Of a stretch of 64,000 nucleotides of DNA, positions 1 to 64,000 are shown piece after piece (position 1 is the stretch's first letter; each line of letters starts with the position of its first letter). The notes beneath the pieces were generated by a model that was not told the DNA's origin, made no database searches, and saw only the letters and a program-made list of their open reading frames with translations. This stretch comes from Deltaproteobacteria bacterium (GTDB taxonomy: Bacteria > Myxococcota > Myxococcia > Myxococcales > JAHFDP01): positions 1 to 64,000 of the forward strand of contig JAHFDP010000001.1 of the NCBI GenBank assembly GCA_023248955.1. Direction: 5' to 3'. The translations under genes were made by a program, and so were the position numbers.

Positions 1-1
1 T

Positions 2-1537
2 CCGCTCTCGCCTTTGCGGCACCCCCACCCTAACCCTCCCCCGTCAAGGGGGAGGGGATTAACGGGGAGGGGAATAGGGGGGAGGGAAATTAGGGGGAGG
101 GGAATAAGGGGGAGGGAAAGAAGAGAGTGGGAAATTGTGCCCGTCGATCTCTTCCGTGTGGATTTCATCAACGTCGTTCGTCCCACCGGCGGCGATGGTT
201 CCATCGGACCGTGGCCCGACCCGCTGATTCCGCAGCGTGACTTTTCGAACGGCGAGCGGCGGCGCGCCTTTCCCGTCGATGTCGCGCTAAACCACACACA
301 ACCGATCTGGGTGGAAGTCTGCGTTCCGATCAACGTACCAGCCGCGCGCTATACGGGCGTGGTCCATCTTCGCGCGAAGGCAAAACCGATCGCTGAGGTG
401 CCGATTTCACTTTTGGTGCGCGCGTTCGCCATTCCCGCCACCAGCTCGATCGCCATGGCCTTCGGTTTTTCCGCGCTCTCCGCTTCGCGCGGGCACCGCG
501 GCGCCATCACGTCCGCCTTGCTCGCGCCGCTCACGCGCGCCTACGCCAAGGACGCGCTGGCCCACCGACTCTCGCTCTTCGGCGGAACGCAATCGGCACC
601 CGAGTGGCGATTCGACGGCCACGACGCGCGTATCGACTGGACCGCGCACGACGCGGAGGTCGCGCCATTCCTCGACGGGACCGCGCTCGCGAATGGTGCG
701 CGCTGGACCGCCGTCGATCTGCGCGCGCCCGTGAAGTTCGACAGCGACGCCGCGCGCGCCGCCTTCTTTCGCGCCTACGCTGCGCACTACCGCGCCCGCG
801 GATGGCTCGCGCGTCTTTTTTATTTTCCGCAAGACGAACCGCCGCCGGTGGCCGCATCCGCATTGCGCCAAACACGCGCGCGCGTTCACCAAGCCGATCC
901 CGCGCTGCGCATGCTGGTCACCGCCAGCGCCACGAATCCATTCAATGGCGTTGCCGACATCTGGGTGCCGCTCATTAACTGCTTTCATCCGAACGATACG
1001 GGCTGCGCCCAACGCCTGGCGCGCTCTGCCTACGACGCGCTGGAGAAGAGCGGCGCCGCGCTCTGGTGGTACCAGTCCTGCGCCAGCCACGGCTGCGACG
1101 GCGGCCGCAAAAGCTCAAGTTGGCCCAGCTACGCCATCGATCGGGCCGGGACGTTCGCGCGCATCATGGGCTGGCTCGACTTCAACGAACGCGTCGCCGG
1201 CGAGCTGTATTACGATGTCGTCTATTCGTATGACAACAACGATCCTTGGCAAAATGTCAATTCGTTCGGCGGCAACGGCGATGGCACGCTCTACTATCCC
1301 GGGACGCCAGAGCGGTTCGGTGGGACGACGGATTTTCCAGTGGAGTCGCAACGGTTGAAGAACATCCGCGATGGCTTGGAAGACTTCGAATATCTGAAGC
1401 TCTGCGCGGCGCGGCACACCACGCGGGCCCAATCCGTTCTTCGCACCGTCGTTCGCTCGCCGTGGGAGTGGGAAGCGGATCCGCGAATTCTTCTTCAAGC
1501 CCGAGAACAACTCGCGGCGTGCATCGAATCGGAATAG
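2..1537 (+). CDS. DUF4091 / GH123-like protein, N-terminus outside window
   Basis: The frame is open to the left edge, so the gene is probably partial; the first start in the window is a TTG at 14. From about residue 40 the protein resembles the C-terminal half of DUF4091/glycoside-hydrolase-123-like proteins: a short beta-rich part with a wPDPLIP-type motif, then a barrel-like region with PQDEPPP near residue 275, where such families carry an acidic Asp-Glu pair. The expected N-terminal beta domain is missing. In its place residues 1-40 are a Gly/Arg-rich stretch encoded by a G-rich repeat (about 20-120). Either the repeat was inserted in frame in a longer gene, or this is the remnant of a broken one. 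Substrate unknown; family membership is judged from motifs only. Confidence 0.6.
   Translation, partial: PLSPLRHPHPNPPPSRGRGLTGRGIGGREIRGRGIRGRERREWEIVPVDLFRVDFINVVRPTGGDGSIGPWPDPLIPQRDFSNGERRRAFPVDVALNHTQPIWVEVCVPINVPAARYTGVVHLRAKAKPIAEVPISLLVRAFAIPATSSIAMAFGFSALSASRGHRGAITSALLAPLTRAYAKDALAHRLSLFGGTQSAPEWRFDGHDARIDWTAHDAEVAPFLDGTALANGARWTAVDLRAPVKFDSDAARAAFFRAYAAHYRARGWLARLFYFPQDEPPPVAASALRQTRARVHQADPALRMLVTASATNPFNGVADIWVPLINCFHPNDTGCAQRLARSAYDALEKSGAALWWYQSCASHGCDGGRKSSSWPSYAIDRAGTFARIMGWLDFNERVAGELYYDVVYSYDNNDPWQNVNSFGGNGDGTLYYPGTPERFGGTTDFPVESQRLKNIRDGLEDFEYLKLCAARHTTRAQSVLRTVVRSPWEWEADPRILLQAREQLAACIESE
20..120. repeat. G/C-rich palindrome with degenerate short tandem units, inside an ORF
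   Basis: An inverted repeat (TCCCCC-GTCAA-GGGGGA, about 37-53) is followed by four to five imperfect copies of a roughly 16-nt unit of the form gggggaggggaata. A related palindrome with the same TCCCCCGTCAAGGGGGA core lies at 61951-62039. The stretch is read in frame as a Gly/Arg-rich segment of the DUF4091 protein. Confidence 0.7.
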
Positions 1538-1564
1538 AATCCGCGGCTAGCCCGTCCTACCACC

Positions 1565-2350
1565 ATGTCCCCACGCCGCTCCCTGCTCACGCTGCTCGCC
1601 GCCTGGCTGCTCGCCCTTCCAGCGACCGCGGGCGAGCTTGTCACACCCTGCGCTGTTGCGCCTTTCAAGCCCGCGCACTTTCCCGTCAGCGAGAGTCTCG
1701 AATTCGCCGTCGACGTACTCGGCGCGCAGGTGGGCACGCTCTCGCTCGACGCCACGCGCGGCCGCGACGAAGGCCGCGGACTCACGGTGCGCGCGCACGT
1801 CAAGACCGGCACGTTCGCCGCGAACTTCCGCAAAATCGATGGCCGCGCCGAGGCCAAGCTGGACAGCGCGCTCAAGACGCTGCGCTACCACGAAGTCAAC
1901 GAAGAAAACGGTGTACGCCGAACGGTGGAGATGAACTTCCCAGCCGCGGGCGGCGGCAGCACAGTCGATGTTCGCGCCACCAAAGACGGCAACCCCGATC
2001 AGCTGGAGCTGGCCGCGCCGCTGGACGCACGCGACTACGTGAGCGCCATCTACGCCGCGCGCGGCGCCGATCTCGCCATGGGACGCGACATCTGCTTCGA
2101 CGTCTATGGCGGATTCCGCATGTGGCGTGTCGAGGGCCGCGTGGCCGAGAAGGAGCGCGTTCGCTCACCCGCCGGTGAGTTTCCGTCGCTGCGCATCGAC
2201 GGAACGGCGCACCGCTTGGACGATCCGAACGTGACCATGGAGATCCACTTTTGGATTTCCGACGACAGCCGCCGGTTGCCGGTGGCCGCGTTCGGCTCGT
2301 CGCACGGCAAGCCGATGCGTGCACTGCTAACGCGGGTAACGTCCCGGTAA
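1565..2350 (+). CDS. DUF3108 domain exported protein
   Basis: A 261-residue protein with a clear signal peptide (SPRRSLLTLLAAWLLALPATAG) followed by a single DUF3108-type domain. Visible landmarks are the early repeat-like stretch containing FAVDVLGAQVGTLSLD, the central DARDYVSAIYAAR segment and the C-terminal IHFWISDDSRRLPV, which are the usual conserved blocks of this family. Members are periplasmic or envelope-associated and have no established biochemical role. It starts 27 bp after the DUF4091-like gene on the same strand, so the two could be co-transcribed. The ATG at 1565 is chosen because the signal peptide begins there. Function unknown beyond envelope location. Confidence 0.75.
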   Translation: MSPRRSLLTLLAAWLLALPATAGELVTPCAVAPFKPAHFPVSESLEFAVDVLGAQVGTLSLDATRGRDEGRGLTVRAHVKTGTFAANFRKIDGRAEAKLDSALKTLRYHEVNEENGVRRTVEMNFPAAGGGSTVDVRATKDGNPDQLELAAPLDARDYVSAIYAARGADLAMGRDICFDVYGGFRMWRVEGRVAEKERVRSPAGEFPSLRIDGTAHRLDDPNVTMEIHFWISDDSRRLPVAAFGSSHGKPMRALLTRVTSR

Positions 2351-2396
2351 ATCCAGGACTTGTCACGCCGGTTCGGAATGAACATTTTGTCAATCG

Positions 2397-2654
2397 ATGA
2401 TCGATCCTGCGCCGGAGAGCATCGATCTACGCGTGCTGGTGGAGCAGCTCCGCCAGCGGTTGGGGCCTGCCGGACCGTGCGGCTTTCTCGACGGCAAAGT
2501 GGTTTTCCGAGATGCCGTGGCGGAGCTCGCGAACTGTTCCTGCATGGAAGCCGAAGACGTGGTGGAGACCCTCGTGGCACAGGGTTATCTTCGCTACGCC
2601 GGCGATCCCGCCGAGCCTGATTCAGCGGAAGAGCGCTGGGCGTTACTTCTCTGA
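2397..2654 (+). CDS. Small hypothetical protein
   Basis: An 85-residue ORF (MIDPAPESIDLRVLVEQLRQ...) with an even mix of charged and hydrophobic residues and two Cys in NCSCMEAED. No signal peptide or membrane segment is visible. The pattern (helix, short strand, helix, VVETLVAQGYLRY) is compatible with a small winged-helix-like fold of the FeoC type, but this is only an impression. It stands alone between the DUF3108 gene and a convergent gene ending at 2697. No clear ribosome binding site is seen, so the call is modest. Confidence 0.45.
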   Translation: MIDPAPESIDLRVLVEQLRQRLGPAGPCGFLDGKVVFRDAVAELANCSCMEAEDVVETLVAQGYLRYAGDPAEPDSAEERWALLL

Positions 2655-2696
2655 TCCGGAAGCTCGCCGCATGAATGCAGCGGCGAATTTGTGATC

Positions 2697-3404
2697 CTAT
2701 TCAAATCGCAGAAACGCAAATCGGTCGAGGTTGTGAAAGTCGCCGACCAACGGAGCGCTGTAGGCGAGCCCCTCCGTGCTGCCCGCGCGATCCGCGTCGA
2801 GCCGATACAAATTGAACCGCCACGTCTCACCGTGCTCGAGAGACCGCGCCACCCCTAATCGCGCGAAGGGAATGGCCAACTCACCGGTCCAGCCGCGATC
2901 GATTCGCGCGCCGGCCGAGGGCCCCATGTTCACCGCGTGGCGCGCTCCCGAGTCCCAGGCGATGTCCATCCCTTGGCGGCGGCCGGTGAAGCTCGCGTCG
3001 AAGAGGAGATCATTCGGCGACAATTCGATTTCGAAATAGGGGCGACCGGTTCCGCCGGGCTGCAAGAAAATTTCGCACACTTCGCTCGTGTAAAGCGGCT
3101 CGTCGTTCTGGTGAAACGGCGTCACCACGAAATCGTCTTCGACTTCGAAGCCGACGAAAAGCGTGGTGTCGTCGTGGAGAAGCCGCGCGCGCGTGCGTTG
3201 CCGCGTGCCCAGAGCGTCGAGCGAGCGCACGAAATCGTTGGTCCATGGCGCGTTTTTCCAGGCTTCATCATCGAGCCGTCCATCCACGGCGATCGCGGAC
3301 GGCGCGCGGTTGACGCTGTAGATCTGCATGGCCTTGGGATCGCGGCAAGCGCGCCCGCAAGCGCAACTGATCGCTCCGATCAACAATGCAAGACGGACAT
3401 GCAC
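2697..3404 (-). CDS. CBM9-like (DOMON fold) secreted lipoprotein
   Basis: A 235-residue protein. The N-terminus is a short hydrophobic leader with cysteines (LALLIGAISCACG) that could be a lipobox. The mature part starts with the classic family-9 carbohydrate-binding-like opening (APSAIAVDGRLDDEAW), continues with LLHDDTTLFVGFEVED and EVCEIFLQPGG, and ends with a strand-rich segment. CBM9-like domains bind sugars or sit next to haem-binding and transport modules; here the domain is alone. It lies 10 bp downstream of the membrane PH-domain gene on the same strand and may be its operon partner. Ligand unknown. Confidence 0.7.
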   Translation of the reverse strand: MHVRLALLIGAISCACGRACRDPKAMQIYSVNRAPSAIAVDGRLDDEAWKNAPWTNDFVRSLDALGTRQRTRARLLHDDTTLFVGFEVEDDFVVTPFHQNDEPLYTSEVCEIFLQPGGTGRPYFEIELSPNDLLFDASFTGRRQGMDIAWDSGARHAVNMGPSAGARIDRGWTGELAIPFARLGVARSLEHGETWRFNLYRLDADRAGSTEGLAYSAPLVGDFHNLDRFAFLRFE

Positions 3405-3414
3405 GGCGCGTTTT

Positions 3415-3879
3415 TTAGCACGCGTGCAGCCGCGCGCGAGCGACGATGATCTCGAAGAGCCGCTTGTGCCCGTGAAACACGGACGAGAACTGCACGAACC
3501 CGCGGCGGGTCAGCACGTCGTAATCGGTTCCCACGAGCCCGGGCCGCGCCTGGACGCGCAGAATATCGTCGAAGGCGATGGCACGCTGCGCGACCATGCC
3601 GCGGTAGGTGATGCCGTCGGGCGTCACCACGATCGCGGTGAACCAGTAGAAGAGTCCACACACCGTGAACAGCGCAATGAAAAAAGCCGCGCCGAAAAAC
3701 GCCGCGTCCGAAGCGCCGCGAACCATCACCAGCGCGAGCAAGATGAGCAACCAGAAATAGTCGGCGCCCAAGACGAGATAGCGAAGAATTGCGTGGGGCC
3801 GAAAAACCTCCGCCCCCGCCGGCGCCCCGTCTTCCTGGGGCCGGAGTCGCGCGAACCCGCCAAATACACGCCGGTTCAT
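3415..3879 (-). CDS. Membrane protein with PH-like domain
   Basis: 154 residues when started at the ATG at 3879 (MNRRVFGGFARL). The longer frame upstream runs into the repeat at 3928-4150 and shares sequence with the other repeat copy, so it is not counted as coding. Two hydrophobic segments (around residues 33-52 and 57-80) form a hairpin, followed by a beta-rich tail beginning IVVTPDGITYRG and containing AIAFDDILRVQAR, typical of bacterial PH (YdbT/bPH_2-like) domains. Role unknown; such proteins are usually small membrane-associated accessory factors. It reads toward the CBM9-like gene with a 10-bp gap. Confidence 0.6.
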   Translation of the reverse strand: MNRRVFGGFARLRPQEDGAPAGAEVFRPHAILRYLVLGADYFWLLILLALVMVRGASDAAFFGAAFFIALFTVCGLFYWFTAIVVTPDGITYRGMVAQRAIAFDDILRVQARPGLVGTDYDVLTRRGFVQFSSVFHGHKRLFEIIVARARLHAC

Positions 3880-3927
3880 ACCAACAGTATAAGGCCGATC
3901 CGATTGGACGACCAAATTCGGGACGCG

Positions 3928-4150
3928 CAGAGGTTGTGAAAACCTCACAACCTCTGGGTTTTGAAGGGTCGGGCCGCCGCCCGCCCCTCTGCGCCGAGTG
4001 AATCGGCGCATGTGCGGCACATGTTGGAAGCGCCGCCGGCCCGGGCGGTGGCGCTGGAAGCGCTCGGTCGGACTCCGGGCTCACCCCACCCGCCGCCGCA
4101 GCTTTCGCCGCGGCGCTGTGAGCGAAAAATGAATTTTTCACAGGCTCACA
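3928..4150. repeat. Structured dispersed repeat, copy 1
   Basis: About 223 bp, matching 21888-22114 over most of its length. It opens with a perfect 12-bp hairpin (CAGAGGTTGTGA, 3928-3939, pairing with 3945-3956), contains a second hairpin (TGCGCCGA-GTGAA-TCGGCGCA) and an AGCGCC...GGCGCT stem, and closes with TGTGAGC (4117-4123) pairing with GCTCACA (4144-4150). The closing stem differs from copy 2 by a paired change (T:A to A:T). It sits between a divergent membrane-protein gene and a glycosyltransferase gene. The region 3880-4231 holds no other feature that I can support. Confidence 0.75.
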
Positions 4151-4231
4151 CCTTTCCCTTCAGCCGACGTAACCATCGTAAGTTTTTCAGCGCTGCACTT
4201 CCTTCGAGGCGGCTCGGGGTACAATCCCTCC

Positions 4232-5551
4232 ATGTCGGAGCGAGCCAGCGCGCTCATGGTTGCCTACGCCTGCGTCCCGGGGACCGGCGGCACGGGCGCG
4301 CGCATCGCACGCCGGTCACTCGCGCTCGCGGCGAGCTACTCCACGGACATCCTTTCGGCGCGCTGCCCGGGCCGTCCCCACATCGAAAAATTAGAGGGAC
4401 GGGCGCGGCTCCTTCGCGTCAGCGCGACCGGCGAAACGCTGGTGGCGCGGCTGGCGGCGTTCCAGCGCGCGGTGCGGCGCCAACTCGGCGGCGGCGAATA
4501 CGACGTCGTCGTCTTTTCCGATCCCTTCAGTGGCGTGGAGATCCTCGAGGCGCGCGATGCCTACGGGTACAAGGCCGTCTACGACGCCGCGACGCCGATG
4601 TGGCTGGAGCTGGCTGCGCGCATGAACTCGGGAAGCGAGCCGCGCGACGAATTACTGCTCGAAGCAGTACGCGATCGGGAAGCGCGCTGTTTGGCGGAAG
4701 CGGATGCGGTTATTCTTCCTTGCGAGGCGGCGCGCGCGCGCCTGGCCAAGGTGGACGTCACGCCGCGCTTGGTGCGCATCGTTCCCTCGGCAGTGGATCT
4801 GCGCCGTTTCGTGAAACGCGCCGAGGAGCCGCCACCGCGCGTCGGGCCATTTCGCGCGATCTACGTTGGTAGCGCCGCGCCCTGGCAGGGCCTTGACGTT
4901 CTCGCACCTGCGTTGGCGCGCGCAGAAAAATTGGGCGCCGACGTTCGAATTATTCTCGCCGGCGTGATCGGCGCCGAGTTGCGATCGCTTCTCGACGCCG
5001 CGGCAACGCACGGCATCGAAAGTCGCATCGACGTTCGTGGACCGGTGCTGGCCGACGAGTTGCCCGGGCTCCTTGCCAGCGCCGACGTCGGGCTCGCGCC
5101 ACTGTCAGCCACGCCGCGCAATGAAGTCGGCGGCACCTCTCCACAAAAAGTCGTCGAGTACCTAGCTGCGGGGTTGCCCGTGGTGATGAGCGATCTTCCC
5201 TCGGCGCGCGAGATCCTCGACAACGGCGACGCGGGACTTCTGGTGGCGCCCGACGATCCCGAGTCGTTGGCGCGCACGTTGGTGCGGCTCTCCACCGACG
5301 CTACGCTCTACCGCCGCCTCGCTTTGCGTGCCCGGCGTTTGGCGGAGCTGCGCTACGACGCGCCCCGCGAAGCCGGCGATCTGGCGGCGCTCTTTGCGCA
5401 ACTGACCAGCTCTGGCATTGCGTTCGACCCCGGCGCCTTCTCGCCTGACCGCACCACCGGATCACACGAAACACCGACGGTCCGCGAAGACGGCGCCGAT
5501 GCCGCCACCGATCCGCAATTCACCCCACCCTGGAGCGCGACGCGCCGATGA
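4232..5551 (+). CDS. GT4-type glycosyltransferase
   Basis: A 439-residue GT-B glycosyltransferase of the GT4 type. The N-terminal Rossmann-like half begins ALMVAYACVPGTGGTGARIARR, with the glycine-rich acceptor-side loop. The C-terminal half starts about residue 205 (FRAIYVGSAAPWQGLDVLAPAL) and carries the donor-binding block GTSPQKVVEYLAAGLPVVMSD, which corresponds to the E-x7-E region of the family. The last 45 residues are low-complexity and probably disordered. Likely transfers a nucleotide-activated sugar to a surface polysaccharide or small molecule; substrate cannot be read. Its stop overlaps the start of the next gene (ATGA at 5548), indicating translational coupling with the response regulator. 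Confidence 0.8.
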   Translation: MSERASALMVAYACVPGTGGTGARIARRSLALAASYSTDILSARCPGRPHIEKLEGRARLLRVSATGETLVARLAAFQRAVRRQLGGGEYDVVVFSDPFSGVEILEARDAYGYKAVYDAATPMWLELAARMNSGSEPRDELLLEAVRDREARCLAEADAVILPCEAARARLAKVDVTPRLVRIVPSAVDLRRFVKRAEEPPPRVGPFRAIYVGSAAPWQGLDVLAPALARAEKLGADVRIILAGVIGAELRSLLDAAATHGIESRIDVRGPVLADELPGLLASADVGLAPLSATPRNEVGGTSPQKVVEYLAAGLPVVMSDLPSAREILDNGDAGLLVAPDDPESLARTLVRLSTDATLYRRLALRARRLAELRYDAPREAGDLAALFAQLTSSGIAFDPGAFSPDRTTGSHETPTVREDGADAATDPQFTPPWSATRR

Positions 5552-7539
5552 GCACCACTCCCATGCCCCACACCATTCTTCTCGTCGACGACGATCGCTC
5601 GCTGCAGCGCATCTACGGCGAAGCGCTGGCCAACGCCGGGTTTTCCGTGCTCACCGAGCGGGACGGTGACTGGGCTTTGCAAACCTTCGCTTCGCGGCCA
5701 GTGGATCTCGTCGTGCTCGACGCGCTCATTCCGTTGCAGAGCGGGTTTCAGGTGTTGGAGCGCCTGCGCGGAACGACCAAAGGATCGAAGGTGCCGGTGA
5801 TCATGATCTCCGGCGTCTACCGATCGGCGCGCGCGCGGAGTGAGGCGATCGACCGCTGGGGCTGCGTGGCCTTTCTGGAAAAGCCGCTGGAGTTGGCCGA
5901 CCTGGTACGTGCGGCGCGTGCCGCGCTCGGCGTGGACGGACTTCCCGTCGAGGTGGCTGGACGACTGGAATCACGCGCTGATCGCTTCGCCGCGCTCCTC
6001 GATCACGACGAGGCCTCGCAAGTGGAAGAGGACAGCGAGGTCAAATTTCAGGGTGGTGAAGTGCGATCGGGCGACTTCGCACAAACGCCATTTCCGCAAG
6101 TTCTCTTCGAATTGCACCAGCTGCGATCGACCGGCGCCCTGCTCTTGCGCCGCGACAAGATCAAGAAAATTGTTTACCTCCGCGACGGCACGCCACATTC
6201 GGTGAAGTCCAACTTGCTCTCGGAATGTCTCGGCAAGGGATTGGTGCGCGCGCGGCTCATCACCGCGGCGGAGTGCGAAGAGTCGTTGCGGCGGCTCAAG
6301 ACCACCGGCCGTCAGCAGGGCGCCATCCTCATCGAGATGGGCTGCGTCTCGCCGAACAACTTGGTCGTTGCGTTGCAGCAGCAACTGGAGACGAAGCTGT
6401 TCGACATTTTTGGCTGGACCGAGGGCGAGTACCAGTTCAACCCCAAAGCGGCGGTGCCATCGCCGGTCACCACGCTCGACATGACGCTGGCGCGCATTCT
6501 CTACGAGGGCGTGCGGCGTGCTTATGACGAAGACCGGATCCGCGCGGCGCTTGGCGATTCGCTCTCCAAAACGGTGGTCCTGGCTGAAGACCCGCTGGAC
6601 CGTTTTCAGGAGATGCATTTGGAAACGCCAGAGGAGCGCTTCTACGCGGCAATCGATGGCCGCCGCTCGGTCAACGATCTGGTGGCGTTGACATTTCTGC
6701 CGCCGCTCGAAGCGCTGCGACTCGTCTACGCGCTCAAGTGCGCGCAGATGATCGACCTGCAAACACGCCGCAAAGGTCCACCACCTCCGCCCGAAGACCT
6801 GACGCCGCTCCCCGTGCAACCACCGCCACCGCCCGAAGATTTGACACCGGTGCCGCTCACTTCGGCGATGAGCGACGAAAGCTCGGCCGACGCCGCCGTG
6901 CGCGAGAGGCTCGCCGCGCGTCTTGCCGAGCTAACGCTGGCGCCAAACGAAACCGTGCTGGGCGTCGCGCGCGGGGCGCACATTGACGACATTCGCCGCG
7001 CCTACACCACGCTCGCCAAGGAGCTCCATCCCGACCGCCATTACGTTACCGCGTCGCCGCAAATCCGCCGCTTCGCCGAAGCGATTTTCGCGCGAATCAC
7101 AGCGGCTTATGAAGCGCTCACCAGCGAAGCCCCGACGGAAAAGCGTCGCGCGAAAGAAGCGGACGCCACGAAGTTGCTCGCGGCCCATGCACATTTCCGC
7201 GCCGGCGAAGATCATTTCGCGCGCAAAGAATTCGAAGCGGCCCGCACCTCGTTCGCGCGGGCCGTGACCATCTATCCCGAAGAGTCGGAATTCCACGCCC
7301 TCCTCGGCTGGACCACGTTCCAAAGTGCCGGAGCGACCGCGGCGGCCGCGATGAATGCATTGCCCCATCTGGAGGAATCGATTCGGCAAAACCCGAAGTT
7401 CGATCGAGCCTATGTGTTTCGAGGACAACTTTATTTGGCCCTTGGGCGGGCGGTGGAGGCGGAGGATGATTTTACGAGGGCTATTCAGTGTAATCCTTCG
7501 AATAGGGAGGCTTTGCAGCGGATTCGATCACCTTCCTGA
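5548..7539 (+). CDS. Response regulator with DUF4388, J-domain and TPR
   Basis: A 663-residue multidomain cytoplasmic protein. Residues 8-125 are a receiver domain (acidic DDD at 14-16, phospho-acceptor Asp about 58 in VVLDALIP, Lys about 111 in LEKPLEL). Residues about 170-300 are a DUF4388 (PatA N-terminal-like) domain (FPQVLFELHQLRSTGALLL...). A Pro-rich linker with a repeated PPPPEDLTP motif follows. A J-domain (about 465-530) retains the HPD tripeptide in KELHPDRHY near 494. The C-terminus has two to three TPR units. Receiver, DUF4388 and TPR mixtures are common in Myxococcota regulatory networks; addition of a J-domain suggests recruitment of a DnaK-type chaperone. No DNA-binding domain is present, so output is probably by protein contact. 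Translationally coupled to the upstream glycosyltransferase. Confidence 0.8.
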   Translation: MSTTPMPHTILLVDDDRSLQRIYGEALANAGFSVLTERDGDWALQTFASRPVDLVVLDALIPLQSGFQVLERLRGTTKGSKVPVIMISGVYRSARARSEAIDRWGCVAFLEKPLELADLVRAARAALGVDGLPVEVAGRLESRADRFAALLDHDEASQVEEDSEVKFQGGEVRSGDFAQTPFPQVLFELHQLRSTGALLLRRDKIKKIVYLRDGTPHSVKSNLLSECLGKGLVRARLITAAECEESLRRLKTTGRQQGAILIEMGCVSPNNLVVALQQQLETKLFDIFGWTEGEYQFNPKAAVPSPVTTLDMTLARILYEGVRRAYDEDRIRAALGDSLSKTVVLAEDPLDRFQEMHLETPEERFYAAIDGRRSVNDLVALTFLPPLEALRLVYALKCAQMIDLQTRRKGPPPPPEDLTPLPVQPPPPPEDLTPVPLTSAMSDESSADAAVRERLAARLAELTLAPNETVLGVARGAHIDDIRRAYTTLAKELHPDRHYVTASPQIRRFAEAIFARITAAYEALTSEAPTEKRRAKEADATKLLAAHAHFRAGEDHFARKEFEAARTSFARAVTIYPEESEFHALLGWTTFQSAGATAAAAMNALPHLEESIRQNPKFDRAYVFRGQLYLALGRAVEAEDDFTRAIQCNPSNREALQRIRSPS

Positions 7540-7596
7540 GCGCGCTGGCGCGCCCAGCTTCCTTAGAAACTTTTGCCTGGGCGGCGGCCGGAGCCC

Positions 7597-7707
7597 GACG
7601 GCGTGACGGACGGGCCTTTGGGACCGCGCTGACCGGATGCGTGGAGGAGGATCGGATTCGGGTGGTAGCAAGTCACCGCGGCCCCAAAGGCCCGTCCGTC
7701 TGCCGTC
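7597..7707. repeat. Long hairpin, left copy
   Basis: Arms 7597-7622 and 7683-7707 pair almost completely (GACGGC..GACGGACGGGCCTTTGGG against its complement), and the pairing continues inward with two mismatches to the flanks of a 38-nt loop (about 7634-7671). The loop is identical, as reverse complement, to that of the right copy at 8445-8555, whereas the stem differs by paired substitutions. Confidence 0.75.
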
Positions 7708-8047
7708 GGAGGATTGATTTGGGTAGGTCGGGAGAGACGCGCGGTGGTGGAGGTTTCAGTGCAGAGGACTTTCGGCCGATCGCCCGACGACGCCGCCAAA
7801 CGTAGCGCCATCGGAGGCCCCTAGCCGACGTGGTTTCTAGAGAGGATCGATCAGATTTGGAGTCACGGCGGCCTCCGACGGCTGGTTTGGCGGCGTCGCG
7901 GATTCGTGGGGTGGAAGTTTCGCAGAGGTGATGGAACGCTGCTTGGGTAATCGATAGCGATGAAACGCTACTTGACGAAATGTCGTAACCGTCCAGGCCC
8001 GCCCAGCAGTCGTCGAGATCGTAACCGTTCAGTCCGGCCCCGCCAGT

Positions 8048-8126
8048 CGTCATGGCCGGCCGAAGAGCCGGCCATCCACGTGCATCGAAGTCCTCGTGGA
8101 TGGCCGGGTCAAGCCCGGCCATGACG
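8048..8126. repeat. MAGLDPAIH-type hairpin repeat, copy 1
   Basis: A REP-like element starting CGTCATGGCCGGC and ending GCCCGGCCATGACG, with an inner CATCCACGTG/CGTGGATGG pair. A second full copy is at 27876-27962 and a half copy at 42377-42410. Such elements translate as VMAGLDPAIH on one strand and are widespread in proteobacteria. Confidence 0.8.
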
Positions 8127-8444
8127 TGGCGCGCCGGGCTGAAACTGTTTTGCAATCGATAGCGGTGAAACACTACTTGACGAAATATCAAGATCACGAA
8201 TCTTGATAAAATGCGCGATCCCCCTCAACCACGAGAGCGCACCTCACGATTCCGCGACGCCGCCAAACCAGCCGTCGTTCCGCGCCGTGACTCCAAACCT
8301 GATCGATCCTCTCAAAAAATCCCGTCGGCCAGGGCGGAACGATGGCGCTACGTTTGGCGACGTCGCGGGCGATCGGCCGAAAGTCCTCTGCACTGAAATC
8401 TGCACCACGGCGCGTCTCGTCCGACCTACCCTAATCAAACCTCC

Positions 8445-8555
8445 GACGGCAGACGGACGTGCCTTTGCGGCCGCGGTGACTTGCTACCACCCGAATCCGA
8501 TCCTCCTCCACGCATCCGGTCACCGCGGCCGCAAAGGCACGTCCGTCACGCCGTC
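8445..8555. repeat. Long hairpin, right copy (inverted)
   Basis: Arms 8445-8480 and 8519-8555 form a stem of about 34 bp (GACGGC.GACGGACGTGCC, TTTGCGGCCGCGGTGAC and complements) around a 38-nt loop (8481-8518). Relative to the left copy, at least two stem positions have changed on both sides so that pairing is kept (G:C to T:A and G:C to C:G). Confidence 0.75.
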
Positions 8556-8628
8556 GGGCTCCGGCCGCCGCCCAGGCAAATTTTTTCTAAGGAAGCCGCG
8601 CGCGCCAGCGCGATGTTAAACTCCCCGA

Positions 8629-10203
8629 GTGGAAACTCGCTCCCGCCCAGCCCGCTTAGTCCTCAAAGGCCCCCGTGGCGACGTCGCCGAATTCCCGCTG
8701 GGAAGCTCCTCAACGATAGGCCGCTCCACAGGCGCCGAAGTCCAACTCGCCGATCGCGAAGTGAGCCGCCGTCACACCGTCGTCGAGCGCCATGGCGATG
8801 GCTTCATCGTCCGCGATCTCGGCAGCGCCAACGGAACTTATCTCGACGGCCGCCGCATCGAGGGACCGACGCAGCTCAAGCATGGCGCGACGCTGCTCAT
8901 CGGCACCACCAAGCTCGTCTTTCTCTCCGAGGGCAGCGGACACGGCGCGGCCATCGTTTCGGTCCCCACCACCGAGCCCGTGCTCGCGCGCGTCGCCACA
9001 CCACGCCACACCTTTTTGCCCGCCGAGAGCATCAACGATCCCGATCAGCTTCGCCGCGACTATGAACGGCTGCGCATCGGTCACGAATTTCAGCGCACCA
9101 TCCGTCTCGAGCGTGACTTGTCGGCGCTGCTTTCGCGCATTCTCAAAGTCGCCTTCGATCTCATTCCTTGCGACAACGGCGTGATTCTTTTGCGCGACCC
9201 CGTCAGCGGCCGGCTCACGGTGGAGGCCGTGCGGCGTCGCAAAGGTGGCGAGAGCGAAGTGCTCATCTCCGAAACGCTTCTCGCGCAAGTGACCGCGCAC
9301 CGCGAAGCCATCCTGACCGGCGACGCCATTTCCGACGCGCGTTTTCAATCGAGTCAGTCGATCGCCGCACTCGGCGTGCGAAGCGCCATGGCCGTGCCGC
9401 TCTTCAACGGCAACGAGGTGCGCGGCATCATGTTCCTCGACAGCCGCGAGCGCACCAGCGCGTTCTCCGCGAAGGATCTCGAAGTGCTGACGTCCATCGC
9501 TTCGCAAGCGAGCGTGGCGCTCGAGAACAGCGAGCTGGCTCGGCAGATTGAGCGCGACGCCGAGCAGCGTGTACAGCTGTCCCGTTTTCTGTCGCCAGCA
9601 CTAGTGGAACAAGCACAGCGCGGTGCCATCGACATCGCCAAAGGCGGTGTGCTCACCGAAGTAACCATCCTCTTCGCGGACATTCGCGGCTTCACGGCGC
9701 TCTCGGAAAAAGCGCCGCCGCAAGAAACGGTGCGACTGCTCAACGAATATTTCGAACTGATGGTGGATGTCGTTTTCGCGGAGGCCGGCATTCTCGACAA
9801 GTTCATCGGCGACGCCATCATGGCGCTGTGGGGCGCGCCCGTTCGCCGTCCGGACGATGCGTCGCGAGCGCTGCGTGCGGCGGTGGAAATGCAGGCGCGC
9901 CTTGCCACGTTCAACGCCGAACGGCTTTCACAAAACAAACCGGCGGTGGCCGTCGGCATTGGCGTGCACACCGGCGAGGTCGTGGTGGGCAACATGGGTT
10001 CGACCAAACGGATGGAGTACACCGCGATTGGTGACGGCGTGAATTTAGCGTCGCGGTTGTGCGATCTCGCCGCAGGCGGTTCGATTATCGCAAGCCAAGC
10101 CACAATCGCGCGCGCGGGAAAGGGCTTTCACGTGGAGCAACTCAAACCCGCGAAGGTGAAGGGCCGGCAGGAGCCGGTGGCGATTGTGCGCGTTGTCGGC
10201 TAA
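8629..10203 (+). CDS. FHA-GAF class III adenylate/guanylate cyclase
   Basis: A 524-residue cytoplasmic signalling enzyme. The N-terminal FHA domain (about 5-105) shows GRSTGAEVQL, SRRHTVVE and DLGSANGTYLDG, the phosphothreonine-binding loops. A GAF domain follows (about 150-305; CDNGVILLRDP, AVPLFNGNEVRGIMFLD). The catalytic domain (about 340-520) has both metal-binding aspartates (LFADIRGF near 349 and KFIGDAIMALWG near 393) and the EYTAIGDGVNLASRL block. It should make cAMP or cGMP under control of a phospho-protein or small ligand. A GTG start at 8629 is taken because the repeat element ends just before it. The stop codon overlaps that of convergent purB by two to three bases. Confidence 0.87.
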   Translation: METRSRPARLVLKGPRGDVAEFPLGSSSTIGRSTGAEVQLADREVSRRHTVVERHGDGFIVRDLGSANGTYLDGRRIEGPTQLKHGATLLIGTTKLVFLSEGSGHGAAIVSVPTTEPVLARVATPRHTFLPAESINDPDQLRRDYERLRIGHEFQRTIRLERDLSALLSRILKVAFDLIPCDNGVILLRDPVSGRLTVEAVRRRKGGESEVLISETLLAQVTAHREAILTGDAISDARFQSSQSIAALGVRSAMAVPLFNGNEVRGIMFLDSRERTSAFSAKDLEVLTSIASQASVALENSELARQIERDAEQRVQLSRFLSPALVEQAQRGAIDIAKGGVLTEVTILFADIRGFTALSEKAPPQETVRLLNEYFELMVDVVFAEAGILDKFIGDAIMALWGAPVRRPDDASRALRAAVEMQARLATFNAERLSQNKPAVAVGIGVHTGEVVVGNMGSTKRMEYTAIGDGVNLASRLCDLAAGGSIIASQATIARAGKGFHVEQLKPAKVKGRQEPVAIVRVVG

Positions 10204-11513
10204 GCGGTGCGTCCGAAGACGCGCTTAAAAACATCGTCCACATGCCGCAGCGCGCGCTTCATGTCGAAACAGGCCACGAGTCCTTTTTCGCCAAGGCGCG
10301 TTTTCACTTCCGGCTCCGCCGCCAAGCAACTTTGGAAATCGCGATTCTCGTCCCACACGCGCATCGCGCAGCGCTGAACTACTTCGTAGGCGGGCTGCCG
10401 CGCCATGCCGCTGTCGACGAGCGCCAGCAGCACACCTTGCGAAAAAACGAGACCGCGCGTGGCCGCTAAATTTTCGGCCATGCGATCGGGATAGACGCGC
10501 AGCCCTACGATGAGACCCGCGAAACGGTGCAGCATGAAATCGAGCGTGACCGTTGCATCGGGCGCAATGATTCGCTCGACGCTGGAATGCGAAATGTCGC
10601 GCTCGTGCCATAGCGCCACGTTTTCAAGGGCGGACACCGCGTAGCCGCGCAGCAGTCGCGCGAGGCCCGTAAGGTTCTCGCTAAGAATGGGATTTCGCTT
10701 GTGCGGCATGGCCGACGATCCTTTTTGGCCGACGCCGAACGGCTCCTCCGCTTCGCGAACTTCGGTGCGTTGCAGATGGCGAATCTCCACCGCGGCCCGT
10801 TCGATCGAAGCGCCGATGAGCGCCAGCACGCTGAAAAATTCGGCGTGACGGTCGCGCGCCACGACTTGCGTGGAGACGTCTTCGGTCCCCAGGCCGAGCG
10901 ACGCCAGCGCGCGCTGTTCGACGGAAGGCGGCAGATTCGAGTAGGTGCCTACCGCGCCGGAAATCTTGCCCACGGCTATGCGCGCTTCCAGCTCGCCCAA
11001 CCGTTCGCGGTCGCGCGCCAGCTCCGCGTAGAAGCCCGCGAGCTTCCATCCGAACGTGGTGGGCTCGGCGTGAATGCCGTGCGAACGCCCGACGCAGGCG
11101 GTGTTGCGATGCTCGAAGGCTCGCTTCTCGAGCGCGGCCAGCACGCGGTGCAGGCCAGTGTCGAGCAACGCGCAAGCGTCGCGCAGCTCGAGCGCCAGCG
11201 CGGTGTCCAGTACGTCCGAGCTGGTCATCCCGCGATGAAGCTGCCGCGCCGGCGCACCGATGCGTTGCTCGAGAAACGTGAGAAAGGCAATGACGTCGTG
11301 GCGCGTGGTTCGCTCGATCTCGTCGATGGCCAACGCCGCGGCGGCATCGATGAGGGGAGCCTGCGCACGGCACGCTTCGGCGTCCGCGCGGGGAATGAGA
11401 CCCTCCTCCGCCATCGCATCGGCGCAGGCCAGCTCGACTTGCAACCAGCGCTGGTAACGCCGCTCGGCGGTCCACAGCGCAGCCATTTCGGGACGAGAAT
11501 AGCGAGATATCAT
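10200..11513 (-). CDS. purB: Adenylosuccinate lyase
   Basis: 437 residues, the usual length for the bacterial enzyme of the fumarase/aspartase superfamily. It cleaves SAICAR to AICAR plus fumarate and adenylosuccinate to AMP plus fumarate in purine synthesis. The signature GSSAMPHKRNP is complete, with the catalytic serine loop; HRGMTSSDVLDTA and VGRSHGIHAEPTTFG are the other two conserved active-site blocks. It lies 34 bp downstream of purC on the same strand, so purC-purB form an operon covering the two consecutive steps around SAICAR. Its terminal codon overlaps that of the convergent cyclase gene. Confidence 0.95.
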   Translation of the reverse strand: MISRYSRPEMAALWTAERRYQRWLQVELACADAMAEEGLIPRADAEACRAQAPLIDAAAALAIDEIERTTRHDVIAFLTFLEQRIGAPARQLHRGMTSSDVLDTALALELRDACALLDTGLHRVLAALEKRAFEHRNTACVGRSHGIHAEPTTFGWKLAGFYAELARDRERLGELEARIAVGKISGAVGTYSNLPPSVEQRALASLGLGTEDVSTQVVARDRHAEFFSVLALIGASIERAAVEIRHLQRTEVREAEEPFGVGQKGSSAMPHKRNPILSENLTGLARLLRGYAVSALENVALWHERDISHSSVERIIAPDATVTLDFMLHRFAGLIVGLRVYPDRMAENLAATRGLVFSQGVLLALVDSGMARQPAYEVVQRCAMRVWDENRDFQSCLAAEPEVKTRLGEKGLVACFDMKRALRHVDDVFKRVFGRTA

Positions 11514-11547
11514 TTTATCAAGTGTATCGCATTCGATCGTTTTTGAA

Positions 11548-12540
11548 TTACATCAATTTTTTCGACTTCAGCGCCGTCTCGATGCGCGCCGCCACCGGTC
11601 CAGCGGACAGCGGCGCAACCTCGCCCGTCAACTGTTCGTACAGCTCGGCATATTTGCTCGCCAACGCCACGCGCACTTCGTCCGGAATGATCGGCGCCGG
11701 CCCGTCCCCCAAATAGTTGCGCTCGCTGATGAGCCACTGCCGAATGTTTTCCTTGTCCAGCATGCGCTGCTCTTCGCCGCGCGCGATCCGTTCGGCATGC
11801 CCCTCGGCCACCCAATAGCGCGAACTGTCCGGCGTGTGAATTTCGTCGATCAGTGTCAGCGCGCCGTTGTCCTCGGCGATGCCGAATTCATATTTCGTAT
11901 CGACCAGCACCAATCCGCGCGACATGGCCCAACGCTGCCCGGCGGAAAAGAGCGCCAACGCCTTCTCCACGCACGCGTCCCACGTTTTTTGATCCACCAA
12001 TCCGCGACCGACAATCTCTTTCGCGCTAATGGGCTCGTCGTGCTCACCCTTGGGCGCCTTGGTCGACGGCGTGACGATCGGCCACTCGAAGGCCACGTCC
12101 TTTTTCAGACCTACCGGGAGTTGCAGCCCATACGCCGTCGCGCCGCGTCCTGCCGCGTAGTCACGCCAAAGCGAACCGGTGAGGTGACCGCGAATAACGA
12201 CCTCCACCGGTAGCGGCCGGCAAGCGCGCGTGACCAGCACCTGCGGATCGGGCGCATCGAGAAGGTGGTTCGTGACGATGGCGCGCGTGCGCTCGAACCA
12301 AAAGATCGCCAACCGGTTGAGCAGCTCGCCCTTGAACGGCACGGTGGTGAGCACGCGGTCGAAAGCAGAGAGGCGATCGCTCGTCACCATCACGAGTCGT
12401 CCGTCCTTGGTTCGGTAGTTATCGCGCACCTTGCCGCGGTACAGCTCCCCGAGCGCCGGCCAATTGGTTTCGCCCAGCGTGAAGGGAAGTTGCGAACGCA
12501 GAATACGGTCGCGATCGAGTGTCGTGGCCATGGAGTGCAT
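11548..12540 (-). CDS. purC: SAICAR synthetase (phosphoribosylaminoimidazole-succinocarboxamide synthase)
   Basis: 330 residues. ATP-dependent ligation of aspartate to CAIR to form SAICAR. Diagnostic blocks are LYRGKVRDNY, VMVTSDRLSAFDRVL, EVVIRGHLTGSLW, the yeast-type insert KAPKGEHDEPIS, and VDTKYEFGIAEDNGALTLIDEIHTPDSSRYW. The length fits the longer Ade1-like bacterial type rather than the 240-residue E. coli type. The ATG at 12540 is preferred over the in-frame ATG at 12531 because an AGAAGGG sequence lies about 7 bases upstream; the longer upstream frame would overlap the divergent nuclease-like gene. Only 15 bp separate the two divergent starts. Confidence 0.95.
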   Translation of the reverse strand: MHSMATTLDRDRILRSQLPFTLGETNWPALGELYRGKVRDNYRTKDGRLVMVTSDRLSAFDRVLTTVPFKGELLNRLAIFWFERTRAIVTNHLLDAPDPQVLVTRACRPLPVEVVIRGHLTGSLWRDYAAGRGATAYGLQLPVGLKKDVAFEWPIVTPSTKAPKGEHDEPISAKEIVGRGLVDQKTWDACVEKALALFSAGQRWAMSRGLVLVDTKYEFGIAEDNGALTLIDEIHTPDSSRYWVAEGHAERIARGEEQRMLDKENIRQWLISERNYLGDGPAPIIPDEVRVALASKYAELYEQLTGEVAPLSAGPVAARIETALKSKKLM

Positions 12541-12555
12541 GGTAACCCTTCTTCG

Positions 12556-13227
12556 ATGCGGTTGTGCACATTCAACATCAAACATGCCGAGATCGCGGGG
12601 CTCGCCGCCATCGAACGGGAACTTCGGGCCACGCAGGCGGACGTCATTGCGTTGCAGGAAGTGGACGCGCGAACGACGCGCGCGGGCGGCGTGCATCAGG
12701 CCGAATCGCTGGGTGCCGCGCTGGGCCTGCACGCGGCGTTCGCACCCGCATTTTCGCTCGAGGGCGGCCATTACGGTGTTGCGCTTTTGTCAAGTTGGCC
12801 GATCACGGCTCAAGCACCGATTTTCTTGCCGCGTTGCGAACCGCCACGTGACGAAGCGCGCGTAGCGCTCGGCGCGCAAACGGGCGGCTGGCATTTTTTC
12901 GTGACGCACTTGAGCCTCGATGGCGATGAACGCGCGCTGCAAGCGCGTGCGCTCGCGGCACGGATCGGGGAAGGCGCTGAGAAAGCCATCTGCTGCGGCG
13001 ATTTCAACGAGAGTGTCGCGGCGCCCGGCGTACGCGCGCTCCTCGCAACGGGCCTGCGCGATGCCTGGTCGGACTGTGGCGCCGGCGAGCAGATCACGGC
13101 CGCGCCGGATCGCCCACGAGAGCGCGTCGATCTGGTGCTGCTGGGAACCGCTTTGCACGCGACCAACGTGGAGGTGCGTCCAACCACCGCGAGTGATCAT
13201 CCACTGGTGATCGTGGAGATCGCGTGA
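12556..13227 (+). CDS. Endonuclease/exonuclease/phosphatase family protein
   Basis: A 223-residue protein of the EEP superfamily. The conserved blocks appear in order: RLCTFNIKHAE, ADVIALQEVDART (metal-binding Glu), FVTHLSLDGDERALQ, ICCGDFNES (the GDFN block) and the final SDHPLVIVEI (Ser-Asp-His). There is no signal peptide, so it is cytoplasmic; substrate may be nucleic acid or a phosphoester metabolite. The start at 12556 leaves 15 bp to purC on the other strand. The stop overlaps the GTG start of the following methyltransferase gene (GTGA at 13224), so these two are translationally coupled. Confidence 0.85.
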   Translation: MRLCTFNIKHAEIAGLAAIERELRATQADVIALQEVDARTTRAGGVHQAESLGAALGLHAAFAPAFSLEGGHYGVALLSSWPITAQAPIFLPRCEPPRDEARVALGAQTGGWHFFVTHLSLDGDERALQARALAARIGEGAEKAICCGDFNESVAAPGVRALLATGLRDAWSDCGAGEQITAAPDRPRERVDLVLLGTALHATNVEVRPTTASDHPLVIVEIA

Positions 13228-13931
13228 CGCTTACGAACGTGCATTTCGTTCTCGATCATCCGCGCAGCGCGGCCAACGTCGGCGCGGTGGCGCGCGTCAT
13301 CAAGAATTTCGGACTGGGTCGAATGGTGATCGTCGGATCCCTGGCGCATCGAAGCGACGAGGCCGAAAAACTCGCGCACGGCTCCGAGGACGTTCTCGAG
13401 CAGGCGCGCATCGTCGGCGATCTCGACGAGGCTCTGGCGGAGACGATCGATGCGGTGGCCTCGACTGGCCGCGCGTGCGATTCGAGAACGTTGTCGCCGA
13501 GCGAGGCTGCGGCTCGTCTGGTGCGCCGCGCGCAAGCGGGACCGGTGGCGCTCGTTTTGGGAACCGAAAAAACCGGACTCGACAACCGCACGCTGGCGCG
13601 TTTCGACGCAGTGACCACGATTCCGACCGCGTCCGCGAAACGATCGCTCAATTTGGCCCAATCCGCGGCGATCTTCGGTTACGAGTTGCGACTAGCGGTA
13701 ACGCCGCCTTCCAATTCACCAGCTGAGCCACGTGCGCCTCATGCGCTCATTGCGCAGCTTCGCACCAAGGCACGCCCATCGCTGTTGGCCGCGGATTTCC
13801 TAAACCCGCGCCAACCCAACGACGCGGTGCTCGATGAGCTCATCCGATTGTTGCTGCGCGCCGAGCCGAGCTCACGAGAAGTGGAGCTCCTGCTCGGCGC
13901 GCTGACCGCGCTAACGCGTATTACAAAGTAA
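13224..13931 (+). CDS. SPOUT (SpoU/TrmJ-like) RNA 2'-O-methyltransferase
   Basis: A 235-residue S-adenosylmethionine-dependent RNA methyltransferase. The trefoil-knot motifs are visible: motif 1 LDHPRSAANVGAVARVIKNFG near the N-terminus, motif 2 LVLGTEKTGLDN (usual form FGxExxGL) and motif 3 SLNLAQSAAIFGYEL. Arrangement and length resemble TrmJ, which methylates residue 32 of tRNA, but TrmH/LasT relatives cannot be excluded. The C-terminal 75 residues form a helical extension as in TrmJ. The GTG start overlaps the stop of the upstream EEP gene. Only 10 bp separate its stop from a convergent gene. Confidence 0.85.
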   Translation: MTLTNVHFVLDHPRSAANVGAVARVIKNFGLGRMVIVGSLAHRSDEAEKLAHGSEDVLEQARIVGDLDEALAETIDAVASTGRACDSRTLSPSEAAARLVRRAQAGPVALVLGTEKTGLDNRTLARFDAVTTIPTASAKRSLNLAQSAAIFGYELRLAVTPPSNSPAEPRAPHALIAQLRTKARPSLLAADFLNPRQPNDAVLDELIRLLLRAEPSSREVELLLGALTALTRITK

Positions 13932-13941
13932 GGCGAACGTA

Positions 13942-14238
13942 TTACGCTGCCGGCGCCGCCGCGGGAGCCGCTACTGCTGCCGCCGCGGGGGCTGCATCGC
14001 CGCGCTTGGCTGCCGCGTGCGCCTCACAACGACCGTGCGAGACCGCCATCTTTCGGCACGTCTCATTCGAGCAGGTCCGGTACCGCGGATGCGGCAACTC
14101 GCCCGCGCGCCACTTTTTGAAGTGGAAGAAGCAGTAGGTCTTGGCGCGGTAGGCGCGCTTGCAGCCTTCGACGCCGCACTTTTGGTCGTTGCCCTTGGGC
14201 GCCGGCGCGTGCTTCTTGGTTTTTGCTTTCTCAGCCAT
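13942..14238 (-). CDS. Small Cys/His-rich putative zinc-binding protein
   Basis: 98 residues. Two clusters of potential metal ligands are seen: CGVEGCKRAYRAKTYCFFHFKKW and CSNETCRKMAVSHGRCEAH, each of the form C-x4-C ... C-x2-H. The N-terminus is Lys-rich (AEKAKTKKHAPAPKG) and the C-terminus is an Ala/Pro tail, both probably disordered. This is the layout of small zinc-ribbon proteins, possibly RNA- or DNA-binding. I do not recognise a named family. The ATG at 14238 is chosen because it begins the basic tail; GGAAGAACC lies just upstream on that strand. Confidence 0.65.
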   Translation of the reverse strand: MAEKAKTKKHAPAPKGNDQKCGVEGCKRAYRAKTYCFFHFKKWRAGELPHPRYRTCSNETCRKMAVSHGRCEAHAAAKRGDAAPAAAAVAAPAAAPAA

Positions 14239-14405
14239 GGTTCTTCCGATGTTGGAGGAAGGGGCTCATCTAGCAGATTGGCGCTCCGGAGTCACCACGC
14301 CAGCCGCGCTGGACGCCCACTACCGCCAAATGTCCGCAATCACGCCGTCGTTGTGGCCATACGTCGACGGCAAATCAGCTAAACCGAAACCGGCCTCCGC
14401 CGTCC

Positions 14406-14885
14406 TTACTGCATCGCCCCGCTGAGCCTCTCCCAAGTGCGCTCCAACTGCTCGATTACCACGCGCGTGTCGCCAATCACCGGCATGAAATTGTTGTCGC
14501 CGGCCCAGCGCGGAACGAGGTGCCAATGCAGATGATCGAGCACACCCGCGCCAGCCACTTGGCCGAGGTTCATACCAATGTTCATACCCTGCGGCTGGTA
14601 GGCGTTGCGGATCGCCCCGTCGGCGCGGCGCAACAGATCCATCCAGTCAGCGAATACTTCAGGCGCCACCGCCGACATGTCGCCGCCGTGCACGTTGGGC
14701 ACCACCATCACGTGGCCGGACGTGTAAGGGAAGCGATTGAGAATCGCGAAGGCATGCGTGCTGCGCGCCACGATGAAATTTTCGCGGTCGCGATTTTCAC
14801 TCGGGAAGCGACAAAAAATACAGCCCGCCTGCTTGGGCGATTCGATGAACTCCATCCGCCACGGGGCCCAGAGCGGCTGTTCCAT
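14406..14885 (-). CDS. HIT family hydrolase (FHIT/Ap4A type)
   Basis: A 159-residue histidine-triad protein acting on nucleoside phosphate esters or dinucleoside polyphosphates. The histidine triad is intact (LDHLHWHLVPR), preceded by NIGMNLGQVAGAGV, and the substrate block SGHVMVVPNVHGG is present. A CIFC motif near the N-terminus is typical of the HIT subgroup with a structural zinc site. The ATG at 14885 is chosen since the sppA stop (TAA) and this ATG share bases (TAATG), indicating translational coupling; MEQPLWAPWRMEFI is the family's usual opening. The gap 14239-14405 upstream of the zinc-protein start holds nothing I can support. Confidence 0.9.
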   Translation of the reverse strand: MEQPLWAPWRMEFIESPKQAGCIFCRFPSENRDRENFIVARSTHAFAILNRFPYTSGHVMVVPNVHGGDMSAVAPEVFADWMDLLRRADGAIRNAYQPQGMNIGMNLGQVAGAGVLDHLHWHLVPRWAGDNNFMPVIGDTRVVIEQLERTWERLSGAMQ

Positions 14886-15823
14886 TACTTCGCCGCTCCT
14901 GGCCACAAGACTTGCAATCCCGGTGACGCGATCGACGATCGCGCGCCCGACATGGCCCCCGCGGCCGCGCCAGCAAACGCACTTGACAAAAACTCACGCA
15001 ACGAAAAATCGCGTTCCTTCGGCGGATAGACCGCACGTGGCTCGCCCGTGGCACCGGCTAGCGTGGCGGCTTTGTGGAGCGCGTCGTCCATCGTCCCCAG
15101 CGCATCGACCAGCTTGTGCTCCTTGGCCTGCGCGCCGGTGTAGACGCGGCCTTGCGCCAACTCGCGCACGTCTTCGACTTTCAGTTTGCGACCGTCGGCC
15201 ACCGCTTGCACGAATTGGCCGTACACATCGTCGATCAGCTGCTGAAAGTAGGCGCGGTCAGCGTCGCTCCACGTGCGAAACGGCGATCCGATGTCCTTGT
15301 ATTTTCCGCTCTTGATCGTCTCCTCGTGCACCTTCCAGCCTTCGAGCAGATCTTTCACCTCGAAGAATTGCGAGATGACGCCGATTGATCCGGTGAGCGT
15401 GCCGCCGTTGGCGATGATGTAATCGGCGCCGCAAGCGATGTAGTAGCCGCCGGAAGCCGCGAGATTTCCCATCGAGACGACCACGTGTTTTTTGGCGGCG
15501 GTCTTTCGAACCTCGGCGAAAATTTCTTGCGACGGTGCGACCGCGCCGCCCGGCGAATCGATGCGCAGCACGATGGCCACGATTTCGCTGTTCTCGCGAA
15601 AACGGCGCAGCGACTTGACCACGTCGTCGGCTTTGACGCCGTGCTCGTCATCGCCAATGACGCCCTTGATGTCGACCACGCCAACTTGCGGACCGGTGGA
15701 CATCATTCCCGCGGCGGCTGAGTCGCCCTTCACGACTTGAAAAGCGAAGAAGAGAAATCCGAAGAAGAGCAGAAAGAGCCCGCCGAAGAGAACCGCGAGC
15801 ACCGTGGCCGTGCGTTTATCCAT
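14885..15823 (-). CDS. sppA: Signal peptide peptidase SppA
   Basis: 312 residues, the short (Bacillus-like) form. An N-terminal membrane anchor (residues 6-30, LAVLFGGLFLLFFGFLFFAF) precedes the ClpP-fold S49 protease domain. VLRIDSPGGAV, the nucleophile serine in NLAASGGYYIACGAD and the general-base lysine in IKSGKYKDIGSPFR are intact. It degrades leftover signal peptides in the membrane. The ATG at 15823 (MDKRTATV) begins just before the anchor; the longer frame upstream would overlap the divergent Roadblock gene. Its stop overlaps the HIT gene start (TAATG). Confidence 0.93.
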   Translation of the reverse strand: MDKRTATVLAVLFGGLFLLFFGFLFFAFQVVKGDSAAAGMMSTGPQVGVVDIKGVIGDDEHGVKADDVVKSLRRFRENSEIVAIVLRIDSPGGAVAPSQEIFAEVRKTAAKKHVVVSMGNLAASGGYYIACGADYIIANGGTLTGSIGVISQFFEVKDLLEGWKVHEETIKSGKYKDIGSPFRTWSDADRAYFQQLIDDVYGQFVQAVADGRKLKVEDVRELAQGRVYTGAQAKEHKLVDALGTMDDALHKAATLAGATGEPRAVYPPKERDFSLREFLSSAFAGAAAGAMSGARSSIASPGLQVLWPGAAK

Positions 15824-15881
15824 GGCGCAATCGGGTACCACATCCGCGAGCGAATTCCACGAGTGAAGGTACAATGCGATC

Positions 15882-16214
15882 GTGACCTTTGCGGAGATTC
15901 TCGAAGAGCTGGTCCAGGCGGCTCCTGGCGCGGCGGCAGCAATTTTGTGCGATGACGAAGGCGAGTATGTCGAGTTGGTTTGCAATGGTGTCGACGCCTA
16001 CGACGTGAAGTTGGCCGGCGCGCAATTTTCGCCGCTGCTCGCGCAACTGGGCCATCCGCGCGAATTACTGGTGCGCGCCTCCGACGCCACCTACCTGATT
16101 CAATGCATCGCGGACGGTTATTACGTGCTGCTCTGGCTCTCACCGCGCGCGTCGACCAGCCGCTCTGCACGCGTGCTGCGCGAGCGGGCCCAGCACGTCG
16201 CGGCGCTCATGTGA
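15882..16214 (+). CDS. Roadblock/LC7 domain protein
   Basis: 110 residues forming one Roadblock/LC7 domain: an N-terminal helix (FAEILEELVQAAPGAAAAILCDDEGEYVELV), a central strand-helix part and a C-terminal helix with YLIQCIADGYYVLLWLSP. Such proteins act as regulators or activators of small Ras-like GTPases; the Myxococcus MglB polarity protein belongs to this fold. No GTPase gene is adjacent, so it may serve an orphan role. It starts with GTG 58 bp from divergent sppA, and its last 8 bases overlap the end of a convergent receiver-domain gene. Confidence 0.72.
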   Translation: MTFAEILEELVQAAPGAAAAILCDDEGEYVELVCNGVDAYDVKLAGAQFSPLLAQLGHPRELLVRASDATYLIQCIADGYYVLLWLSPRASTSRSARVLRERAQHVAALM

Positions 16215-16629
16215 GCGCGAGCGAATCGGCATCCCCTTCGCGGGAGAGCCGTCGCACGTAGGCCAGCAGCGCATCGATGTCGAATGGCTTGGGCAAAAAC
16301 CCATCCGCCCCGAGTGCGTGCGCCTGTATGCTTGCATCGACAGCACCCGAGAGGACGACGATGGGGGCGCTGCATCCAGTCGCACGCAGCGCGCGAACCG
16401 TCTCCTCCGCGCTGGCGTCGGGAAGCGTCAGGTCGAGCAAGACCAACGAAAAGTCGACGCCATGCACGGCGCGCACCGCCTCCCGCGCCGTGGCTGCGTG
16501 CGAAAATCGAAACCCGGCCTCGGAAAGAAGCAGTTCAACCGCTTCCGCGAGGCCGGTATCGTCTTCGATGGCCAGAATGTGCGGAGCCGTCGCAGGCAGG
16601 AACTCCCGCACTCCTCGACGATTCCGCAT
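16207..16629 (-). CDS. Single-domain response regulator
   Basis: 140 residues, essentially one receiver domain with a short N-terminal extension. Conserved positions are the acidic pair in AIEDDTGLAE, the phospho-acceptor Asp in LVLLDLTLPDA, the Ser in VVLSGAVDAS and the Lys in FLPKPFD. No output domain follows, so it works through protein contacts, as in CheY-like proteins. The ATG at 16629 is chosen because GAGGAG lies 7 bases upstream; an upstream GTG at 16638 would put that site directly against the start. The 3' end overlaps that of the convergent Roadblock gene by 8 bases. Confidence 0.85.
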   Translation of the reverse strand: MRNRRGVREFLPATAPHILAIEDDTGLAEAVELLLSEAGFRFSHAATAREAVRAVHGVDFSLVLLDLTLPDASAEETVRALRATGCSAPIVVLSGAVDASIQAHALGADGFLPKPFDIDALLAYVRRLSREGDADSLALT

Positions 16630-16685
16630 TCGAATCACTCCTCTTTTTTAAGACGTTCAGCGCACCTTGAAGTAACGAGCGCCCA

Positions 16686-17123
16686 TCACAGGTCCGGCGA
16701 ACCAGGCTCCGCGATCTCTTCCATCGGATCGTCGGGACCCTCTTCCTTCGTGTCGAGGGGCTCGGGATGCGAAGCCTCGGTCGCGCGCTTGCCCTCTTCG
16801 ATCAGGCTGCGCACGCGGTTACCGCCCTTCCTACCGATCGCCTCGTAAAACGGAGTTCCGCGCGAAGCCTTCACGCTTTCGCCGCCCTTCTTGCCAATCG
16901 CCTCGTAAAACCCGACACCGCGCGAAGCTTTCACGCTGTCGCCGCCCTTCTTGCCAATCGCTTCGTAGAACGCACGCCCGCGCTCCGCCTTGACCGTCTC
17001 GCCACCCTTCTTCCCGATGCTTTCGTAAAAAGCGTGTCCGTATTTGTTGCGCACCGTCTCGCCGCCCTTGCGCCCCGCTTCACTCACCGACATCGATCCT
17101 TTTTTCTTGCCTTCTTCGGCCAT
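16686..17123 (-). CDS. KGG-repeat stress-related hydrophilic protein
   Basis: 145 residues, very hydrophilic. It contains a run of about five roughly 23-residue units centred on IGKKGGETVK.E.G.AFYEA, the KGG motif of GsiB/Con-10/LEA-like stress proteins. These are produced on starvation or desiccation and are thought to stay largely unfolded and protect macromolecules. The ATG at 17123 is preferred because GGGAAGGGA lies at the right distance upstream. The C-terminal 35 residues are acidic. The unit similarity is also visible at DNA level, so unit number may vary between strains. The upstream gap 17124-17344 shows no further feature. Confidence 0.8.
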   Translation of the reverse strand: MAEEGKKKGSMSVSEAGRKGGETVRNKYGHAFYESIGKKGGETVKAERGRAFYEAIGKKGGDSVKASRGVGFYEAIGKKGGESVKASRGTPFYEAIGRKGGNRVRSLIEEGKRATEASHPEPLDTKEEGPDDPMEEIAEPGSPDL

Positions 17124-17344
17124 GGTTGTCCCTTCCCTCGCCAAAGGCTGCTCAGCGCCCCCCCATGGGATCCGAGACACGCCCTACCTGCAGTGAGAAC
17201 AATGCAACGAGCCAGCCAATGCCCTGTTCGGTGATGTTTCGTGTGTCTGTGGGCGCTTGACTGTCTACTGCTCGAGGAACGAAACAGCGCCGCTTGGGTA
17301 ATCGCCTTCTCAGACACTCAAGGCATCGCGCATCGGCGCGGAGT

Positions 17345-18283
17345 TTAGTACACGCCCGCGACGCGGCGCCGATCCTCGATGTAGTTAAGCACGCCCGTGG
17401 CCACGGCCTGTGCGGCGTCCTCTTGGTAATGCGCGTTCTTGAGACGCTGCTCCTCGCGCGGATTGGAGATGAAAGCGGTCTCCACCAAAATGGCGGGCAT
17501 CTTGGCACCGATGAGCACGGCAAAAAGCGCGTGCTTCACACCGAGATCTTTGATCGGCCGGTAGCGCTTGGACATCGGCGCCGAGGTGAGCGATCGCTGC
17601 ACGCGGGCAGCCAGCCGCTCGCTATCGGCGGTGTTGGACTTGGTGGCGAGGTCGCTCAAGATCAGCTCCAGATCGGAGAGCGGCTGATCGGATTCCGCAT
17701 TTTCACGAGCTGCCAGGCGCGCGGCGTAGTGGTTGCTCGCCACGTCGAGAAAATAGGTCTCCGTGCCGGCCAACGTGTGGCGCCGCGCGGCGTTGCAGTG
17801 AATGGAGATGAAGAGGTCCGCGTGCGCCGCATTGGCCCGTTCGGCGCGCTCACGAAGTGGCACAAAAGTATCACTTCCCCTCGTGAGCACGACCTCCAAG
17901 TTGTGTGACTTGAGCTTTTGCGCCAGGCGTTTGGCAATGCCCAAGGCGGCATCCTTCTCGCGCACACCGTGCGGACCGATCGCGCCGGCATCGTGACCGC
18001 CATGGCCAGCGTCGATAACCACGCGATGAATTTTCAGCCCGACCTGTTCGGAGAGCGTGGCCGCTTCGAGATGCGCACCAGCACGCATGGCTTTCACGCG
18101 AGCGGGCGTGGGGATGGCTTCTTCTTCCTCGGGATCGTCGTCCTCGGAATCGTCACTGTCGGTGACCTCCGCGTCGGTCGGCGTTGGCGCCGTCTTCGGG
18201 GGCTCCTTGGGTGCCGCCGCCCGCGCGATGCGAGTCGGCACCGCGGCAACGAAGAGCGCGAGCAGAAGCGGAAGACCGCGCAT
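17345..18283 (-). CDS. N-acetylmuramoyl-L-alanine amidase (Amidase_3)
   Basis: 312 residues. A signal peptide (LPLLLALFVAAVPTRIARA) is followed by an acidic, Pro-rich linker of about 60 residues, then the catalytic domain. Zinc ligands are seen in VVIDAGHGGHDAGA, the Glu of GVREKDAALG and the His of FISIHCNAA; the catalytic Glu is in ILVETAFISNPREE. The enzyme cleaves the amide bond between MurNAc and the stem peptide, acting in the periplasm in cell separation or remodelling. There is no AMIN or LysM targeting domain, so the linker may give localisation. It lies downstream of mutS on the same strand across a 164-bp gap. Confidence 0.92.
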   Translation of the reverse strand: MRGLPLLLALFVAAVPTRIARAAAPKEPPKTAPTPTDAEVTDSDDSEDDDPEEEEAIPTPARVKAMRAGAHLEAATLSEQVGLKIHRVVIDAGHGGHDAGAIGPHGVREKDAALGIAKRLAQKLKSHNLEVVLTRGSDTFVPLRERAERANAAHADLFISIHCNAARRHTLAGTETYFLDVASNHYAARLAARENAESDQPLSDLELILSDLATKSNTADSERLAARVQRSLTSAPMSKRYRPIKDLGVKHALFAVLIGAKMPAILVETAFISNPREEQRLKNAHYQEDAAQAVATGVLNYIEDRRRVAGVY

Positions 18284-18420
18284 ACGCCGACTGTTGCACG
18301 GCCAGCGAAGTCGTCAAATTAAATGGCGGCACGGCGGTCGGTGCCGATCCCTCGGTGCGGCGACCTACGCCGGTCTGCAAGGCTCCGAACGGAACACCTG
18401 AGTGCGAAGGGACAGTCCAT

Positions 18421-18447
18421 CCTACTTAAAATGACATTTTGTCAACC
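18421..18447 (-). terminator. Possible weak terminator after mutS
   Basis: Reading from the mutS stop on the minus strand, TGACA-AAA-TGTCA is followed by TTTTAAG. The stem is only five pairs, so this would be a weak intrinsic terminator at best. The rest of 18284-18447 shows nothing further. Confidence 0.3.
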
Positions 18448-21099
18448 CTATGACTTTATCTTGGCCACCAACTCCGCGAGCAGATTGAGCGCCGCCAGCG
18501 GTGTCAACGTCTCCGGCACAATCGCGCGCAGTGCGGCCAACGCCGCCGCATCGCTCGTCGACAACGCCGGACCAGCCGGCTTTTTCGTTTCGCCAAAGAG
18601 ACCGAGTTGATCGATCGCACGTCGGCTCTTTCCCTTCGCGTGCGCCAGCGACGGCAGCCCTTCCGGATCGAGCTCCGACGCTTCGAGATTCGCGAGCACT
18701 TCCTGCGCCCGCGCCACCACCGACTCCGGCAGTCCCGCCAGCCGCGCCACCTGAATGCCGTAGCTGCGGGACGCGCCGCCCGCGACCAGCTTGCGCAAAA
18801 ACACCACGCGGCCCTCGATTTCGCGCACGCCCATCGAGAGATTCAGCACCTGCGGCCGCTCGCGCGCCAGGTCGCACAGCTCGTGGTAGTGGGTCGCAAA
18901 AAGCGTCCGCGCGGTCACGGTATCGTGAATGTATTCGGCAATGGCCCACGCGATCGAGAGGCCGTCGAAGGTGGAGGTGCCGCGGCCGATTTCGTCGAGG
19001 ATGAGCAGCGAGCGCGACGTGGCGCGGCGCAGGATCGCGCTGGTCTCCGCCATCTCCACCATGAAGGTCGACTGTCCGCGCGCGAGATCGTCACCGGCAC
19101 CGACGCGCGTGAAGAGGCGATCGGCCACACCCACACGCGCGCGCTGGGCCGGAACGAAGCTCCCCGCTTGCGCGAGAATCTGAATCAACGCCACCTGCCG
19201 CATCACGGTGCTCTTGCCGGCCATGTTCGGTCCGGTCAGCACGACGAGCTTTTTTCCATCGACCAGCTCGAAGTCGTTGGGCACGAAGGGCTCGCCGGTG
19301 ACCTGCCGCTCGATCACCGGGTGGCGCGCGCCCACCAGCGAAAGCGCATTGCTGTCGTCGACGTCGGGCCGCGTGTAGCCGTACTCGGCGGCGCAGCGCG
19401 CGAACGCCAGCAGCGCGTCGAGCGTAGCCACCGCTCCCGCGGCGCGACGCACTTCTGCTGCCCGCGCGGAAATCGCTACGCGCAACTCGGCGAACAGCCG
19501 CGCCTCCAACGCCAGCGCGCGCTCCTCGGCATGCAGCACTTTGTCTTCGAGCGCCTGCAACGCCGGTGTAACGAATCGCTCTCCGCCTGCCGTGGTCTGT
19601 TTGCGCACGAAATCGGCGGGCACCTGCGCCAAATTCGCCTTCGTAACTTCAATATAATATCCGAATACATTGTTATACCGAACCTTCAGCGAGGCGATGC
19701 CGGTGCGCGCGCGCTCTTCGGCCTCCAGCGCGGCGATGGCGCCCTTCCCTCCTGTGAGCAGCTCGGTCAGCTCGTCCAATTCGGCGTTGTAGCCAGGTCG
19801 CATGTAGCCACCGTCGCGCAGCGTCGGCGGCGGTGATTCACGAATGGCGCGCGCGAGGTGCGCGGCAAGATCGTCGAGGCCCGTCATGGCTGGCGCGAGC
19901 TCGATAATCACGACGGTCTTGCACGCAGATGCAAGCGAAGCGAGCGACGGAAGCGCAGCCAACGAAGCACCGAGCGCCGCGGCGTCGCGCGCATTGCCGG
20001 AACCGCCGCTGTCGAGGACGAGCCGTCCCAAAAGGCGCTCGAGATCCTGCACGCCGCCGAGACGCTCGAGGAGATCGCCGCGTAACAGCGCATGCTCCGC
20101 GAGCTCGGCCACCGCGTCCTGCCGTGCACGAATCGCGAAGAGATCCGTCAGCGGCTCGGCAATCCAACGCCCCAGGCGGCGCGAACCGGGTGCTGTCACG
20201 GTGCGATCGATCACGCTCATCAGCGTTCCCGTGCGCCGCCCATCCGGCCCGCGAAACAGCTCGAGATGCGCGCGCGCCGCGGGATCGAGCAGCAGCCGAC
20301 CACTCGGTTCGAGCAACTCGATGCGAGAGACGTGAACGGCCTGCGCGCGCTGCGTCTCCTCGACGTACTGCAACGCCGCACCCGCCGCCGCGATCGCAAA
20401 ATCTTTTCCCTTGAGCCCGTAACCGTCGAGCGTCGCCACACCGAACCGGCGCATGAGCAACGCGCCAGCACGCGCGGAATCGAAGTGACCCACCTCGCGC
20501 GATTCACGGCGTGCGCTAGCCCGCGCCAGCAGTGGATGATCCGACATCGGCGCCGGCAAAAGAATTTCACGCGGCGCGGCACGCAGGATCTCATCGCGCA
20601 ACGCTTCGTCGGAATCCGACTCCATGCAGACGAGCTCGCCGGTCGACGCTTCGAGCAGCGCCAAGCCGCCACCACCCTTCGGCGACGGCGCCAGCGCAGC
20701 GAGCCAGCGTGCTTCGGTCTGTGCTTCCTCGTCGAGCAGCGTCCCCGGTGTCACCACGCGCGTGACTTCGCGGCGCACTAATTTTCCAGCGCCCGCGGTC
20801 TCGACCTGATCGCAAAAAACAACTTTGTGCCCAAGTTCAATCAGCCGCTGCACATGCCCGCGCGCCGAATGGTGCGGAACGCCGCACATGGGAATCCGCG
20901 TGGCGCCCTGCGGCCGCCCGGTGAGCGTCAGACCGAGCGCGGCGCTGGCGACCTTGGCGTCGTCGAAAAACATCTCGTAGAAATCGCCGAGGCGAAAAAG
21001 AACGATGGCGTCCGGATGCAGCGACTTCGTCTCGAAATATTGGCGCAGCATGGGCGTGGCGGCGGAGGGCTCAGACATTGCGGTCATCGGCTCGGACAT
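18448..21099 (-). CDS. mutS: DNA mismatch repair protein MutS
   Basis: 883 residues, normal length. The N-terminal mismatch-binding domain has the Phe-x-Glu mark in FRLGDFYEMFFDDA and MCGVPHHSARGHVQRLIELG. The core/clamp domains follow. The ATPase has Walker A GPNMAGKSTVMRQ (about residue 620), then TRVGAGDDLARGQSTFMVEM, and Walker B SLLILDEIGRGTSTFDG with ATHYHEL. It recognises mismatches in duplex DNA and recruits MutL. The C-terminal tail after the ATPase is present and ends in a helical segment (LTPLAALNLLAELVAKIKS). Several Mets near 21099-21051 are possible starts; the first is used. No mutL is seen in the window. Confidence 0.96.
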   Translation of the reverse strand: MSEPMTAMSEPSAATPMLRQYFETKSLHPDAIVLFRLGDFYEMFFDDAKVASAALGLTLTGRPQGATRIPMCGVPHHSARGHVQRLIELGHKVVFCDQVETAGAGKLVRREVTRVVTPGTLLDEEAQTEARWLAALAPSPKGGGGLALLEASTGELVCMESDSDEALRDEILRAAPREILLPAPMSDHPLLARASARRESREVGHFDSARAGALLMRRFGVATLDGYGLKGKDFAIAAAGAALQYVEETQRAQAVHVSRIELLEPSGRLLLDPAARAHLELFRGPDGRRTGTLMSVIDRTVTAPGSRRLGRWIAEPLTDLFAIRARQDAVAELAEHALLRGDLLERLGGVQDLERLLGRLVLDSGGSGNARDAAALGASLAALPSLASLASACKTVVIIELAPAMTGLDDLAAHLARAIRESPPPTLRDGGYMRPGYNAELDELTELLTGGKGAIAALEAEERARTGIASLKVRYNNVFGYYIEVTKANLAQVPADFVRKQTTAGGERFVTPALQALEDKVLHAEERALALEARLFAELRVAISARAAEVRRAAGAVATLDALLAFARCAAEYGYTRPDVDDSNALSLVGARHPVIERQVTGEPFVPNDFELVDGKKLVVLTGPNMAGKSTVMRQVALIQILAQAGSFVPAQRARVGVADRLFTRVGAGDDLARGQSTFMVEMAETSAILRRATSRSLLILDEIGRGTSTFDGLSIAWAIAEYIHDTVTARTLFATHYHELCDLARERPQVLNLSMGVREIEGRVVFLRKLVAGGASRSYGIQVARLAGLPESVVARAQEVLANLEASELDPEGLPSLAHAKGKSRRAIDQLGLFGETKKPAGPALSTSDAAALAALRAIVPETLTPLAALNLLAELVAKIKS

Positions 21100-21164
21100 G
21101 GCGGTCCGCTTATAGCAAGCTTAAAGACGCTCACGGCGGATGCCTTCCCGTAGACACACCTAGT

Positions 21165-21188
21165 CCATATTGATATGGTTACCCATAT
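21165..21188. promoter_or_regulatory. Candidate VapBC operator
   Basis: Half-sites alternate as CCATAT-N2-ATATGG-N4-CCATAT, forming two overlapping palindromes directly upstream of, and into, the antitoxin start codon at 21187. This is where an antitoxin would bind to repress its own operon. Confidence 0.5.
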
Positions 21189-21429
21189 GAAGACAACCGT
21201 AGAGCTATCCAATGCGCTTCTCCAGGAGGCCAAGCGCGTCTCGAAGGCAACGGGCCTGACGCTACGTGCTCTCATGGAAGAGGGGCTAAGTGTCGCGCTG
21301 GGGCGCCACCGATCCCAGAAAAAATTCAAACTTCGCGATGCGTCAGTGACCGGTAAGGGGCTGAGGGTTGGAATGCAAGGACTCTCCTGGCAAGAGATCC
21401 GCGCGCTTTCCTACGGTGATCGCGAATGA
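21187..21429 (+). CDS. vapB: VapB-type antitoxin
   Basis: 80 residues (MKTTVELSNALLQEAKRVSKATGLTLRALM...). The N-terminus has the beta-strand and two-helix pattern of a ribbon-helix-helix DNA-binding domain; the C-terminal half (FKLRDASVTGKGLRV) would wrap the toxin. An ATG at 21175 is also in frame, but the RHH domain begins naturally at 21187. The gene overlaps the PIN toxin gene by 4 bases (ATGA), the usual VapBC arrangement. The palindromic half-sites around the start suggest autorepression. Confidence 0.8.
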   Translation: MKTTVELSNALLQEAKRVSKATGLTLRALMEEGLSVALGRHRSQKKFKLRDASVTGKGLRVGMQGLSWQEIRALSYGDRE

Positions 21430-21872
21430 TTGCGGTCGACAGCAACATCCTCGTTTACGCCCACCGGCGCGACGTTCCCGAGCACGCGGCCGCGGCACGC
21501 TGTCTCACCGAGCTGGCCGAGGGTCAGGAGCGGTGGGCCATCCCGTGGCCGTGTGTGTACGAATTTTTTTCGAAGACCACGCACCCGCGAATCTTCCATC
21601 CGCCCTCCACGCGCGCGCAGGCCCTTCTGCAACTCGAGGCCTGGTTCGCCTCGCCAAGCTTGGGCCTCATTGGAGAAACCGACCCGTTTTGGCCTGGGCT
21701 GAGCAAACTTGTGGAAGCCGGCCGGATCGCAGGCCCGATGGTTCACGACGCCCGCATCGCGGCGATCTGTTTGCATCATGGCGTCCGCGAGCTGTGGACG
21801 GCCGATCGGGACTTCGATCGGTTTCCGAACCTTCGGGTCAGAAATCCACTCGTCGACGACATCCGAAACTAG
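21426..21872 (+). CDS. vapC: VapC-type PIN-domain ribonuclease toxin
   Basis: 148 residues. PIN-domain acidic residues are all visible: Asp in MIAVDSNILVYAH, Glu in CVYEFFSKTT, Asp in MVHDARIAAICL and Asp in LWTADRDFDRFP. It should be a magnesium-dependent RNase, often acting on initiator tRNA or rRNA, neutralised by the product of the overlapping upstream gene. It is followed after 15 bp by the second copy of the structured repeat, whose first hairpin could also serve as its terminator. Confidence 0.87.
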   Translation: MIAVDSNILVYAHRRDVPEHAAAARCLTELAEGQERWAIPWPCVYEFFSKTTHPRIFHPPSTRAQALLQLEAWFASPSLGLIGETDPFWPGLSKLVEAGRIAGPMVHDARIAAICLHHGVRELWTADRDFDRFPNLRVRNPLVDDIRN

Positions 21873-21887
21873 CCCTCTGCTCGATCT

Positions 21888-22114
21888 CAGAGGTTGTGAA
21901 AAAATCCTCACAACCTCTGAATGTTGAAAGATCGGGCCGCCGCCCGCCCCTCTGCGCCGAGTGAATCGGCGCATGTACGGCGCTCACTGGAAGCGCCGTC
22001 GGCCCGAGTGGTGGCGCTGGAAGCGCGCGATCGGACCCCGGGCTCACCCCACCCGCCGCCGCGCCTTACGGCGCGTCGATGAGAGCAAAAGATGAAAAAT
22101 TCGCAGGCTCTCAT
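21888..22114. repeat. Structured dispersed repeat, copy 2
   Basis: About 227 bp, matching 3928-4150. The opening hairpin has 13 bp (TCAGAGGTTGTGA, 21888-21900, with 21909-21921) and the closing stem 8 bp (ATGAGAGC, 22079-22086, with GCTCTCAT, 22107-22114). The inner TGCGCCGA/TCGGCGCA and AGCGCC/GGCGCT stems are kept. The closing stem ends 13 bases before the GTG start of the UbiB-like gene, so the element would lie in its mRNA leader if transcribed through. Confidence 0.75.
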
Positions 22115-22127
22115 CTAAACTCACCCC

Positions 22128-23822
22128 GTGCTGAAAAAAGCCACCGCTGATCTCGCCCGCCTTCGCACCATCGCCCGCGTCATGGCTCGCCACGGCTTCG
22201 GCGAATGGATCGAACGCACGCGGCTCGGTGCGCTGGTCGGCGGCCGCCGCGGCTTGCCCAAACTGGCGCCCGAGGAGCAGCGCGTCTCCACCGCACGCCG
22301 CTTCCGCAACCTGCTCGTCGAGCTCGGCCCCACGTTCGTGAAGGTCGGACAAATCCTCTCCGCTCGACCTGACATTTTGCCAACCACGTTCACCGACGAG
22401 TTGGCCGGCCTGCAGGACGCCGTACCGCCGATTTCCGCCGCGGAGATGCGCGCGCAAATCGCCGCGGCCTTGGGCGCGCCGGCGGAGGAATTTTTCGCCA
22501 GCATCGACGACACGCCGCTGGCCAGCGCTTCGATCGCGCAAGTCCACCGCGCCGTCTTGAAAACCGGCGAGCGCGTGGTCATCAAAGTGCAACGGCCTGG
22601 CATCGCACCCACCATTCGCGCCGATCTCGATCTGCTGATCTACCTGGCGAAAATTCTCGAGCGCTCCGTTGCCGAAGTGGGCATCTACTCCGCTTCCGAA
22701 GTGGCCCGCGAATTCGAGCGCGCGCTGCTCTCCGAGCTGGACTTCACCAACGAAGCTAACAACCTGCGCGCCTTCGCCCGCGCGGCCGCCAAACGCGAAT
22801 TCATCGTGCTGCCCAAAGTGCACGACGCTCTCACGCGCAAGACGATCCTCACGATGGAAGAGCTCATCGGGATCAAGATCACTGACGTGCCGAAAGATTC
22901 GCCCGACTACGATCGCGCGCTGCTCGCCAGCCGCCTCGTCGAAGAGGGCTTCACCGAAGTTTTCGAGGACGGGCTTTTCCACGGCGATCCGCATCCGGGC
23001 AACATCCTGGTGCTGCCTGGCAACAAGCTGGGCCTGCTCGATCTCGGCTTGGTCGGGCGACTCTCCAAGTCGATGCAGGAGACGATCATCGTTCTGGTGA
23101 TGGCGATCGCGTTGCGCGACGCGGACACGCTGGCGCGACTCATCTACAAAGTCGGCGTCCCCGACGAGCGCATCAACCTTTCGCGTTTTCGCTCGGACAT
23201 TCACGAAGTGCTCGACCGCTACCTCGGGCTACAGCTCGCGGAGGTCGATTCGCCGATGCTTCTGCGCGACCTGCTCGACTTGGCCATGCGCTACCGCATC
23301 CGCGTGCCCAAAGAGTTCGCGCTGCTCAGCAAATCGTCGATCACGCTGGAAGGCATCCTGCGCCGCATCGCCCCGGAGATGGACGTTGCCGCCGCCGCGT
23401 TGCCACACTCCAAGCGATTGATGCTGGAGCGTTACAACCCGCGCTCGCTCTCGGGCGGTTTCTTCAAAATGCTGCTCACGCTGCAGGGGCTGGTGCAAGA
23501 CGTGCCCACGCAGGTCGCGCAGATCCTCATGGATCTCGAAGGCGGAAAATTTTCGGTGCGCATGATCGCACCGGAGCTCGCCTCCATCGATCGCCACATC
23601 AAAGCGCTTGGCGTGATCATCTTCATGGGGCTCATCGCCAGTGGGCTGATCATCGGATCGTTCACGCTGCTGGCGCACTATCCGTGGGAGTGGCGCGGGC
23701 TGCCCGTCCTGGCGCTCCTCGGACTCGCCAGCGCGGCGTGGCTCTTTGGCGCCGCCGTGACTTGGTACCTCTTCTCGGGGCGTCTTAAAAAAATCCACGT
23801 GCGGCGCTGGCTCAAAAAATGA
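22128..23822 (+). CDS. UbiB/ABC1/ADCK-family atypical kinase
   Basis: 564 residues. Family marks: the KxGQ motif in GPTFVKVGQILSARPDILP, the Ala-rich loop ASASIAQVHRAVL, the lysine in VVIKVQRPGI, LFHGDPHPGNILV and LLDLGLVG (the DFG-equivalent). Two transmembrane segments near the C-terminus (VIIFMGLIASGLIIGSFTLL and LPVLALLGLASAAWLFGAAV) anchor it in the inner membrane. UbiB-type proteins are ATPases needed for ubiquinone synthesis, and relatives affect lipid movement. Here no ubiquinone gene is near; the gene overlaps by 4 bases (ATGA at 23819) with an Mla-type transporter operon, which favours a lipid role. The GTG start has no obvious Shine-Dalgarno sequence. Confidence 0.85.
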   Translation: MLKKATADLARLRTIARVMARHGFGEWIERTRLGALVGGRRGLPKLAPEEQRVSTARRFRNLLVELGPTFVKVGQILSARPDILPTTFTDELAGLQDAVPPISAAEMRAQIAAALGAPAEEFFASIDDTPLASASIAQVHRAVLKTGERVVIKVQRPGIAPTIRADLDLLIYLAKILERSVAEVGIYSASEVAREFERALLSELDFTNEANNLRAFARAAAKREFIVLPKVHDALTRKTILTMEELIGIKITDVPKDSPDYDRALLASRLVEEGFTEVFEDGLFHGDPHPGNILVLPGNKLGLLDLGLVGRLSKSMQETIIVLVMAIALRDADTLARLIYKVGVPDERINLSRFRSDIHEVLDRYLGLQLAEVDSPMLLRDLLDLAMRYRIRVPKEFALLSKSSITLEGILRRIAPEMDVAAAALPHSKRLMLERYNPRSLSGGFFKMLLTLQGLVQDVPTQVAQILMDLEGGKFSVRMIAPELASIDRHIKALGVIIFMGLIASGLIIGSFTLLAHYPWEWRGLPVLALLGLASAAWLFGAAVTWYLFSGRLKKIHVRRWLKK

Positions 23823-24523
23823 TGGCGCTGGTGGACGTTCGTTTTCGATTCTCCGACGAAACCCCCGAAATCCTGCGTGGTGTTTCGTTGCGCGTCGAGC
23901 AGGGCGAAATCGTCGGGCTCGTCGGCGCGGCGGGTGCGGGAAAAAGCAGCGTCGTCAAAATTCTCTGCGGGCTGCGCCCACCCGAATCGGGCTCCGTTTT
24001 TCTGGGCGACCGCGATCTCGCACATCTCGCGCCCGCTGCGCTGCGCCGCGCCCAGAGCGGCTTTGGCGTGGCCTTTCAAAATCTCGCGCTCTTCGATCGG
24101 CTCACCATCGAGGACAACGTCGCGCTGCCGCTTCTGCGCCGAGGCATGCCAAACGCGGACGCGCTGAACGCTGCACGCAAACAACTCACCGCCGTGGGTC
24201 TCGCGGAGGCGTACACCAAATTGCCACGCGCACTCTCCGGAGGCATGCGTCGCCGCGCCGCGCTGGCCCGCGCCCTCATTGGTGATCCACCCGCTTGTCT
24301 TTTTGACGATCCCTTCACCGGACTCGATCCGGTGGCCTGCGCGCGCATCGGCCGGCTCATCGCCACGACGCGGGCGCGCGGCGCCGCCACGCTGGTCGCC
24401 TCCAGCGATCCGACCGCGCTCACGCCAATCTGCGATCGCATGCTTCTCCTGGAAAATGGCACCATCGTCTTCGACGGTCCCCCCGCTGCGTTTACCGCGC
24501 GTCCATTGAGTATCGCAGGATGA
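23819..24523 (+). CDS. MlaF-like ABC ATPase 1, degenerate Walker B and H-loop
   Basis: 234 residues, an ATP-binding subunit of the MCE/Mla lipid transporter type. Walker A is GAAGAGKSS (36-44), and the signature LSGGM at 139-143 is intact. Walker B reads ACLFDDPFTGLDP, so the catalytic Glu is replaced by Asp164. The switch-histidine position reads VASSD, with Ser196 where other members have His. By itself it should hydrolyse ATP poorly. ATPase 2 of the operon (26058-26795) has the opposite set of defects. The start overlaps the UbiB-like gene and the stop overlaps the first permease gene (ATGA at 24520). Confidence 0.85.
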   Translation: MMALVDVRFRFSDETPEILRGVSLRVEQGEIVGLVGAAGAGKSSVVKILCGLRPPESGSVFLGDRDLAHLAPAALRRAQSGFGVAFQNLALFDRLTIEDNVALPLLRRGMPNADALNAARKQLTAVGLAEAYTKLPRALSGGMRRRAALARALIGDPPACLFDDPFTGLDPVACARIGRLIATTRARGAATLVASSDPTALTPICDRMLLLENGTIVFDGPPAAFTARPLSIAG

Positions 24524-25281
24524 CGAGTATCCTCTACAGAATAGGCCGCGGTATCTTCAATATCTTTCGCGCCTTGGGCGCCTGGGCGCTGCTCACGCTG
24601 CGACTCCTTCGCTGCGCTTTCACCCTCGAGCGCACCGACCTGGTGCGCCGTCTCTTCGCCTTCGGCTCCGAATCCTTTCCGCTGGTCGCGGTTACCGCGC
24701 TTCTGGTCGGCGCCATCTTGGTGCTGCAAGCCAAGCTCTTCGTCGGCCGCTTCGGCGCGCAGACGTTGGTCGGCTGGATGATCGGCTACGGCGTGCTCCG
24801 CCAAGTCGGACCGGTCTTCGTCGCGCTCGTCTTTTCGGGCCGCTGCGGATCGCGCAACGCCGCGGAGCTGGCGTCGATGACCACGCGCGAACAGATCGCC
24901 GGCCTAGTTGCGGTGGGCGTCGATCCGCTCCCCGCCGTGGTCGCGCCGCGTGCAGCCGCGATGGTGATCGCACTCATCGCATTCACCGCCATCGGTGATG
25001 CGGTCGCCCTCGGCGGCGGTGCCATCGCGGCGCGCCTCCTCATGGGCATCGACTTCGACGTCTTTTGGCGCAGCCTGATCACCGCGTGCAAAATCGGCGA
25101 TCTCGCTTCCAACCTCACCAAGGCGCTGGTCTTCGGCGGCGCCGCGGCCACGCTCAGCGCGCAAGCGGGACTCGCGGCGCACGGCGGCGCGGCGGCGGTT
25201 GGGGAAGCGGCAACCCGGAGCGTGGTGCGCAGCGCGCTGGCCTTCGTGGCACTTGATCTTTTGTTGAGTCCTCTTTACTGA
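24520..25281 (+). CDS. MlaE-like permease 1
   Basis: 253 residues with about five hydrophobic segments and the MlaE/YrbE pattern: an amphipathic N-terminal helix, a long first membrane segment (PLVAVTALLVGAILVLQAKL), the conserved FSGRCGSRNAAELASMTTREQIAGL block equivalent to the ATPase-contacting loop, and a C-terminal hydrophobic pair. It is the inner-membrane channel part of an MCE lipid transporter. It differs clearly from permease 2 of the same operon, so a heterodimer is likely. Translationally coupled with ATPase 1. Confidence 0.85.
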   Translation: MTSILYRIGRGIFNIFRALGAWALLTLRLLRCAFTLERTDLVRRLFAFGSESFPLVAVTALLVGAILVLQAKLFVGRFGAQTLVGWMIGYGVLRQVGPVFVALVFSGRCGSRNAAELASMTTREQIAGLVAVGVDPLPAVVAPRAAAMVIALIAFTAIGDAVALGGGAIAARLLMGIDFDVFWRSLITACKIGDLASNLTKALVFGGAAATLSAQAGLAAHGGAAAVGEAATRSVVRSALAFVALDLLLSPLY

Positions 25282-25302
25282 CGCGCGCTCGCGAAAATAC
25301 AA

Positions 25303-26061
25303 ATGATCACGCTTGCAATACATCCAATTCGCGCCCTCGGCGGCGGCGCCCTGCTCTGCCTGCGCGCCTGGAAACGCGCCCTCCGTGGCCACTGTCCTCC
25401 CGGCGCGCTGCGCACGCAGACCGTCGAACTCACCCTCCGCTCGCTGCCACTCGTTTCCGTGTGTCTCTCCTTCATCGGCGCCGTAGTGGTGGTCGACATC
25501 GGCCGGCAGATTCAACCCATCGTCGGTAACCTCTCGCCGCTGGGACCCGAGGTGCTTCGTTTTTTGGTGCGCGAATTTGGACCGACCTTCACCGGCCTGG
25601 TCGTGGCCACACGCATCGGCGCGGGCATCGCCGCGGAACTCTCCGCGATGTCCGTCGCCGAGCAGATCGACGCGCTCCGCCTCTGCTCCGCCGATCCCGT
25701 CGCCGAACTGGTCGCACCGCGCGTGGTCGCTTCCTTCTTCGGCCTGCTCTTCCTCGCGGCCGCGGGAACGCTCATCTCCGCACTGGCCGGTTCCGCCGCT
25801 GCTGTCGTGGCCTTCCAAGCACGCGGGTCAGCATTCCTCGATCCGCAAATGCTCACCGGCGGCGATTTCGCGGTAGCTATCATGAAGTCAAGTCTCTACG
25901 GCCTCGCTATTCCCACAATCGCAGCAGCGGCCGGCCTCTCCGCGAGCGGCGGTGCTCCCGCGGTTGGACGCGCCACCACGGCGGGCGTGGTGGGATCGGT
26001 GATGGCGGTGATCGCGCTCGACTTGGCGGTTGGCGTGGCCGCGGCAGCGGTGGGCGCATGA
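25303..26061 (+). CDS. MlaE-like permease 2
   Basis: 252 residues. The MlaE block reads LVVATRIGAGIAAELSAMSVAEQIDALRLCSADPVAELVAPR, closer to canonical MlaE (the Gly-Ala-x-Ile-Ala-Ala-Glu-Leu stretch) than permease 1. Five or so membrane segments, including LVSVCLSFIGAVVVVDIG and VVASFFGLLFLAAAGTLISAL. A 21-bp gap follows permease 1 and the stop overlaps ATPase 2 (ATGA at 26058). Two MlaE-type genes in one operon point to a heterodimeric membrane core instead of the usual homodimer. Confidence 0.87.
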   Translation: MITLAIHPIRALGGGALLCLRAWKRALRGHCPPGALRTQTVELTLRSLPLVSVCLSFIGAVVVVDIGRQIQPIVGNLSPLGPEVLRFLVREFGPTFTGLVVATRIGAGIAAELSAMSVAEQIDALRLCSADPVAELVAPRVVASFFGLLFLAAAGTLISALAGSAAAVVAFQARGSAFLDPQMLTGGDFAVAIMKSSLYGLAIPTIAAAAGLSASGGAPAVGRATTAGVVGSVMAVIALDLAVGVAAAAVGA

Positions 26062-26795
26062 TCGAAATCGATGGCGTCTCGCTGGCGTTTGGCGATCGCC
26101 CAGTGTTGCGCGAAACGACACTCACTGTATTGCCAGGTCTCGCCACCTTCGTGGTCGGCGTGAGCGGCGCGGGAAAAAGTGTGCTGTCACGCTGTGCAGT
26201 CGGTTTGCAGGCACCGGATGCAGGCGCGGTGCGGCTCTTCGAAAAAGATCTCGCACAATGTCATCCGCGCGAATTGGCCGCGCTGCGCCGCCGCTGTCCG
26301 CTGGTGCTCCAAGGATCTGCACTACTCGACGATCTTTCCCTCGTGGAAAACGTCGCGCTAGCGCTGCGCTTTACCGGCACCACACCCGCGGCGCGCATCG
26401 AAAAAGCGATGGCGCTGCTCGATCGCGTCGGACTCCAAACGCAAGCGCACCTTCATCCGCACGACGTCGGCCCAGGCGTGGCCATGCGCACGGCCATCGC
26501 CCGCGCGCTGGCGCTCGAACCCGCGATGGTGGTCTTCGACGAACCGACCAGCGGCCTCGATCCCACCGCCGCGCGCCAGATCGATCGCCTCATCGCCGAG
26601 ACCGCGCGCGCCACGGGTGCGCTGGTCATCTCGCACGATCTCGATTCGATCTTCACCGTCGCGGACCGCATTGTGATGCTGCATGCGGGAAGCGTGCACG
26701 CCGAAGGAACGCCCGCCGAGATTCGCGCGCACGCGGATCCCATCGTGCGCCAATTCATCGAAGGCCGTGCGGATGGCCCGATTCCCGACTGGTAA
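26058..26795 (+). CDS. MlaF-like ABC ATPase 2, degenerate signature motif
   Basis: 245 residues. Walker A GVSGAGKS (34-41), Walker B MVVFDEPTSGLDP with the catalytic Glu162, and the H-loop VISHD with His193 are intact. The ABC signature, expected as LSGGM/Q, reads VGPGV at 137-141, with the Ser and first Gly lost. This is the exact complement of ATPase 1. In a heterodimer one composite site would be complete (Walker motifs of ATPase 2 with the signature of ATPase 1) and the other degenerate. The start overlaps permease 2. Confidence 0.85.
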   Translation: MIEIDGVSLAFGDRPVLRETTLTVLPGLATFVVGVSGAGKSVLSRCAVGLQAPDAGAVRLFEKDLAQCHPRELAALRRRCPLVLQGSALLDDLSLVENVALALRFTGTTPAARIEKAMALLDRVGLQTQAHLHPHDVGPGVAMRTAIARALALEPAMVVFDEPTSGLDPTAARQIDRLIAETARATGALVISHDLDSIFTVADRIVMLHAGSVHAEGTPAEIRAHADPIVRQFIEGRADGPIPDW

Positions 26796-26859
26796 AAAGT
26801 CAAACCATGGCCGCGCGGCCCCTTCGTGGTGCAGCGCCACTCTGTTACTCAAGTCACGC

Positions 26860-27840
26860 ATGAGCGAACGCAAACTCGAGCTGGCTGTGGGCGGACTGCT
26901 CGTCGCCGCGCTCGTCGTGGTGGGCGCGCTGGCCGCCGCGTTGCTCCGCTTGGGGCCACATCACCCGCTCCATTTTTCGGTCAACTTCGCTTACGCCGGA
27001 GGCATTGCCGAGGGTGCGCCCGCGAAAATCGGCGGCGTGCGCGTGGGCCGTGTGGCGCAGGTGGAGTTCATCGCCGACGGACGCGACGTGGTAACCGGAA
27101 CCGCGCTACCGGTGCGACTCGACGTGGAGATCGATCAGAAAGCCGTGCCCGCCCTGCACACCGACGCGGAGTGCTTCGTCGGAACACAGGGTGCGCTCGG
27201 CGAACCCTATTTGGAGATCGGCCCCGGATCACTGGAAGCGCCGCCGCTCAAGGAGGGCGCGGCTCTGCGCGGGATCGATCCGCCGCGCACCGATCTCTTG
27301 TTGGCACGACTCTTCGTGGTTTTGGAGCGAATCGCCGGTGTGGTTTCTACCGATCGCGAATCGTTGCTCAAGCTGATGCGCTCGGGATCCGGCATCGTGG
27401 AGACGATGGATCAGGTGCTTCGCTCGCGCGAAGGAACGCTCGGCACCGCCATCGATGACGCCGGCGCGATGCTCTCCACCACGCGTCGTTCTCTGCCGGA
27501 AATTCTGGCGCGCACCGACAAGCTCCTCGCGCGGCTCGACACCAGCGCAGTCGGTGCGGAGGAATTCGCGCGTGCGCTCCCGGAGTTAACCGCGCATGCC
27601 AAAGCGGTGCTCACCAGACTCGACGCCGCGGGACTCGGAAAAGACGACGCCGACAAATTGCGCGCCACGCTCGACAAGGTGGAACGTGCGGCGGCAAGCG
27701 CGCACGTGACCCTGGCGCGAATAGAAAACGCCGAAGGGACGCTCGGAAGAATGGCGAAGGATCCGACGCTGTACGAGGACCTCCGCGCGCTGGCCAGCGA
27801 TCTGAAAGCGCACCCGTGGAAGTTTCTTTGGAAGAATTAA
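26860..27840 (+). CDS. MlaD-like MCE substrate-binding protein
   Basis: 326 residues. One N-terminal membrane anchor (LAVGGLLVAALVVVGALAAALL, residues 8-30), then an MCE domain (about 38-135; FSVNFAYAGGIAEGAPAKIGGVRVGRVAQVEF, GTQGALGEPYLEIGPG), then a helical C-terminal region of nearly 200 residues with many RLDA/LDKVE-type stretches. MCE rings sit on the periplasmic face of MlaE and handle phospholipids; the long helical tail could build a tube or needle as in PqiB/YebT-like proteins. The ATG at 26860 begins directly before the anchor. Last gene of the operon, 64 bp after ATPase 2. Confidence 0.87.
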   Translation: MSERKLELAVGGLLVAALVVVGALAAALLRLGPHHPLHFSVNFAYAGGIAEGAPAKIGGVRVGRVAQVEFIADGRDVVTGTALPVRLDVEIDQKAVPALHTDAECFVGTQGALGEPYLEIGPGSLEAPPLKEGAALRGIDPPRTDLLLARLFVVLERIAGVVSTDRESLLKLMRSGSGIVETMDQVLRSREGTLGTAIDDAGAMLSTTRRSLPEILARTDKLLARLDTSAVGAEEFARALPELTAHAKAVLTRLDAAGLGKDDADKLRATLDKVERAAASAHVTLARIENAEGTLGRMAKDPTLYEDLRALASDLKAHPWKFLWKN

Positions 27841-27875
27841 TCCCCATGCTCGCCTTGATTAAGACCACGCCATTT

Positions 27876-27962
27876 CGTCATGGCCGGCCAGGGAGCCGGC
27901 CATCCACGTGCATTTTACCGGCGTCCACCGCGTGGATGGCCGGGTCGAGCCCGGCCATGACG
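27876..27962. repeat. MAGLDPAIH-type hairpin repeat, copy 2
   Basis: From CGTCATGGCCGGCC to CCCGGCCATGACG, with inner CATCCACGTG/CGTGGATGG pairing. It lies 36 bp after the stop of the MCE gene, where the hairpin could act as transcription terminator or mRNA 3' stabiliser. Closely similar to 8048-8126. The remainder of 27841-27994 is featureless. Confidence 0.8.
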
Positions 27963-27994
27963 GGTTGGAAGCGTTACCTCAACAAGTTTTGCGA

Positions 27995-28894
27995 TTAATC
28001 TAGCGGCAACGCATCGACGATCGGTAACGCTTCTACGATCGCTGAAGGACGTGGCGGTGGTGGCAATGCGTTCGCTTCGTCGAGCACCAGCGCGGTAAAG
28101 GCGCCCCAGCGCGCCGTGACGAAATAGGCGCGCACCACGGCGAGCACCAGCGCGGATGCCAAGAGCGGCGCAACGGCAAGTAGCATCGGTCCATCGCGCA
28201 GCGACGAGCAGAAACTCGCGAACATCAGCGAGAAAAAGAAATCCGCCAGCGTTGGAATCGCCACGGCGCCGAGGATGGTCCCACTTCGCCGCGCCCAGAA
28301 TGAAACCGCGCCCGACAGGGCCACGCCCACCTCTTCGCCAAGTGCCGCTACGCGAACGACGGCGAGGTGCGCGGTGATCCAGAGCGTGATCGCAAGCGGC
28401 GCCACCAGCGTAAGCCCCAACGTCAACGCCAATGCAGAGATCGCTGGATGGCTGCTCGAGAGAAAAATTCCGGCGAAGGTGAATCCGGAAAAAAGCAGCG
28501 CGAAATTCGCGGCGGTAACGAGCGCGAAAATCACGCTCGGCAACAAACGATCGGCGTGCGCGAGCGCGGCCACCGAAAAGCGCGTGCGCGATTCGGGATC
28601 GTCGCCGCAGAGCTCGGCGGCAAGCAAGGCGACCGTTCCACCCGTGGCCAACACGCGAATCAATGCGCCGATCACCGCGCCCACGGACGCCGCGCCGGTG
28701 AGCGCCAACAGTGCAGCGACGGGACGCTCTCCCTCGAAATGAAACCGCCGCAGAAGAAACAGAGCGAACAGCGCGATCGGCGCCCAGGTCACCAGCGTAT
28801 CGACCACATTAGCGCCCCAGAGACCAAACGCCGCTAACGAGCGACGCCGAGCCGCGTGGAAACCGAGCCGCGCTGCGTGAGTGGCGGTGAGCAT
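27995..28894 (-). CDS. Multi-pass membrane protein of unknown function
   Basis: 299 residues with six to seven hydrophobic segments, for example VVDTLVTWAPIALFALFLL, LLALTGAASVGAVIGALIRVLATGG, LLPSVIFALVTAANFALLF and PLLASALVLAVVRAYFVTA. The overall look, with a SLRDG loop and a final TARWGAFTALVLDEAN block, is that of DUF4013/YihY-like integral proteins, but I cannot assign one. The ATG at 28894 is chosen over an upstream frame that would run into the lexA promoter. It is divergent from lexA with 100 bp between starts, so it could share the LexA-controlled region. Confidence 0.6.
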   Translation of the reverse strand: MLTATHAARLGFHAARRRSLAAFGLWGANVVDTLVTWAPIALFALFLLRRFHFEGERPVAALLALTGAASVGAVIGALIRVLATGGTVALLAAELCGDDPESRTRFSVAALAHADRLLPSVIFALVTAANFALLFSGFTFAGIFLSSSHPAISALALTLGLTLVAPLAITLWITAHLAVVRVAALGEEVGVALSGAVSFWARRSGTILGAVAIPTLADFFFSLMFASFCSSLRDGPMLLAVAPLLASALVLAVVRAYFVTARWGAFTALVLDEANALPPPPRPSAIVEALPIVDALPLD

Positions 28895-28921
28895 GCGCCC
28901 ACCATAGTGCGGACGCTCAAC

Positions 28922-28950
28922 TTGACGACTGCAAATTCGTTCAGTATTAT
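28922..28950 (+). promoter_or_regulatory. lexA promoter with LexA (SOS) box
   Basis: TTGACG (28922-28927) and TATTAT (28945-28950) are 17 bp apart, a good sigma-70 promoter. Between them lies CTGCAAATTCGTTCAG (28929-28944), which fits the consensus I recall for the Myxococcus xanthus LexA box (CTRHAMRYBYGTTCAGS) at all but the last base. The box fills the spacer, so bound LexA would block polymerase. Confidence 0.75.
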
Positions 28951-28994
28951 TGAAAATCATCTATTCATTGGAACCACTTCAAAAGGAGTCCCGC

Positions 28995-29663
28995 ATGGCC
29001 ACCGCCCGCGAGCCGCTGACCGAACGCCAAGAAGCCATCGCCAACTTCATCGCCAGCCACAGTGAAAAGCACGGCTACCCGCCGACCATTCGGGAGATCG
29101 GCGAGGCGTTTGGAATCCGCTCGACCAATGGGGTGAACGATCACTTGAAAGCGCTCGAGCGCAAGGGATACCTCGACCGCGGCGCGTCCAAGAGCCGCGC
29201 GTTGGTGCTGCGCGCCGTCGAGGGCGGAAAGAGCGGCACGCTCAAAACGCCGCCCGCGCGCAACGACTACACCATCGAAATTCCGCTCCTGGGCCGCGTC
29301 GCCGCGGGTGCGCCAATTCTCGCCGAAGAGAACATCGACGAGCGGCTGCACCTCGACGCGTCGATGCTGCCCCGCAGTGCGCAAGCCGTTTTCGCGCTGC
29401 GTGTGCAGGGCGATTCGATGATCGGCGATGGGATTTTCGACGGGGATCTCGTCTTCGTGCGCAAGCAGTCGACGGCGCGCGACGGGCAGATCGCGGTGGT
29501 GCTGGTGGAGAACGAAGCGACGGTAAAGCGCATCTACCGAGAAGAGGGACGCGTTCGATTGCAACCAAGCAATCCGCGACTTTCGCCGATTTACCTCGAG
29601 GAAGAGTCGTTTCGCGATTCTCAGGTGATCGGCACAGTCGTTGGCGTGTTTCGGCGGGTGTAG
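28995..29663 (+). CDS. lexA: LexA repressor / self-cleaving protease
   Basis: 222 residues. The N-terminal winged helix starts PLTERQEAIANFIASHSEKHGYPPTIREIGEAFGIRSTNGVNDHLKALERKGYL, the classic LexA DNA-binding domain. The self-cleavage Ala-Gly is in GRVAAGAPI, the nucleophile Ser in VQGDSMIGDGI and the Lys in ATVKRIYRE. RecA-stimulated autocleavage lifts repression of SOS genes. The ATG at 28995 follows a strong AAAAGGAG ribosome site. The promoter carries a LexA box, so it is self-regulated. Confidence 0.96.
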   Translation: MATAREPLTERQEAIANFIASHSEKHGYPPTIREIGEAFGIRSTNGVNDHLKALERKGYLDRGASKSRALVLRAVEGGKSGTLKTPPARNDYTIEIPLLGRVAAGAPILAEENIDERLHLDASMLPRSAQAVFALRVQGDSMIGDGIFDGDLVFVRKQSTARDGQIAVVLVENEATVKRIYREEGRVRLQPSNPRLSPIYLEEESFRDSQVIGTVVGVFRRV

Positions 29664-29740
29664 CCGCGTCGTTGTAATTGAGTCGCTGTTGTGATTGCAT
29701 CGTTTGACCGGCGCCGCGAACGGCTGGCACACTTGATCGC

Positions 29741-30859
29741 GTGAGCAGACAACTCCGAACCCTGGTTTTCGTCGCAGCAGGCGTCCTCGCGCGCCCGGCA
29801 GCGGCCATCGAAAAGACTTATCAAAATGACAAGTTCATCGGGAACGGAAACGCCACCGTCGTGCGCGGTTTTATCGCAGGTGAGGCCGCCGCAGCCGTCT
29901 TCCAACCAGAGCCTGGCGACTATCCTGTCATACTGAAACGGCTCCAATTTTTCATGCTGCCCACGCCCGAAAACAGCGCGGGGACAACCGGACAATTCCT
30001 CATCAAGGTGTGGAGAGATCCCGCCGATGGAACAGCCGATCCCTCCGGCACGCCGATTGTCGATGGCGTGGAAGGGACGTTGAATGCCACGAAGTACGGC
30101 GAGACCAATCAGGTACTGCAGGAAGTTTCGCTGGACGGACTCGACTCGCCGGCCGTCATCACCAGCGGCTCGTTCCGCGTCGGTCTCTTCTACCAGCTCG
30201 CCTATTCCGATCCGACGATGCTGATGTCGATCGCCGCAGACATGGGGCCCATTGTTCCTGGGCGCAATTTCATTTACGCGGTTAGCCCCATCGCGGGATG
30301 GGTCAGCTTCGAGCAAACTGCGGCAGCCGCTAATCAGGCGGCCGTCAATTTCATCATCCGCGCGGTGTGCGAGGTGACCGCCCCGACAATCCCCGACGGC
30401 GGAACGCCCGACGGAGGTACTCCTGACGGCGGTACAACCGACGGTGGCTCACCCGCAAACCCGGGCGGCCCGCCGCTGCTTAACGCGATCACGCCGTCAC
30501 TGAGTGTCAACGGCAGCGCTACGCCGGTCGTCGTGCAGGGCGATAATTTTGTCGCGGGCACCGTGATTCAGATCGGTGATTTCAAACTTCAGTCGCTGTC
30601 GATCGATCCACCGAAGATCGCGAACGGAACGGTGCCCGCATCGATTCCGCCGGGTATTTACGATCTCTCGGCGACAAATCCGGACGGCAAGCATTCGCTC
30701 TTGCCGCATGCGTTCACGGTTTCGGCATCGACGAGCATCGCCAGCAGCGGCAAGCAAACGACGAAAGGTGGCTGCCAATGCGGCTCGACGTCCACACCTG
30801 AGCTAGTCGGGTTGGCCGCGCTGCTGTGGTATTTCGCCCGACGAGCAAGACCGCACTAA
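29741..30859 (+). CDS. Secreted IPT-domain protein with MYXO-CTERM-like tail
   Basis: 372 residues. A signal peptide (LRTLVFVAAGVLARPAAA) leads to a beta-rich domain of about 190 residues without a recognised family. A low-complexity linker made of repeated PDGGT units follows (about 215-240), then an IPT/TIG immunoglobulin-like domain (PPLLNAITPSLSVNGSATPVVVQGDNF...). The end has GGCQCGSTS, a hydrophobic stretch (LVGLAALLWYF) and basic ARRARPH. This is the architecture of MYXO-CTERM sorting tails (Cys motif, membrane helix, Arg cluster), although shorter and with CQC where the usual form is CGC. Probably anchored on the cell surface. GTG start. Confidence 0.65.
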   Translation: MSRQLRTLVFVAAGVLARPAAAIEKTYQNDKFIGNGNATVVRGFIAGEAAAAVFQPEPGDYPVILKRLQFFMLPTPENSAGTTGQFLIKVWRDPADGTADPSGTPIVDGVEGTLNATKYGETNQVLQEVSLDGLDSPAVITSGSFRVGLFYQLAYSDPTMLMSIAADMGPIVPGRNFIYAVSPIAGWVSFEQTAAAANQAAVNFIIRAVCEVTAPTIPDGGTPDGGTPDGGTTDGGSPANPGGPPLLNAITPSLSVNGSATPVVVQGDNFVAGTVIQIGDFKLQSLSIDPPKIANGTVPASIPPGIYDLSATNPDGKHSLLPHAFTVSASTSIASSGKQTTKGGCQCGSTSTPELVGLAALLWYFARRARPH

Positions 30860-30994
30860 CCGCTGCCGGTCCACAACTCGGCGGCAGCGGCGGATAAGCG
30901 CCACAGCATTCCAATGCAATGCTCACCCGCAGGCCACAAACACCTCCAGATAGCGCCAAGGCTGAATTGCAGACGGTTGCGATCACCCGCGTGT

Positions 30995-31013
30995 TGAGAT
31001 ACATTGTATCTCA
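30995..31013. promoter_or_regulatory. Candidate antitoxin operator
   Basis: TGAGATACATTGTATCTCA is a perfect palindrome with 8-bp arms and a 3-bp centre. It ends on the first base of the antitoxin start codon (31013), the usual position of a RelB/DinJ autorepression site. The 30860-30994 stretch upstream shows nothing else. Confidence 0.7.
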
Positions 31014-31276
31014 TGTCGACAACAACGATGGTTCACGTGCGATTGGACGAGCGTATCAAGGCGCGGGCCGAGAAGGCGCTGCAGTCGATGGGGCTGTCCG
31101 TCTCGGATGCTGTTCGTGTCTTGCTTACGCGCGTCGCCGCCGAGAAAGCGCTCCCCTTCGAGATCCGCGTGCCAAATGCAAAGACGGCTGCTGCCATGGA
31201 AGAAGCACGCCGTGGCGCGCTACGCTCGGCCAAAAACACGAAAGCACTTCTGGCCGATCTGAATGCGGACGATTGA
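31013..31276 (+). CDS. RelB/DinJ-family antitoxin
   Basis: 87 residues (MSTTTMVHVRLDERIKARAEKALQSMGLSVSDAVRVLLTRVAAEKALPFEIRVPN...). The ribbon-helix-helix N-terminus has the DinJ/RelB wording, with LSVSDAVRVLLTRVA and the PFEIRVPN strand. It binds its own operator and neutralises the toxin encoded downstream, overlapping it by 14 bases. The ATG at 31013 is chosen because a perfect palindrome ends there; the alternative TTG at 31004 lies inside the palindrome. Confidence 0.87.
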   Translation: MSTTTMVHVRLDERIKARAEKALQSMGLSVSDAVRVLLTRVAAEKALPFEIRVPNAKTAAAMEEARRGALRSAKNTKALLADLNADD

Positions 31277-31544
31277 ATACACCTCCGCCTTTCGGCGGGA
31301 TTTCAAGCGCGAGAAAAAAGGGCAGCACGGACGAAAGCTGGATGCGCTTCTCCAGGACATTGTCGCGCTTCTCGCGGAAGACAAGCCGATACCCGCAGCG
31401 AATCGCGATCATCTTCTCACCGGCGAGTGGAAAGATTTTCGGGATTGCCACCTGCGGCCCGACCTGGTGCTGATTTACCGAAAGCCAGACGCGAAAACGC
31501 TACAGCTCGTGCGCCTCGGATCGCACAGCGAGCTGTTTGGTTGA
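31263..31544 (+). CDS. yafQ: YafQ-family mRNA interferase toxin
   Basis: 93 residues of the RelE/ParE fold, YafQ branch. The catalytic histidines of YafQ have counterparts in RDHLLTGEWKDFRDCHLRPDLVLIYRK and VRLGSHSELFG, the latter including the final conserved His near residue 87 and Phe. It would cleave mRNA in the ribosome A site. Overlap with the antitoxin gene (31263-31276) couples their translation. Confidence 0.88.
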   Translation: MRTIEYTSAFRRDFKREKKGQHGRKLDALLQDIVALLAEDKPIPAANRDHLLTGEWKDFRDCHLRPDLVLIYRKPDAKTLQLVRLGSHSELFG

Positions 31545-31669
31545 TCACCCCATGGCGCGCCAACGTCAGCGACACGCCGTCACCATGCGGCGTCCCCATG
31601 AGAAATGCGGCCAGGCCGGAATCGGCGAGGAGCCATGCGTCTCTGCCAACGCCGGCCGCGCATGCGACA

Positions 31670-31725
31670 TGTAAATTGGTGCATGTAATTGACACGAATA
31701 TGTCAATTAATGGCGTCAATTTACA
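31670..31725. repeat. Nested A/T-rich palindrome
   Basis: Outer arms TGTAAATTG (31670-31678) and CAATTTACA (31717-31725) enclose inner arms ATTGACA (31688-31694) and TGTCAAT (31701-31707), with 9 nt between each outer and inner arm. It lies between the convergent yafQ and Spy-like genes. It could be a protein-binding site or a weak two-way terminator. The rest of 31545-31770 has no feature I can support. Confidence 0.6.
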
Positions 31726-31770
31726 AATCGCGAACCGGAGATGAGCCATCCTCCGGCCCCCGATTGGAAA

Positions 31771-32253
31771 CTACAGCGCCAGCGTCCCCGTTCGAATCAG
31801 GTACGCCAGCTTCTCACGCTGTTCGGCGTTTAAGAGCGCGTGAATCCGTCCCAACGCTTTCACCACCGCATCGCGCAACCGCTGCGCCGCCTGCGTCCGT
31901 AGCGCGGCGCCCTCGCCGGCCTTGGTCGCGTCGAACTGATCCGCGGTCACCGCGTCGGCAAACGCCGACAACGTGCGCCGCTGATCCACCGCGGCCTGCG
32001 CGCGCTCCGTCTTGAGCTCGTCGAGAATGCGCGCCAGCTCGCTCATCTGCGATTCGTCGAGCTCGAGCTTGTAAGCGAGAAACCGCAGCGGCCGGCGAAC
32101 GCCAAACGAGCCACCGAGATCCTCGTCAAACCCGCCACCCGCGTAGCGCGTTTCGAATCCGCCAAGGTGACCGGGCGCGCCCCACTGAGCGTGCGTGCCG
32201 CAACCGCGCCGGCTGTGGGCGTGCTTCCACCAACTCAACATTCCTGGGTACAT
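31771..32253 (-). CDS. Spy/CpxP-like (LTxxQ) small protein without signal peptide
   Basis: 160 residues. The N-terminus is Gly/His/Trp-rich (MYPGMLSWWKHAHSRRGCG) and unlike a signal peptide; the C-terminal 100 residues are all-helical with LDESQMSELARILDELKTERAQ and LNAEQREKLAYLIRTG, the latter an LTxxQ-type motif of Spy/CpxP/ZraP heavy-metal or stress sensors. The His/Cys-rich start could bind metal. The ATG at 32253 follows a strong GAGGAGGAA site. Exact role unknown. Confidence 0.65.
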   Translation of the reverse strand: MYPGMLSWWKHAHSRRGCGTHAQWGAPGHLGGFETRYAGGGFDEDLGGSFGVRRPLRFLAYKLELDESQMSELARILDELKTERAQAAVDQRRTLSAFADAVTADQFDATKAGEGAALRTQAAQRLRDAVVKALGRIHALLNAEQREKLAYLIRTGTLAL

Positions 32254-32351
32254 GATTTCCTCCTCGCCGGGGCTCTCGCTCCCGACGGGTCTTGTGATGC
32301 GTGGGCACCATGCCTCACGCACTTTTCAAGCTAACGCAGGATCGATCGCTG

Positions 32352-33827
32352 TCAAATCTTGACGCGCAGCGCAATACCCGCATCGTAAAGCGGCGGCGCG
32401 ATGACGACTGCCGACGAATAGGTTCCATTCGAAAGCGGCTGCGGCGGAACATTCACTCCCAGGCGAAACTCGCCGCCGGCCTCGCCGTAATGAACATCAC
32501 CGAAAATTTCGAGCGTCATGTTGGTGAGAAAAACGAGCGAATAGTCGAGCCGCGTGATGAACGAGCGATCGGAAAGGTTGCCCAACGTCGAGAGCGTAAA
32601 CGACGTGTTGTCCCAGTCGCCGGGCTTGGGCAGGCTAACGAAAAGAGCGCCGTACTGCTTGCCCAAATAAAACGGCGTGAAAGCGTTTTGCAGAAACAAC
32701 CACGGATAGATCGAAGCGTCGTCGTAACCGAGCTGGTCATTCCAAAAATATTCGGCACCGAAATTGAGGACGTCGTTGTCGTTGTAATTGACGGCGTAGC
32801 TCGCGCCGCCCGTCGCTTGGACCGCGGTTCCGGTAGGGACGTAAGATTCGAATTGCCCGAAGAGACCGAGCGCGGAAATGGGGTTGGCGCGCTTGCGGTA
32901 CAGCGTCACTTCATTCGCCTGCCGCACACCGACCTCACCGTAGAAATCGAAATCGCCGAGGCCGAACGAGAAATCCGCGCCAAGCCGTGGTTTGCGTCCG
33001 CGCACCGCAATGGCGTCCAACGCAAATTCGGTGGGGCCGAGCACGATCTCCGCCCGCGCGGCGCCGCCCACTTGGCCAATCGAATTGGCCGGCGAAAATC
33101 CCTCCAGTAGCGCAACAGCGGAGACGTTCATGCTGAGATCCTCGAGCGGAACATTGGCGCGAACCATGGTGGTGCCGGTGCGCAGGTCGAAGATGGCCAG
33201 CGGATCCTTGCGAACCGGATGGAGGAAATCGGTCGGCGTCCAGAAGCGGCCGGCGGCCCACTTCACGTGTTGACGACCGACGGTCCAGAAAATTTGGTGA
33301 TTGGTATCGAAGCTCATCCAGAGTTGATCGAGCGAAACAGAGGGTCCGGGGTCTGGTTTCGCCGCCACCGTAGCTGTCGCCGCGCCGGTGCCGCTTCCAT
33401 TGGTGGCACCCGCGAGCTGCGAAAAGAGATTCGGCGCGTTGGGATCGATCGACGGATCGAACTTCATGCGCGCGAGCAAGAATCCACGCACGCGCTCGTT
33501 GGGCCGCGCGTCGAAATAGCCATCCACCAGGGATGGCAGCGAAAGCGTCCACGCCGACGGCGGTTGCTTCTCCCGCGTCGCCATGAAGCTACGCAGATAA
33601 AACTGGCCGCCGATTTTGAGTGGATCTTCCGCGGCGGTCTCGCTCGAATTTTGTTGAGCAGGAGACGTCGCGCCAAGAATCGCGTCGTCGCGCGGCGCTT
33701 GCGTTTCCGGCACTTGTGCTGGTTTTTCCTTCTCCGGCTCGTTGCCAAACATTTCCGATTCGCTCGGATTTTCGTCCGCACGCGCGGCGGTCACGCTCAC
33801 CAGCAGCGCGAAGAAAAGCGACCTCAT
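32352..33827 (-). CDS. Outer-membrane beta-barrel protein
   Basis: 491 residues. Signal peptide (RSLFFALLVSVTAARA), then a Pro/Glu-rich stretch, then a long region of alternating hydrophobic/polar strands with many Gly and aromatic residues (DPLKIGGQFYLRSFM..., GRQHVKWAAGRFWTPTDFLHP, FGAEYFWNDQLGYDD, ending YDAGIALRVKI). This is typical of a 16-20-strand porin-like barrel, with similarity in style to alginate-export or DUF1302-like channels. It is the last gene of the MarR-LolD-FtsX-FtsX-LolA-like operon, its ATG overlapping the upstream stop (ATGA), so it likely completes an export path through the outer membrane. Confidence 0.75.
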   Translation of the reverse strand: MRSLFFALLVSVTAARADENPSESEMFGNEPEKEKPAQVPETQAPRDDAILGATSPAQQNSSETAAEDPLKIGGQFYLRSFMATREKQPPSAWTLSLPSLVDGYFDARPNERVRGFLLARMKFDPSIDPNAPNLFSQLAGATNGSGTGAATATVAAKPDPGPSVSLDQLWMSFDTNHQIFWTVGRQHVKWAAGRFWTPTDFLHPVRKDPLAIFDLRTGTTMVRANVPLEDLSMNVSAVALLEGFSPANSIGQVGGAARAEIVLGPTEFALDAIAVRGRKPRLGADFSFGLGDFDFYGEVGVRQANEVTLYRKRANPISALGLFGQFESYVPTGTAVQATGGASYAVNYNDNDVLNFGAEYFWNDQLGYDDASIYPWLFLQNAFTPFYLGKQYGALFVSLPKPGDWDNTSFTLSTLGNLSDRSFITRLDYSLVFLTNMTLEIFGDVHYGEAGGEFRLGVNVPPQPLSNGTYSSAVVIAPPLYDAGIALRVKI

Positions 33828-34603
33828 CTGCTCTTGCTCTCCAGCCACGCCTTCGTGAACAAGTTCGCGTCGAGCGATTTTAAATCCACGGACCGGATCA
33901 AGATCAGCGTCGAATTCTGCTTCTCGATCTCATCGAAGAATCGAATCTCCTGCGGATACCAAACGTCCGCTTTCTTCGATTCGCTAAAGAGCTTCTGCCA
34001 CTTCGGGTAGTAGCTCGTGCGCATGAGCTTCCCCGACAGCGCAAACTCCTGCCGCTTGAGCACGTTGAAATTCGTCTTGTCGACCCAGAGTTGAATCACC
34101 GGAAAAGCCACGTCCACGCCGTTTTTGCCGCGCAGCTCGAGGTGAATCGTGTCGTACGCGCCGAGCTTCTCCTCGCCGCGATCGACGGGATCGTATTCGA
34201 GCGCCAGACGCGACTGATCGAAATCGCTGCGCCGCGCGTTGGTGCCACCAATGCGCTCACGCTCGGTGCGCCGCTCCCATTTGCCGACCGACGGGTCGTA
34301 GAACCAGAGATTCATGTCGACGCGCAGGTACCCCTTGCCCGCTTCAGTCTTGGGCTTGGTGTAGAGAATCATCAGCTTCTGATCCGCGCTGCGCCGGTAG
34401 AGCGTGCCCTCGAAAACGGTGTCGACCTTGTCGCGCTCTTTTTGCTGCATGTAGAAATTCGAGCGGTAGTCGCCGTAGCTGGCCTGGCGATCGTCGATGT
34501 TTTTTAGAACGGCGAGCATCTGCTCGGGGGACTGCGCCGCAAGCGCGGGCCGGAGCTGGCCGGCAACAAGCACTGCACAAAATGTCAAGTTATACAAACG
34601 CAT
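33824..34603 (-). CDS. LolA-like outer membrane lipoprotein-sorting protein
   Basis: 259 residues with a signal peptide (LYNLTFCAVLVAGQLRPALA). The mature part is the half-barrel type seen in 'outer membrane lipoprotein-sorting' proteins: early Met/Tyr-rich helix (SPEQMLAVLKNIDDRQASYGDYRSNFYMQQ), strands with TLYRRSADQKLMILY, NLWFYDPSVGKWERRTERE, PVIQLWVDKTNFNVLKRQEF. These bind hydrophobic chains in the periplasm. Within the operon it would carry a lipid-like cargo between the FtsX-type permeases and the barrel. The ATG at 34603 precedes the signal peptide; the stop overlaps the barrel gene. Confidence 0.8.
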   Translation of the reverse strand: MRLYNLTFCAVLVAGQLRPALAAQSPEQMLAVLKNIDDRQASYGDYRSNFYMQQKERDKVDTVFEGTLYRRSADQKLMILYTKPKTEAGKGYLRVDMNLWFYDPSVGKWERRTERERIGGTNARRSDFDQSRLALEYDPVDRGEEKLGAYDTIHLELRGKNGVDVAFPVIQLWVDKTNFNVLKRQEFALSGKLMRTSYYPKWQKLFSESKKADVWYPQEIRFFDEIEKQNSTLILIRSVDLKSLDANLFTKAWLESKSR

Positions 34604-34636
34604 ACTTTCGATCCCCTTTGTATTACTCGAACCCAA

Positions 34637-35950
34637 TTACCCGAAGTGAGACATCGCCGTGACCGGCTTCAGTTTGGCCGCACGCAATGCTGGATAGAGC
34701 GCAGCAAGACCCGTGACGATCGTGATGGCCACGATGGATCGGATCACCGACGCGGGCTGAACCACCAGAATCAGGCGGTCCGAGAGCAAGAAGAGCCGCA
34801 CTGCCACGGGAGGATGAATCTGCAGGGCATTCACACCGGCCGAAGCGAGTGTGCCAATCAACGCACCGATCGCCGTTCCGAAGAGGCCGAGCAGCATGGC
34901 TTCGCACAAGAACATCCAGAGCACCCGACCGCGCTGCATACCCACCGCGCGCAGCGTGCCGATCTCGCGCGTCCGTTCACGAATGGCGATCCACATGGTG
35001 TTCATGATGCCGATGATCACGATGGCGAGCAGCGTGCCGATGAGGAGACCCGTGAGTCCTTGCAACGCTTGCAGTACCCACGTCACGAAGGAGATTTCGT
35101 CTTCCCACAGCGTCACGTCGAGCTTCTGGCCGGTCCAATCCTCGCGGTTCACGTTCTCGAACTTCATCCAGAACGCCTTCGGATCCGGATCCATCATTCG
35201 GTATCCAGCGGCCGCCAGCGCCGTGCGCAGCCGCGCCGCCTTACCCGGAAGATCGTTAAGGTCCTTGAGGTAGAGGTAAATCGCGCCGGTGGTCTCGGGC
35301 TTCAAGTCGTAGAGACGGCGCAACGTCTCGCTTGGCACGTAGGTGTTCCATGCCGAGAAGAGACCGATCTCCTTGGCGATGGCCACCACGCGAATGTCGA
35401 TGGTGTTGGTTTTTCCCGCCGAGGTCGTGGCCACGAACGTGAGCGCATCGCCAATTTTGGCGTCGAGCTTTTTGGCCTGCTCCTCGAAAATCAGAATCGT
35501 GTTGGGCTTGGCGAGATCGTCGATCGATCCACTCACCACTTGAACGACGTGACGAAAGCCCGGTTCCTTGGCGATGTCGATGCCGCCGATCCCGACTTGC
35601 AAGGAGTGCGTGTCCGAAACGAGCCGCGCCCAGCCGCGTCCGCGCGCCACCGCGTAGTCGAGCTCCGGCAACGCTTTCTTGGCGACGCCGAGCGCCTTCT
35701 CATAGTCGGTCACCACCGGCGCCGACTGGCCGGCCGTGACTTTGTAGAAACCGCCGATGTTGAGATGGCCACACGCCAGCGTGGTCGCGGATCGCAGCAT
35801 GGTGTCTTTCACGCCCTGCGAAAGCCCGACCAAGAGGACGAGCAGCGCGGTCACCATGGCGATGGCACCGCCAAGAAAAATCGTCCGCTTGGTGTGCTGC
35901 ACCAAGTTGCGAAACGCGATCAAGAAATCGGTCAGCAGAAGCGACAGCAT
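34637..35950 (-). CDS. FtsX/LolCE-type ABC permease
   Basis: 437 residues with the four-segment MacB/LolC/LolE topology: one segment near residue 24-46 (TIFLGGAIAMVTALLVLLVGL), a periplasmic domain of about 250 residues, then three segments at the end (LLIGTLLAIVIIGIMNTMWIAIRERTREIGTLRAVGMQRGRVLWMFLCEAMLLGLFG...). The ERTREIGTLRAVG coupling-helix motif contacts the ATPase. With the larger FtsX-type protein encoded just upstream (2-bp gap) it probably forms a LolC/LolE-like heterodimer powered by the LolD-like ATPase. Confidence 0.87.
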   Translation of the reverse strand: MLSLLLTDFLIAFRNLVQHTKRTIFLGGAIAMVTALLVLLVGLSQGVKDTMLRSATTLACGHLNIGGFYKVTAGQSAPVVTDYEKALGVAKKALPELDYAVARGRGWARLVSDTHSLQVGIGGIDIAKEPGFRHVVQVVSGSIDDLAKPNTILIFEEQAKKLDAKIGDALTFVATTSAGKTNTIDIRVVAIAKEIGLFSAWNTYVPSETLRRLYDLKPETTGAIYLYLKDLNDLPGKAARLRTALAAAGYRMMDPDPKAFWMKFENVNREDWTGQKLDVTLWEDEISFVTWVLQALQGLTGLLIGTLLAIVIIGIMNTMWIAIRERTREIGTLRAVGMQRGRVLWMFLCEAMLLGLFGTAIGALIGTLASAGVNALQIHPPVAVRLFLLSDRLILVVQPASVIRSIVAITIVTGLAALYPALRAAKLKPVTAMSHFG

Positions 35951-35952
35951 GG

Positions 35953-38181
35953 TTATTCCTCACTCGCCATCGCTTGGCGCGGCGTGATGCGCATCGCCAG
36001 CCAGGCGGGGTAGAGACCAGAAAAGACGCTGACCACGAGCACGATCGCCATCGCCGCAATGACGTTGGCGATGGCGAGCGTCGGCATCAGACGCGGACCG
36101 GAGAAAAAGAAATAGAGCTGCTGCGTCTTCGCCGGAATGCCGACGCGCCCGAGGAAATTCACGATCAGTGAACCGACGCCTGCGCCCAGACCGCCGAACA
36201 CCGCACCGATCACCAGCGCTTCCACGAGCAGCATCGTGAGCACGAAGCGGCGCTGCGCACCGATGGCCCGAAGCGTACCGATCTCCTGCACCCGCTCGAG
36301 CGTGGCCATCACCATCGAGTTGTTGATGATGACCAGCGCCACGACGAAAATGATCATAACCGCGACCATCAGGACCAGACGAAACATGGTCGCCATCTTG
36401 CCGAGAATTCCGGCGGCGTCTTGCCACGAGATCGCTTTGAGAGAGAGCCCCGCTTGCGTGCCGGCGGCTTCGATGGCCTTCGCGGTCTCGGCGATCTTTT
36501 TCGGATCGTTCACCATCACCGCGGCGTTGAGCACCATGCCATGCTGCATTTCGTCCGCTCCATAAATACGATCGGTATCTGAGAGGGGGACCCGTCCCCC
36601 TCCGCCACCCAGCGAAGCTGGGCTGCCTCCTCTCCCTGGCTCGCTCCTGCCGTCGCTCGCGCCTGACTCATCGACTTGAGCTTGCGTGGGCTCGGGTGCA
36701 GTCACTGTGGACGCATCGCCGAAGAGTTCTGCCTCAGCGTTGCCGCGATCCACTTCCTTCGCGTTCATCGACGCCTTCATTTTCTGCACTTCCGCAATCG
36801 TGTCCGCGGAGAGCGCGCCGTAAAGCTGGCGGAACGAAACAAGATCCATCACATTGAGCCCACCGGCGAGTTGCGACTTCTCCAGGCCCTTGAACTGAAA
36901 CGTGCCGTACACCTTCACGTTGGTGGAGCGAATGTAGCCCGTGCGCGTGAACGCTTTGATGGTGAGCGTGTCGCCGACGCGGATTCGGTAGAGCTCCAGC
37001 ATCGGCGCGAGCTGCGCGTAGAAGAAGTCGTACCGGTGCGCGAAGTTCGCATCGTCCATCGCCAAAAATTGCGCGAGCAGTTTTCCGAGATCGGTCTCGG
37101 TGGATTTCAGCTCCGCGCGTAACTTGTCGCCCATCGCGCTCGCCTGCCGACCATCGAGCTGCAAAAGGAGCTCGCGTAGCTGCTCCGTGTTTTGCTTCAC
37201 CATCTGCTTCAAATCGTCAGCCTGCGCGATGGTGGTGTGCTTCTCTTCGATCGCTTCTTTGATCTGATCGAGCCGATGCGCGGTACGCAACTTCAGATGG
37301 TCTTCGTAAAAAACTTTGCTGAAGAGAAATCCGCGGTGCCCATCCGCAATCGGCGTCCCGTCAACGATCTGGATTCGATCGAAGGTTCTGTTGAACGCCG
37401 CCGGGTCGGTGCCGACGTAACGCAGGTAGAGCAGATCGGAATCGGCCGCCTGCGGCGCAATGCGGTTTTCCAAATACTCGAGCGCGGCAAATGGATCGCG
37501 ATCGAAGTCATTCCAAAATGATTCTTGGCTTGTGCGATCCAGCGCTTCGGCGTCGCGCGGATCGGCGGTGTGCTGTTCGGACAGCGCCTTCACCAACCTG
37601 GCGCGATCAAGCGCGAGAACCGAGATGATCTGGCGCACGTGATTTTTCAATGCGTCAATATCAGTAAGGGGGACCCGTCCCCCTCCGCCACCCGGGGCTC
37701 CGAGCCCTGGCGGGCTGGCTCCTCCCCCTGGCTCGCTTCTACCGTCGCTCGCAACGGCCTCCCTCTGAACCTGAATTGCCTTGCGCAATTTCGCGAGGAC
37801 GACGTCGATGGTGTTTCCGCTCGTGATGAGCGCGCCGTTGATGCCCATCGGCACCACCGTCTTCACGTTGGGAACTTTATCGATCGCTTGCTTCATCTTG
37901 GCGTAGTCGTCGATCTCGCTGAGATCCGGTTCGCTGAAACTTCCCCACAACGCCAGCTCGTCGCGCGACTTCGCCGAGTAGACCTGGATGTGGCCCGCCG
38001 CGCTGCCAATGATGCTGCGGCTCATGGCCTCGGTCATGCTGCCAACGAGTGATCCGCCGACCACCACGAGGACGGCGCCGAAGAAGACGATGCCGCCGAC
38101 AATGAATGTCTTCAGGCGATGCGCGAACAAATTTCGGAACGCGATCTGAACGAGAACGCCGAACTCACCGAAAGAGGTCAT
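35953..38181 (-). CDS. Large FtsX/LolCE-type permease with in-frame repeats
   Basis: 742 residues, much longer than ordinary LolC/E (about 400). The four membrane segments are recognisable (TFIVGGIVFFGAVLVVVGGSL; FRLVLMVAVMIIFVVALVIINNSMVMATLERVQEIGTLRAIGAQRRFVLTMLL...; and the last pair). The periplasmic part is expanded by a helical, Gln-rich region (IKEAIEEKHTTIAQADDLKQMV...) and by two Gly/Pro-rich insertions encoded by a repeated DNA element (36584-36660 and 37667-37752), each reading SDGRSEPG...GGGGRVPL. Both keep the frame open, suggesting tolerance of the insertions in loops. Partner of the 34637-35950 permease; the start lies 2 bp after the LolD-like stop. Confidence 0.85.
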   Translation of the reverse strand: MTSFGEFGVLVQIAFRNLFAHRLKTFIVGGIVFFGAVLVVVGGSLVGSMTEAMSRSIIGSAAGHIQVYSAKSRDELALWGSFSEPDLSEIDDYAKMKQAIDKVPNVKTVVPMGINGALITSGNTIDVVLAKLRKAIQVQREAVASDGRSEPGGGASPPGLGAPGGGGGRVPLTDIDALKNHVRQIISVLALDRARLVKALSEQHTADPRDAEALDRTSQESFWNDFDRDPFAALEYLENRIAPQAADSDLLYLRYVGTDPAAFNRTFDRIQIVDGTPIADGHRGFLFSKVFYEDHLKLRTAHRLDQIKEAIEEKHTTIAQADDLKQMVKQNTEQLRELLLQLDGRQASAMGDKLRAELKSTETDLGKLLAQFLAMDDANFAHRYDFFYAQLAPMLELYRIRVGDTLTIKAFTRTGYIRSTNVKVYGTFQFKGLEKSQLAGGLNVMDLVSFRQLYGALSADTIAEVQKMKASMNAKEVDRGNAEAELFGDASTVTAPEPTQAQVDESGASDGRSEPGRGGSPASLGGGGGRVPLSDTDRIYGADEMQHGMVLNAAVMVNDPKKIAETAKAIEAAGTQAGLSLKAISWQDAAGILGKMATMFRLVLMVAVMIIFVVALVIINNSMVMATLERVQEIGTLRAIGAQRRFVLTMLLVEALVIGAVFGGLGAGVGSLIVNFLGRVGIPAKTQQLYFFFSGPRLMPTLAIANVIAAMAIVLVVSVFSGLYPAWLAMRITPRQAMASEE
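36584..36660. repeat. In-gene G/C-rich repeat, copy A
   Basis: Starts with the palindrome AGGGGGACCCGTCCCCCT, continues TCCGCCACCC and ends CTGGCTCGCTCCTGCCGTCGCTCGC in two parts. It matches 37667-37752 closely and lies inside the large permease gene, read in frame as a Gly/Pro-rich loop. Confidence 0.8.
37667..37752. repeat. In-gene G/C-rich repeat, copy B
   Basis: Same element as 36584-36660, in the same orientation and the same reading frame, with a slightly longer middle part (GGGCTCCGAGCCCTGGCGGG). Confidence 0.8.
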
Positions 38182-38182
38182 G

Positions 38183-38353
38183 CCTACCCTTCCTTCACGC
38201 GCGACTGCGCGGGGTGTGCCGGGTCCACGGGGGACCCGGCCTGCCCTTCCTTTACGCGCGTCTGCGCGGGGCGTGTCGGGTCCACGGGGGACCCGGCCTG
38301 CCCTTCCTTTACGCGCGACTGCGCGGGGCGTGTCGGGTCCACGGGGGACCCGG
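38183..38353. repeat. Three tandem 57-bp units at the 3' end of a gene
   Basis: Units at 38183-38239, 38240-38296 and 38297-38353, each exactly 57 bp and nearly identical. On the minus strand they encode 19-residue units (AGSPVDPTRPAQSRVKEGQ). The stop codon of the LolD-like gene (TAG, 38186-38184) lies in the last unit where the other two have CAG. Confidence 0.9.
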
Positions 38354-39071
38354 CGCGGACCTCGTGCGATCCGATCGCTTGCGCCGCCGTCACGCGGTCC
38401 ACGAACTTGCCATCCGCCAACCGCACCACCGCATTGGCGTGCTTCATCACGTTCGCGTCGTGCGTGGAGAAGATGAACGTCGTTCCTTCGCTGCGATTCA
38501 ATTCCTTCATCAGGTCGATGATGTTCTGGCCGGTCACCGAGTCGAGGTTGGCGGTGGGCTCATCGGCGAGCACCAGCTTGGGCCGCGTCACCAGTGCGCG
38601 TGCCACAGCGACGCGCTGCCGCTGACCACCCGAGAGCTCGGTGGGACGATGCTTGGCATAGCTGCCAATACCGACTTGATCGAGCAGCCCTTGAATGCGC
38701 TGCTTGCGCTCCGCGCTGCTCAATTTGCGTTGCAGGAGCAGTGGCAACTCGATGTTCTGAAACACCGTCAGCACCGAGACCAGATTGAAACTCTGGAAGA
38801 TGAACCCGATGGTGTTGAGCCGGAGACTCGTGAGCGCGCGCTCGGAGAGCTTCGAGGTATCCTGACCATCGACCACCACCGCACCCGACGTCGGCGTGTC
38901 GACGCAACCGATGAGGTTGAGCAGCGTCGTCTTTCCGCTGCCGGACGGACCAGCGATGGAGAGAAAGGCGCCGGCCTCGACGTCGAGCGTTACGTCGCGC
39001 AAAGCGGGAACGACAACTTTGCCGAGGTTGTAATTTTTCACGGCGTTACGAACGGAAACGATCGGGGGCAT
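38184..39071 (-). CDS. LolD/MacB-type ABC ATPase with repeat-encoded tail
   Basis: 295 residues; residues 1-230 are a full LolD-like ATPase with Walker A AGPSGSGKTTLL, Q-loop FIFQSFNL, signature LSGGQRQRVAVARAL, Walker B KLVLADEPTANLD and H-loop FSTHD. It powers the two FtsX-type permeases encoded next. The last 60 or so residues are not part of the fold: they are three 19-residue repeats (AGSPVDPTRPAQSRVKEG) from a 57-bp tandem array. The stop seems to have arisen by one C-to-T change in the last unit. The gene lies 27 bp downstream of a MarR-type regulator gene. Confidence 0.9.
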   Translation of the reverse strand: MPPIVSVRNAVKNYNLGKVVVPALRDVTLDVEAGAFLSIAGPSGSGKTTLLNLIGCVDTPTSGAVVVDGQDTSKLSERALTSLRLNTIGFIFQSFNLVSVLTVFQNIELPLLLQRKLSSAERKQRIQGLLDQVGIGSYAKHRPTELSGGQRQRVAVARALVTRPKLVLADEPTANLDSVTGQNIIDLMKELNRSEGTTFIFSTHDANVMKHANAVVRLADGKFVDRVTAAQAIGSHEVRAGSPVDPTRPAQSRVKEGQAGSPVDPTRPAQTRVKEGQAGSPVDPAHPAQSRVKEG

Positions 39072-39098
39072 GCGCTGTCCTTGATTTAGGTTTCTTTT

Positions 39099-39560
39099 TC
39101 AATCGCTGCTGCTGAGCTCGGTGACCATCTGATGCAACACTTGTTCGAACTGCCGCTGAAGACTCGGGCTGAGCCGCTCGGCCACCTCCGCGAACTCCCT
39201 CGCGCGCGCCCGCGAGAGCCGCTCCACCAGCGTACGCCCCGCTGGGGCCAGCGCGATTCGCCGCTGCCGCCGATCTTGCGCATCCTCGGTCCGCGCCACG
39301 AACCCACCTTGCACCAGCTGCTCCACCAGATGGCTGGTGGTCCCCGAGGTGAGCCGCAAGCAATCGGCAATGGCCGAGACGGTGGTGGGCCCGCGCTGCG
39401 CCAACATGTGCATCGCCACCACCTGCGGCATGGTGAGCTTGGCCTGGCCCATTAGCTTCAACGTGTCGCCCGCCGATCGCTGGTGGATCAGCGTCATGAA
39501 CCGCTGCATGAGCTGGCTCAGCCGCTCGGTCGTATCGCTCGATGGGGCTGATTTCTTCAT
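39099..39560 (-). CDS. MarR-family transcriptional regulator
   Basis: 153 residues. The winged-helix core shows LTMPQVVAMHMLAQRGPTTVSAIADCLRLTSGTTSHLVEQLVQGGFVARTEDAQDRRQRRIALAPAGRTLVERL, with the DxRxRR wing. Flanking helices give dimerisation. It is the first gene of a minus-strand operon with the LolD/FtsX exporter, so it probably represses it in response to a hydrophobic ligand. The ATG at 39560 begins the natural domain; the region in front (39561-39675) has TTGA-TGCT-TCAA (39573-39584), a candidate binding site. Confidence 0.85.
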   Translation of the reverse strand: MKKSAPSSDTTERLSQLMQRFMTLIHQRSAGDTLKLMGQAKLTMPQVVAMHMLAQRGPTTVSAIADCLRLTSGTTSHLVEQLVQGGFVARTEDAQDRRQRRIALAPAGRTLVERLSRARAREFAEVAERLSPSLQRQFEQVLHQMVTELSSSD

Positions 39561-39572
39561 CGGTAAAATAGT

Positions 39573-39584
39573 TTGATGCTTCAA
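39573..39584. promoter_or_regulatory. Candidate MarR operator
   Basis: TTGATGCTTCAA is an inverted repeat (TTGA-N4-TCAA) 13 bases upstream of the marR-type start, flanked by A/T-rich sequence. Short, so only a candidate. Confidence 0.35.
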
Positions 39585-39675
39585 GATATATGACGCGTCG
39601 AAATATAAAAATGGCGGGTCACTTGTCAAGCGAACTTGTCGCTACGCCGGGGAGCGCGCTACGATCCTTGACAAA

Positions 39676-41499
39676 ATGACGCCTCCTCGCGCCGCCGACT
39701 TTACCCTTGCCTTCGTCGCCGACCTCCTGGCCAAAGAAGGGCTTCTCTCCGACGACGCACGGCGTACCGCTTTCGCCCGCGAAGGCACGCAGCGCGCCCG
39801 CCTCCTTCGTGAATCAGCCAGCGCTCCCGGACGCACGTTGCGCCGCGCGGAGCTCTCCCCCATCGAGGTGCTGGCCTCGTTCCGCTTTCCGAACACGCGA
39901 CGAGAAGGCGAGCTGATCGATGAGGATCGCGTCGCGCAGTCGGTGGCCACCGCGGTGGGCACACCTTACCGAAAGATCGACCCGCTGACGCTCGATGCGC
40001 AGCTCATCACGCAGACGCTCTCGCGTCCCTTCGCTCGCAAGCACAGCGTCATCCCGCTTGAGCGCGCAGGCAGCGTATTGGTGATCGCCGCGGCCAATCC
40101 CTTCGACCGCGAGCTCTTCGAAAATCTACGCGGCCTCACCGGCGCGGAGATCAAGCCGGTCATCTCGTCGCCCAGCGACATTCACCGCGCCATCGCCGAG
40201 GTCTACGGATTTCGAAAAACGATCGACGACGCCGAACGGCGCACCACGCAATCGGGGCCCGACGTCGGCAACCTCGAACAGTTCGTCAACCTCGCGGGCT
40301 TCGACTCTTTGGAAGCTAGCTCGCAGCCCATCGTCGCCGCGGTCGAATACATCCTCCACTACGCCTTCGAGCAGCGCGCCAGCGACATCCACGTCGAACC
40401 GCGCCGCGAAGAGTCGATCGTCCGCATGCGCATCGACGGCCTGCTGCATCCCGTTTACCGCTTGCCCAAAGCGCTCCATGGCGCCATCGCCAACCGTCTC
40501 AAAATCATGAGCCGGCTCGACATCACGGCCAAGAGACCGCAAGACGGCCGTCTGCGCACCGCCCGCGGCGACGCCGAGATGGAGCTGCGCGTCTCCACCG
40601 TGCCTACGGCATTCGGAGACAAAATCGTCATCCGCGTTCTCGACCCATCGGTGCTCGTGCGCGACTTGTCCGAGCTCGGATTTCTGAGCGACGAAAAAGA
40701 GGAATTCGAGCGCTGGCTCCTGCGCCCGCACGGCCTCGTCATCGTCACCGGGCCCACTGGAAGTGGCAAGACCACTACGCTCTATTCCGCAATGCAGGCG
40801 CTGGCCGCGCCGGAAGTAAACGTCGTCACCATCGAAGATCCGATCGAAATGGTGCACCCCGACTTCAACCAGATTCAGGCCAACACCAAAACCGGAACGG
40901 GCTTCGCGGACGCGCTACGCCACGTCCTGCGCCAAGATCCCGACATCGTGATGGTCGGCGAAGTGCGCGACGGCGAGACCGCGCAGCAGGCGGTGCAAGC
41001 CGCGTTAACTGGTCATCTCGTTCTGACCACTTTGCACACCAGCGACACGGTCGGCTCCGTTTCGCGCTTGCGCCACTTGGGTGTGCCAAGTTTTCTGATC
41101 GCGGCAACGCTTACCGGCGTGGTGGCACAACGGCTCGTGCGCCAGGTTTGTCCGAGCTGCGTGAAGGACGTCCCGCTCACTGCCGATGAAGTCGCGGAGC
41201 TCGGCATTCTTCATCCGGAAGATTACGCCGGCCGTCTGCTGGCCCGCCGCGGTGAAGGCTGCCCCAAATGCCGTCACACCGGTTACTACGGCCGCAATGG
41301 CATCTTCGAAGTCTTGTCGGTCAACCGACGCCTTCGCCAACTTATTAGCGACGGCGCGACGCCTGAAGTGCTCGCACGCACCGCACGCCAAGACGGTCTA
41401 CGTCCGTTGCGCGAGCACGCGGTCCGCAAAATTGCCGCAGGTCTCACATCGTTCGAAGAAGCGATGCGCGCGACCGCGGATATTGAGGGGGAACGGTAA
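39676..41499 (+). CDS. GspE/PilB-family secretion ATPase
   Basis: 607 residues. The N-terminal MshEN/GspE-N region spans about 60-190 (VAQSVATAVGTPYRKIDPLTLDAQLITQTLSRPFARKHSVIPL...). The ATPase has Walker A GPTGSGKTTT (about 358), Asp box VVTIEDPIE, Walker B VMVGEVRDGETA and His box LHTSD. A tetracysteine zinc site is complete (CPSC ... CPKC). These hexameric ATPases drive pilus extension or type II secretion. No other pilus or secretion gene is adjacent; instead the stop shares bases with the start of an AAA protein gene (TAATG), an unusual partnership. The promoter-proximal sequence TTGACAAA overlaps the start. Confidence 0.9.
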   Translation: MTPPRAADFTLAFVADLLAKEGLLSDDARRTAFAREGTQRARLLRESASAPGRTLRRAELSPIEVLASFRFPNTRREGELIDEDRVAQSVATAVGTPYRKIDPLTLDAQLITQTLSRPFARKHSVIPLERAGSVLVIAAANPFDRELFENLRGLTGAEIKPVISSPSDIHRAIAEVYGFRKTIDDAERRTTQSGPDVGNLEQFVNLAGFDSLEASSQPIVAAVEYILHYAFEQRASDIHVEPRREESIVRMRIDGLLHPVYRLPKALHGAIANRLKIMSRLDITAKRPQDGRLRTARGDAEMELRVSTVPTAFGDKIVIRVLDPSVLVRDLSELGFLSDEKEEFERWLLRPHGLVIVTGPTGSGKTTTLYSAMQALAAPEVNVVTIEDPIEMVHPDFNQIQANTKTGTGFADALRHVLRQDPDIVMVGEVRDGETAQQAVQAALTGHLVLTTLHTSDTVGSVSRLRHLGVPSFLIAATLTGVVAQRLVRQVCPSCVKDVPLTADEVAELGILHPEDYAGRLLARRGEGCPKCRHTGYYGRNGIFEVLSVNRRLRQLISDGATPEVLARTARQDGLRPLREHAVRKIAAGLTSFEEAMRATADIEGER

Positions 41500-42371
41500 T
41501 GGGTAATACCTCCGCTGAACTCGCCGCGCTCGGCCTCACTCCCGTCGCCGCCATGCCGCCCGCGGGGCTCGGCGGGTTGGACTCTTTCAAGTCCTGGATG
41601 ACCGAGCGCGCGCTGGCGTTTGCCCCGGGCGCGCGCGAATTCGGATTGCCGGCACCACGCGGCGTCTTGCTCGCCGGCGTGCAGGGCTGCGGAAAATCGC
41701 TCGCGGCAAAATGCGTAGCCACGCAACTCGGCGTTCCGCTCTTTCGTCTCGACTTGCCGCGCGTCTTCGGCGCCAGCAGCGCGGAAGAGATGCTCTCGCG
41801 CGCGCTCACTGCCGCCGAAGCCGTGGCACCCGTCGTGATCTGGATCGATGAAATCGAAAAAGGTTTCGCCGGCAGCGGACGCGACAGCGGGACGACGCGT
41901 CTGCTCGGGGCCTTCTCCACTTGGTTGCAAGAACGCAGCGCACCGGTCTTCGTGGTGGCTACGGCGAACGACGTGAGCGTGCTCCCGCCAGAGCTCTTGC
42001 GACGCGGCAGATTTGACGAGCTCTTTTTCGTGGACCTGCCCGACGCCGATTCGCGCCGCGCGATTTTGGGACTGCATCTTGCGCGCTGTAGGCGCGATCC
42101 CGCGCGCTATGAAATCGCCGCGCTCGCGCAACAATGCGTTGACTTTTCCGGCGCCGAGCTCGAGCAAGTCGTGGTCGGTGCGCTGCACCGTGCGTTTGCA
42201 TTAAAACGCGAGATGGAAAACGCGGATCTTCGCCGTGTGGCGCAGGATCTCGTTCCGCTGGCGCATACGTACGAAGAGCAAATCAAAGCACTGCGCGAAT
42301 GGTCGCGAGGCCGCGCGCGCCCCGCTGGGCGCACCACGAAGATGGTCGATCTTTTTCGGGTGGTGACTTAA
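41499..42371 (+). CDS. Ycf46-like AAA+ ATPase, short form
   Basis: 290 residues, an AAA+ domain of the Ycf46/spastin-like branch: GGLDSFKSWMTERALAFAPGAREFGLPAPRGVLLAGVQGCGKSLAAKCVA (Walker A GVQGCGKS), Walker B VVIWIDEIEKGFAG, sensor-1 VVATANDVS, arginine finger LLRRGRFDELFFVDLP, then the small helical lid. Ycf46 proteins are about 500 residues with an extra N-terminal domain; here only the AAA module is left. Coupled by TAATG to the GspE-like ATPase gene, it may remodel that motor or a partner. Function inferred only from context. Confidence 0.8.
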   Translation: MGNTSAELAALGLTPVAAMPPAGLGGLDSFKSWMTERALAFAPGAREFGLPAPRGVLLAGVQGCGKSLAAKCVATQLGVPLFRLDLPRVFGASSAEEMLSRALTAAEAVAPVVIWIDEIEKGFAGSGRDSGTTRLLGAFSTWLQERSAPVFVVATANDVSVLPPELLRRGRFDELFFVDLPDADSRRAILGLHLARCRRDPARYEIAALAQQCVDFSGAELEQVVVGALHRAFALKREMENADLRRVAQDLVPLAHTYEEQIKALREWSRGRARPAGRTTKMVDLFRVVT

Positions 42372-42376
42372 CGATT

Positions 42377-42410
42377 CACGTGGATAGCCGGGTCAAGCCC
42401 GGCCATGACG
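42377..42410. repeat. MAGLDPAIH-type repeat, half copy
   Basis: CACGTGGATAGCCGGGTCAAGCCCGGCCATGACG corresponds (in two pieces) to the right half of the copies at 8048-8126 and 27876-27962. It lies between the convergent AAA and lipase-like genes and has its own short GGTCAAGCC/GGGC pairing. Confidence 0.7.
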
Positions 42411-42419
42411 ACTCTTCGC

Positions 42420-43712
42420 CTAATTCGCCAGCCGCGCCTTAATCCACGCAATCGACTCATCGGTTCGCAATTCCTGATACGCCAAATACCCAAACGCGAC
42501 GTTCAGGTGCGTTCCACCCGAAACGATGCGGTAATCAATCTGCACCCCACCCGCCTTCATTGCCTCCACCACCGCGTCCGTGTCGGCCTTCGGTTCGATG
42601 GTGTCCGCGTCGCCCTGGTAAAGCACGATCGGCGCGGTCTGATGAAAAGGCTTCACGCCATTCTCCGCAAAACCCGTGTGCACGAACGCATATTTGTTCC
42701 ACGTTAACGTTTTGTATTCAGCGAGAAACGCGGCATCGAAAACTTTCGCCGGATCTTGCGAAACTTTTTCGAAGAGCGTCTGCGTCGACGACGCGGTCGC
42801 CGTCAAGCAAAGCGTCGTCATGTCGGCGTCCACCTCTTTGGCGAAGTCGCTCGTCCACAGCGGTCTATCCGCGGGCCAGCCGTAGTAGCTCGCCCAGGCG
42901 TAGACCATCATGGCGTGCAGCACGATCGCCGGACCGTTGACTTGCACGCCCGCGGCCCACTGGTTTTCCCAAACCGATCCGGGAGCCGTGATGCCGAACG
43001 CACGTAGGTCCAACTCGGGCGCGTAAGTTGCGTGCAAAGCTGCGGCCGAAAATGTGGCGTGCCCGCCTTGCGACAAACCAACCAACGCGTAGCGGCCCGA
43101 AACAGCAACGTTGAGCGAAGCCGCCAGCTGCTTGGTCGCGCGCAATCCGTCGAGTGCGCTTGTCCCTTCTGAACGCGCGACGAGGTAGGGATGAATTCCC
43201 GGCGTGCCGAGCCCCGGATAATCGACCGCAACGCCGATCGCTTTGCGTGCGCCGAAAAGTCCGGCCAGCCCTGCCCCCTGCGCCGTTCCCGAGATCGCGC
43301 ATGGCGCACCGAGTCCAGTGGTGCCGTGGTTGTTGCCCACGATGTCCCAACCCGCGGCTGGCACGACGAGTCCTTCGTCGTACGGAACGGCCACCGTGGC
43401 CAGCGACTCGCGTCCGTCGGTGGCGAAGCGAATCGTGTAGATGTCGTACCCGTTGTCGATGGTGACGCCCGGCTCGAGAAACGAACTCACCACCGCTTTG
43501 CTGTAGCGCCCGATGAGCTGCGCCGCGCGAAGACAACCATTTTCGGTGCACGTTGGATCCGGCGCGGTGGAAGACGATCCACCGTCGGTCTGTCCTCCAT
43601 CCATACCGCCGTCGGTACCACCATCGATCGCTCCGTCCGCGCCCCCCAAAACCGCCGCGCCCTGATGGCACGCCGCGAGGAACGACATGCTCACAACGAA
43701 AGCGCGTTTCAT
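42420..43712 (-). CDS. Secretory-lipase-like alpha/beta hydrolase lipoprotein
   Basis: 430 residues. A lipoprotein signal peptide (KRAFVVSMSFLAAC) is followed by a Gly/Asp-rich linker (GGADGAIDGGTDGGMDGGQTDGG), common in Myxococcota surface proteins. The catalytic domain resembles the LIP (secretory lipase) family: RFATDGRESLATVAVPYD, VGLSQGGHATFSA with the nucleophile Ser, YQGDADTIEP with the Asp, and SGGTHLNVAFGY with the His. It likely hydrolyses esters or lipids at the cell surface. The start overlaps the stop of the TerB-like gene (ATGA), so they are coupled. Confidence 0.8.
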   Translation of the reverse strand: MKRAFVVSMSFLAACHQGAAVLGGADGAIDGGTDGGMDGGQTDGGSSSTAPDPTCTENGCLRAAQLIGRYSKAVVSSFLEPGVTIDNGYDIYTIRFATDGRESLATVAVPYDEGLVVPAAGWDIVGNNHGTTGLGAPCAISGTAQGAGLAGLFGARKAIGVAVDYPGLGTPGIHPYLVARSEGTSALDGLRATKQLAASLNVAVSGRYALVGLSQGGHATFSAAALHATYAPELDLRAFGITAPGSVWENQWAAGVQVNGPAIVLHAMMVYAWASYYGWPADRPLWTSDFAKEVDADMTTLCLTATASSTQTLFEKVSQDPAKVFDAAFLAEYKTLTWNKYAFVHTGFAENGVKPFHQTAPIVLYQGDADTIEPKADTDAVVEAMKAGGVQIDYRIVSGGTHLNVAFGYLAYQELRTDESIAWIKARLAN

Positions 43713-44116
43713 TCGTCACCTTCTGCAATCAGACGCCGCACCTGATCGGTCGTCAACTCCAGCGCCTCCTGCAGCAACGCCAGCACCAGCGCCTCTTCGC
43801 CAGCCACGTGCGAATCCGCGCTGGTCACGAGGACGCAGCAACGAAACGCCACCGCGCGCTGCGCTGCATCGGTGATGCCCGCGGCCACTTCGCGCACACA
43901 AGCCTCGAGTCCGATGTCCGCGCTCCGTTCACGAATAGCGTTGCTGATGGCAGCGGTCTCGCCGACACCCGCGAGCGCCGGATGCCGCTGCACCAACTCG
44001 CGAATGGTCAGGGCCTCGCTGCCCTCGACGGTTCCGTCCGCCAACGCGGTGAGCACCATCAGCTCAACGATGCGCCGCTGCTGCTTCCGGTCCGGCGCGA
44101 TCATCTGTTCGGTCAC
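43709..44116 (-). CDS. TerB-like helical protein
   Basis: 135 residues, all-helical, with acidic pairs at the positions seen in TerB/DjlA-N domains (MVLTALADGTVEGSEALTIRELVQRHP, and a second VLVTSADSHVAGEEALVLALLQEAL). These two ADGxVxxxE-like helices are the TerB mark and may bind metal. Cytoplasmic. The GTG at 44116 is selected because GTGA overlaps the stop of the upstream membrane protein gene; the longer frame would lie wholly inside that gene. Function unknown. Confidence 0.65.
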   Translation of the reverse strand: MTEQMIAPDRKQQRRIVELMVLTALADGTVEGSEALTIRELVQRHPALAGVGETAAISNAIRERSADIGLEACVREVAAGITDAAQRAVAFRCCVLVTSADSHVAGEEALVLALLQEALELTTDQVRRLIAEGDE

Positions 44117-45267
44117 GTCTTCTCCGCTGGCTGCGGCGATCCGACCCGCAGCATCAGCATCCCCCAATAGGCGAGCAGCACCACGTTGCGCAAGAGCGTG
44201 CACAGCGCAAACGTGCGGCCGATCTCTGGCGGCTGAACGTAATGCGCGAAGGCCTGATCAACCATCAACGCATAGAACACGAGTAGCAGCGCCGCCAATC
44301 GATCGCGTGACCCCTCCGGTGTGAATGGGGCCAGCGCCAGGGGCACGATGGCGAATTGCGGCGAGCCCACTGGATTGAACGCGGTGTAAGCGACCACCGC
44401 GAGCAAGAGCCCGCCGCCATGCGAGACGCGCGGACCGAGTCGCCAGAGACGAACGGCCGTGACCGCGACTCCGATCAGCAAAATGCCGAGGCCCAGCGCG
44501 CGAAGGAGGCCATCCTGTGCGCCGTGAATGTGGGCGGCATGATGCTCAATCTCCACGTCGTAGTGCCAACCGAAAAAGGCCACGCCCGCGTAGATCAAGT
44601 TGCCAACGATCCCTTCCATCTGCAGCGTGCGTCCGCCGTGAAAAAAGAAGGGCGTGAGCGTCCCGTCCGGTCCAATCAAAGCTGCCAAGACGAGTGTGGG
44701 AACAACGAACGATCCGAGCGTCCACCAAAAAACTTGGCGCGACTGGGCACTGCGATCTTGAATCCAGCCAATGATTCCCAGCGCGGCGAACGGAAATTTA
44801 ACGAGGCTCGCCGCCGCCAGCGCGAGTGCGCGCCGGCGCCCAGTCACGGTGACCGCCACCACGAACAGCGCCGCCACGTAGAGATCCAAGCGATCGAGCC
44901 AGACGCGATAAAGCAGCGCACTGCCGAGGAGGAACGTCACCGCCGGAAGGAGCGAACGCCGGCGCATCAGCGCGTGCACCAGCATGCCGTCCACCACCAG
45001 CGCCAAGGCCTTCATCGCCGTCACGTACTGGGCCTGCTCGGTCCAGTCCGGAAAGAGCCGCGGCAAATAGATGATCACTTGCGCCAGCGGCCCATACTCG
45101 GGGAGCACCGGCGCTTCCGTCGTCAGCCGCCGCAGGTAGGAAAAAAGATCGGAGTAGTAAAACGTCGACGCCATCAGCATGCGGCTTGCGACATAGAGCG
45201 TCCACAGCGCCGCACGGGGCGCTACTTGGCGCGGTTCTGGTTCTCGCGTGGCGGACAAAGCGGGCAT
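44113..45267 (-). CDS. Multi-pass membrane glycosyltransferase-like protein
   Basis: 384 residues with eight or more hydrophobic segments. An early TFYYSDLFSYLRRL loop with an Asp after the first segment, and RVWLDRLDLYVAALFVVAV, resemble GT-C transferases of the GT87/DUF2029 or PIG-M kind that use polyprenyl-phosphate sugars. A cytoplasmic-side LVKFPFAALGIIGWI block is also typical. It would add sugars on the periplasmic side for a surface glycan or glycolipid. First gene of a three-gene coupled unit with the TerB-like and lipase-like genes. Confidence 0.65.
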   Translation of the reverse strand: MPALSATREPEPRQVAPRAALWTLYVASRMLMASTFYYSDLFSYLRRLTTEAPVLPEYGPLAQVIIYLPRLFPDWTEQAQYVTAMKALALVVDGMLVHALMRRRSLLPAVTFLLGSALLYRVWLDRLDLYVAALFVVAVTVTGRRRALALAAASLVKFPFAALGIIGWIQDRSAQSRQVFWWTLGSFVVPTLVLAALIGPDGTLTPFFFHGGRTLQMEGIVGNLIYAGVAFFGWHYDVEIEHHAAHIHGAQDGLLRALGLGILLIGVAVTAVRLWRLGPRVSHGGGLLLAVVAYTAFNPVGSPQFAIVPLALAPFTPEGSRDRLAALLLVFYALMVDQAFAHYVQPPEIGRTFALCTLLRNVVLLAYWGMLMLRVGSPQPAEKT

Positions 45268-45339
45268 TATCGTCGTCGCCGCGGGGTCGTGTCACGCTCA
45301 AGAAAAGTCTCTGGTAGAATCGCGCTTTTCAAGAGGAAA

Positions 45340-45420
45340 TACCCCTCCAGACTGTAGAATCGCTCTTGGGGGAGGCTGGAAGGGGAGCGGGCTCCCCCTC
45401 CAAGATGGCGTCACTTCTGA
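45340..45420. repeat. Inverted repeat and short direct repeat in intergenic DNA
   Basis: CTTGGGGGAGGCTGG (about 45363) is partly complementary to GGCTCCCCCTCCAAG (about 45389), giving an imperfect hairpin that could end transcription. A short direct repeat TAGAATCGC.CTT (about 45314 and 45355) lies beside it. The rest of 45268-45464 shows nothing I can support. Confidence 0.4.
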
Positions 45421-45464
45421 TGACGGAGCCTCGGAGCAGTGCCTACGAATAACTTAGGTTAAGC

Positions 45465-47312
45465 ATGCGCGCTTGTCTCCTCCTCGTGGTGTGTGCGTGT
45501 TCGCGCGCCACACCGCCCCAGCCGCAGCCACTGCCGCCGGAGCCAGCAAGTTCGCCTTACGAAGTTCGGTATGACCAATTGGGCTACCTGCCAAGTGGCG
45601 AGCGCTGGGCCGTCGTACTCAGTGCGGGAGCGGTAACGCCACAATATAGAATATACGATTTTGACAATAATATATTTATTTTCTCTGGCGGCGCGGGACC
45701 GCGCGTTTCATCCACCCGGAGTCTTACCGGTGCACAGCTGACCGCGGACCACCTGGATCTCTCCGCCATCGACAAGCCAGGCCGTTACGAAGTCGTGCTC
45801 CAAGACGGCAAGCGTTTTGGACCGATCTTGGTGGGCGAATCCGTATACGCGTCCGTGATCCCGGCGCTCCTGCGCTTTTTTTCGGTGCAGCGTTGCGGCG
45901 CGGTCGCCAGTGCAGCATCGGCGCACGGCGCCTGCCATCTCTTCGGATCCGTTGCCAACGCCCACTCCGGCGACGGCGTAGCCGTGGATTTCGACTTCAC
46001 GGGCCACGCTGCTGCATCGACCGGTCCCGCTGTTAACGTCGAGGGCGGCTGGCACGATGCGGGCGACTACCTCAAATTCGTGGGCACTTCTTCGTTCACG
46101 ATCGCCGTCGATCTGCTCGCGTTGCGCGACCATCCGTCGCTGAGCAACGCACGTGCGGGGAGTGTGGACACCGCGTTGCGCGCGGAGATGCGCTGGGGCC
46201 TCGACTGGCTTGACAAAATGATGGGTGGGCTCGATCCGCCCTACCACGAGCCCTACCACCAAGTTGGTGGGCAAGGGGATCATGACACGGACTGGCGCCT
46301 TCCTGAGAGTGACACCACGGCACCGATTGCCGATTACGACCAGCGCCCGGTCGTGCGCTTTCAGAACGGCGGCGGCGCAGACGTCCTCGCTCGCGCTGCC
46401 GCCGCCCTTGCCTTGGGCGCGCAGGTTTTCGCGTCGGACACGGCCTACGCGTCGAAGCTTCTAGCGCTGGCGCGGCACACCTATGCGCTGGCAGTGGAAC
46501 GTCCGAAACCGCAGCCTGGCTACCCGTTCGACTCCCATTTTTATGACGACGATTCCCTCGAGGACGACTTGGCATTCGGCGCGGCGGAGCTCTCCACGGC
46601 ACTCGGTAGTAACGCGGACGCGGCGACCTATCGCGCTCAAGCGCTCCTCCACGCCCGCGCCCTCTCCGGGTCAACCAACCTCAGCGTCGGCTGGAGCAGC
46701 GTGGACGCGCTAGCACTCGCGGAAACGGCACGCCTTTTTGCCGCGAACAGCTCGGAGCACGCCGAGCTCGCCGGCATCCTTTCGACACTGGCCGAGCCGA
46801 TCGTCAAAAGCCACACCTCGCCCGAGGGCTCGGGCGGCGCTTTCAACTACGCCCTTCCCACGTTCGGCGATGGTTCCATCGCCCAATCCCTTGGTGCCGC
46901 CGCGACGTGTATTGCATTGTATCACGTCAACGGCAACCCAGATTGTCTCGAGGTCGCCCGCACTCAGCTTCACTGGCTCTTCGGACAGAATCCGTTCGGG
47001 CTCTCCTTCGTGGTCGGGCTAGGCACGCATTCGGTCCAGCATCCGCATCACGCCGTCGCCCAGGTGCACTCGGCCGCGGGCCCATTTACACTCACTGGCG
47101 CGGTGGTCGGCGGCCCATCTAGCAAATCGGAAATTGCCGCCGTTCACGACAGCGCGCTGCGCTTTCCGAGCGCAACGAGCCCCTACGCACCCTGGTCTAC
47201 GATCGATCTCGCCTACGAAGACAGCGCCGACAATTACGTCTTCAACGAGCCCGCCATCGATATGACGGCGGCGTTGGTTTACGTGCTCGGAACGGTGTTG
47301 GAGACGCCGTAA
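45465..47312 (+). CDS. Glycoside hydrolase family 9 (cellulase-type) lipoprotein
   Basis: 615 residues. A short lipoprotein-like leader (RACLLLVVCACSRA) with a Pro-rich tether is followed by an N-terminal Ig-like domain (about 30-120; VRYDQLGYLPSGERWAVVLS) and the (alpha/alpha)6 catalytic barrel. The GH9 nucleophile region GGWHDAGDYLKF with its Asp pair is intact, as are NPFGLSFVVGLG...SVQHPHH and the acid Glu in NYVFNEPAIDMTAAL. It should cleave beta-1,4-glucans or related polymers; the Ig-GH9 architecture often acts on mixed-link glucan or on self-made exopolysaccharide. It faces the Nfs/Glt-like cluster, ending 40 bp from its last gene. Confidence 0.88.
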   Translation: MRACLLLVVCACSRATPPQPQPLPPEPASSPYEVRYDQLGYLPSGERWAVVLSAGAVTPQYRIYDFDNNIFIFSGGAGPRVSSTRSLTGAQLTADHLDLSAIDKPGRYEVVLQDGKRFGPILVGESVYASVIPALLRFFSVQRCGAVASAASAHGACHLFGSVANAHSGDGVAVDFDFTGHAAASTGPAVNVEGGWHDAGDYLKFVGTSSFTIAVDLLALRDHPSLSNARAGSVDTALRAEMRWGLDWLDKMMGGLDPPYHEPYHQVGGQGDHDTDWRLPESDTTAPIADYDQRPVVRFQNGGGADVLARAAAALALGAQVFASDTAYASKLLALARHTYALAVERPKPQPGYPFDSHFYDDDSLEDDLAFGAAELSTALGSNADAATYRAQALLHARALSGSTNLSVGWSSVDALALAETARLFAANSSEHAELAGILSTLAEPIVKSHTSPEGSGGAFNYALPTFGDGSIAQSLGAAATCIALYHVNGNPDCLEVARTQLHWLFGQNPFGLSFVVGLGTHSVQHPHHAVAQVHSAAGPFTLTGAVVGGPSSKSEIAAVHDSALRFPSATSPYAPWSTIDLAYEDSADNYVFNEPAIDMTAALVYVLGTVLETP

Positions 47313-47351
47313 GCCACTTACCATCAGATGAGGCGAGCGAGCGTTCGCCGA

Positions 47352-49220
47352 CTACCCGCCTGCGGGCTTAAAGACCCACGGGTACGTCACGTTCACCGTA
47401 CCGCCACCCTTCGGCTCCGGGAACTTCCAGCGCTTGATGTGGTTCGTCATGCAGGTCTCGACGTTGGCGTTGCCCATCGTCGACTGCTGAATCTGCGCAT
47501 CCGCCACACTGCCATCGCCGCCGATGATGAAGAGCACCGCCACCTTGCCATACAGGTTCGGGTCCTTCGTCAGCTCGCTCTCGTAGCAGTACTTAATCTC
47601 GTTCCAGTGGCGCTGGATGATTCGGCCGATCACTTCGCGCGACAGACCGTCCGACATGGTGATTTTGTCCACCACGACGCCCACGTCGTCCTTGCCGCGT
47701 CCGCCGAGGTCTAGCGACCCGTAGCCACCCTTGCCATGGCCGTTGCCCTTGGTGCCAAGGCCGCCGATGCCGAGCGCCGTGCCGCCGCCGCCGGAGCCTG
47801 TTCCGCGCGATCCGAGACCACCAACGCCGTTGGCGTCACCCATGCCCGCGCCACCCTTAAGACCACCGAGCGCGTTGTTGATTCCCGTGCCGAGTCCGCC
47901 CGGTCCAAGCACGTTGGAAACCGCACCTTCGCCTCCGAGCTTTCCGAGCGCCGCCAACAAACCCGACTTCTGAATTTTCGCCCGGTCCTCTTCGCGCTTG
48001 TTCTTGTCGACAATCGGCGCGCCCTTCTTCGACGGCGCCGCTTCCTTCTGCTTGGCGTCCTTCTTGCCGAACTTACCCTCGTCGCCCTTGGCCTTGGCGC
48101 CTTCCTTCACGCCGGAAAGCTCCTTGAACTTCTTGGGCGGCTCGGGAACGGCCATCACGAACTTGGCGATGGTGTTCTTGTTCTTGAACAGGTCGCCCGT
48201 CAGTTCTTCTAGATCGAGCGGCGTGATGTGCACGATCCCCAAGAAGGCGATCAGCACCAACATCGCGATCGCCACCCACTTGGCGAAGTTAAAATCAATC
48301 TGCTCGACCAACGTCGGAGATTTAGCCGGACTCGTGCGCACCCAACGCGCGATGACGGTCATCCCGCCTAGGTCAACGGTAATGCGGTCTTCAAGATCCA
48401 GCTGGTAGCTATGCCCGCGGAACGGCGCTTGAACCGTGCTGGCCGCGCCCTTGGCAACGAGTTGCTCGAGCGTTATCGACTGGCCGGAACGTGAGACGGT
48501 CAGGCCAGCCCCCTCCGGAACGGCAACCGCGACTTCTTCGCCTGCCGGAGCAAAGAGCTGGTAGTCCTCGCTCGGCAATTTCGATGAAAAGAGATGCAAA
48601 TCGACGTTTTCCGACGTGCCCACACGCACCGGCTCGCCGCGATGGAAATCGCCGACTTCGACGAACGTATCTCCGCCCCAAACCAGCGCAACTTGCAAGT
48701 CGCGATCGTTCTTGGTCGGCTTCAACTCCGGCGGCAGCTCGTCGCGCAGAAAACGCTCTGCCAAACGCCGGTCGAGCTGCTGCGCGCGCGCATCGCGTAA
48801 GGGCATGCGACGCGCCGGGTCGGCCTTCACCACGCGGGCCGTGTTGCCATCGACAAGCGTCATGGGCCTACCCTCTCCATTGGTGCGCCCATTGCGCGCA
48901 AGGTCGGCATTCTCGCGCTGAGCGCCCAGCACCGAGAGGACGACTCTAGTCTGACCCAAAAGAAGCGTCTGCCCCGTTTGCAGCTGCGCGTTCTGAATGA
49001 CGCGACCGTCGAGCTGCGTCCCCTTTTCGCTACCCAAATCCGTCACCGATAGCGACCCCTGCGAATCGACTTTAATCATCGCATGGACCGACGAAACGGC
49101 TGCGTCCTCAAGCTTAATGCCCGCGCCCGCGCCGCTGCCCAAAATAAAGGAATCCTGCTCGGTCTCCACCGTCCGCGAGGCGCCATCGACGCCGGTGATC
49201 GTGATTCGAATAAGGGGCAC
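47352..49220 (-). CDS. GltG/NfsG-like FHA-transmembrane-TonB-like protein
   Basis: 622 residues. A cytoplasmic FHA domain (about 1-105; FILGSGAGAGIKLEDAAVSSVHAMI, DLGSEKGTQLDG) and a second beta-rich region precede a single membrane segment (WVAIAMLVLIAFLGIVHI, about 312-330). The periplasmic part is a charged Lys-rich stretch, then a Gly-rich flexible linker (about 420-510), then a C-terminal AgmX/PglI-type TonB-like domain (SREVIGRIIQRHWNEIKYCYESEL ... NVTYPWVFKP). This is the architecture of GltG of the Myxococcus gliding motor and NfsG of the spore-coat machinery: it links cytoplasmic signals to periplasmic partners. GTG start with TTTAGGAGC in front. Last gene of the cluster. Confidence 0.85.
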   Translation of the reverse strand: MPLIRITITGVDGASRTVETEQDSFILGSGAGAGIKLEDAAVSSVHAMIKVDSQGSLSVTDLGSEKGTQLDGRVIQNAQLQTGQTLLLGQTRVVLSVLGAQRENADLARNGRTNGEGRPMTLVDGNTARVVKADPARRMPLRDARAQQLDRRLAERFLRDELPPELKPTKNDRDLQVALVWGGDTFVEVGDFHRGEPVRVGTSENVDLHLFSSKLPSEDYQLFAPAGEEVAVAVPEGAGLTVSRSGQSITLEQLVAKGAASTVQAPFRGHSYQLDLEDRITVDLGGMTVIARWVRTSPAKSPTLVEQIDFNFAKWVAIAMLVLIAFLGIVHITPLDLEELTGDLFKNKNTIAKFVMAVPEPPKKFKELSGVKEGAKAKGDEGKFGKKDAKQKEAAPSKKGAPIVDKNKREEDRAKIQKSGLLAALGKLGGEGAVSNVLGPGGLGTGINNALGGLKGGAGMGDANGVGGLGSRGTGSGGGGTALGIGGLGTKGNGHGKGGYGSLDLGGRGKDDVGVVVDKITMSDGLSREVIGRIIQRHWNEIKYCYESELTKDPNLYGKVAVLFIIGGDGSVADAQIQQSTMGNANVETCMTNHIKRWKFPEPKGGGTVNVTYPWVFKPAGG

Positions 49221-49228
49221 GGTAGCTC

Positions 49229-49504
49229 CTAAAGATGATCGACCGACTTCTGCAATTCCGGATTGAAATTCTGCCGCAGCTTGATGAGCGACTTGAACTT
49301 GGCCTTGTTCACCGCCATACCGTACGAGCCTTCCGGCTTGACCAACTCGCCCTCGATCTGCACGTCGTTGAAGTCGATCACGGTCTTCTTCTTGAACATG
49401 TTGATCTGGCGCTCGGTAACGGTCTTCTCAGCGAATGCCGACGAGGAGAACCCGATACCCATGAGGCCAATCAGCAGTGCCAAAACCACCCGCTTCTTGT
49501 GCAT
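49229..49504 (-). CDS. Small exported protein at the GltF/NfsF position
   Basis: 91 residues with a signal peptide (HKKRVVLALLIGLMGIGFSSSAFA) and a mature part of 66 residues (EKTVTERQINMFKKKTVIDFNDVQIEGELVKPEGSYGMAVNKAKFKSLIKLRQNFNPELQKSVDHL). No domain I can name. Its place between the E-like and G-like genes is where gltF/nfsF lies in Myxococcus, so it may be the counterpart, but the match is by position and size, not by recognised sequence. Such a short basic periplasmic protein could connect the TPR lipoprotein and the TonB-like domain. The ATG at 49504 is chosen for the signal peptide and the AAGG site before it. Confidence 0.65.
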   Translation of the reverse strand: MHKKRVVLALLIGLMGIGFSSSAFAEKTVTERQINMFKKKTVIDFNDVQIEGELVKPEGSYGMAVNKAKFKSLIKLRQNFNPELQKSVDHL

Positions 49505-49617
49505 GACCTTAGGTCTCCATCGAACGAGTTTCATACCACGCGTGTTGCGTCATGAGCAATCCACAGGTTGACGTATCCCTTGAAAGCAACGAATGAAAAT
49601 CCCCCAGGGTACGTACT

Positions 49618-50889
49618 TTAGGTGCTGTCCGGAACCTTGTCTTTGCCCGTGGTTGCACCACCACCGCCACCAGGCGCCGCGGTAACCGGCGCTGGAGAGG
49701 CGGTAGCCTTGGAAACTTCCGCCGAATCAGCCGGCTCGGCCTTGACAGCGGGAGGCGGCACCGTGGGTGCAGCCTTAGGCGTGCCCGCGTTCATGATGGC
49801 TTTGATCGTCGCGATGAGCTTGACCGCATCGGCCTTGTGTGCGGTTCCTTCGATACGCTGATACTGGTCGAGCGCTTCCAACGCTTGCGGAAGCTTCTTC
49901 TGTGCCTTGTACCCGAGCGCAACGCCATAGAGCGCTTCCGGCGCGTCCTTCTTGAGGGCCAACGCACGCTCATATTCGGCTACCGCGGGGTCAACTTTTT
50001 TGAGTCCATCGAGCGCAAAGGCATAGCCGATATGGGCGTCATAGCTCGCAGGGAGCGCCGCGGCGACCTTGGCGAGATTTGTTTCCGCCGCTGCGTAGTC
50101 GCGGTAACGCAACGCCATAGCGCCAAGGTTGGACAGAGCAGGAATGAAATTGGGCTCCTTCTCGATGGCCTTCTTGAACTGCGCCATCGCGCCCGGCTGG
50201 TCATCCAACTTCAAATCGATCATGCCGAGGTTGTTGTAAACCCCCGGATCGTTGGCATCGAGCTTGAGCGCATTAGCGCTAACCGTCTGCGCGAGACGAA
50301 ACTTGCCTTGGTCGTAATAAACGAGCGCCAAATTTTTATAAGCGTCCGCGTTCTTTGGCGCACGTGCCAGGATTTTCCGCAACGCCGCTTCTGCCTTATC
50401 GAATTGCCGATCCAATCGATAAACAACACTGAGGTTGTTGAGCAGCTTCACGTCTTGGGGCAGCGTCTTGAGGGCCTCGGAGTAAAGATGAATGGCCTCT
50501 TTGTATTGCTCTTTGTGCCGAAGAACTCGCCCCAAATTCAGAACGGCGCCCGTGTGATCAGGCTTCGCTGCCAGCGCCTTCAGATAGGATCTCGCGGCAA
50601 CGTCCAAATCACCGAGTTGCTCCGCCACATGACCCGCGTCGAAGTTGGCATCTGCGTTCTCAGGCTCCTTGGCGAGCACGAATCCCAACTGCGACTTCGC
50701 CGCCGCCCAATCCTTGCGCGCGATGGCCTGCTGGGCTTCTTCGTAATAGTGCGTCGCTGGCGGCTCCTGAGGCTGAACCGCGGTCACCGCCTTTACCGGC
50801 GTTTCGGGCGGCAGCGTTTGCGCCGTCGCACAGGCCAATGCCAACGAACAAGGAAGCAGACGAAAGAACGAACGCACATGAGCCTGCAT
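49618..50889 (-). CDS. GltE/AglT/NfsE-like TPR lipoprotein
   Basis: 423 residues. A lipoprotein-type signal (FFRLLPCSLALACATAQ) is followed by eight to nine TPR units from about residue 48 to 360 (for example AVLNLGRVLRHKEQYKEAIHLYSEALKTLP and NNLGMIDLKLDDQPGAMAQFKKAIEKEP). The last 60 residues are Ala/Pro-rich. It should be held at the outer or inner membrane face of the periplasm as a scaffold. Its start is fused to the stop of the large TPR gene (TAATG), so the two proteins are made together, as with GltD and GltE. Confidence 0.8.
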   Translation of the reverse strand: MQAHVRSFFRLLPCSLALACATAQTLPPETPVKAVTAVQPQEPPATHYYEEAQQAIARKDWAAAKSQLGFVLAKEPENADANFDAGHVAEQLGDLDVAARSYLKALAAKPDHTGAVLNLGRVLRHKEQYKEAIHLYSEALKTLPQDVKLLNNLSVVYRLDRQFDKAEAALRKILARAPKNADAYKNLALVYYDQGKFRLAQTVSANALKLDANDPGVYNNLGMIDLKLDDQPGAMAQFKKAIEKEPNFIPALSNLGAMALRYRDYAAAETNLAKVAAALPASYDAHIGYAFALDGLKKVDPAVAEYERALALKKDAPEALYGVALGYKAQKKLPQALEALDQYQRIEGTAHKADAVKLIATIKAIMNAGTPKAAPTVPPPAVKAEPADSAEVSKATASPAPVTAAPGGGGGATTGKDKVPDST

Positions 50890-53800
50890 TAGTCACTCCC
50901 TGCGCCGGCCGATGCAGCCGGTTTGAGCGCCGCCTGAGGCGCCGCGGTGAAGAAGAATTCGCTGCCCGCATAAGGGAGCGCGTGCGATTCACCAAACTCA
51001 TCCGGCTTGAACTCGCGGATCACGTCTTCCGCGCGGACTGTCCAGTCGTTGTAGATGGCGAGCTCAAAAGATTTCTTGAGGGCCTTCTCGTACGCCTCAA
51101 CGCTCTTTTCCTCGAGCGGCAACGCTTTTTCCTCGAGCGCGCTGCGGTACATTTCCTTCTGGTCCTCATCAAGCCCCTTGGGCATCGGCGCTTCGAGCAG
51201 AGACTTGGAGAAGTTGCGGTAGCCTTCGCCAATCTTGCAGAGCGCTGCCACGCCCCAAGTTCCGGAACCATACTTAAGCACTTCCGTATATTTGGCCTCC
51301 ACTTCGCCCATGAGCTTGGCCTTGTCCTTCAATTCACCGGCCAATATTTGTGGTTTTGACGAAGTGAATTTCACGCCAATAAACTTACCGAATAGGGATT
51401 CGAGCTGCGTAAAGCGAGCATGCGCCACAGCATCCATGACGGGACCTTTTTGCTTGTCCTCAGCGGAGAGAGCGTCATAGTCCTTCACAATGCCGTCCAG
51501 GATCTCCTGTGCGGTGTCGGAATCTTTCTTAATGCCAGTCTGCAAAAGCGCGGTGGCCCGCTTATAGGACGCCGTCGTACGCCGGAATCCTGGAAGCTGC
51601 TTGCCGTAGTCTTTGAGATACGCCGTTAGGAGATCGTACGTTTCGCGCCAATTCTTCTTGCGCTCCGACATTAGCGCAATGCGCAGCGCGATATCAGGCA
51701 AGTCGGTACGTGTCTTGTAGAGTTTGATGTAGCGCTGATAATCCGCGACGGCCTTGGCGTCCTCGCCCAGCCCCTCGTGGTAAAGCGCGGCATTAAAGAG
51801 TTGATCCGGTGCCTTCGGCTCTTTCTCGAACTTATTGACGTACATCTCGAAATACTGAGCCGCCTTATCGAATTGCGCCGTGCGTTCCGCAAAATCCGCC
51901 AGCGCGAGCATCACGCGTGGCACAAGCCGCGGGTCCTCTTTGTCTTTCGACGGATTAAACGACTTGCCTTTATCCGCATCTGGATATCCATTAAGCAGAT
52001 GCTCGGCCGCCGCAGACGCATTGTCCAGCTCATCGGCGTTGTCATAAATGAGCATCGAGTTATAGAGCACAATCGGCGCATATTCGCTCTTCGGAAACTC
52101 CTTCACGAAATCCGAATAGGACTTGGCAACGGCCGCCAGCGCTCCGCGATCCTTCTTCTCGTTCGCCCTCGCGTACGCGCCCTCGACGATCTTGAACTGC
52201 GAGCCCTCGATGATGTGCCCAACGCGCTTTTCAAACTCGCTGCCGGCCGGCGAAAGCTTTTTATTGTCGTGTAACTTACGTGCGAGATCATTCAGCTCGT
52301 TCCACTCTTCCTTGGTTTCCAACGAGGCCAGAATGAGGTCAGCTGCTTTCACCGACCATTGATCGCCCGGCCAGCGCAGAATGATTTCGCCAAACCGCTG
52401 GCCGGCATCAACGTAGCGCTTGTGATCATAGAAAACGAAAGCCGCCTTGTATTTAACGGTGATTTCGTCCTTCGAATTGGGAACAACTTTAAGATAGTTG
52501 TCGCAAGCAGCTACGAGTTTTTGTTCGTGCTCCGAAAGGACGGATTCCTTATCGTCCTTGGTCGCCGCAGCAACGATCTGTTTGCGGCTCTCAATATTTC
52601 CTTTGCTCTTCTTCTCGTCGATCTTCTGCTCTTTTTTTAGCTCCTGAAGCTTTAACTGGCCTTTGTCGATAGCAACCAATTTTTCATAGCAGAGGATGCC
52701 GTCATACGCGGCCTTGGACGCGAAGTTCCCCTTGACGTCCTTCTCTACGGTCTTGTCGTACTCAATGGCGGCGAGATCATACTTCTGTAGAGCCCAGAGA
52801 ATTTCCGCGTAATAGAAACGAAGGGTGTAAGAACTCTCCGAATCCGGAAAATTTTCTAAGTATTTCTTATAAATTGTTTCCGCAAGTTCATACGTCGCCA
52901 CCGATTTCGTTTTGGTCGCTTCCTGGTGGTAATCCTGCACCAGTTCGCGCATCGCCGTCTCGGTCACGTCATACGCCTGTGCCAGCGCGGACTTATTGTT
53001 CGCATTAACCTTGGCCCACGCACTGGTCGGCTTATAGAGCTCGACGAGCGTCTCCATTTCGATCTTCACTTTGTCGCGCTTATTCTGCTTATCGAACGCG
53101 TACATAATCTGCTGCTGGTATTTCGGATCATCCGGGGCGTTCGCATCCTCCGCAATGAGTACGCGATAAACCTTAATCGAAGGATCGAACTTACCGTCGT
53201 TGAAGTATTGCCGCGCCAGCTTCTCGACCAACTCGTGCGCGCGCTCCTTGCCTGCATTCTGCTGAAAGTAGGAAATCGCGGAGTCTATGGCATCGACCTT
53301 CGAGAACGAAAGCACGATGTCATTCAGCGCTTCGTTCTTTTGCTGAATATTGTCCTTCGCCTTCGCATTCAGTTTGGCCTGCTTGTCGGAATAAGCGATG
53401 ACCTTCTGGAATTTATCGATAGCTCCTTCATACGCGCCGGCGTTGAAATCGCACCAGGCCAACTTATATGTCGCGAATGAATAGATCTTCTGGTTTTTCT
53501 CAAACTCGAGAGCCTTTTCGTAGGCCACGCGCGCCTTACCAAGCTCGTTGGTGGTGAAGTAGTACTCTCCCATTTGGACATACGCGTCGGGAACGAAAAT
53601 GCTCTTGGGGAACTGTTTAATCAGCGTCCAATATTGCTGGATCGCCGTCTTCTTATCGCCCAAATCATAACTGTTGTAAGCTAGCCGGAAAAGCACTTCG
53701 TCTTTACGTTCGTACCGCGGATACTCATTTAGCAACCGGTCATAACCAGAAAGTGCGTTCTTCTTATATACATCGCTCTTCTTGGTATCGAGCTTCGGTT

Positions 53801-54218
53801 CCGCGCCACACTTCTCCGCACCGCTCTTGGTGACGCAGGCGCTCCAGGCCTCATAAACTTTATCAAAATCGCGCTGTTCGCCCATGTTAATGAACCGCGA
53901 CTTTTCCCAATAACGCTCGGCCAATCGAAAAATAAGGTCGGCCTTCTGGTCGGCGGGCAGTTGCTTGTTGGAAACGATCTTGAGAATGTGCGCGATTTCT
54001 TCGTCGCGCTTCTTGTCCGCCTCGGCGCTCTTCTCGAAATCTTCTTCGTAGGTTGGCGCCCTCATCTTGGCAGGGCCGGTGCGTTGGTCTTCGGCTGCCT
54101 TCGCGGGTGCGGTCGTCTCCACAGCTTTCTTACTCTTTTTCTTCTTCTCTTTGTCGGCCGCATGCGCAAAGGGCGCAGCAAGAACGACTGCCAAAAGAAC
54201 CGAAAACAACCGCTTCAT
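50889..54218 (-). CDS. GltD/AgmU/NfsD-like large TPR protein
   Basis: 1109 residues. A signal peptide (KRLFSVLLAVVLAAPFAHA) and a Lys-rich start (DKEKKKKSKKAVE) precede a very long array of degenerate TPR-like helices running almost to the end (for example SGYDRLLNEYPRYERKDEVLFRLAYNSYDLGDKKTAIQQYWTLIKQFP). Myxococcus GltD (AgmU) is of similar length and design and sits in the periplasm, where it forms focal clusters. The ATG at 54218 is chosen for the signal peptide and the TTTGGAG site upstream. Its base composition is visibly less G+C-rich than the flanking housekeeping genes. Confidence 0.82.
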   Translation of the reverse strand: MKRLFSVLLAVVLAAPFAHAADKEKKKKSKKAVETTAPAKAAEDQRTGPAKMRAPTYEEDFEKSAEADKKRDEEIAHILKIVSNKQLPADQKADLIFRLAERYWEKSRFINMGEQRDFDKVYEAWSACVTKSGAEKCGAEPKLDTKKSDVYKKNALSGYDRLLNEYPRYERKDEVLFRLAYNSYDLGDKKTAIQQYWTLIKQFPKSIFVPDAYVQMGEYYFTTNELGKARVAYEKALEFEKNQKIYSFATYKLAWCDFNAGAYEGAIDKFQKVIAYSDKQAKLNAKAKDNIQQKNEALNDIVLSFSKVDAIDSAISYFQQNAGKERAHELVEKLARQYFNDGKFDPSIKVYRVLIAEDANAPDDPKYQQQIMYAFDKQNKRDKVKIEMETLVELYKPTSAWAKVNANNKSALAQAYDVTETAMRELVQDYHQEATKTKSVATYELAETIYKKYLENFPDSESSYTLRFYYAEILWALQKYDLAAIEYDKTVEKDVKGNFASKAAYDGILCYEKLVAIDKGQLKLQELKKEQKIDEKKSKGNIESRKQIVAAATKDDKESVLSEHEQKLVAACDNYLKVVPNSKDEITVKYKAAFVFYDHKRYVDAGQRFGEIILRWPGDQWSVKAADLILASLETKEEWNELNDLARKLHDNKKLSPAGSEFEKRVGHIIEGSQFKIVEGAYARANEKKDRGALAAVAKSYSDFVKEFPKSEYAPIVLYNSMLIYDNADELDNASAAAEHLLNGYPDADKGKSFNPSKDKEDPRLVPRVMLALADFAERTAQFDKAAQYFEMYVNKFEKEPKAPDQLFNAALYHEGLGEDAKAVADYQRYIKLYKTRTDLPDIALRIALMSERKKNWRETYDLLTAYLKDYGKQLPGFRRTTASYKRATALLQTGIKKDSDTAQEILDGIVKDYDALSAEDKQKGPVMDAVAHARFTQLESLFGKFIGVKFTSSKPQILAGELKDKAKLMGEVEAKYTEVLKYGSGTWGVAALCKIGEGYRNFSKSLLEAPMPKGLDEDQKEMYRSALEEKALPLEEKSVEAYEKALKKSFELAIYNDWTVRAEDVIREFKPDEFGESHALPYAGSEFFFTAAPQAALKPAASAGAGSD

Positions 54219-54238
54219 GATTGCTCCAAAGGACGGAT

Positions 54239-55873
54239 TTACGGACCGCTTGCAGTATTCGTTTCGACGGGGCAAGCATTCTTCAAAGTATATTTATAAT
54301 AACCAAGCTCGTCCGGCCACCATTCGCCCTGAAAAGCCCAATACTCATAGGTTTCATCGGGAACGTCGGGACGGAGAAGCTCCTGCTTACCCAAACGCGA
54401 TGCGGGGTCGTCGTTACGCTCCAACAGATCCTTTTCTGAGCTCGACGTTTCCAGACGGACGATTTCTGCCTGGCCTTCAAATCCCGTCAGCGTCGCAGCC
54501 ACGTTCGCCAAACGACCTTTAATGAACTTGCCGGCCGACTGCACTAGTAATCCGCGGCGACGGCCGATCATCTCTGCCAAGTCCTTTGCCATCTGCGCGG
54601 ACCGCAATCCTTCGGTGGAGTTGATAATCCCGAGCTCGCCATCAAGCTGACCGGCATAGTTCAAATAGCTCTTGTACTGCTCGTTCTTCTCCAAAAAGAG
54701 ACGGATCGATGTTGGCAAGCCATTCTTGCCTTCCTGCGCCTCGTGGACGAGGTTGAAATAGAACTCGTCGTCCTTGCTCTCTTCAATCAGCGGCTTAATC
54801 GCCTCGCTCATAGGAAGATAAATCTTGTCGTATTGATCCAAAGCGACCCGCGTCTGATCGTAAAGACAATTTTGGAAATAAATAATGGACTCTAGAACCC
54901 AGGACTCCGGCTGGAAGGAGTCGCTCAGCGCGGGGCTATGGAGCGTCTGCAATTTGCCCAGCGCGCCACCCGGATCGTCATTCATGAAATCGGCCCAAGC
55001 ACCCTCGAACAGAGCCTCTTCCCAATGCGGAGAGTAGCGCTCCGGCTCGCCTGGATGCCAAGCACGGTCATACTTCGGAATGGCGTGGTAGAGCGACGCG
55101 CTCTTTTGGTACCCGTCGCTCCCGAATTGACCTTTTCCAGTCGCGTAGTAGACGCGCGCCAATCCGACCTGCGAGAGATCCTGCACCTGCTCCAAATCGG
55201 CGTAGACAACCTGATCCGTTGATTGGAGCTCTCGAACCTCGTCAAACATCTTCAGCGCCTTGTCGGGGTCTCCCGCCCACTTCTGCTCGGGACGTGGAAT
55301 GTAGCTCAGTCCCAAGAGGTAACGCGCAAGCGCATAGTAGGAGCTGGTCTTGGGAACTGCTGAAAGAAACCCGGTTCCCTCTTTAAAATGGTTAGCGCGA
55401 TAATCGACGCGGCCCATAATGAAATGCACTTTCGCAAGCGCGTCGGCCGGCACGAGATAAAACTTTTTATTGTAGCGCTTGTTCAAAAATGCCGGCACGA
55501 AGGTTTCGTCGTGCATTGCTTCAGCGACCTTCACCGCCCCCTCTACCGCCTTGGCGAAATAGGGATGCGCCGCACCGGCGTCAATGATCTGCATGTAATA
55601 GTGCGACGCCGAGTAGCTTAATCCCAGCTCATAAAGCGCCTGAGCCAAATAGTATTCGGCTTTAAACTTGGCCTCGTCCGCGCCACCGTTTTCTTCGATT
55701 TCATAAAAACCAAGCGCGGCCTGCACCAGTCTCTTCGTTTTTTCGCTGCCAGTCGAATTAAAGCTATCATTGTAGGCGATAATCGCTTGATTGATGGCAC
55801 TGGTCTCTTCGGCCTGCGCCGGAATCGCGAATGAGACCAAACAAAGAACCGCAGCGTTTTTTAGATTCGGCAT
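54239..55873 (-). CDS. GltC/NfsC-like TPR protein
   Basis: 544 residues. Signal peptide (LKNAAVLCLVSFAIPAQA) then helical repeats (ALGFYEIEENGGADEAKFKAEYYLAQALYELGLSYSASHYYMQIID...). The C-terminus carries a Trp-rich block (YEYWAFQGEWWPDELGYYKYTLKNAC) that looks like a family signature. GltC of Myxococcus is a periplasmic or outer-membrane-attached TPR protein encoded next to the barrels GltA and GltB; this gene has the same neighbours. It starts 8 bp before the A/B-like barrel gene's stop region and ends 20 bp upstream of the D-like start. Confidence 0.78.
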   Translation of the reverse strand: MPNLKNAAVLCLVSFAIPAQAEETSAINQAIIAYNDSFNSTGSEKTKRLVQAALGFYEIEENGGADEAKFKAEYYLAQALYELGLSYSASHYYMQIIDAGAAHPYFAKAVEGAVKVAEAMHDETFVPAFLNKRYNKKFYLVPADALAKVHFIMGRVDYRANHFKEGTGFLSAVPKTSSYYALARYLLGLSYIPRPEQKWAGDPDKALKMFDEVRELQSTDQVVYADLEQVQDLSQVGLARVYYATGKGQFGSDGYQKSASLYHAIPKYDRAWHPGEPERYSPHWEEALFEGAWADFMNDDPGGALGKLQTLHSPALSDSFQPESWVLESIIYFQNCLYDQTRVALDQYDKIYLPMSEAIKPLIEESKDDEFYFNLVHEAQEGKNGLPTSIRLFLEKNEQYKSYLNYAGQLDGELGIINSTEGLRSAQMAKDLAEMIGRRRGLLVQSAGKFIKGRLANVAATLTGFEGQAEIVRLETSSSEKDLLERNDDPASRLGKQELLRPDVPDETYEYWAFQGEWWPDELGYYKYTLKNACPVETNTASGP

Positions 55874-55881
55874 GGTGCTCT

Positions 55882-56877
55882 CTAGAAGAGGAACGAAACG
55901 CCGCCATAAAACGACAAGTTGTTAATCACGTCGGAGGAGATGTCGGAAAGCAAATCCTGCGCAATGCCCGCGTTTTTCACGTTTGAATCCGGTGCCGCGT
56001 CGGCGCCGGAATCCTTGAACGCTCCGGCATCGCAACCACTTGCAACGTCGGTTCGCCCCTGGCTTACTTTTCCGACATCGGCGCGCGAGCAGCCGTTAAT
56101 CTTGTCCACGAGCGCGGAATAGATGAGATCGCGAACCTCTAGACGCAGCGTCCAGCGCGGCGTCAAAAAGATGCGAACGCCTCCACCCAACGCTCCGGCG
56201 GGCCGATAACCGGTATCGCCGAAGGAGGGGCCTGCCAAATTCCCGGCGGCGTCTTTCTGCTGATTGTCGTTGCCGCGCAGCTGTACGCGGGTCTTGGCGA
56301 TTCCCGCGCCGGCGTTGATGTAGAACGCGAAGTGCAAAACTTTGTCGTCGACGATGGTGAACTTTCCGTAAAGCGGGTTCATCTCGAGGCCCACAGCGGC
56401 ATTCCACTGCATCAGAAGTGCATTGGCCGCGAAAGGCTGTTCGTGGGCTTTGCTGATCAACTCGTCCGTGAGGCTCGACTGACGACCGTAGATAACATAC
56501 GAGCCGCCCAACCAGACGCCGACACTCTCGCGGATGTGGTAGGCGAGGTCGATATCCAGTCCGTAGTGAGACGAAAATTTGCCGTTGACTTGGCCCGTCC
56601 CGAAGAGGGCAACCTCGCTGCGCCCCGCTTGCGTGAATGGACGAATTTCGACGACATGCTTGAGCTCGACGGGGCCCGACTCGCCGAACGCATTGGCCGG
56701 CTGTTTCGGCTCCGGGGGCGTCAGATTCACCGAAACCGCAACCGTGGGATCCTTGCTTTCTGACTTGCTGGTGGGGGTCTCCTTCTCCGAGACCCCGACG
56801 CCAACAGAGCCCTCCGCAAGCGCAAAGCTAGGCAACAGAGCGAGGGCAACCCAGAGGTGTTTTGATGCAGTGTTCAT
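55882..56877 (-). CDS. GltB/NfsB-like outer-membrane barrel (OMP_myx_plus type)
   Basis: 331 residues. A signal peptide (LWVALALLPSFALA) is followed by a Ser/Thr/Pro-rich stretch and a barrel of about 8-10 strands (FGTGQVNGKFSSHYGLDIDLAYHIRESVGVWLGGSYVIYG..., ALGGGVRIFLTPRWTLRLEVRDLIYS) ending in the aromatic YGGVSFLF. The RLEVRDLIYS segment and terminal motif recur in the adjacent barrel (KFELRDFLYA, TGGVAFLF), so the two are distant paralogues. This is the outer-membrane barrel family found in pairs in Glt and Nfs clusters. Assignment as A or B is by order only. Confidence 0.8.
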   Translation of the reverse strand: MNTASKHLWVALALLPSFALAEGSVGVGVSEKETPTSKSESKDPTVAVSVNLTPPEPKQPANAFGESGPVELKHVVEIRPFTQAGRSEVALFGTGQVNGKFSSHYGLDIDLAYHIRESVGVWLGGSYVIYGRQSSLTDELISKAHEQPFAANALLMQWNAAVGLEMNPLYGKFTIVDDKVLHFAFYINAGAGIAKTRVQLRGNDNQQKDAAGNLAGPSFGDTGYRPAGALGGGVRIFLTPRWTLRLEVRDLIYSALVDKINGCSRADVGKVSQGRTDVASGCDAGAFKDSGADAAPDSNVKNAGIAQDLLSDISSDVINNLSFYGGVSFLF

Positions 56878-56897
56878 GTATATTTAAAATACTCCAC

Positions 56898-57704
56898 TTA
56901 AAATAAGAACGCCACGCCGCCGGTGAACAAGAGGGTAGAAGCAGAGAGGAAACCGGTGTTGGCTGCCGTCCCGCAGGACGGACTGGAGAGATCGCTCACG
57001 CACTTGCTGCCCTGCGACTGATCGAAGTCTTGCCGATACTTGTCGGCATAGAGGAAGTCGCGCAGCTCGAATTTCAAGCTAATCTGATCGAGAAGAAAAA
57101 TCCTCATCCCAAGACCCAGCTGGAGGTTCGGGGAGATTCCATCTTCGGTCCGAAAAACATCGCACTGGGCCGCGCCGGCGTGCTGAACGCAGAAGGTTAG
57201 TGATTCGTAGTGCATTCCCGCAACGCCGCCACCGGCCAATGCGTAGAACTGGTAGTGAACGGGAAGCTCCGCAAACACGGAAACTTTGCCGTAGACTGGC
57301 GCAAATCGAACAGCAAGGCCGCCGTTCCACTTCATCTGGCCCATCTGCGACATCTCGGACCATTGACGCTTGCTAATGTCGTCCGACGAAGAGGGGATTT
57401 TGGGTAGCTTGTCGCGAACCTTTTGAGCCAAATCGGAGAGGCTGGTCGCGTTGTAGGCGCCGTCCAACTCCAAACCCAACCACTCGTTGAAATTGTAGTC
57501 GACGGCAAGCAAACCGCCGTAGGACTGCGTGAATCGGCTACCGACGGCTGTGGCAAACGAGAGGCCGACTTCAACGCGACCGTTGGTGTGAAAGAGCTTG
57601 TTCTTGATGACGCCGACTTGTGCCTGCGGAATGCCGCCGGTCGTCGCGGCAGCGGCAGGGCTGGCGGCAAAGATGGCGCAGAGCGTTGCGAGAAGCGATT
57701 TCAA
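56898..57704 (-). CDS. GltA/NfsA-like outer-membrane barrel (OMP_myx_plus type)
   Basis: 268 residues. Signal peptide (KSLLATLCAIFAASPAAAA), then a barrel of similar size to its neighbour: VGLSFATAVGSRFTQSYGGLLAVDYNFNEWLGLELDGAYN..., LGLGMRIFLLDQISLKFELRDFLYADKY, ending TGGVAFLF. It is the first gene of the cluster, with a good ribosome site (TTAGGAG) before the ATG. In Myxococcus the matching barrels GltA and GltB anchor the gliding complex at the outer membrane, and NfsA/B export or assemble the spore coat polysaccharide. Confidence 0.8.
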   Translation of the reverse strand: MKSLLATLCAIFAASPAAAATTGGIPQAQVGVIKNKLFHTNGRVEVGLSFATAVGSRFTQSYGGLLAVDYNFNEWLGLELDGAYNATSLSDLAQKVRDKLPKIPSSSDDISKRQWSEMSQMGQMKWNGGLAVRFAPVYGKVSVFAELPVHYQFYALAGGGVAGMHYESLTFCVQHAGAAQCDVFRTEDGISPNLQLGLGMRIFLLDQISLKFELRDFLYADKYRQDFDQSQGSKCVSDLSSPSCGTAANTGFLSASTLLFTGGVAFLF

Positions 57705-57873
57705 CGGTGTCTCCTAATCAACATCAACGACCTAGGGGCACAAACGATAGGCCGCGGGGGCGAAGAAGACGACAAAATCACGCCTGTTAGTCGAGGGATC
57801 AAGGGGTAAAACGCGTACCATACGCAGAATGCGGATGTCTATCGAGATCGGGCGGATGACGGAGAATAAGAAA

Positions 57874-57914
57874 CGGTCCCTCGAAACAGGCCCGAAGGCC
57901 ATCTCGAGGGACCG
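57874..57914 (-). terminator. Intrinsic terminator of rplC
   Basis: An 11-bp perfect stem (CGGTCCCTCGA, with 57904-57914) with an inner GGCC...GGCC pair, read on the minus strand 17 bases after the rplC stop and followed by TTTCTTATT. The rest of 57705-57931 is the leader of the envelope cluster; no clear promoter is seen. Confidence 0.75.
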
Positions 57915-57931
57915 CGAGAGATGCAGGCGAA

Positions 57932-58654
57932 CTATTTCTTCGCGGCGGCTGCCTTCTTCTCAGCCTTCGAAGCCTGCTGAATCACCTTGCGGATGGGGCC
58001 CTTCGTGGCCGGGAAGACCAGCACAATCTGCTGGTCGCGTCCCGAAACCCCACCCTTCACGAGCATCAAGTTGTTCTCGACGTCGACGTCCACCACCGTG
58101 AGGTTTTGCGTGGTGCGGTTCTCGACGCCCATGTGGCCAGGCATGCGCTTGTTCTTGAAGACGCGTCCCGGCGTTTTACGCTGTCCGATGGCGCCGATGT
58201 GACGGTGGAGCTCGTGCGCCGTCGAGCTGTCGCGGGCGGCGCCCTTCATGTGGTGGCGCTTGAAGACGCCCGAGAAGCCACGACCTTTGGTGATGCCGGC
58301 GATATCGACGCGCGTGCCCTTCTTGAAGAGGTCGGCTTTGACCACCGTACCCACTTCGAGCTTGGCCACGTCGGCCGGCTCCATGCGGAATTCACGAACG
58401 ACTTTCATTGGCGCCTGGCCGAACTTCTTGAACTGGCCGGCTTCGGGCTTGGTGATGCGCGGCGCGCCGTCCTTGTCCTTGCGGATGGCGTCGTCGAAAC
58501 CGAGGGCGATGGCGCTGTACTTATCCTTTTCCATTGTGCGCTTGTAGAGCACGGTGCAGGGACCGAGCTGGAGCACGGTGACCGGAACTTGCGTGCCGTC
58601 TTCGAGAAATACCGAGGTCATGCCGACTTTGCGACCGATGAGTCCCTGGGACAT
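57932..58654 (-). CDS. rplC: Ribosomal protein L3 (uL3)
   Basis: 240 residues. All L3 blocks are visible: the start GLIGRKVGMTSVFLEDGTQVPVTVLQLGP, the central DIAGITKGRGFSGVFKRHHMKG, GQRKTPGRVFKNKRMPGHMG and VKGGVSGRDQQIVLVFPA. L3 binds 23S rRNA near the peptidyl-transferase centre and starts 50S assembly. The usual neighbours rpsJ, rplD and rplW are absent; the gene stands alone with its own promoter and terminator. It may be a relocated single copy or a second copy. The ATG at 58654 is the natural L3 start, with GGAAGG upstream. Confidence 0.95.
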   Translation of the reverse strand: MSQGLIGRKVGMTSVFLEDGTQVPVTVLQLGPCTVLYKRTMEKDKYSAIALGFDDAIRKDKDGAPRITKPEAGQFKKFGQAPMKVVREFRMEPADVAKLEVGTVVKADLFKKGTRVDIAGITKGRGFSGVFKRHHMKGAARDSSTAHELHRHIGAIGQRKTPGRVFKNKRMPGHMGVENRTTQNLTVVDVDVENNLMLVKGGVSGRDQQIVLVFPATKGPIRKVIQQASKAEKKAAAAKK

Positions 58655-58791
58655 TTGGTAATACCTTCCTTCGCGCACTTCTGGCGCATGAGCCATCCGC
58701 GTCGTTGCGCCGTCACGACCTCACCTTGAGGCCGGCGGACGGGGGCGGCCTTGGAGAACCGCTGACGATGGCATAGCGCTTCCAAACCGGC

Positions 58792-58822
58792 GGGCGCCAA
58801 TCTCCTCTCGGAGAAGGCGCCT
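58792..58822 (-). promoter_or_regulatory. Leader hairpin of rplC mRNA
   Basis: On the minus strand GGCGCC, TCTCC-GAGA-GGAGA and a second GGCGCC form a two-part stem with a GAGA tetraloop at the very 5' end of the predicted transcript, leaving a leader of about 160 nt before the start codon. Confidence 0.45.
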
Positions 58823-58851
58823 CATATAGTCCGGCTAACCTGCGATGTCAA
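58823..58851 (-). promoter_or_regulatory. Sigma-70-type promoter of rplC
   Basis: On the minus strand TTGACA (58851-58846) and TATATG (58828-58823) are separated by 17 bp. Strong -35 match and ideal spacing; it points toward rplC. Confidence 0.7.
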
Positions 58852-58962
58852 AGCGCCAGACGACTCGACATTCCGCGGGCAAACGGTTGCCCGTCCAACA
58901 TTGCGTGCGCATATTGAAACCGCATCTTGGGGACCACAAATCATCGATTTTCGGAAGGCCTA

Positions 58963-59256
58963 ATGAAGGATTTCTTCGAGTTCAGACGCGTGCAGACGAG
59001 CGGCGGCGTGGTGCTGCTTCTAGAGGGCGATCTCAACGCGCGGACCGCGTGCGAGGTGCGTCGAGCGATGGATGCGGAGTCGTCGCCGGTGGTGCTGGAT
59101 GTCTCGCGAATCCGACGATTCGAGGATACGGCGGTCCCCGTACTGTCATTCGTCATGCGCGAGCACACCGTTCACATGCGTGGGCTGGGCGAGCACTGGC
59201 GGAAGATGTTCCGCTACTTTGGCGTGGATGCGGAGCGAGCGTCGCCTTCCGCCTGA
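58963..59256 (+). CDS. STAS-domain protein
   Basis: 97 residues forming one STAS domain: VQTSGGVVLLLEGDLNARTACEVRRAMD, VVLDVSRIRRFEDTAVPVLSFVM. The loop where anti-sigma-factor antagonists carry the phospho-acceptor Ser reads RRFEDTAVPVL, with Thr instead of Ser. It may be a target of a serine kinase, but no such kinase is adjacent. The ATG at 58963 follows GGAAGG. The 3' end overlaps that of the convergent kinase-like gene by 43 bases, so the two genes could affect each other's expression. Confidence 0.75.
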   Translation: MKDFFEFRRVQTSGGVVLLLEGDLNARTACEVRRAMDAESSPVVLDVSRIRRFEDTAVPVLSFVMREHTVHMRGLGEHWRKMFRYFGVDAERASPSA

Positions 59257-59873
59257 GGCGCAAACGCCATTTCGAGCGCGCCGCCCTTCTCCACCAGCGT
59301 GCCGCCAAGCGCTTCGACTGCCGCTTTCGCGTAAGCACCTACCAGGGTTAGGCCAACGGGATCGCCCGGCGGCTCCTCCTCGGGAGGAACCTGTTGGATT
59401 GGACGTTCCGCGTGCGACAAACGGAGCCTTGCCAGCGAACCATCGAGTCGAATTTCGCCGCCTCCGCGAAAAATTTCCCGCTCGAGGAGCGCCGACAGAA
59501 CATTCAGGAGGAGCGACGAATCGGTCTGAAGGATTCCCGACTGAACGTCGACCACGAGCGAGACCCCTTTTTCTTTCGCCAACGCGCGCAGACCGTCGGC
59601 CGCCTGCACCGCGTGCAAACGAATATCGATGGGCTCTAGGTGAAACTCCATCACGCCCAACGCCATCCGCTCGAGGGAAAAATAGTCCTCAATGAGGCGC
59701 CGCATTCGCCTGAGTGAGCGGAGGCCCAACGTGGTCAGTCGATCGCCGCGCTCGCCGCCACGCTGTTCCGGCGACATGCGCGCCAGGAGATCCATTGACC
59801 AGAGCGCGGTCGATAGCGGGTTCTTGAGCTCGTGGCTGACGAACGAGAGGAAGCGAAGGCGTTGTTTGGACAC
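59214..59873 (-). CDS. Histidine-kinase fragment with degenerate ATP-binding domain
   Basis: 219 residues. The dimerisation/phosphoacceptor helix is intact (FLSFVSHELKNPLSTALWSMDLL, His about 14). The ATPase part is poor: the N-box, normally NxxxNAxK, reads LLNVLSALLEREIF; the G1 DxGxG motif is missing; only a G2-like GLTLVGAYAKAAVEALGGTL remains. There is no sensor or membrane domain and a stop codon lies three codons before the GTG start. It may work as a phosphotransfer or scaffold protein lacking kinase activity, or be a decaying gene. Convergent overlap with the STAS gene. Confidence 0.7.
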   Translation of the reverse strand: MSKQRLRFLSFVSHELKNPLSTALWSMDLLARMSPEQRGGERGDRLTTLGLRSLRRMRRLIEDYFSLERMALGVMEFHLEPIDIRLHAVQAADGLRALAKEKGVSLVVDVQSGILQTDSSLLLNVLSALLEREIFRGGGEIRLDGSLARLRLSHAERPIQQVPPEEEPPGDPVGLTLVGAYAKAAVEALGGTLVEKGGALEMAFAPQAEGDARSASTPK

Positions 59874-60040
59874 GTGTTTTTCAACCTAGGCATGGTGTTG
59901 GGCTCCAGGCAAGCGGAAAGCCGGTCGCCCGGCGCCGATTGAAAAGAAGAGTGAACGTCTTGGAGAGGAAAGTGAACGAAATGGAACATGCTGAGCGCCG
60001 CCAAAACGGGACCGTCTCTCAGACGACAAATCGAGCGGCC

Positions 60041-60056
60041 TGGCACACCCGCTGCA
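60041..60056 (+). promoter_or_regulatory. Sigma-54-like promoter upstream of sigma factor gene
   Basis: TGGCACACCCGCTGCA keeps the -24 GG and -12 GC with 10 bases between them and differs from the TGGCAC-N5-TTGCA pattern by one base. It lies 60 bases upstream of the sigma factor start. Confidence 0.45.
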
Positions 60057-60115
60057 ACCGTTCTGTTTGAAGCCCAACGTCGCTGCCCATCAAAGTTAGC
60101 CAGGAGGCCCTCCCC

Positions 60116-61006
60116 ATGCATCTTTCTACCGTCCCCTCATCGTCCGGTTCGCTGGCGATGTACCTCTCCGAGATCAACCAATTTGCGCTGCTCAAAGTCG
60201 AAGAGGAGCAGCGGCTCGCTCGGCTGTTTCGCGACAAGAAGGACATGGACGCGGCGCATACGCTCGTCACCAGTAACCTGCGCTTCGTGGTCAAGGTGTC
60301 CTACGAGTACCGCTCGTACGGGCTCAAGATGGCCGACCTGATTCAAGAGGGAAACATCGGGCTCATGAAGGCGGTGCAGAAATTCGATCCGGACAAATAC
60401 ATCCGGCTCATCTCCTACGCGGTCTGGTGGATTCGCGCCTACATTCAGAATTATATATTGAAGAGCTGGAGCCTGGTGAAGCTGGGAACCACGCAGGCGC
60501 AGCGCAAGCTCTTCTTCTCGCTGGCGCGGACCAAGCGTGAGCTGGAACGGCTTTCGGGCGGCGCTTCGCTGGACAATGATCCGGCGCGCATCGCCAAGAA
60601 GCTCCACGTCAAGCCCATCGAAGTCCAGGAGATGAGCCAGCGCATGGAGGGCCGCGACCTCTCGCTGGATGCGCCAATGGGCGATGACGGCGGCAACAGC
60701 CACGTCGATTTCGTGGTGGGCAGCTCGGAGCCGCAAGACGATGTGCTGGCGCAGTCGGAAGAGGACGGGATCGTGCGCGCGCGAATCGAACAGGCGCTCT
60801 TGCGGCTTGATCCTCGCGAGCGGTTCATCATCGAGCAGCGGGTGATGGGTGACCACCCCATGACGCTCAAAGAGCTCGGCGAGCACTTTGGGTTTTCGCG
60901 TGAGCGGGCACGGCAGCTGGAAATTCGGGCCAAGGAAAAGCTGAAGCTCGAGCTGAGCCGCGTGATGGGGGATGTAATGCCGGAGCTGGTGGCCCGCTAT
61001 GCGTAG
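60116..61006 (+). CDS. RpoH-type RNA polymerase sigma factor
   Basis: 296 residues, sigma-70 family group 3 near RpoH. Region 1.2/2: [26 protein letters not shown]; region 2: [62 protein letters not shown]; an RpoH-box-like [15 protein letters not shown]; region 4: [26 protein letters not shown]. In Myxococcota several RpoH-like factors act in development and stress, so the role could be heat shock or development. AGGAGG lies 8 bases before the ATG. A sigma-54-like sequence at 60041 could drive it. Confidence 0.9.
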
Positions 61007-61071
61007 GCAGTAGCTCGCGGCATCGCCGCCAAATATGCTAGGGGTCCTCCGAACCCAACTTGGAGGATTCC

Positions 61072-61944
61072 TTGTCCAAACTTCTCGAAGGCAAAGTCGC
61101 GGTCATCACTGGTGCGGGCGGCGGCATCGGCCGCGAGCACGCGCTCTACTTCGGCAAAGAAGGCGCCAAGGTCGTGGTGAACGATCTCGGCGGCGACCGA
61201 TCCGGCGGTGGCAAGGGCGGCGAGATGGCGGACAAGGTCGTCGCGGAGATCAAGGCCGCGGGCGGCGATGCGGTGGCCAATTACGATTCGGTGTCGACGC
61301 GCGAGGGCGCGGACGGCGTGGTCTGGAGCGCGCTGGCCAAGTACGGACGGCTGGACATCCTCGTCAACAACGCCGGCATTTTGCGCGACCGCACGCTCGT
61401 CAACATGAGCGACAGCGATTGGAACCTGGTGCAGGAAGTTCATCTCAAGGGAACCTTTCTCTGCATGCAGGCGGCGGCGCGCACGTTCAAAGTGCAGGGC
61501 AAGGGCGGGCGCATCGTCAACACCACGAGCTACTCAGGGCTCATCGGCAATTTTGGGCAAGGTAATTACGCGGCGGCCAAGGCGGGAATCTACGGCCTCA
61601 CACGCACGGGCGCGCTGGAGTTTGCGCGCATGGGCGTAACGGTGAACGCGGTGGCACCGGTGGCGTTGACGCGCATGACCGAAGATTTGGCGATGTTCAA
61701 GGGCATCGCGCCGGAGAAGATCGGGCCGCAATTCATTTCGCCGGTGGTGGCGTTCTTGGCGAGCGATCTTTCCGCGGATGTCACCGGAACGATCGTCGGC
61801 GTGCAAGGCGGAAAAGTACACGTCTACCGGATGGAGATGAGCGAAGGCGCGACCAAGGATCGCCCGTGGACGCCGGCGGAGCTCAAAGAGCAGTGGGCGA
61901 GCATCATCAGCGGGACCGCGGCCAGCACGGCGATCAAGCTGTAG
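61072..61944 (+). CDS. Short-chain dehydrogenase/reductase (MFE-2/3-hydroxyacyl-CoA type)
   Basis: 290 residues. Rossmann motif ITGAGGGIGREHALYF, then VVVNDLGGDRSGGGKGGEMADKVVAEIKAAGGDAVANYDSV, which is the cofactor-binding wording of the peroxisomal multifunctional enzyme type 2 dehydrogenase domain; NNAG, catalytic Ser in NTTSYSGLIGNFGQGNYAAAK with Tyr and Lys. Likely NAD-dependent oxidation of 3-hydroxyacyl-CoA in beta-oxidation or a related lipid path. A TTG start at 61072 is used because GGAGG lies 5 bases before it; the longer frame begins inside that site. Confidence 0.85.
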   Translation: MSKLLEGKVAVITGAGGGIGREHALYFGKEGAKVVVNDLGGDRSGGGKGGEMADKVVAEIKAAGGDAVANYDSVSTREGADGVVWSALAKYGRLDILVNNAGILRDRTLVNMSDSDWNLVQEVHLKGTFLCMQAAARTFKVQGKGGRIVNTTSYSGLIGNFGQGNYAAAKAGIYGLTRTGALEFARMGVTVNAVAPVALTRMTEDLAMFKGIAPEKIGPQFISPVVAFLASDLSADVTGTIVGVQGGKVHVYRMEMSEGATKDRPWTPAELKEQWASIISGTAASTAIKL

Positions 61945-61945
61945 C

Positions 61946-64000
61946 CTATTCCCCCTTGAGGGGGAGGGCTAGAGTGGGGGGACCGAAACCGTGAAGCGAT
62001 GCTCCCCCAACCTGACCTTCCCCCGTCAAGGGGGAAGGAAATAAATCTGTCGCCACCACCCGATTACGCCCCCCATGTTTCGCTGCGTAAAGGCTCTTGT
62101 CCGCGCATTCGACGAGCGACGCTTTGTCGCGCGCGTCGTCGGGAAACGTGGCCACGCCGATGGAGACTGTCACCCGCACGGGACCTGAGTCAGTGAGCTG
62201 ATCGACGCGTTCGATGGCCGCGCGAATGCGTTCGGCAATCACCAGCGCGCCGGCGCGATCGGTTTCCGGCAGCGCCACCGCGAACTCCTCACCGCCGTAG
62301 CGGGCCACGACGTCGGAGTCACGCGCTTGCGCCGCAAGCATTGTGGCCACGCCGCGCAGAACGGCATCGCCCGCGGGATGGCCGTAGCGATCGTTGACGT
62401 TTTTGAAGTGATCGATGTCGAGTAGCAACAGGCTCACTTTGCGGCCGTACCGATGGGCCTGCTTGAAGGCCGCGTCGAGCAGCTCCTGCATGCGCCGGTG
62501 GTTGTGCAAACCGGTCAGTCCATCGGTGGTGGCGAGCCGTTCGGCGGTCTCGAAGAGCTGCGCGCGAACCAGCGCCTCGGCGGCCTGCAGCGCTAGAATT
62601 TGCAAACGGTGGCGGGATTCGCCGTCGAAAACGCCGCGGCGCGTGCTCATGGCCACCAGCGTTCCCACCGTGCGATCGCCGGCATGAAGCGGAAAAATCC
62701 GCAGCGCGGAGAGCTTCGGGAGCGGCGCGTCCTCGTCGAGAACCACCACGCGATCCATCTCGTCCACCGGGCGGCCGGGCAACGAGGCACCGAGACGAAC
62801 CACGGTGGAAACCAGGCCGGTGTTGTCGTCGAAGGTGCGGCCGGCGAGGGATTCGGCCCCGTCGCCCAGCGCCGCGGCGACCACGTGGCGGCCGCCGCTC
62901 GCGCTCTGCTCGAAGAGCGTCAAGAGGCAACAGTCGAGGTTCGCGCACAGTTCGCGGGCCAGCCGCACCGCCGCTTGCGTGACGTCAGGCGGCTTCACCG
63001 CGCGGTTCAGCTCCTCGATGGCGCGGTAGAAACGCTCCTTCTCGTCCTTTTCGCGGCGAATGGCGGTCATCACGCGCTCGGTCTCCACGGCGCGCAAAAC
63101 CTGCGCGGCCACGCGCTCGAGCAAGCTCAGCTCTTCGGGCGTAAACGGCACCGCCTCCAAGCGATCGGCGAGCAAGACGCCGCGGACACGCGCCTCACCC
63201 TGCGCCGCCGGCTCCAGGAGCGGCACGGCGCAGAAGGCCTTCACGGGCACGCGGTCGGTGTAATACGAAAATGATCGGAGCGATCCACAAAGTCTTACAG
63301 GGAGCCGCTGCTTCACCACGCTGCCCAACGGGCCTTCGCCAGCGCTCATGGCAGCGCGATCGACCGCGTCGGAGGCTGAGACGCATTCGCGCAGCTTGAG
63401 CGAAACGTCGTCGATCGAGAGGAGAAACAGCGCGGTCGAATGCGCCGACAGCGCTTGGTGAGCCACTTCCAGTGCACCGCGTACGAGGCTTTCGACTTCG
63501 CCGACCGAGGCCAGCATCCAACTTCCCGCGGCTTCGGCGGCGTCGGGACCATGCGCGGCGCTGGTGAGGCGGTATTCGCGCGCGCGGAGCTCCGCCTCGC
63601 GAACATGCCGTTCGACGGCACCCCGTTCCGCGTGGGCCGCTGCTTTGAGACGCGCGGCCAACACCGCATGGTAGAGCGCCGCGAAGAGGCAGGTGAAGAC
63701 GATGTGTGTGGCGAGGAGCAGCCAGGGATCGCCGAGATTTCCAAACGCGAAAATGCCAGCGTCGAGCCCAACCGCCGAAGCAACCAGAACGAGCGCCGGC
63801 GCAGTGGGCAGGAAGGCGACGAAGAAGGCGCAGAGCAGATAGACCATCGGATAGAACGAGCTGGCCATTCCACCGGTGAGCTGCGTGACGACCAAGGATG
63901 CGACCAAGAGCGAGAGCCCGAGCTCGACCACTTCGCGCGGCGGCGGCGGCGTGCGATCGAGGCTCCGCAAAGCGCGGCGCACCACGGCCCACGCCAGACC
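61946..64000 (-). CDS. GAF-GGDEF diguanylate cyclase, N-terminus outside window
   Basis: At least 679 residues; the frame is open to the right edge, though a GTG at 63985 could be the start. About five hydrophobic segments near the N-terminus form a membrane domain (VELGLSLLVASLVVTQLTGG..., WLLLATHIVFTCLFAALYHAVL). Two GAF domains follow (about 150-310 and 340-480), then GGDEF (about 485-645) with TTDGLTGLHNHRRM, LLDIDHFKNVND and YGGEEF. An inhibitory RxxD site (RDSD) lies five residues before GGEEF, so product feedback is likely. It makes cyclic di-GMP. The last 30 residues (FPSPLTGEGQVGGASL...) are translated from a palindromic repeat and are not part of the fold. Confidence 0.88.
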   Translation of the reverse strand, partial: GLAWAVVRRALRSLDRTPPPPREVVELGLSLLVASLVVTQLTGGMASSFYPMVYLLCAFFVAFLPTAPALVLVASAVGLDAGIFAFGNLGDPWLLLATHIVFTCLFAALYHAVLAARLKAAAHAERGAVERHVREAELRAREYRLTSAAHGPDAAEAAGSWMLASVGEVESLVRGALEVAHQALSAHSTALFLLSIDDVSLKLRECVSASDAVDRAAMSAGEGPLGSVVKQRLPVRLCGSLRSFSYYTDRVPVKAFCAVPLLEPAAQGEARVRGVLLADRLEAVPFTPEELSLLERVAAQVLRAVETERVMTAIRREKDEKERFYRAIEELNRAVKPPDVTQAAVRLARELCANLDCCLLTLFEQSASGGRHVVAAALGDGAESLAGRTFDDNTGLVSTVVRLGASLPGRPVDEMDRVVVLDEDAPLPKLSALRIFPLHAGDRTVGTLVAMSTRRGVFDGESRHRLQILALQAAEALVRAQLFETAERLATTDGLTGLHNHRRMQELLDAAFKQAHRYGRKVSLLLLDIDHFKNVNDRYGHPAGDAVLRGVATMLAAQARDSDVVARYGGEEFAVALPETDRAGALVIAERIRAAIERVDQLTDSGPVRVTVSIGVATFPDDARDKASLVECADKSLYAAKHGGRNRVVATDLFPSPLTGEGQVGGASLHGFGPPTLALPLKGE
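61951..62039. repeat. Palindromic repeat between convergent genes, translated in frame
   Basis: CCCCCTTGAGGGGG and TTCCCCCGTCAAGGGGGAA palindromes lie in inverted arrangement about 75 bp apart. They share the core of the element at 20-120. The left part carries the stop of the GGDEF gene and starts 7 bp after the dehydrogenase stop, so it may also end transcription from both sides. Confidence 0.75.

Follow-up and report, generated by a model that had tools for sequence, protein, structure and literature searches.

An operon of the Myxococcota that combines two different MlaF-like ATPases, two MlaE-like permeases and a single MCE protein very probably encodes a heterotetrameric MCE (type VIII) ABC lipid transporter, built on an obligate heterodimer of the two ATPases that pairs a consensus ATP site with a degenerate one. 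The residues that set the two sites apart are read directly from the sequence, and the complex, the chemistry of its sites and the transport of lipid are inferred from it.

The Locus and Its Genes

The window, that is, the whole stretch of 64,000 nucleotides analyzed here, covers positions 1-64,000 of contig JAHFDP010000001.1 (assembly GCA_023248955.1, Deltaproteobacteria bacterium, Myxococcota). On its forward strand, between positions 23819 and 27840, lie ATPase 1, permease 1, permease 2, ATPase 2 and the MCE protein, in this order and all with open frames (Table 1). Four-base ATGA overlaps connect three consecutive genes, a UbiB gene, ATPase 1 and permease 1, and likewise permease 2 and ATPase 2. 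Pfam searches (ABC_tran twice, MlaE twice) bear out the proposal of the initial annotation, made from the letters of the DNA, that one operon holds two MlaF-like ATPases and two MlaE-like permeases. The genes were also placed correctly within 23819-26795, but the operon does not end there, as the MCE gene follows, and the UbiB gene overlaps the start of ATPase 1. No STAS gene is present in the operon. The same genome has a second MCE system on another contig (C34), consisting of MlaE, MlaF and MlaD, in which the MlaF is intact; the whole genome contains two MCE genes, one in the operon and one adjoining this canonical permease. Elsewhere in the window, a RelB antitoxin and YafQ toxin pair (31004-31544; PF04221, PF15738) and a PIN-domain protein (21426-21872; PF01850) were observed.

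Table 1. Coordinates of the operon, the adjoining UbiB gene and the diagnostic residues of the two ATPases (window positions).
Feature	Position	Strand	Evidence and remarks
UbiB/AarF-family atypical kinase (ABC1 domain)	22128..23822	+	PF03109, 232 bits
ATPase 1, MlaF-like	23819..24523	+	Pfam ABC_tran; signature intact, catalytic Glu->Asp, switch His->Ser
ATPase 1 signature LSGGM (139-143), intact	24233..24247	+	alignment; 43/43 clusters
ATPase 1 D164 at catalytic Glu position	24308..24310	+	alignment to own MlaF
ATPase 1 S196 at switch His position	24404..24406	+	alignment to own MlaF
Permease 1, MlaE-like	24520..25281	+	PF02405, 181 bits; 4-base overlap with ATPase 1
Permease 2, MlaE-like	25303..26061	+	PF02405, 145 bits; group distinct from permease 1 (permease tree)
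ATPase 2, MlaF-like	26058..26795	+	Pfam ABC_tran; 4-base overlap with permease 2; lacks a consensus signature but keeps Glu and His
ATPase 2 degenerate signature VGPGV (137-141)	26466..26480	+	alignment; first Gly absent from all 37 clusters
ATPase 2 catalytic Glu E162, intact	26541..26543	+	alignment; 37/37 clusters
ATPase 2 switch His H193, intact	26634..26636	+	alignment; 37/37 clusters
MCE (MlaD-like) protein	26860..27840	+	PF02470, 46 bits; single MCE domain between an N-terminal TM helix and a long helical C-terminal region

Reciprocal Changes in the Two ATPases

The motifs were aligned against the intact canonical MlaF of the same genome. In this alignment ATPase 1 has FDDP (D164) and VASSD (S196) at the places of the catalytic glutamate and the switch histidine, with LSGGM (139-143), Walker A and the Q-loop intact; ATPase 2 has FDEP (E162) and ISHD (H193), and its signature reads VGPGV (137-141). 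The initial annotation had named the same residues (Asp164 for Glu and Ser196 for His beside an intact LSGGM in ATPase 1, and VGPGV replacing LSGGM beside an intact Glu and His in ATPase 2), and the alignment upholds them together with their numbering. Solved MlaF chains match ATPase 2 end to end in phmmer searches, GPGV lying beneath SGGM. ATPase 2 is clearly MlaF-like; ATPase 1 alone is too divergent, its best database matches not being MlaF, but in a tree that includes six other ABC ATPases it falls with ATPase 2 and canonical MlaF and not with those six. A misalignment of the motifs is ruled out by the alignments with the genome's own MlaF and with the solved chains, and a sequencing or assembly error by the conservation of the pattern across many independent genomes.

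ABC dimers bind each ATP at their interface, where one subunit contributes the Walker A and B motifs, the glutamate and the histidine, and its partner the signature. On paper, a homodimer of the window's ATPase 1 would lack glutamate and histidine at both sites and a homodimer of its ATPase 2 would be without a signature at either, and the pair of ATPase 1 with ATPase 2 would have one complete composite site and one that is wholly degenerate. The marks of an asymmetric ABC protein, namely two different nucleotide-binding domains (NBDs), reciprocal loss and one complete site, are met as far as sequence alone can tell, and the heterodimer with exactly one complete and one degenerate site, as put forward in the initial annotation, is supported by these residues and by their conservation, the complex itself being an inference.

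Conservation Across the Myxococcota

Clustering at 80% identity gave 43 clusters of ATPase 1 and 37 of ATPase 2. The Walker A lysine and LSGG are kept in all 43 clusters of ATPase 1, and 42 of these have lost the glutamate, the histidine or both. The glutamate position is occupied by D in 32 clusters, E in 10 and G in one, and the histidine position by a residue other than histidine in 39/43 (P, A, N, T, S or G). Histidine is retained in four clusters, three of which come from genomes G168, G070 and G086 (L096, L117 and L116, respectively); glutamate and histidine are retained together in a single cluster, L089 of genome G164. The Walker A lysine, glutamate and histidine of ATPase 2 are each present in 37/37 clusters, and the first glycine of its signature is lost in every one (P in 24, A in nine, others in four). 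In canonical MlaF proteins of the same order, none of the three places is altered (29/29).

Whether the four substitutions are conserved in related two-permease operons had been proposed as a test, and dozens of divergent orthologues now show that they are, with canonical MlaF of the same order unchanged. Restored residues had been named as the signs that would refute the asymmetry. An LSGG restored in ATPase 2 occurs in none of the 37 clusters; in ATPase 1 the glutamate (10/43) or the histidine (4/43) does occur, but the two together only in L089.

Tandem MlaE pairs occur in approximately 23 of 60 genomes of the order, and the same gene set was recovered in most of those loci. A phylum-wide search with permease 2 and a search of named genomes found the system in Myxococcus, Corallococcus, Pyxidicoccus, Archangium, many uncultivated genera and other classes; in the phylum-wide search it was missing from several families and genera. 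A Myxococcus-type operon is also present in BNCN01000004.1 (L135), a record titled Comamonas sp. KCTC 72670, and this title looks mislabelled. In two Archangium-like loci (L110 and L116), about 3.4 kb separates permease 1 from permease 2, which leaves ATPase 1 with permease 1 on one side and permease 2 with ATPase 2 and the MCE protein on the other.

Phylogeny and Probable Order of the Losses

In the full tree, ATPase 1, ATPase 2, canonical MlaF and the outgroup ABC ATPases sort into their groups with the minimum number of changes, and ATPase 1 forms one clade (90/71). After removal of the motif columns, ATPase 2 (99/92) and canonical MlaF (97/95) each form a clade, and ATPase 1 holds together in only 60% of bootstraps, so that a single origin of ATPase 1 is likely but not firm. 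The motif-free tree requires one change for the loss of the signature, three for the loss of the histidine and five for the loss of the glutamate, from which it may be inferred that ATPase 2 probably lost its signature once and early, and ATPase 1 its catalytic residues stepwise, via different substitutions. All 20 canonical MlaF rows and the six other ABC ATPases in this tree are intact; with one signature-loss change and 26 intact rows, the reciprocal pattern is, on these alignments, far above chance. The two permeases fall into distinct groups in a quick tree. The EQxDAL coupling-helix motif has been lost from permease 1 in many Myxococcales and is kept by most permease 2 sequences. The divergence of the subunits is correlated, a correlation which also reflects their shared species history.

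Broken-Up Operons and the Inferred Pairing of the ATPases

The strongest test of the pairing is provided by the genomes in which the operon is broken up, where both halves persist in nearly every case. In three gut genomes (G009, G015 and G020) the permeases have no adjacent ATPases, and both ATPases are found elsewhere with their reciprocal changes kept; in four others (G007, G090, G093 and G070) ATPase 2 lies away from the permeases, and these genomes, too, contain both ATPases. Seven genomes of other classes have permease 1, permease 2 and ATPase 2 together without an adjacent ATPase 1, and in six of these (G069, G187, G189, G190, G193 and G194) an unlinked relative of ATPase 1 is present, with an intact LSGGM or ISGGM and with Asn or Thr in place of the switch histidine. 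In the seventh, G191, ATPase 2 and ordinary MlaF-type ATPases are present and no ATPase 1 was found in the genome. These deep operons looked like a counter-example, in the shape of an ancestral form with one ATPase, which is ruled out by the ATPase 2 signature, degenerate there too, and further by the unlinked, His-less ATPase 1 in six of the seven genomes.

When an ATPase-1 profile was run against 18 genomes (G191 and 17 in which the phylum-wide search had not detected the system), the top matches were intact MlaF-type ATPases with two exceptions. Each of these, L254 (G107) and L255 (G115), is a lone MlaF-like ATPase with LSGGM intact, Asp in place of the glutamate and Pro in place of the histidine; it scores with canonical MlaF, has no adjoining permease and is possibly a second, separate degenerate MlaF.

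The substitutions might also be seen as neutral drift, with ATP still hydrolysed at both sites. Asp can partly substitute for the catalytic glutamate and some ABC proteins function without the switch histidine, and the wide range of residues at the histidine position, the ATPase 1 clusters that have kept the glutamate and the one genome that has kept both would agree with such a loss of constraint. Drift should, however, affect both sites, yet the scored residues vary at one composite site only, and the other, made up of the Walker A lysine, glutamate and histidine of ATPase 2 and the LSGG of ATPase 1, is invariant in every cluster; we consider this explanation unlikely. It appears quite unlikely, too, that ATPase 2 pairs with canonical MlaF, ATPase 1 then being a paralogue in decay or a regulator, even if the gene content of G191 would fit such a pairing and ATPase 1 is linked to UbiB instead of the permeases in several lineages. 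The invariance of LSGG and the Walker A lysine in ATPase 1 is not what decay looks like, ATPase 1 lies within the permease operon in most members, and canonical MlaF has no matching change.

As each ATPase gene of the window adjoins one permease gene, the operon could also be read as two independent homodimeric transporters, one made of ATPase 1 and permease 1 and the other of ATPase 2 and permease 2. This is very unlikely, since most ATPase 1 homodimers would lack glutamate and/or histidine at both sites and ATPase 2 homodimers would have LSGG at neither. Moreover, the operon has a single MCE gene, the only other one of the genome being beside the canonical permease, and in the deep lineages both permeases are next to ATPase 2 alone with ATPase 1 elsewhere. 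The preferred reading, a heterodimer of ATPase 1 and ATPase 2, is inferred only from the joint retention of both ATPases, without structure or biochemistry, and neither a homodimer of one subunit nor a pairing with the genome's canonical MlaF has been excluded experimentally.

Proposed Architecture and Lipid Path

In the proposed transporter, permease 1 and permease 2 would lie in the inner membrane, with the MCE protein forming a ring over them and ATPase 1 and ATPase 2 beneath. The complete site would be formed by Walker A/B, Glu162 and His193 of ATPase 2 and closed by the LSGGM of ATPase 1, and the degenerate site by Walker A/B of ATPase 1, without glutamate and histidine, opposite the VGPGV of ATPase 2. 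This latter site would probably bind ATP with poor or no hydrolysis and keep the dimer partly engaged, and the consensus site would carry out one hydrolysis per cycle.

The features expected of an MCE (type VIII) system, an MlaE-family permease, an MCE-domain protein encoded with it and an ATPase that belongs to the MlaF clade, are all found. An AlphaFold model of the MCE protein, computed from an 18-sequence alignment (L097 left out), is confident for the TM helix and the MCE domain (pLDDT ~90 in the latter) and of low confidence for the C-terminal helical part; its Foldseek matches are Mce1 chains and MlaD. No match to MlaA or MlaC was detected in the genome at E 0.001, a threshold at which the E. 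coli controls were detected. From this lack of a match, together with the long helical region of the MCE protein, a conduit-like lipid path is inferred, though not shown: lipid would probably move along the MCE conduit and not via a soluble carrier.

Linkage to a UbiB-Family Gene

Apart from the UbiB gene, the window's genome has no strong ABC1 match. In the window, as in four other families of the order and several uncultivated Myxococcaceae genera, ATPase 1 is immediately preceded by an ABC1-domain gene in the same orientation. In other classes it is found at most 33 bases upstream of ATPase 1 (G070, G190 and G193) or with one predicted gene in between (G189 and G194). The linkage, found at window positions 22128-23822 and at L033, L035, L117, L257, L259, L260 and L261, persists even where ATPase 1 and the permeases lie far apart. 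No UbiB gene is present within ~3.5 kb upstream in the Myxococcus and Corallococcus loci, and the Archangium stretches are mostly too short to tell. The gene between UbiB and the unlinked ATPase 1 of L257 (3938-4675) encodes a predicted TPR protein, possibly a lipoprotein, and L259 also has a gene in this place.

The likeness to the UbiB family (UbiB, Coq8, Cqd1/Cqd2) consists in the ABC1-domain gene, which is here linked to ATPase 1. The yeast UbiB proteins Cqd1 and Cqd2 affect the distribution of coenzyme Q (PMC8346625). No description of a link between a UbiB protein and an MCE transporter was found in the open-access literature. It is possible, but doubtful, that UbiB, both ATPases, both permeases and the MCE protein constitute one lipid-trafficking system of the Myxococcota, in which the UbiB protein would either handle an isoprenoid lipid embedded in the membrane (for example a quinone or carrier lipid) or regulate ATPase 1, with the transporter moving that lipid between membranes; their joint function is a hypothesis. 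The linkage offers a testable lead on the role of a bacterial UbiB-family protein and on the substrate of the transporter.

Comparison With Known Transporters and Significance

MlaFEDB, the type VIII ABC transporter of E. coli, P. aeruginosa and A. baumannii, has MlaF-like ATPases, MlaE-like permeases and an MlaD-like MCE protein in common with the system described here. In its structure MlaF and MlaE are each present in two identical copies with near two-fold symmetry (PMC7790496), in agreement with the earlier statement that the known MlaF is a homodimer. The present operon, in contrast, has two different ATPases and two permeases and lacks a STAS gene; with two genes of each kind and no MlaA or MlaC match in the genome, it was not accepted as a canonical Mla system. 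Mycobacterial Mce1 (YrbE1A/B, MceG, Mce1A-F) is similar in having two different permeases, a heterodimer of the MlaE type that works with an MceG homodimer (PMC9882608), and the MCE protein here aligns with Mce1 chains. However, six different MCE proteins accompany the MceG homodimer there, whereas one MCE gene accompanies two different ATPases here, and a mycobacterial Mce system (YrbE A/B, six MCE genes and MceG) was rejected on these grounds.

One consensus and one degenerate site are also found in TM287/288, BmrCD, TAP, MRP1 and CFTR. NBD1 of CFTR lacks both the glutamate and the histidine and its NBD2 has LSHGH, the same arrangement as in ATPase 1 and ATPase 2. The degenerate site of TM287/288 combines a Walker B Asp with a deviating signature, and the nucleotide bound there keeps the NBDs in contact and prevents their full separation, hydrolysis taking place at the consensus site (PMC5216877). 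Unlike the present system, all these proteins have exporter or channel folds, which are not of the MlaE type, and no MCE ring; in the tree the asymmetry arose inside the MlaF family and is therefore independent of theirs.

Neither MCE systems in Myxococcota nor a degenerate MlaF were found described in the open-access literature, and within the same limits no MCE transporter with such asymmetry came to light, as the initial annotation had maintained. A pattern known from CFTR-type and multidrug transporters thus appears, judging from sequence alone and with its range followed within this phylum only, in an MCE transporter, for which no description was found. The MCE structures that were checked (MlaFEDB and Mce1) use two identical ATPases. 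If the reading is true, the design of CFTR, TAP and TM287 would have originated independently in a lipid transporter, and the purpose of a degenerate site would become testable in a family unrelated to the exporters, with the system present in cultivable Myxococcus and Corallococcus.

Follow-up and report, generated by a model that had tools for sequence, protein, structure and literature searches.

The proton motor formed by AglR, AglQ and AglS (AglRQS) serves two machines in Myxococcus xanthus, the Glt machine of gliding and the Nfs machine of spore-coat assembly. Published work describes AglRQS as binding NfsG via AglR and as moving the Nfs proteins around the spore, laying down coat polymer, and reports that the spore coat requires Agl (PMC3858216). 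Duplicated clusters of the Nfs/Glt kind are already on record (PMC3169522).

Here we describe a cluster of this kind from an uncultured member of the Myxococcales (GCA_023248955.1, an assembly of 116 contigs, 95.6% complete). It lies in the window, by which we mean the whole 64,000-nucleotide stretch of contig JAHFDP010000001.1 that was analysed. An initial annotation of this DNA had noted seven genes in Nfs order with neither an H gene nor TolQR-like genes, and had proposed either an early or reduced machine or a motor encoded elsewhere. It had also suggested trees of the D and G proteins and a genome-wide search for NfsH/GltH and AglRQS. We think it highly probable that this is the nfs locus of the organism, with nfsH on another contig, the motor elsewhere as in Myxococcus, and a role as a coat-type carrier.

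Results

The ORF list of the window gives seven minus-strand ORFs in the order A-B-C-D-E-F-G at 47352-57704. Pfam and NCBIfam profiles over the window ORFs bear out both the order and the Nfs/Glt-type families read by the initial annotation: OMP_myx_plus is matched twice, GltC, GltE, CglF and GltG once each, and the D protein is a large TPR protein. The genes and their neighbours are as follows, with identities to the M. xanthus Nfs proteins (29-53% per protein).

57932-58696, minus: rplC, ribosomal protein L3 (TIGR03625, 1.9e-68), upstream of nfsA and outside the machine
56898-57704, minus: nfsA, outer-membrane β-barrel (OMP_myx_plus, TIGR04565, 2.1e-26, over cut-off); 29% to the protein at the nfsA position
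55882-56877, minus: nfsB, outer-membrane β-barrel (OMP_myx_plus, TIGR04565, 5.4e-25, over cut-off); 36% to the protein at the nfsB position
54239-55873, minus: nfsC, GltC-family periplasmic protein (NF033756, 2.6e-63); 35% over 538 columns
50889-54218, minus: nfsD, large periplasmic TPR protein (TPR models; nfs clade of the D tree); 37% over 1123 columns
49618-50889, minus: nfsE, TPR lipoprotein, the lipobox seen by eye (GltE, NF033758, 2.3e-38); 38%
49229-49534, minus: nfsF, small exported protein of the CglF/GltF family (CglF, NF033764, 8.4e-15); 53%
47352-49220, minus: nfsG, FHA domain, transmembrane helix (by eye) and TonB-like C-terminus (GltG, NF033760, 2.5e-110)
45465-47312, plus: GH9 cellulase gene, convergent with nfsG (Glyco_hydro_9, 4.2e-77)

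The genes are tightly spaced: the nfsE start falls on the last base of the nfsD stop codon, and 8 bases separate nfsF from nfsG. The start of nfsD is likely the ATG at 54218 rather than the TTG at 54275 of the listed ORF (50889-54275). Generic TPR models are the sole NCBIfam matches of the D protein, and for NfsE a pilW TPR model scores slightly above the GltE model. NfsG carries the Pfam domains FHA (1.3e-10) and TonB_C (2e-5) and, by analogy, would be the part that contacts the motor. Elsewhere in the window, an ORF at 8629-10203 has an FHA domain, to which the GltG model aligns with its own FHA portion. The GH9 cellulase also has a CelD_N domain.

The absences reported by the initial annotation hold for the window. 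An hmmsearch of its ORFs found no TolQ-, TolR- or CglE-like protein, and the Pfam annotation gave no sign of GltI or GltJ beside nfsG, where the GH9 gene comes next.

Phylogeny places the cluster with nfs. In the D tree (46 rows, after dropping L122 and L201, which have no ORF of at least 800 aa; quick IQ-TREE, LG+G4, SH-aLRT support only), the window protein lies within the nfs clade with a support of 100. It adjoins loci L053, L054 and L112, in all of which H comes right after G. The G tree (44 rows, L177, L178, L183 and L187 being dropped with no ORF of at least 300 aa found; quick search, SH-aLRT only) resolves deep relations between clades weakly, and again puts the window protein within the nfs clade with a support of 100. 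In the D tree, locus L066 branches off first within the nfs clade, yet in the G tree it stands beside the window protein. Locus L198, labelled 'G5-like' by a guess from its gene content, groups with glt in both trees, and we dropped that label. On these phylogenetic grounds the window cluster is an orthologue of nfs.

The neighbourhood is conserved among relatives. Of 60 genomes from this order, the present one counted, 56 have a C-protein match. An alignment of 28 C proteins, searched against named genomes, gave 133 loci, the best 80 of which were kept and 63 of those treated as nfs-type. Among these best 80 of 133, the usual order in the nfs-type loci is L3-A-B-C-D-E-F-G-H. The L3 gene lies upstream in 54 of the 56 (of 63) that have at least 3.5 kb upstream of C, and H directly follows G in 38 of the 41 where G is followed by 700 bases or more. 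That second count leaves out 4 of the 45 loci that include the end of G, which have less than 700 bases there; even so, H is visible in two of them. M. xanthus AM003 has A to H all in one cluster (L092), whereas its gltA-C and gltD-H are described as two separate clusters (PMC3858216), and we therefore take L092 to be nfs.

No second ribosomal L3 gene turned up in this genome beside that at 57932-58696, and each of six genomes searched has one such gene. In genome G011, where GltC has one match, L3 likewise lies outside a ribosomal operon.

The H protein is encoded on another contig. In the window the slot after nfsG is occupied by the GH9 cellulase gene, so that H does not directly follow G. 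However, a profile built from 14 NfsH proteins and run against the genome contigs matched C84:35668-36279 with an E-value of 4.3e-47, and contig C9 weakly. The C84 protein belongs to the CglE family (127.4 bits against a cut-off of 70); the C9 protein (L146:5343-5852) scores 68.1 bits, just below that cut-off. In a tree of 23 H proteins, the C84 protein falls in the NfsH clade (100/99), and the C9 protein, on a long end branch, goes with the GltH proteins (100/99 split). By family and phylogeny, the C84 gene thus encodes the NfsH orthologue, and the initial claim that H is missing does not stand for the genome as a whole. Because the GltH-like gene on C9 is away from the glt-type set, H is unlinked from its partners in both sets of this genome; for nfsH, 'unlinked' means that it is on a different contig from the nfs cluster.

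Three other nfs-type relatives (L067, L069 and L074) have no H after G, and each has two CglE genes elsewhere, one NfsH-like (53-54% identical to M. xanthus NfsH) and the other GltH-like. For L074, the H contig (L289) and the nfs contig are both 114672 bases long, so H is probably about 60 kb away. These three accepted nfs-type relatives lead us to treat the linkage of H to G as non-essential. The separation is derived, because the cluster nests in the nfs clade and its tree relatives on either side carry H after G. The linkage has probably been lost more than once, with the gene retained.

A motor is also present. MotA_ExbB matched five sites in the genome, none on the window contig, and contigs C73 and C54 each carry a set of three genes, one of MotA type and two of ExbD type. 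Compared with M. xanthus, the MotA-type protein from C73 matches one protein at 66% identity and the runner-up at 37%. The ORFs of the M. xanthus locus that it matches best measure 245, 162 and, when read from an internal start, 194 aa. AglR, AglQ and AglS have been published with these same three lengths, and on this equality we identify the locus as AglRQS. In an AglR tree of 25 rows (C72 of this genome and L142 of M. xanthus, with no tblastn match, were dropped), C73 joins this AglR locus (99/97) and C54 joins a second M. xanthus set, M2 (100/99), to whose counterpart its AglR-type subunit is 57% identical. Judged by these comparisons, C73 encodes the orthologues of AglR, AglQ and AglS, and C54 those of M2. 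The equivalent of AglQ Asp28, a residue reported to be required for proton flow in M. xanthus (PMC3858216), is retained in this genome's motor. Of the options in the initial annotation, that of a motor elsewhere is the one that the genome-wide search upholds.

This genome has two further sets of the Glt/Nfs kind. One is split over C35 (D-E-F-G) and C57 (A-B-C); the C35 D protein falls in the glt clade. The other, on C19, has the order mglB-mglA-X-C-D-E-F-G, and its D protein falls in an mglBA-linked clade. The second GltG and GltC, on C35 and C57, were considered as completing the window cluster, and we rejected them because they form a separate glt-type set.

The C19 set (L019:4488-19020) is followed by a BBP2_2 barrel gene and a Poly_export gene, like the WzpB/WzaB pair. 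The same linkage occurs in L181, L193, L194 and L200, with the barrel only in L190, at a contig end, and is absent from L188, L197 and L202. WzaB (MXAN_1915) has been described as orphan-like, and our literature search found no paper naming both MXAN_1915 and MXAN_1922. Also on C19, a short ORF (L020:4734-5657) with a GltG/AgmX-like C-terminus, matched by the GltG model, follows an ORF that by eye looks like a BlaI-type regulator.

A 54-base (18-codon) repeat has 27 matches in the genome, none of them in the window, against 0 for a reversed-pattern control. Its sites include L018:8941-9448 (C57), L017:5053-7778 (C35), L254:10619-10715 (C87) and contigs C23, C45, C62, C80 and C89, most of them reading in frame as EPASLATGxARRRGA within long ORFs. 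In the glt-type set it occurs in gltC (at least 8 tandem copies), gltD and gltE. It resembles the Rickettsia palindromic elements, which are in-frame mobile repeats.

Contig C87 carries an exporter locus that reads Wza, Wzp, Wzc, kinase-like ORF and glycosyltransferase-like ORF, the last two assigned by eye. Its Wza protein is 42% identical to a 190-aa ExoA candidate of M. xanthus and 36%, over a shorter stretch, to EpsY, so that the ExoA fit is only moderately better.

Discussion

The window cluster and its distant partners, all present in one genome, most likely form an AglRQS-driven carrier of surface polysaccharide, as in Myxococcus. By analogy with that system, the AglR-AglQ-AglS proton channel encoded on C73 would drive inner-membrane NfsG; the periplasmic TPR proteins NfsC, NfsD and NfsE would relay the force; and outer-membrane NfsA, NfsB and NfsH, with exported NfsF, would move or order the polysaccharide. 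This is probably a spore-coat-type polymer, exported via the Wza/Wzp/Wzc locus on C87. We infer the assembly of the proteins, their coupling to the C73 motor and the cargo from the same analogy.

The same nfs genes might instead do a different job, handling a surface polymer of vegetative growth (slime or biofilm), possibly powered by the M2-type motor of C54. We hold this to be doubtful, though a possibility of some substance. We obtained no evidence in support of sporulation in this uncultured lineage, the genome has two Agl-type motors, and its Wza-type exporters are two only, against three in M. xanthus. However, the C87 locus, one of these two exporters, has an exo-like gene order with ExoA as its nearest counterpart, and M. 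xanthus NfsG is reported to bind AglR and not the AglR homologue MXAN_3003 (PMC3858216).

It is very improbable that the cluster is an early or reduced machine working without H and a TolQR-type motor, as the initial annotation had suggested. The window does lack H and TolQ/TolR genes, and Bdellovibrio, which glides, is reported to lack H, I, J and K (PMC3169522). Yet C84 and C9 carry the NfsH and GltH homologues, C73 and C54 carry the orthologues of AglRQS and M2, and the cluster is nested within the nfs clade, its nearest D-tree relatives carrying H after G. There is next to no chance that the cluster is this organism's gliding set. The matched profiles bear Glt names, and glt and nfs are described as paralogues (PMC3858216). 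But the window proteins score below the equivalog cut-offs of both GltG (369.9 bits against 650) and GltC (214.7 against 450); M. xanthus NfsG scores 337 with the GltG model and a glt-type GltG, that of genome G054, scores 1089. Moreover, the trees put the window's D and G proteins with nfs, and the separate glt-type set is on C35 and C57.

Read as an nfs locus, the cluster brings an uncultured Myxococcales lineage with a small genome into the range of the Nfs machine, with every part present, H and motor among them. A cluster that seems incomplete can thus be complete genome-wide. The repeated separation of H lends itself to testing, in nature, whether this part is shared or under separate control. 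NfsH may be a separable outer-membrane module, with its own regulation or able to swap between Nfs and Glt machines having one motor in common; we regard this as unlikely. It would draw on two observations: H has probably departed from the nfs operon on two or more occasions (here, and in L067, L069 and L074) and was kept in each genome, and GltH is also away from its cluster here.

Among known systems, the expanded core clusters of Bdellovibrionota (for example L116, L123 and L125) share C, D and G homologues and have no H; they have been published as without H, I, J and K (PMC3169522). They differ from the window cluster in that their motor genes adjoin the cluster and their D proteins group apart from nfs. 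The M. xanthus gliding clusters (glt, G1+G2) have paralogous families for every subunit from A to H, whereas the window D and G proteins lie outside the glt clade and this genome has its own split glt-type set. M. xanthus AglRQS (M1) and its paralogue M2 are orthologous to the three-gene sets of C73 and C54, with AglR-type subunits 66% and 57% identical; these sets are not linked to the window cluster. M. xanthus nfsA-H (the G3 cluster) is like the window in the order A to G, the L3 gene upstream, the protein families and the phylogeny of D and G. The window cluster, known from its genes, differs in its protein identities of 29-53%, in its unlinked H on C84 and in the GH9 gene that fills the slot. 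It belongs to a known system, its gene order rearranged and one part unlinked.
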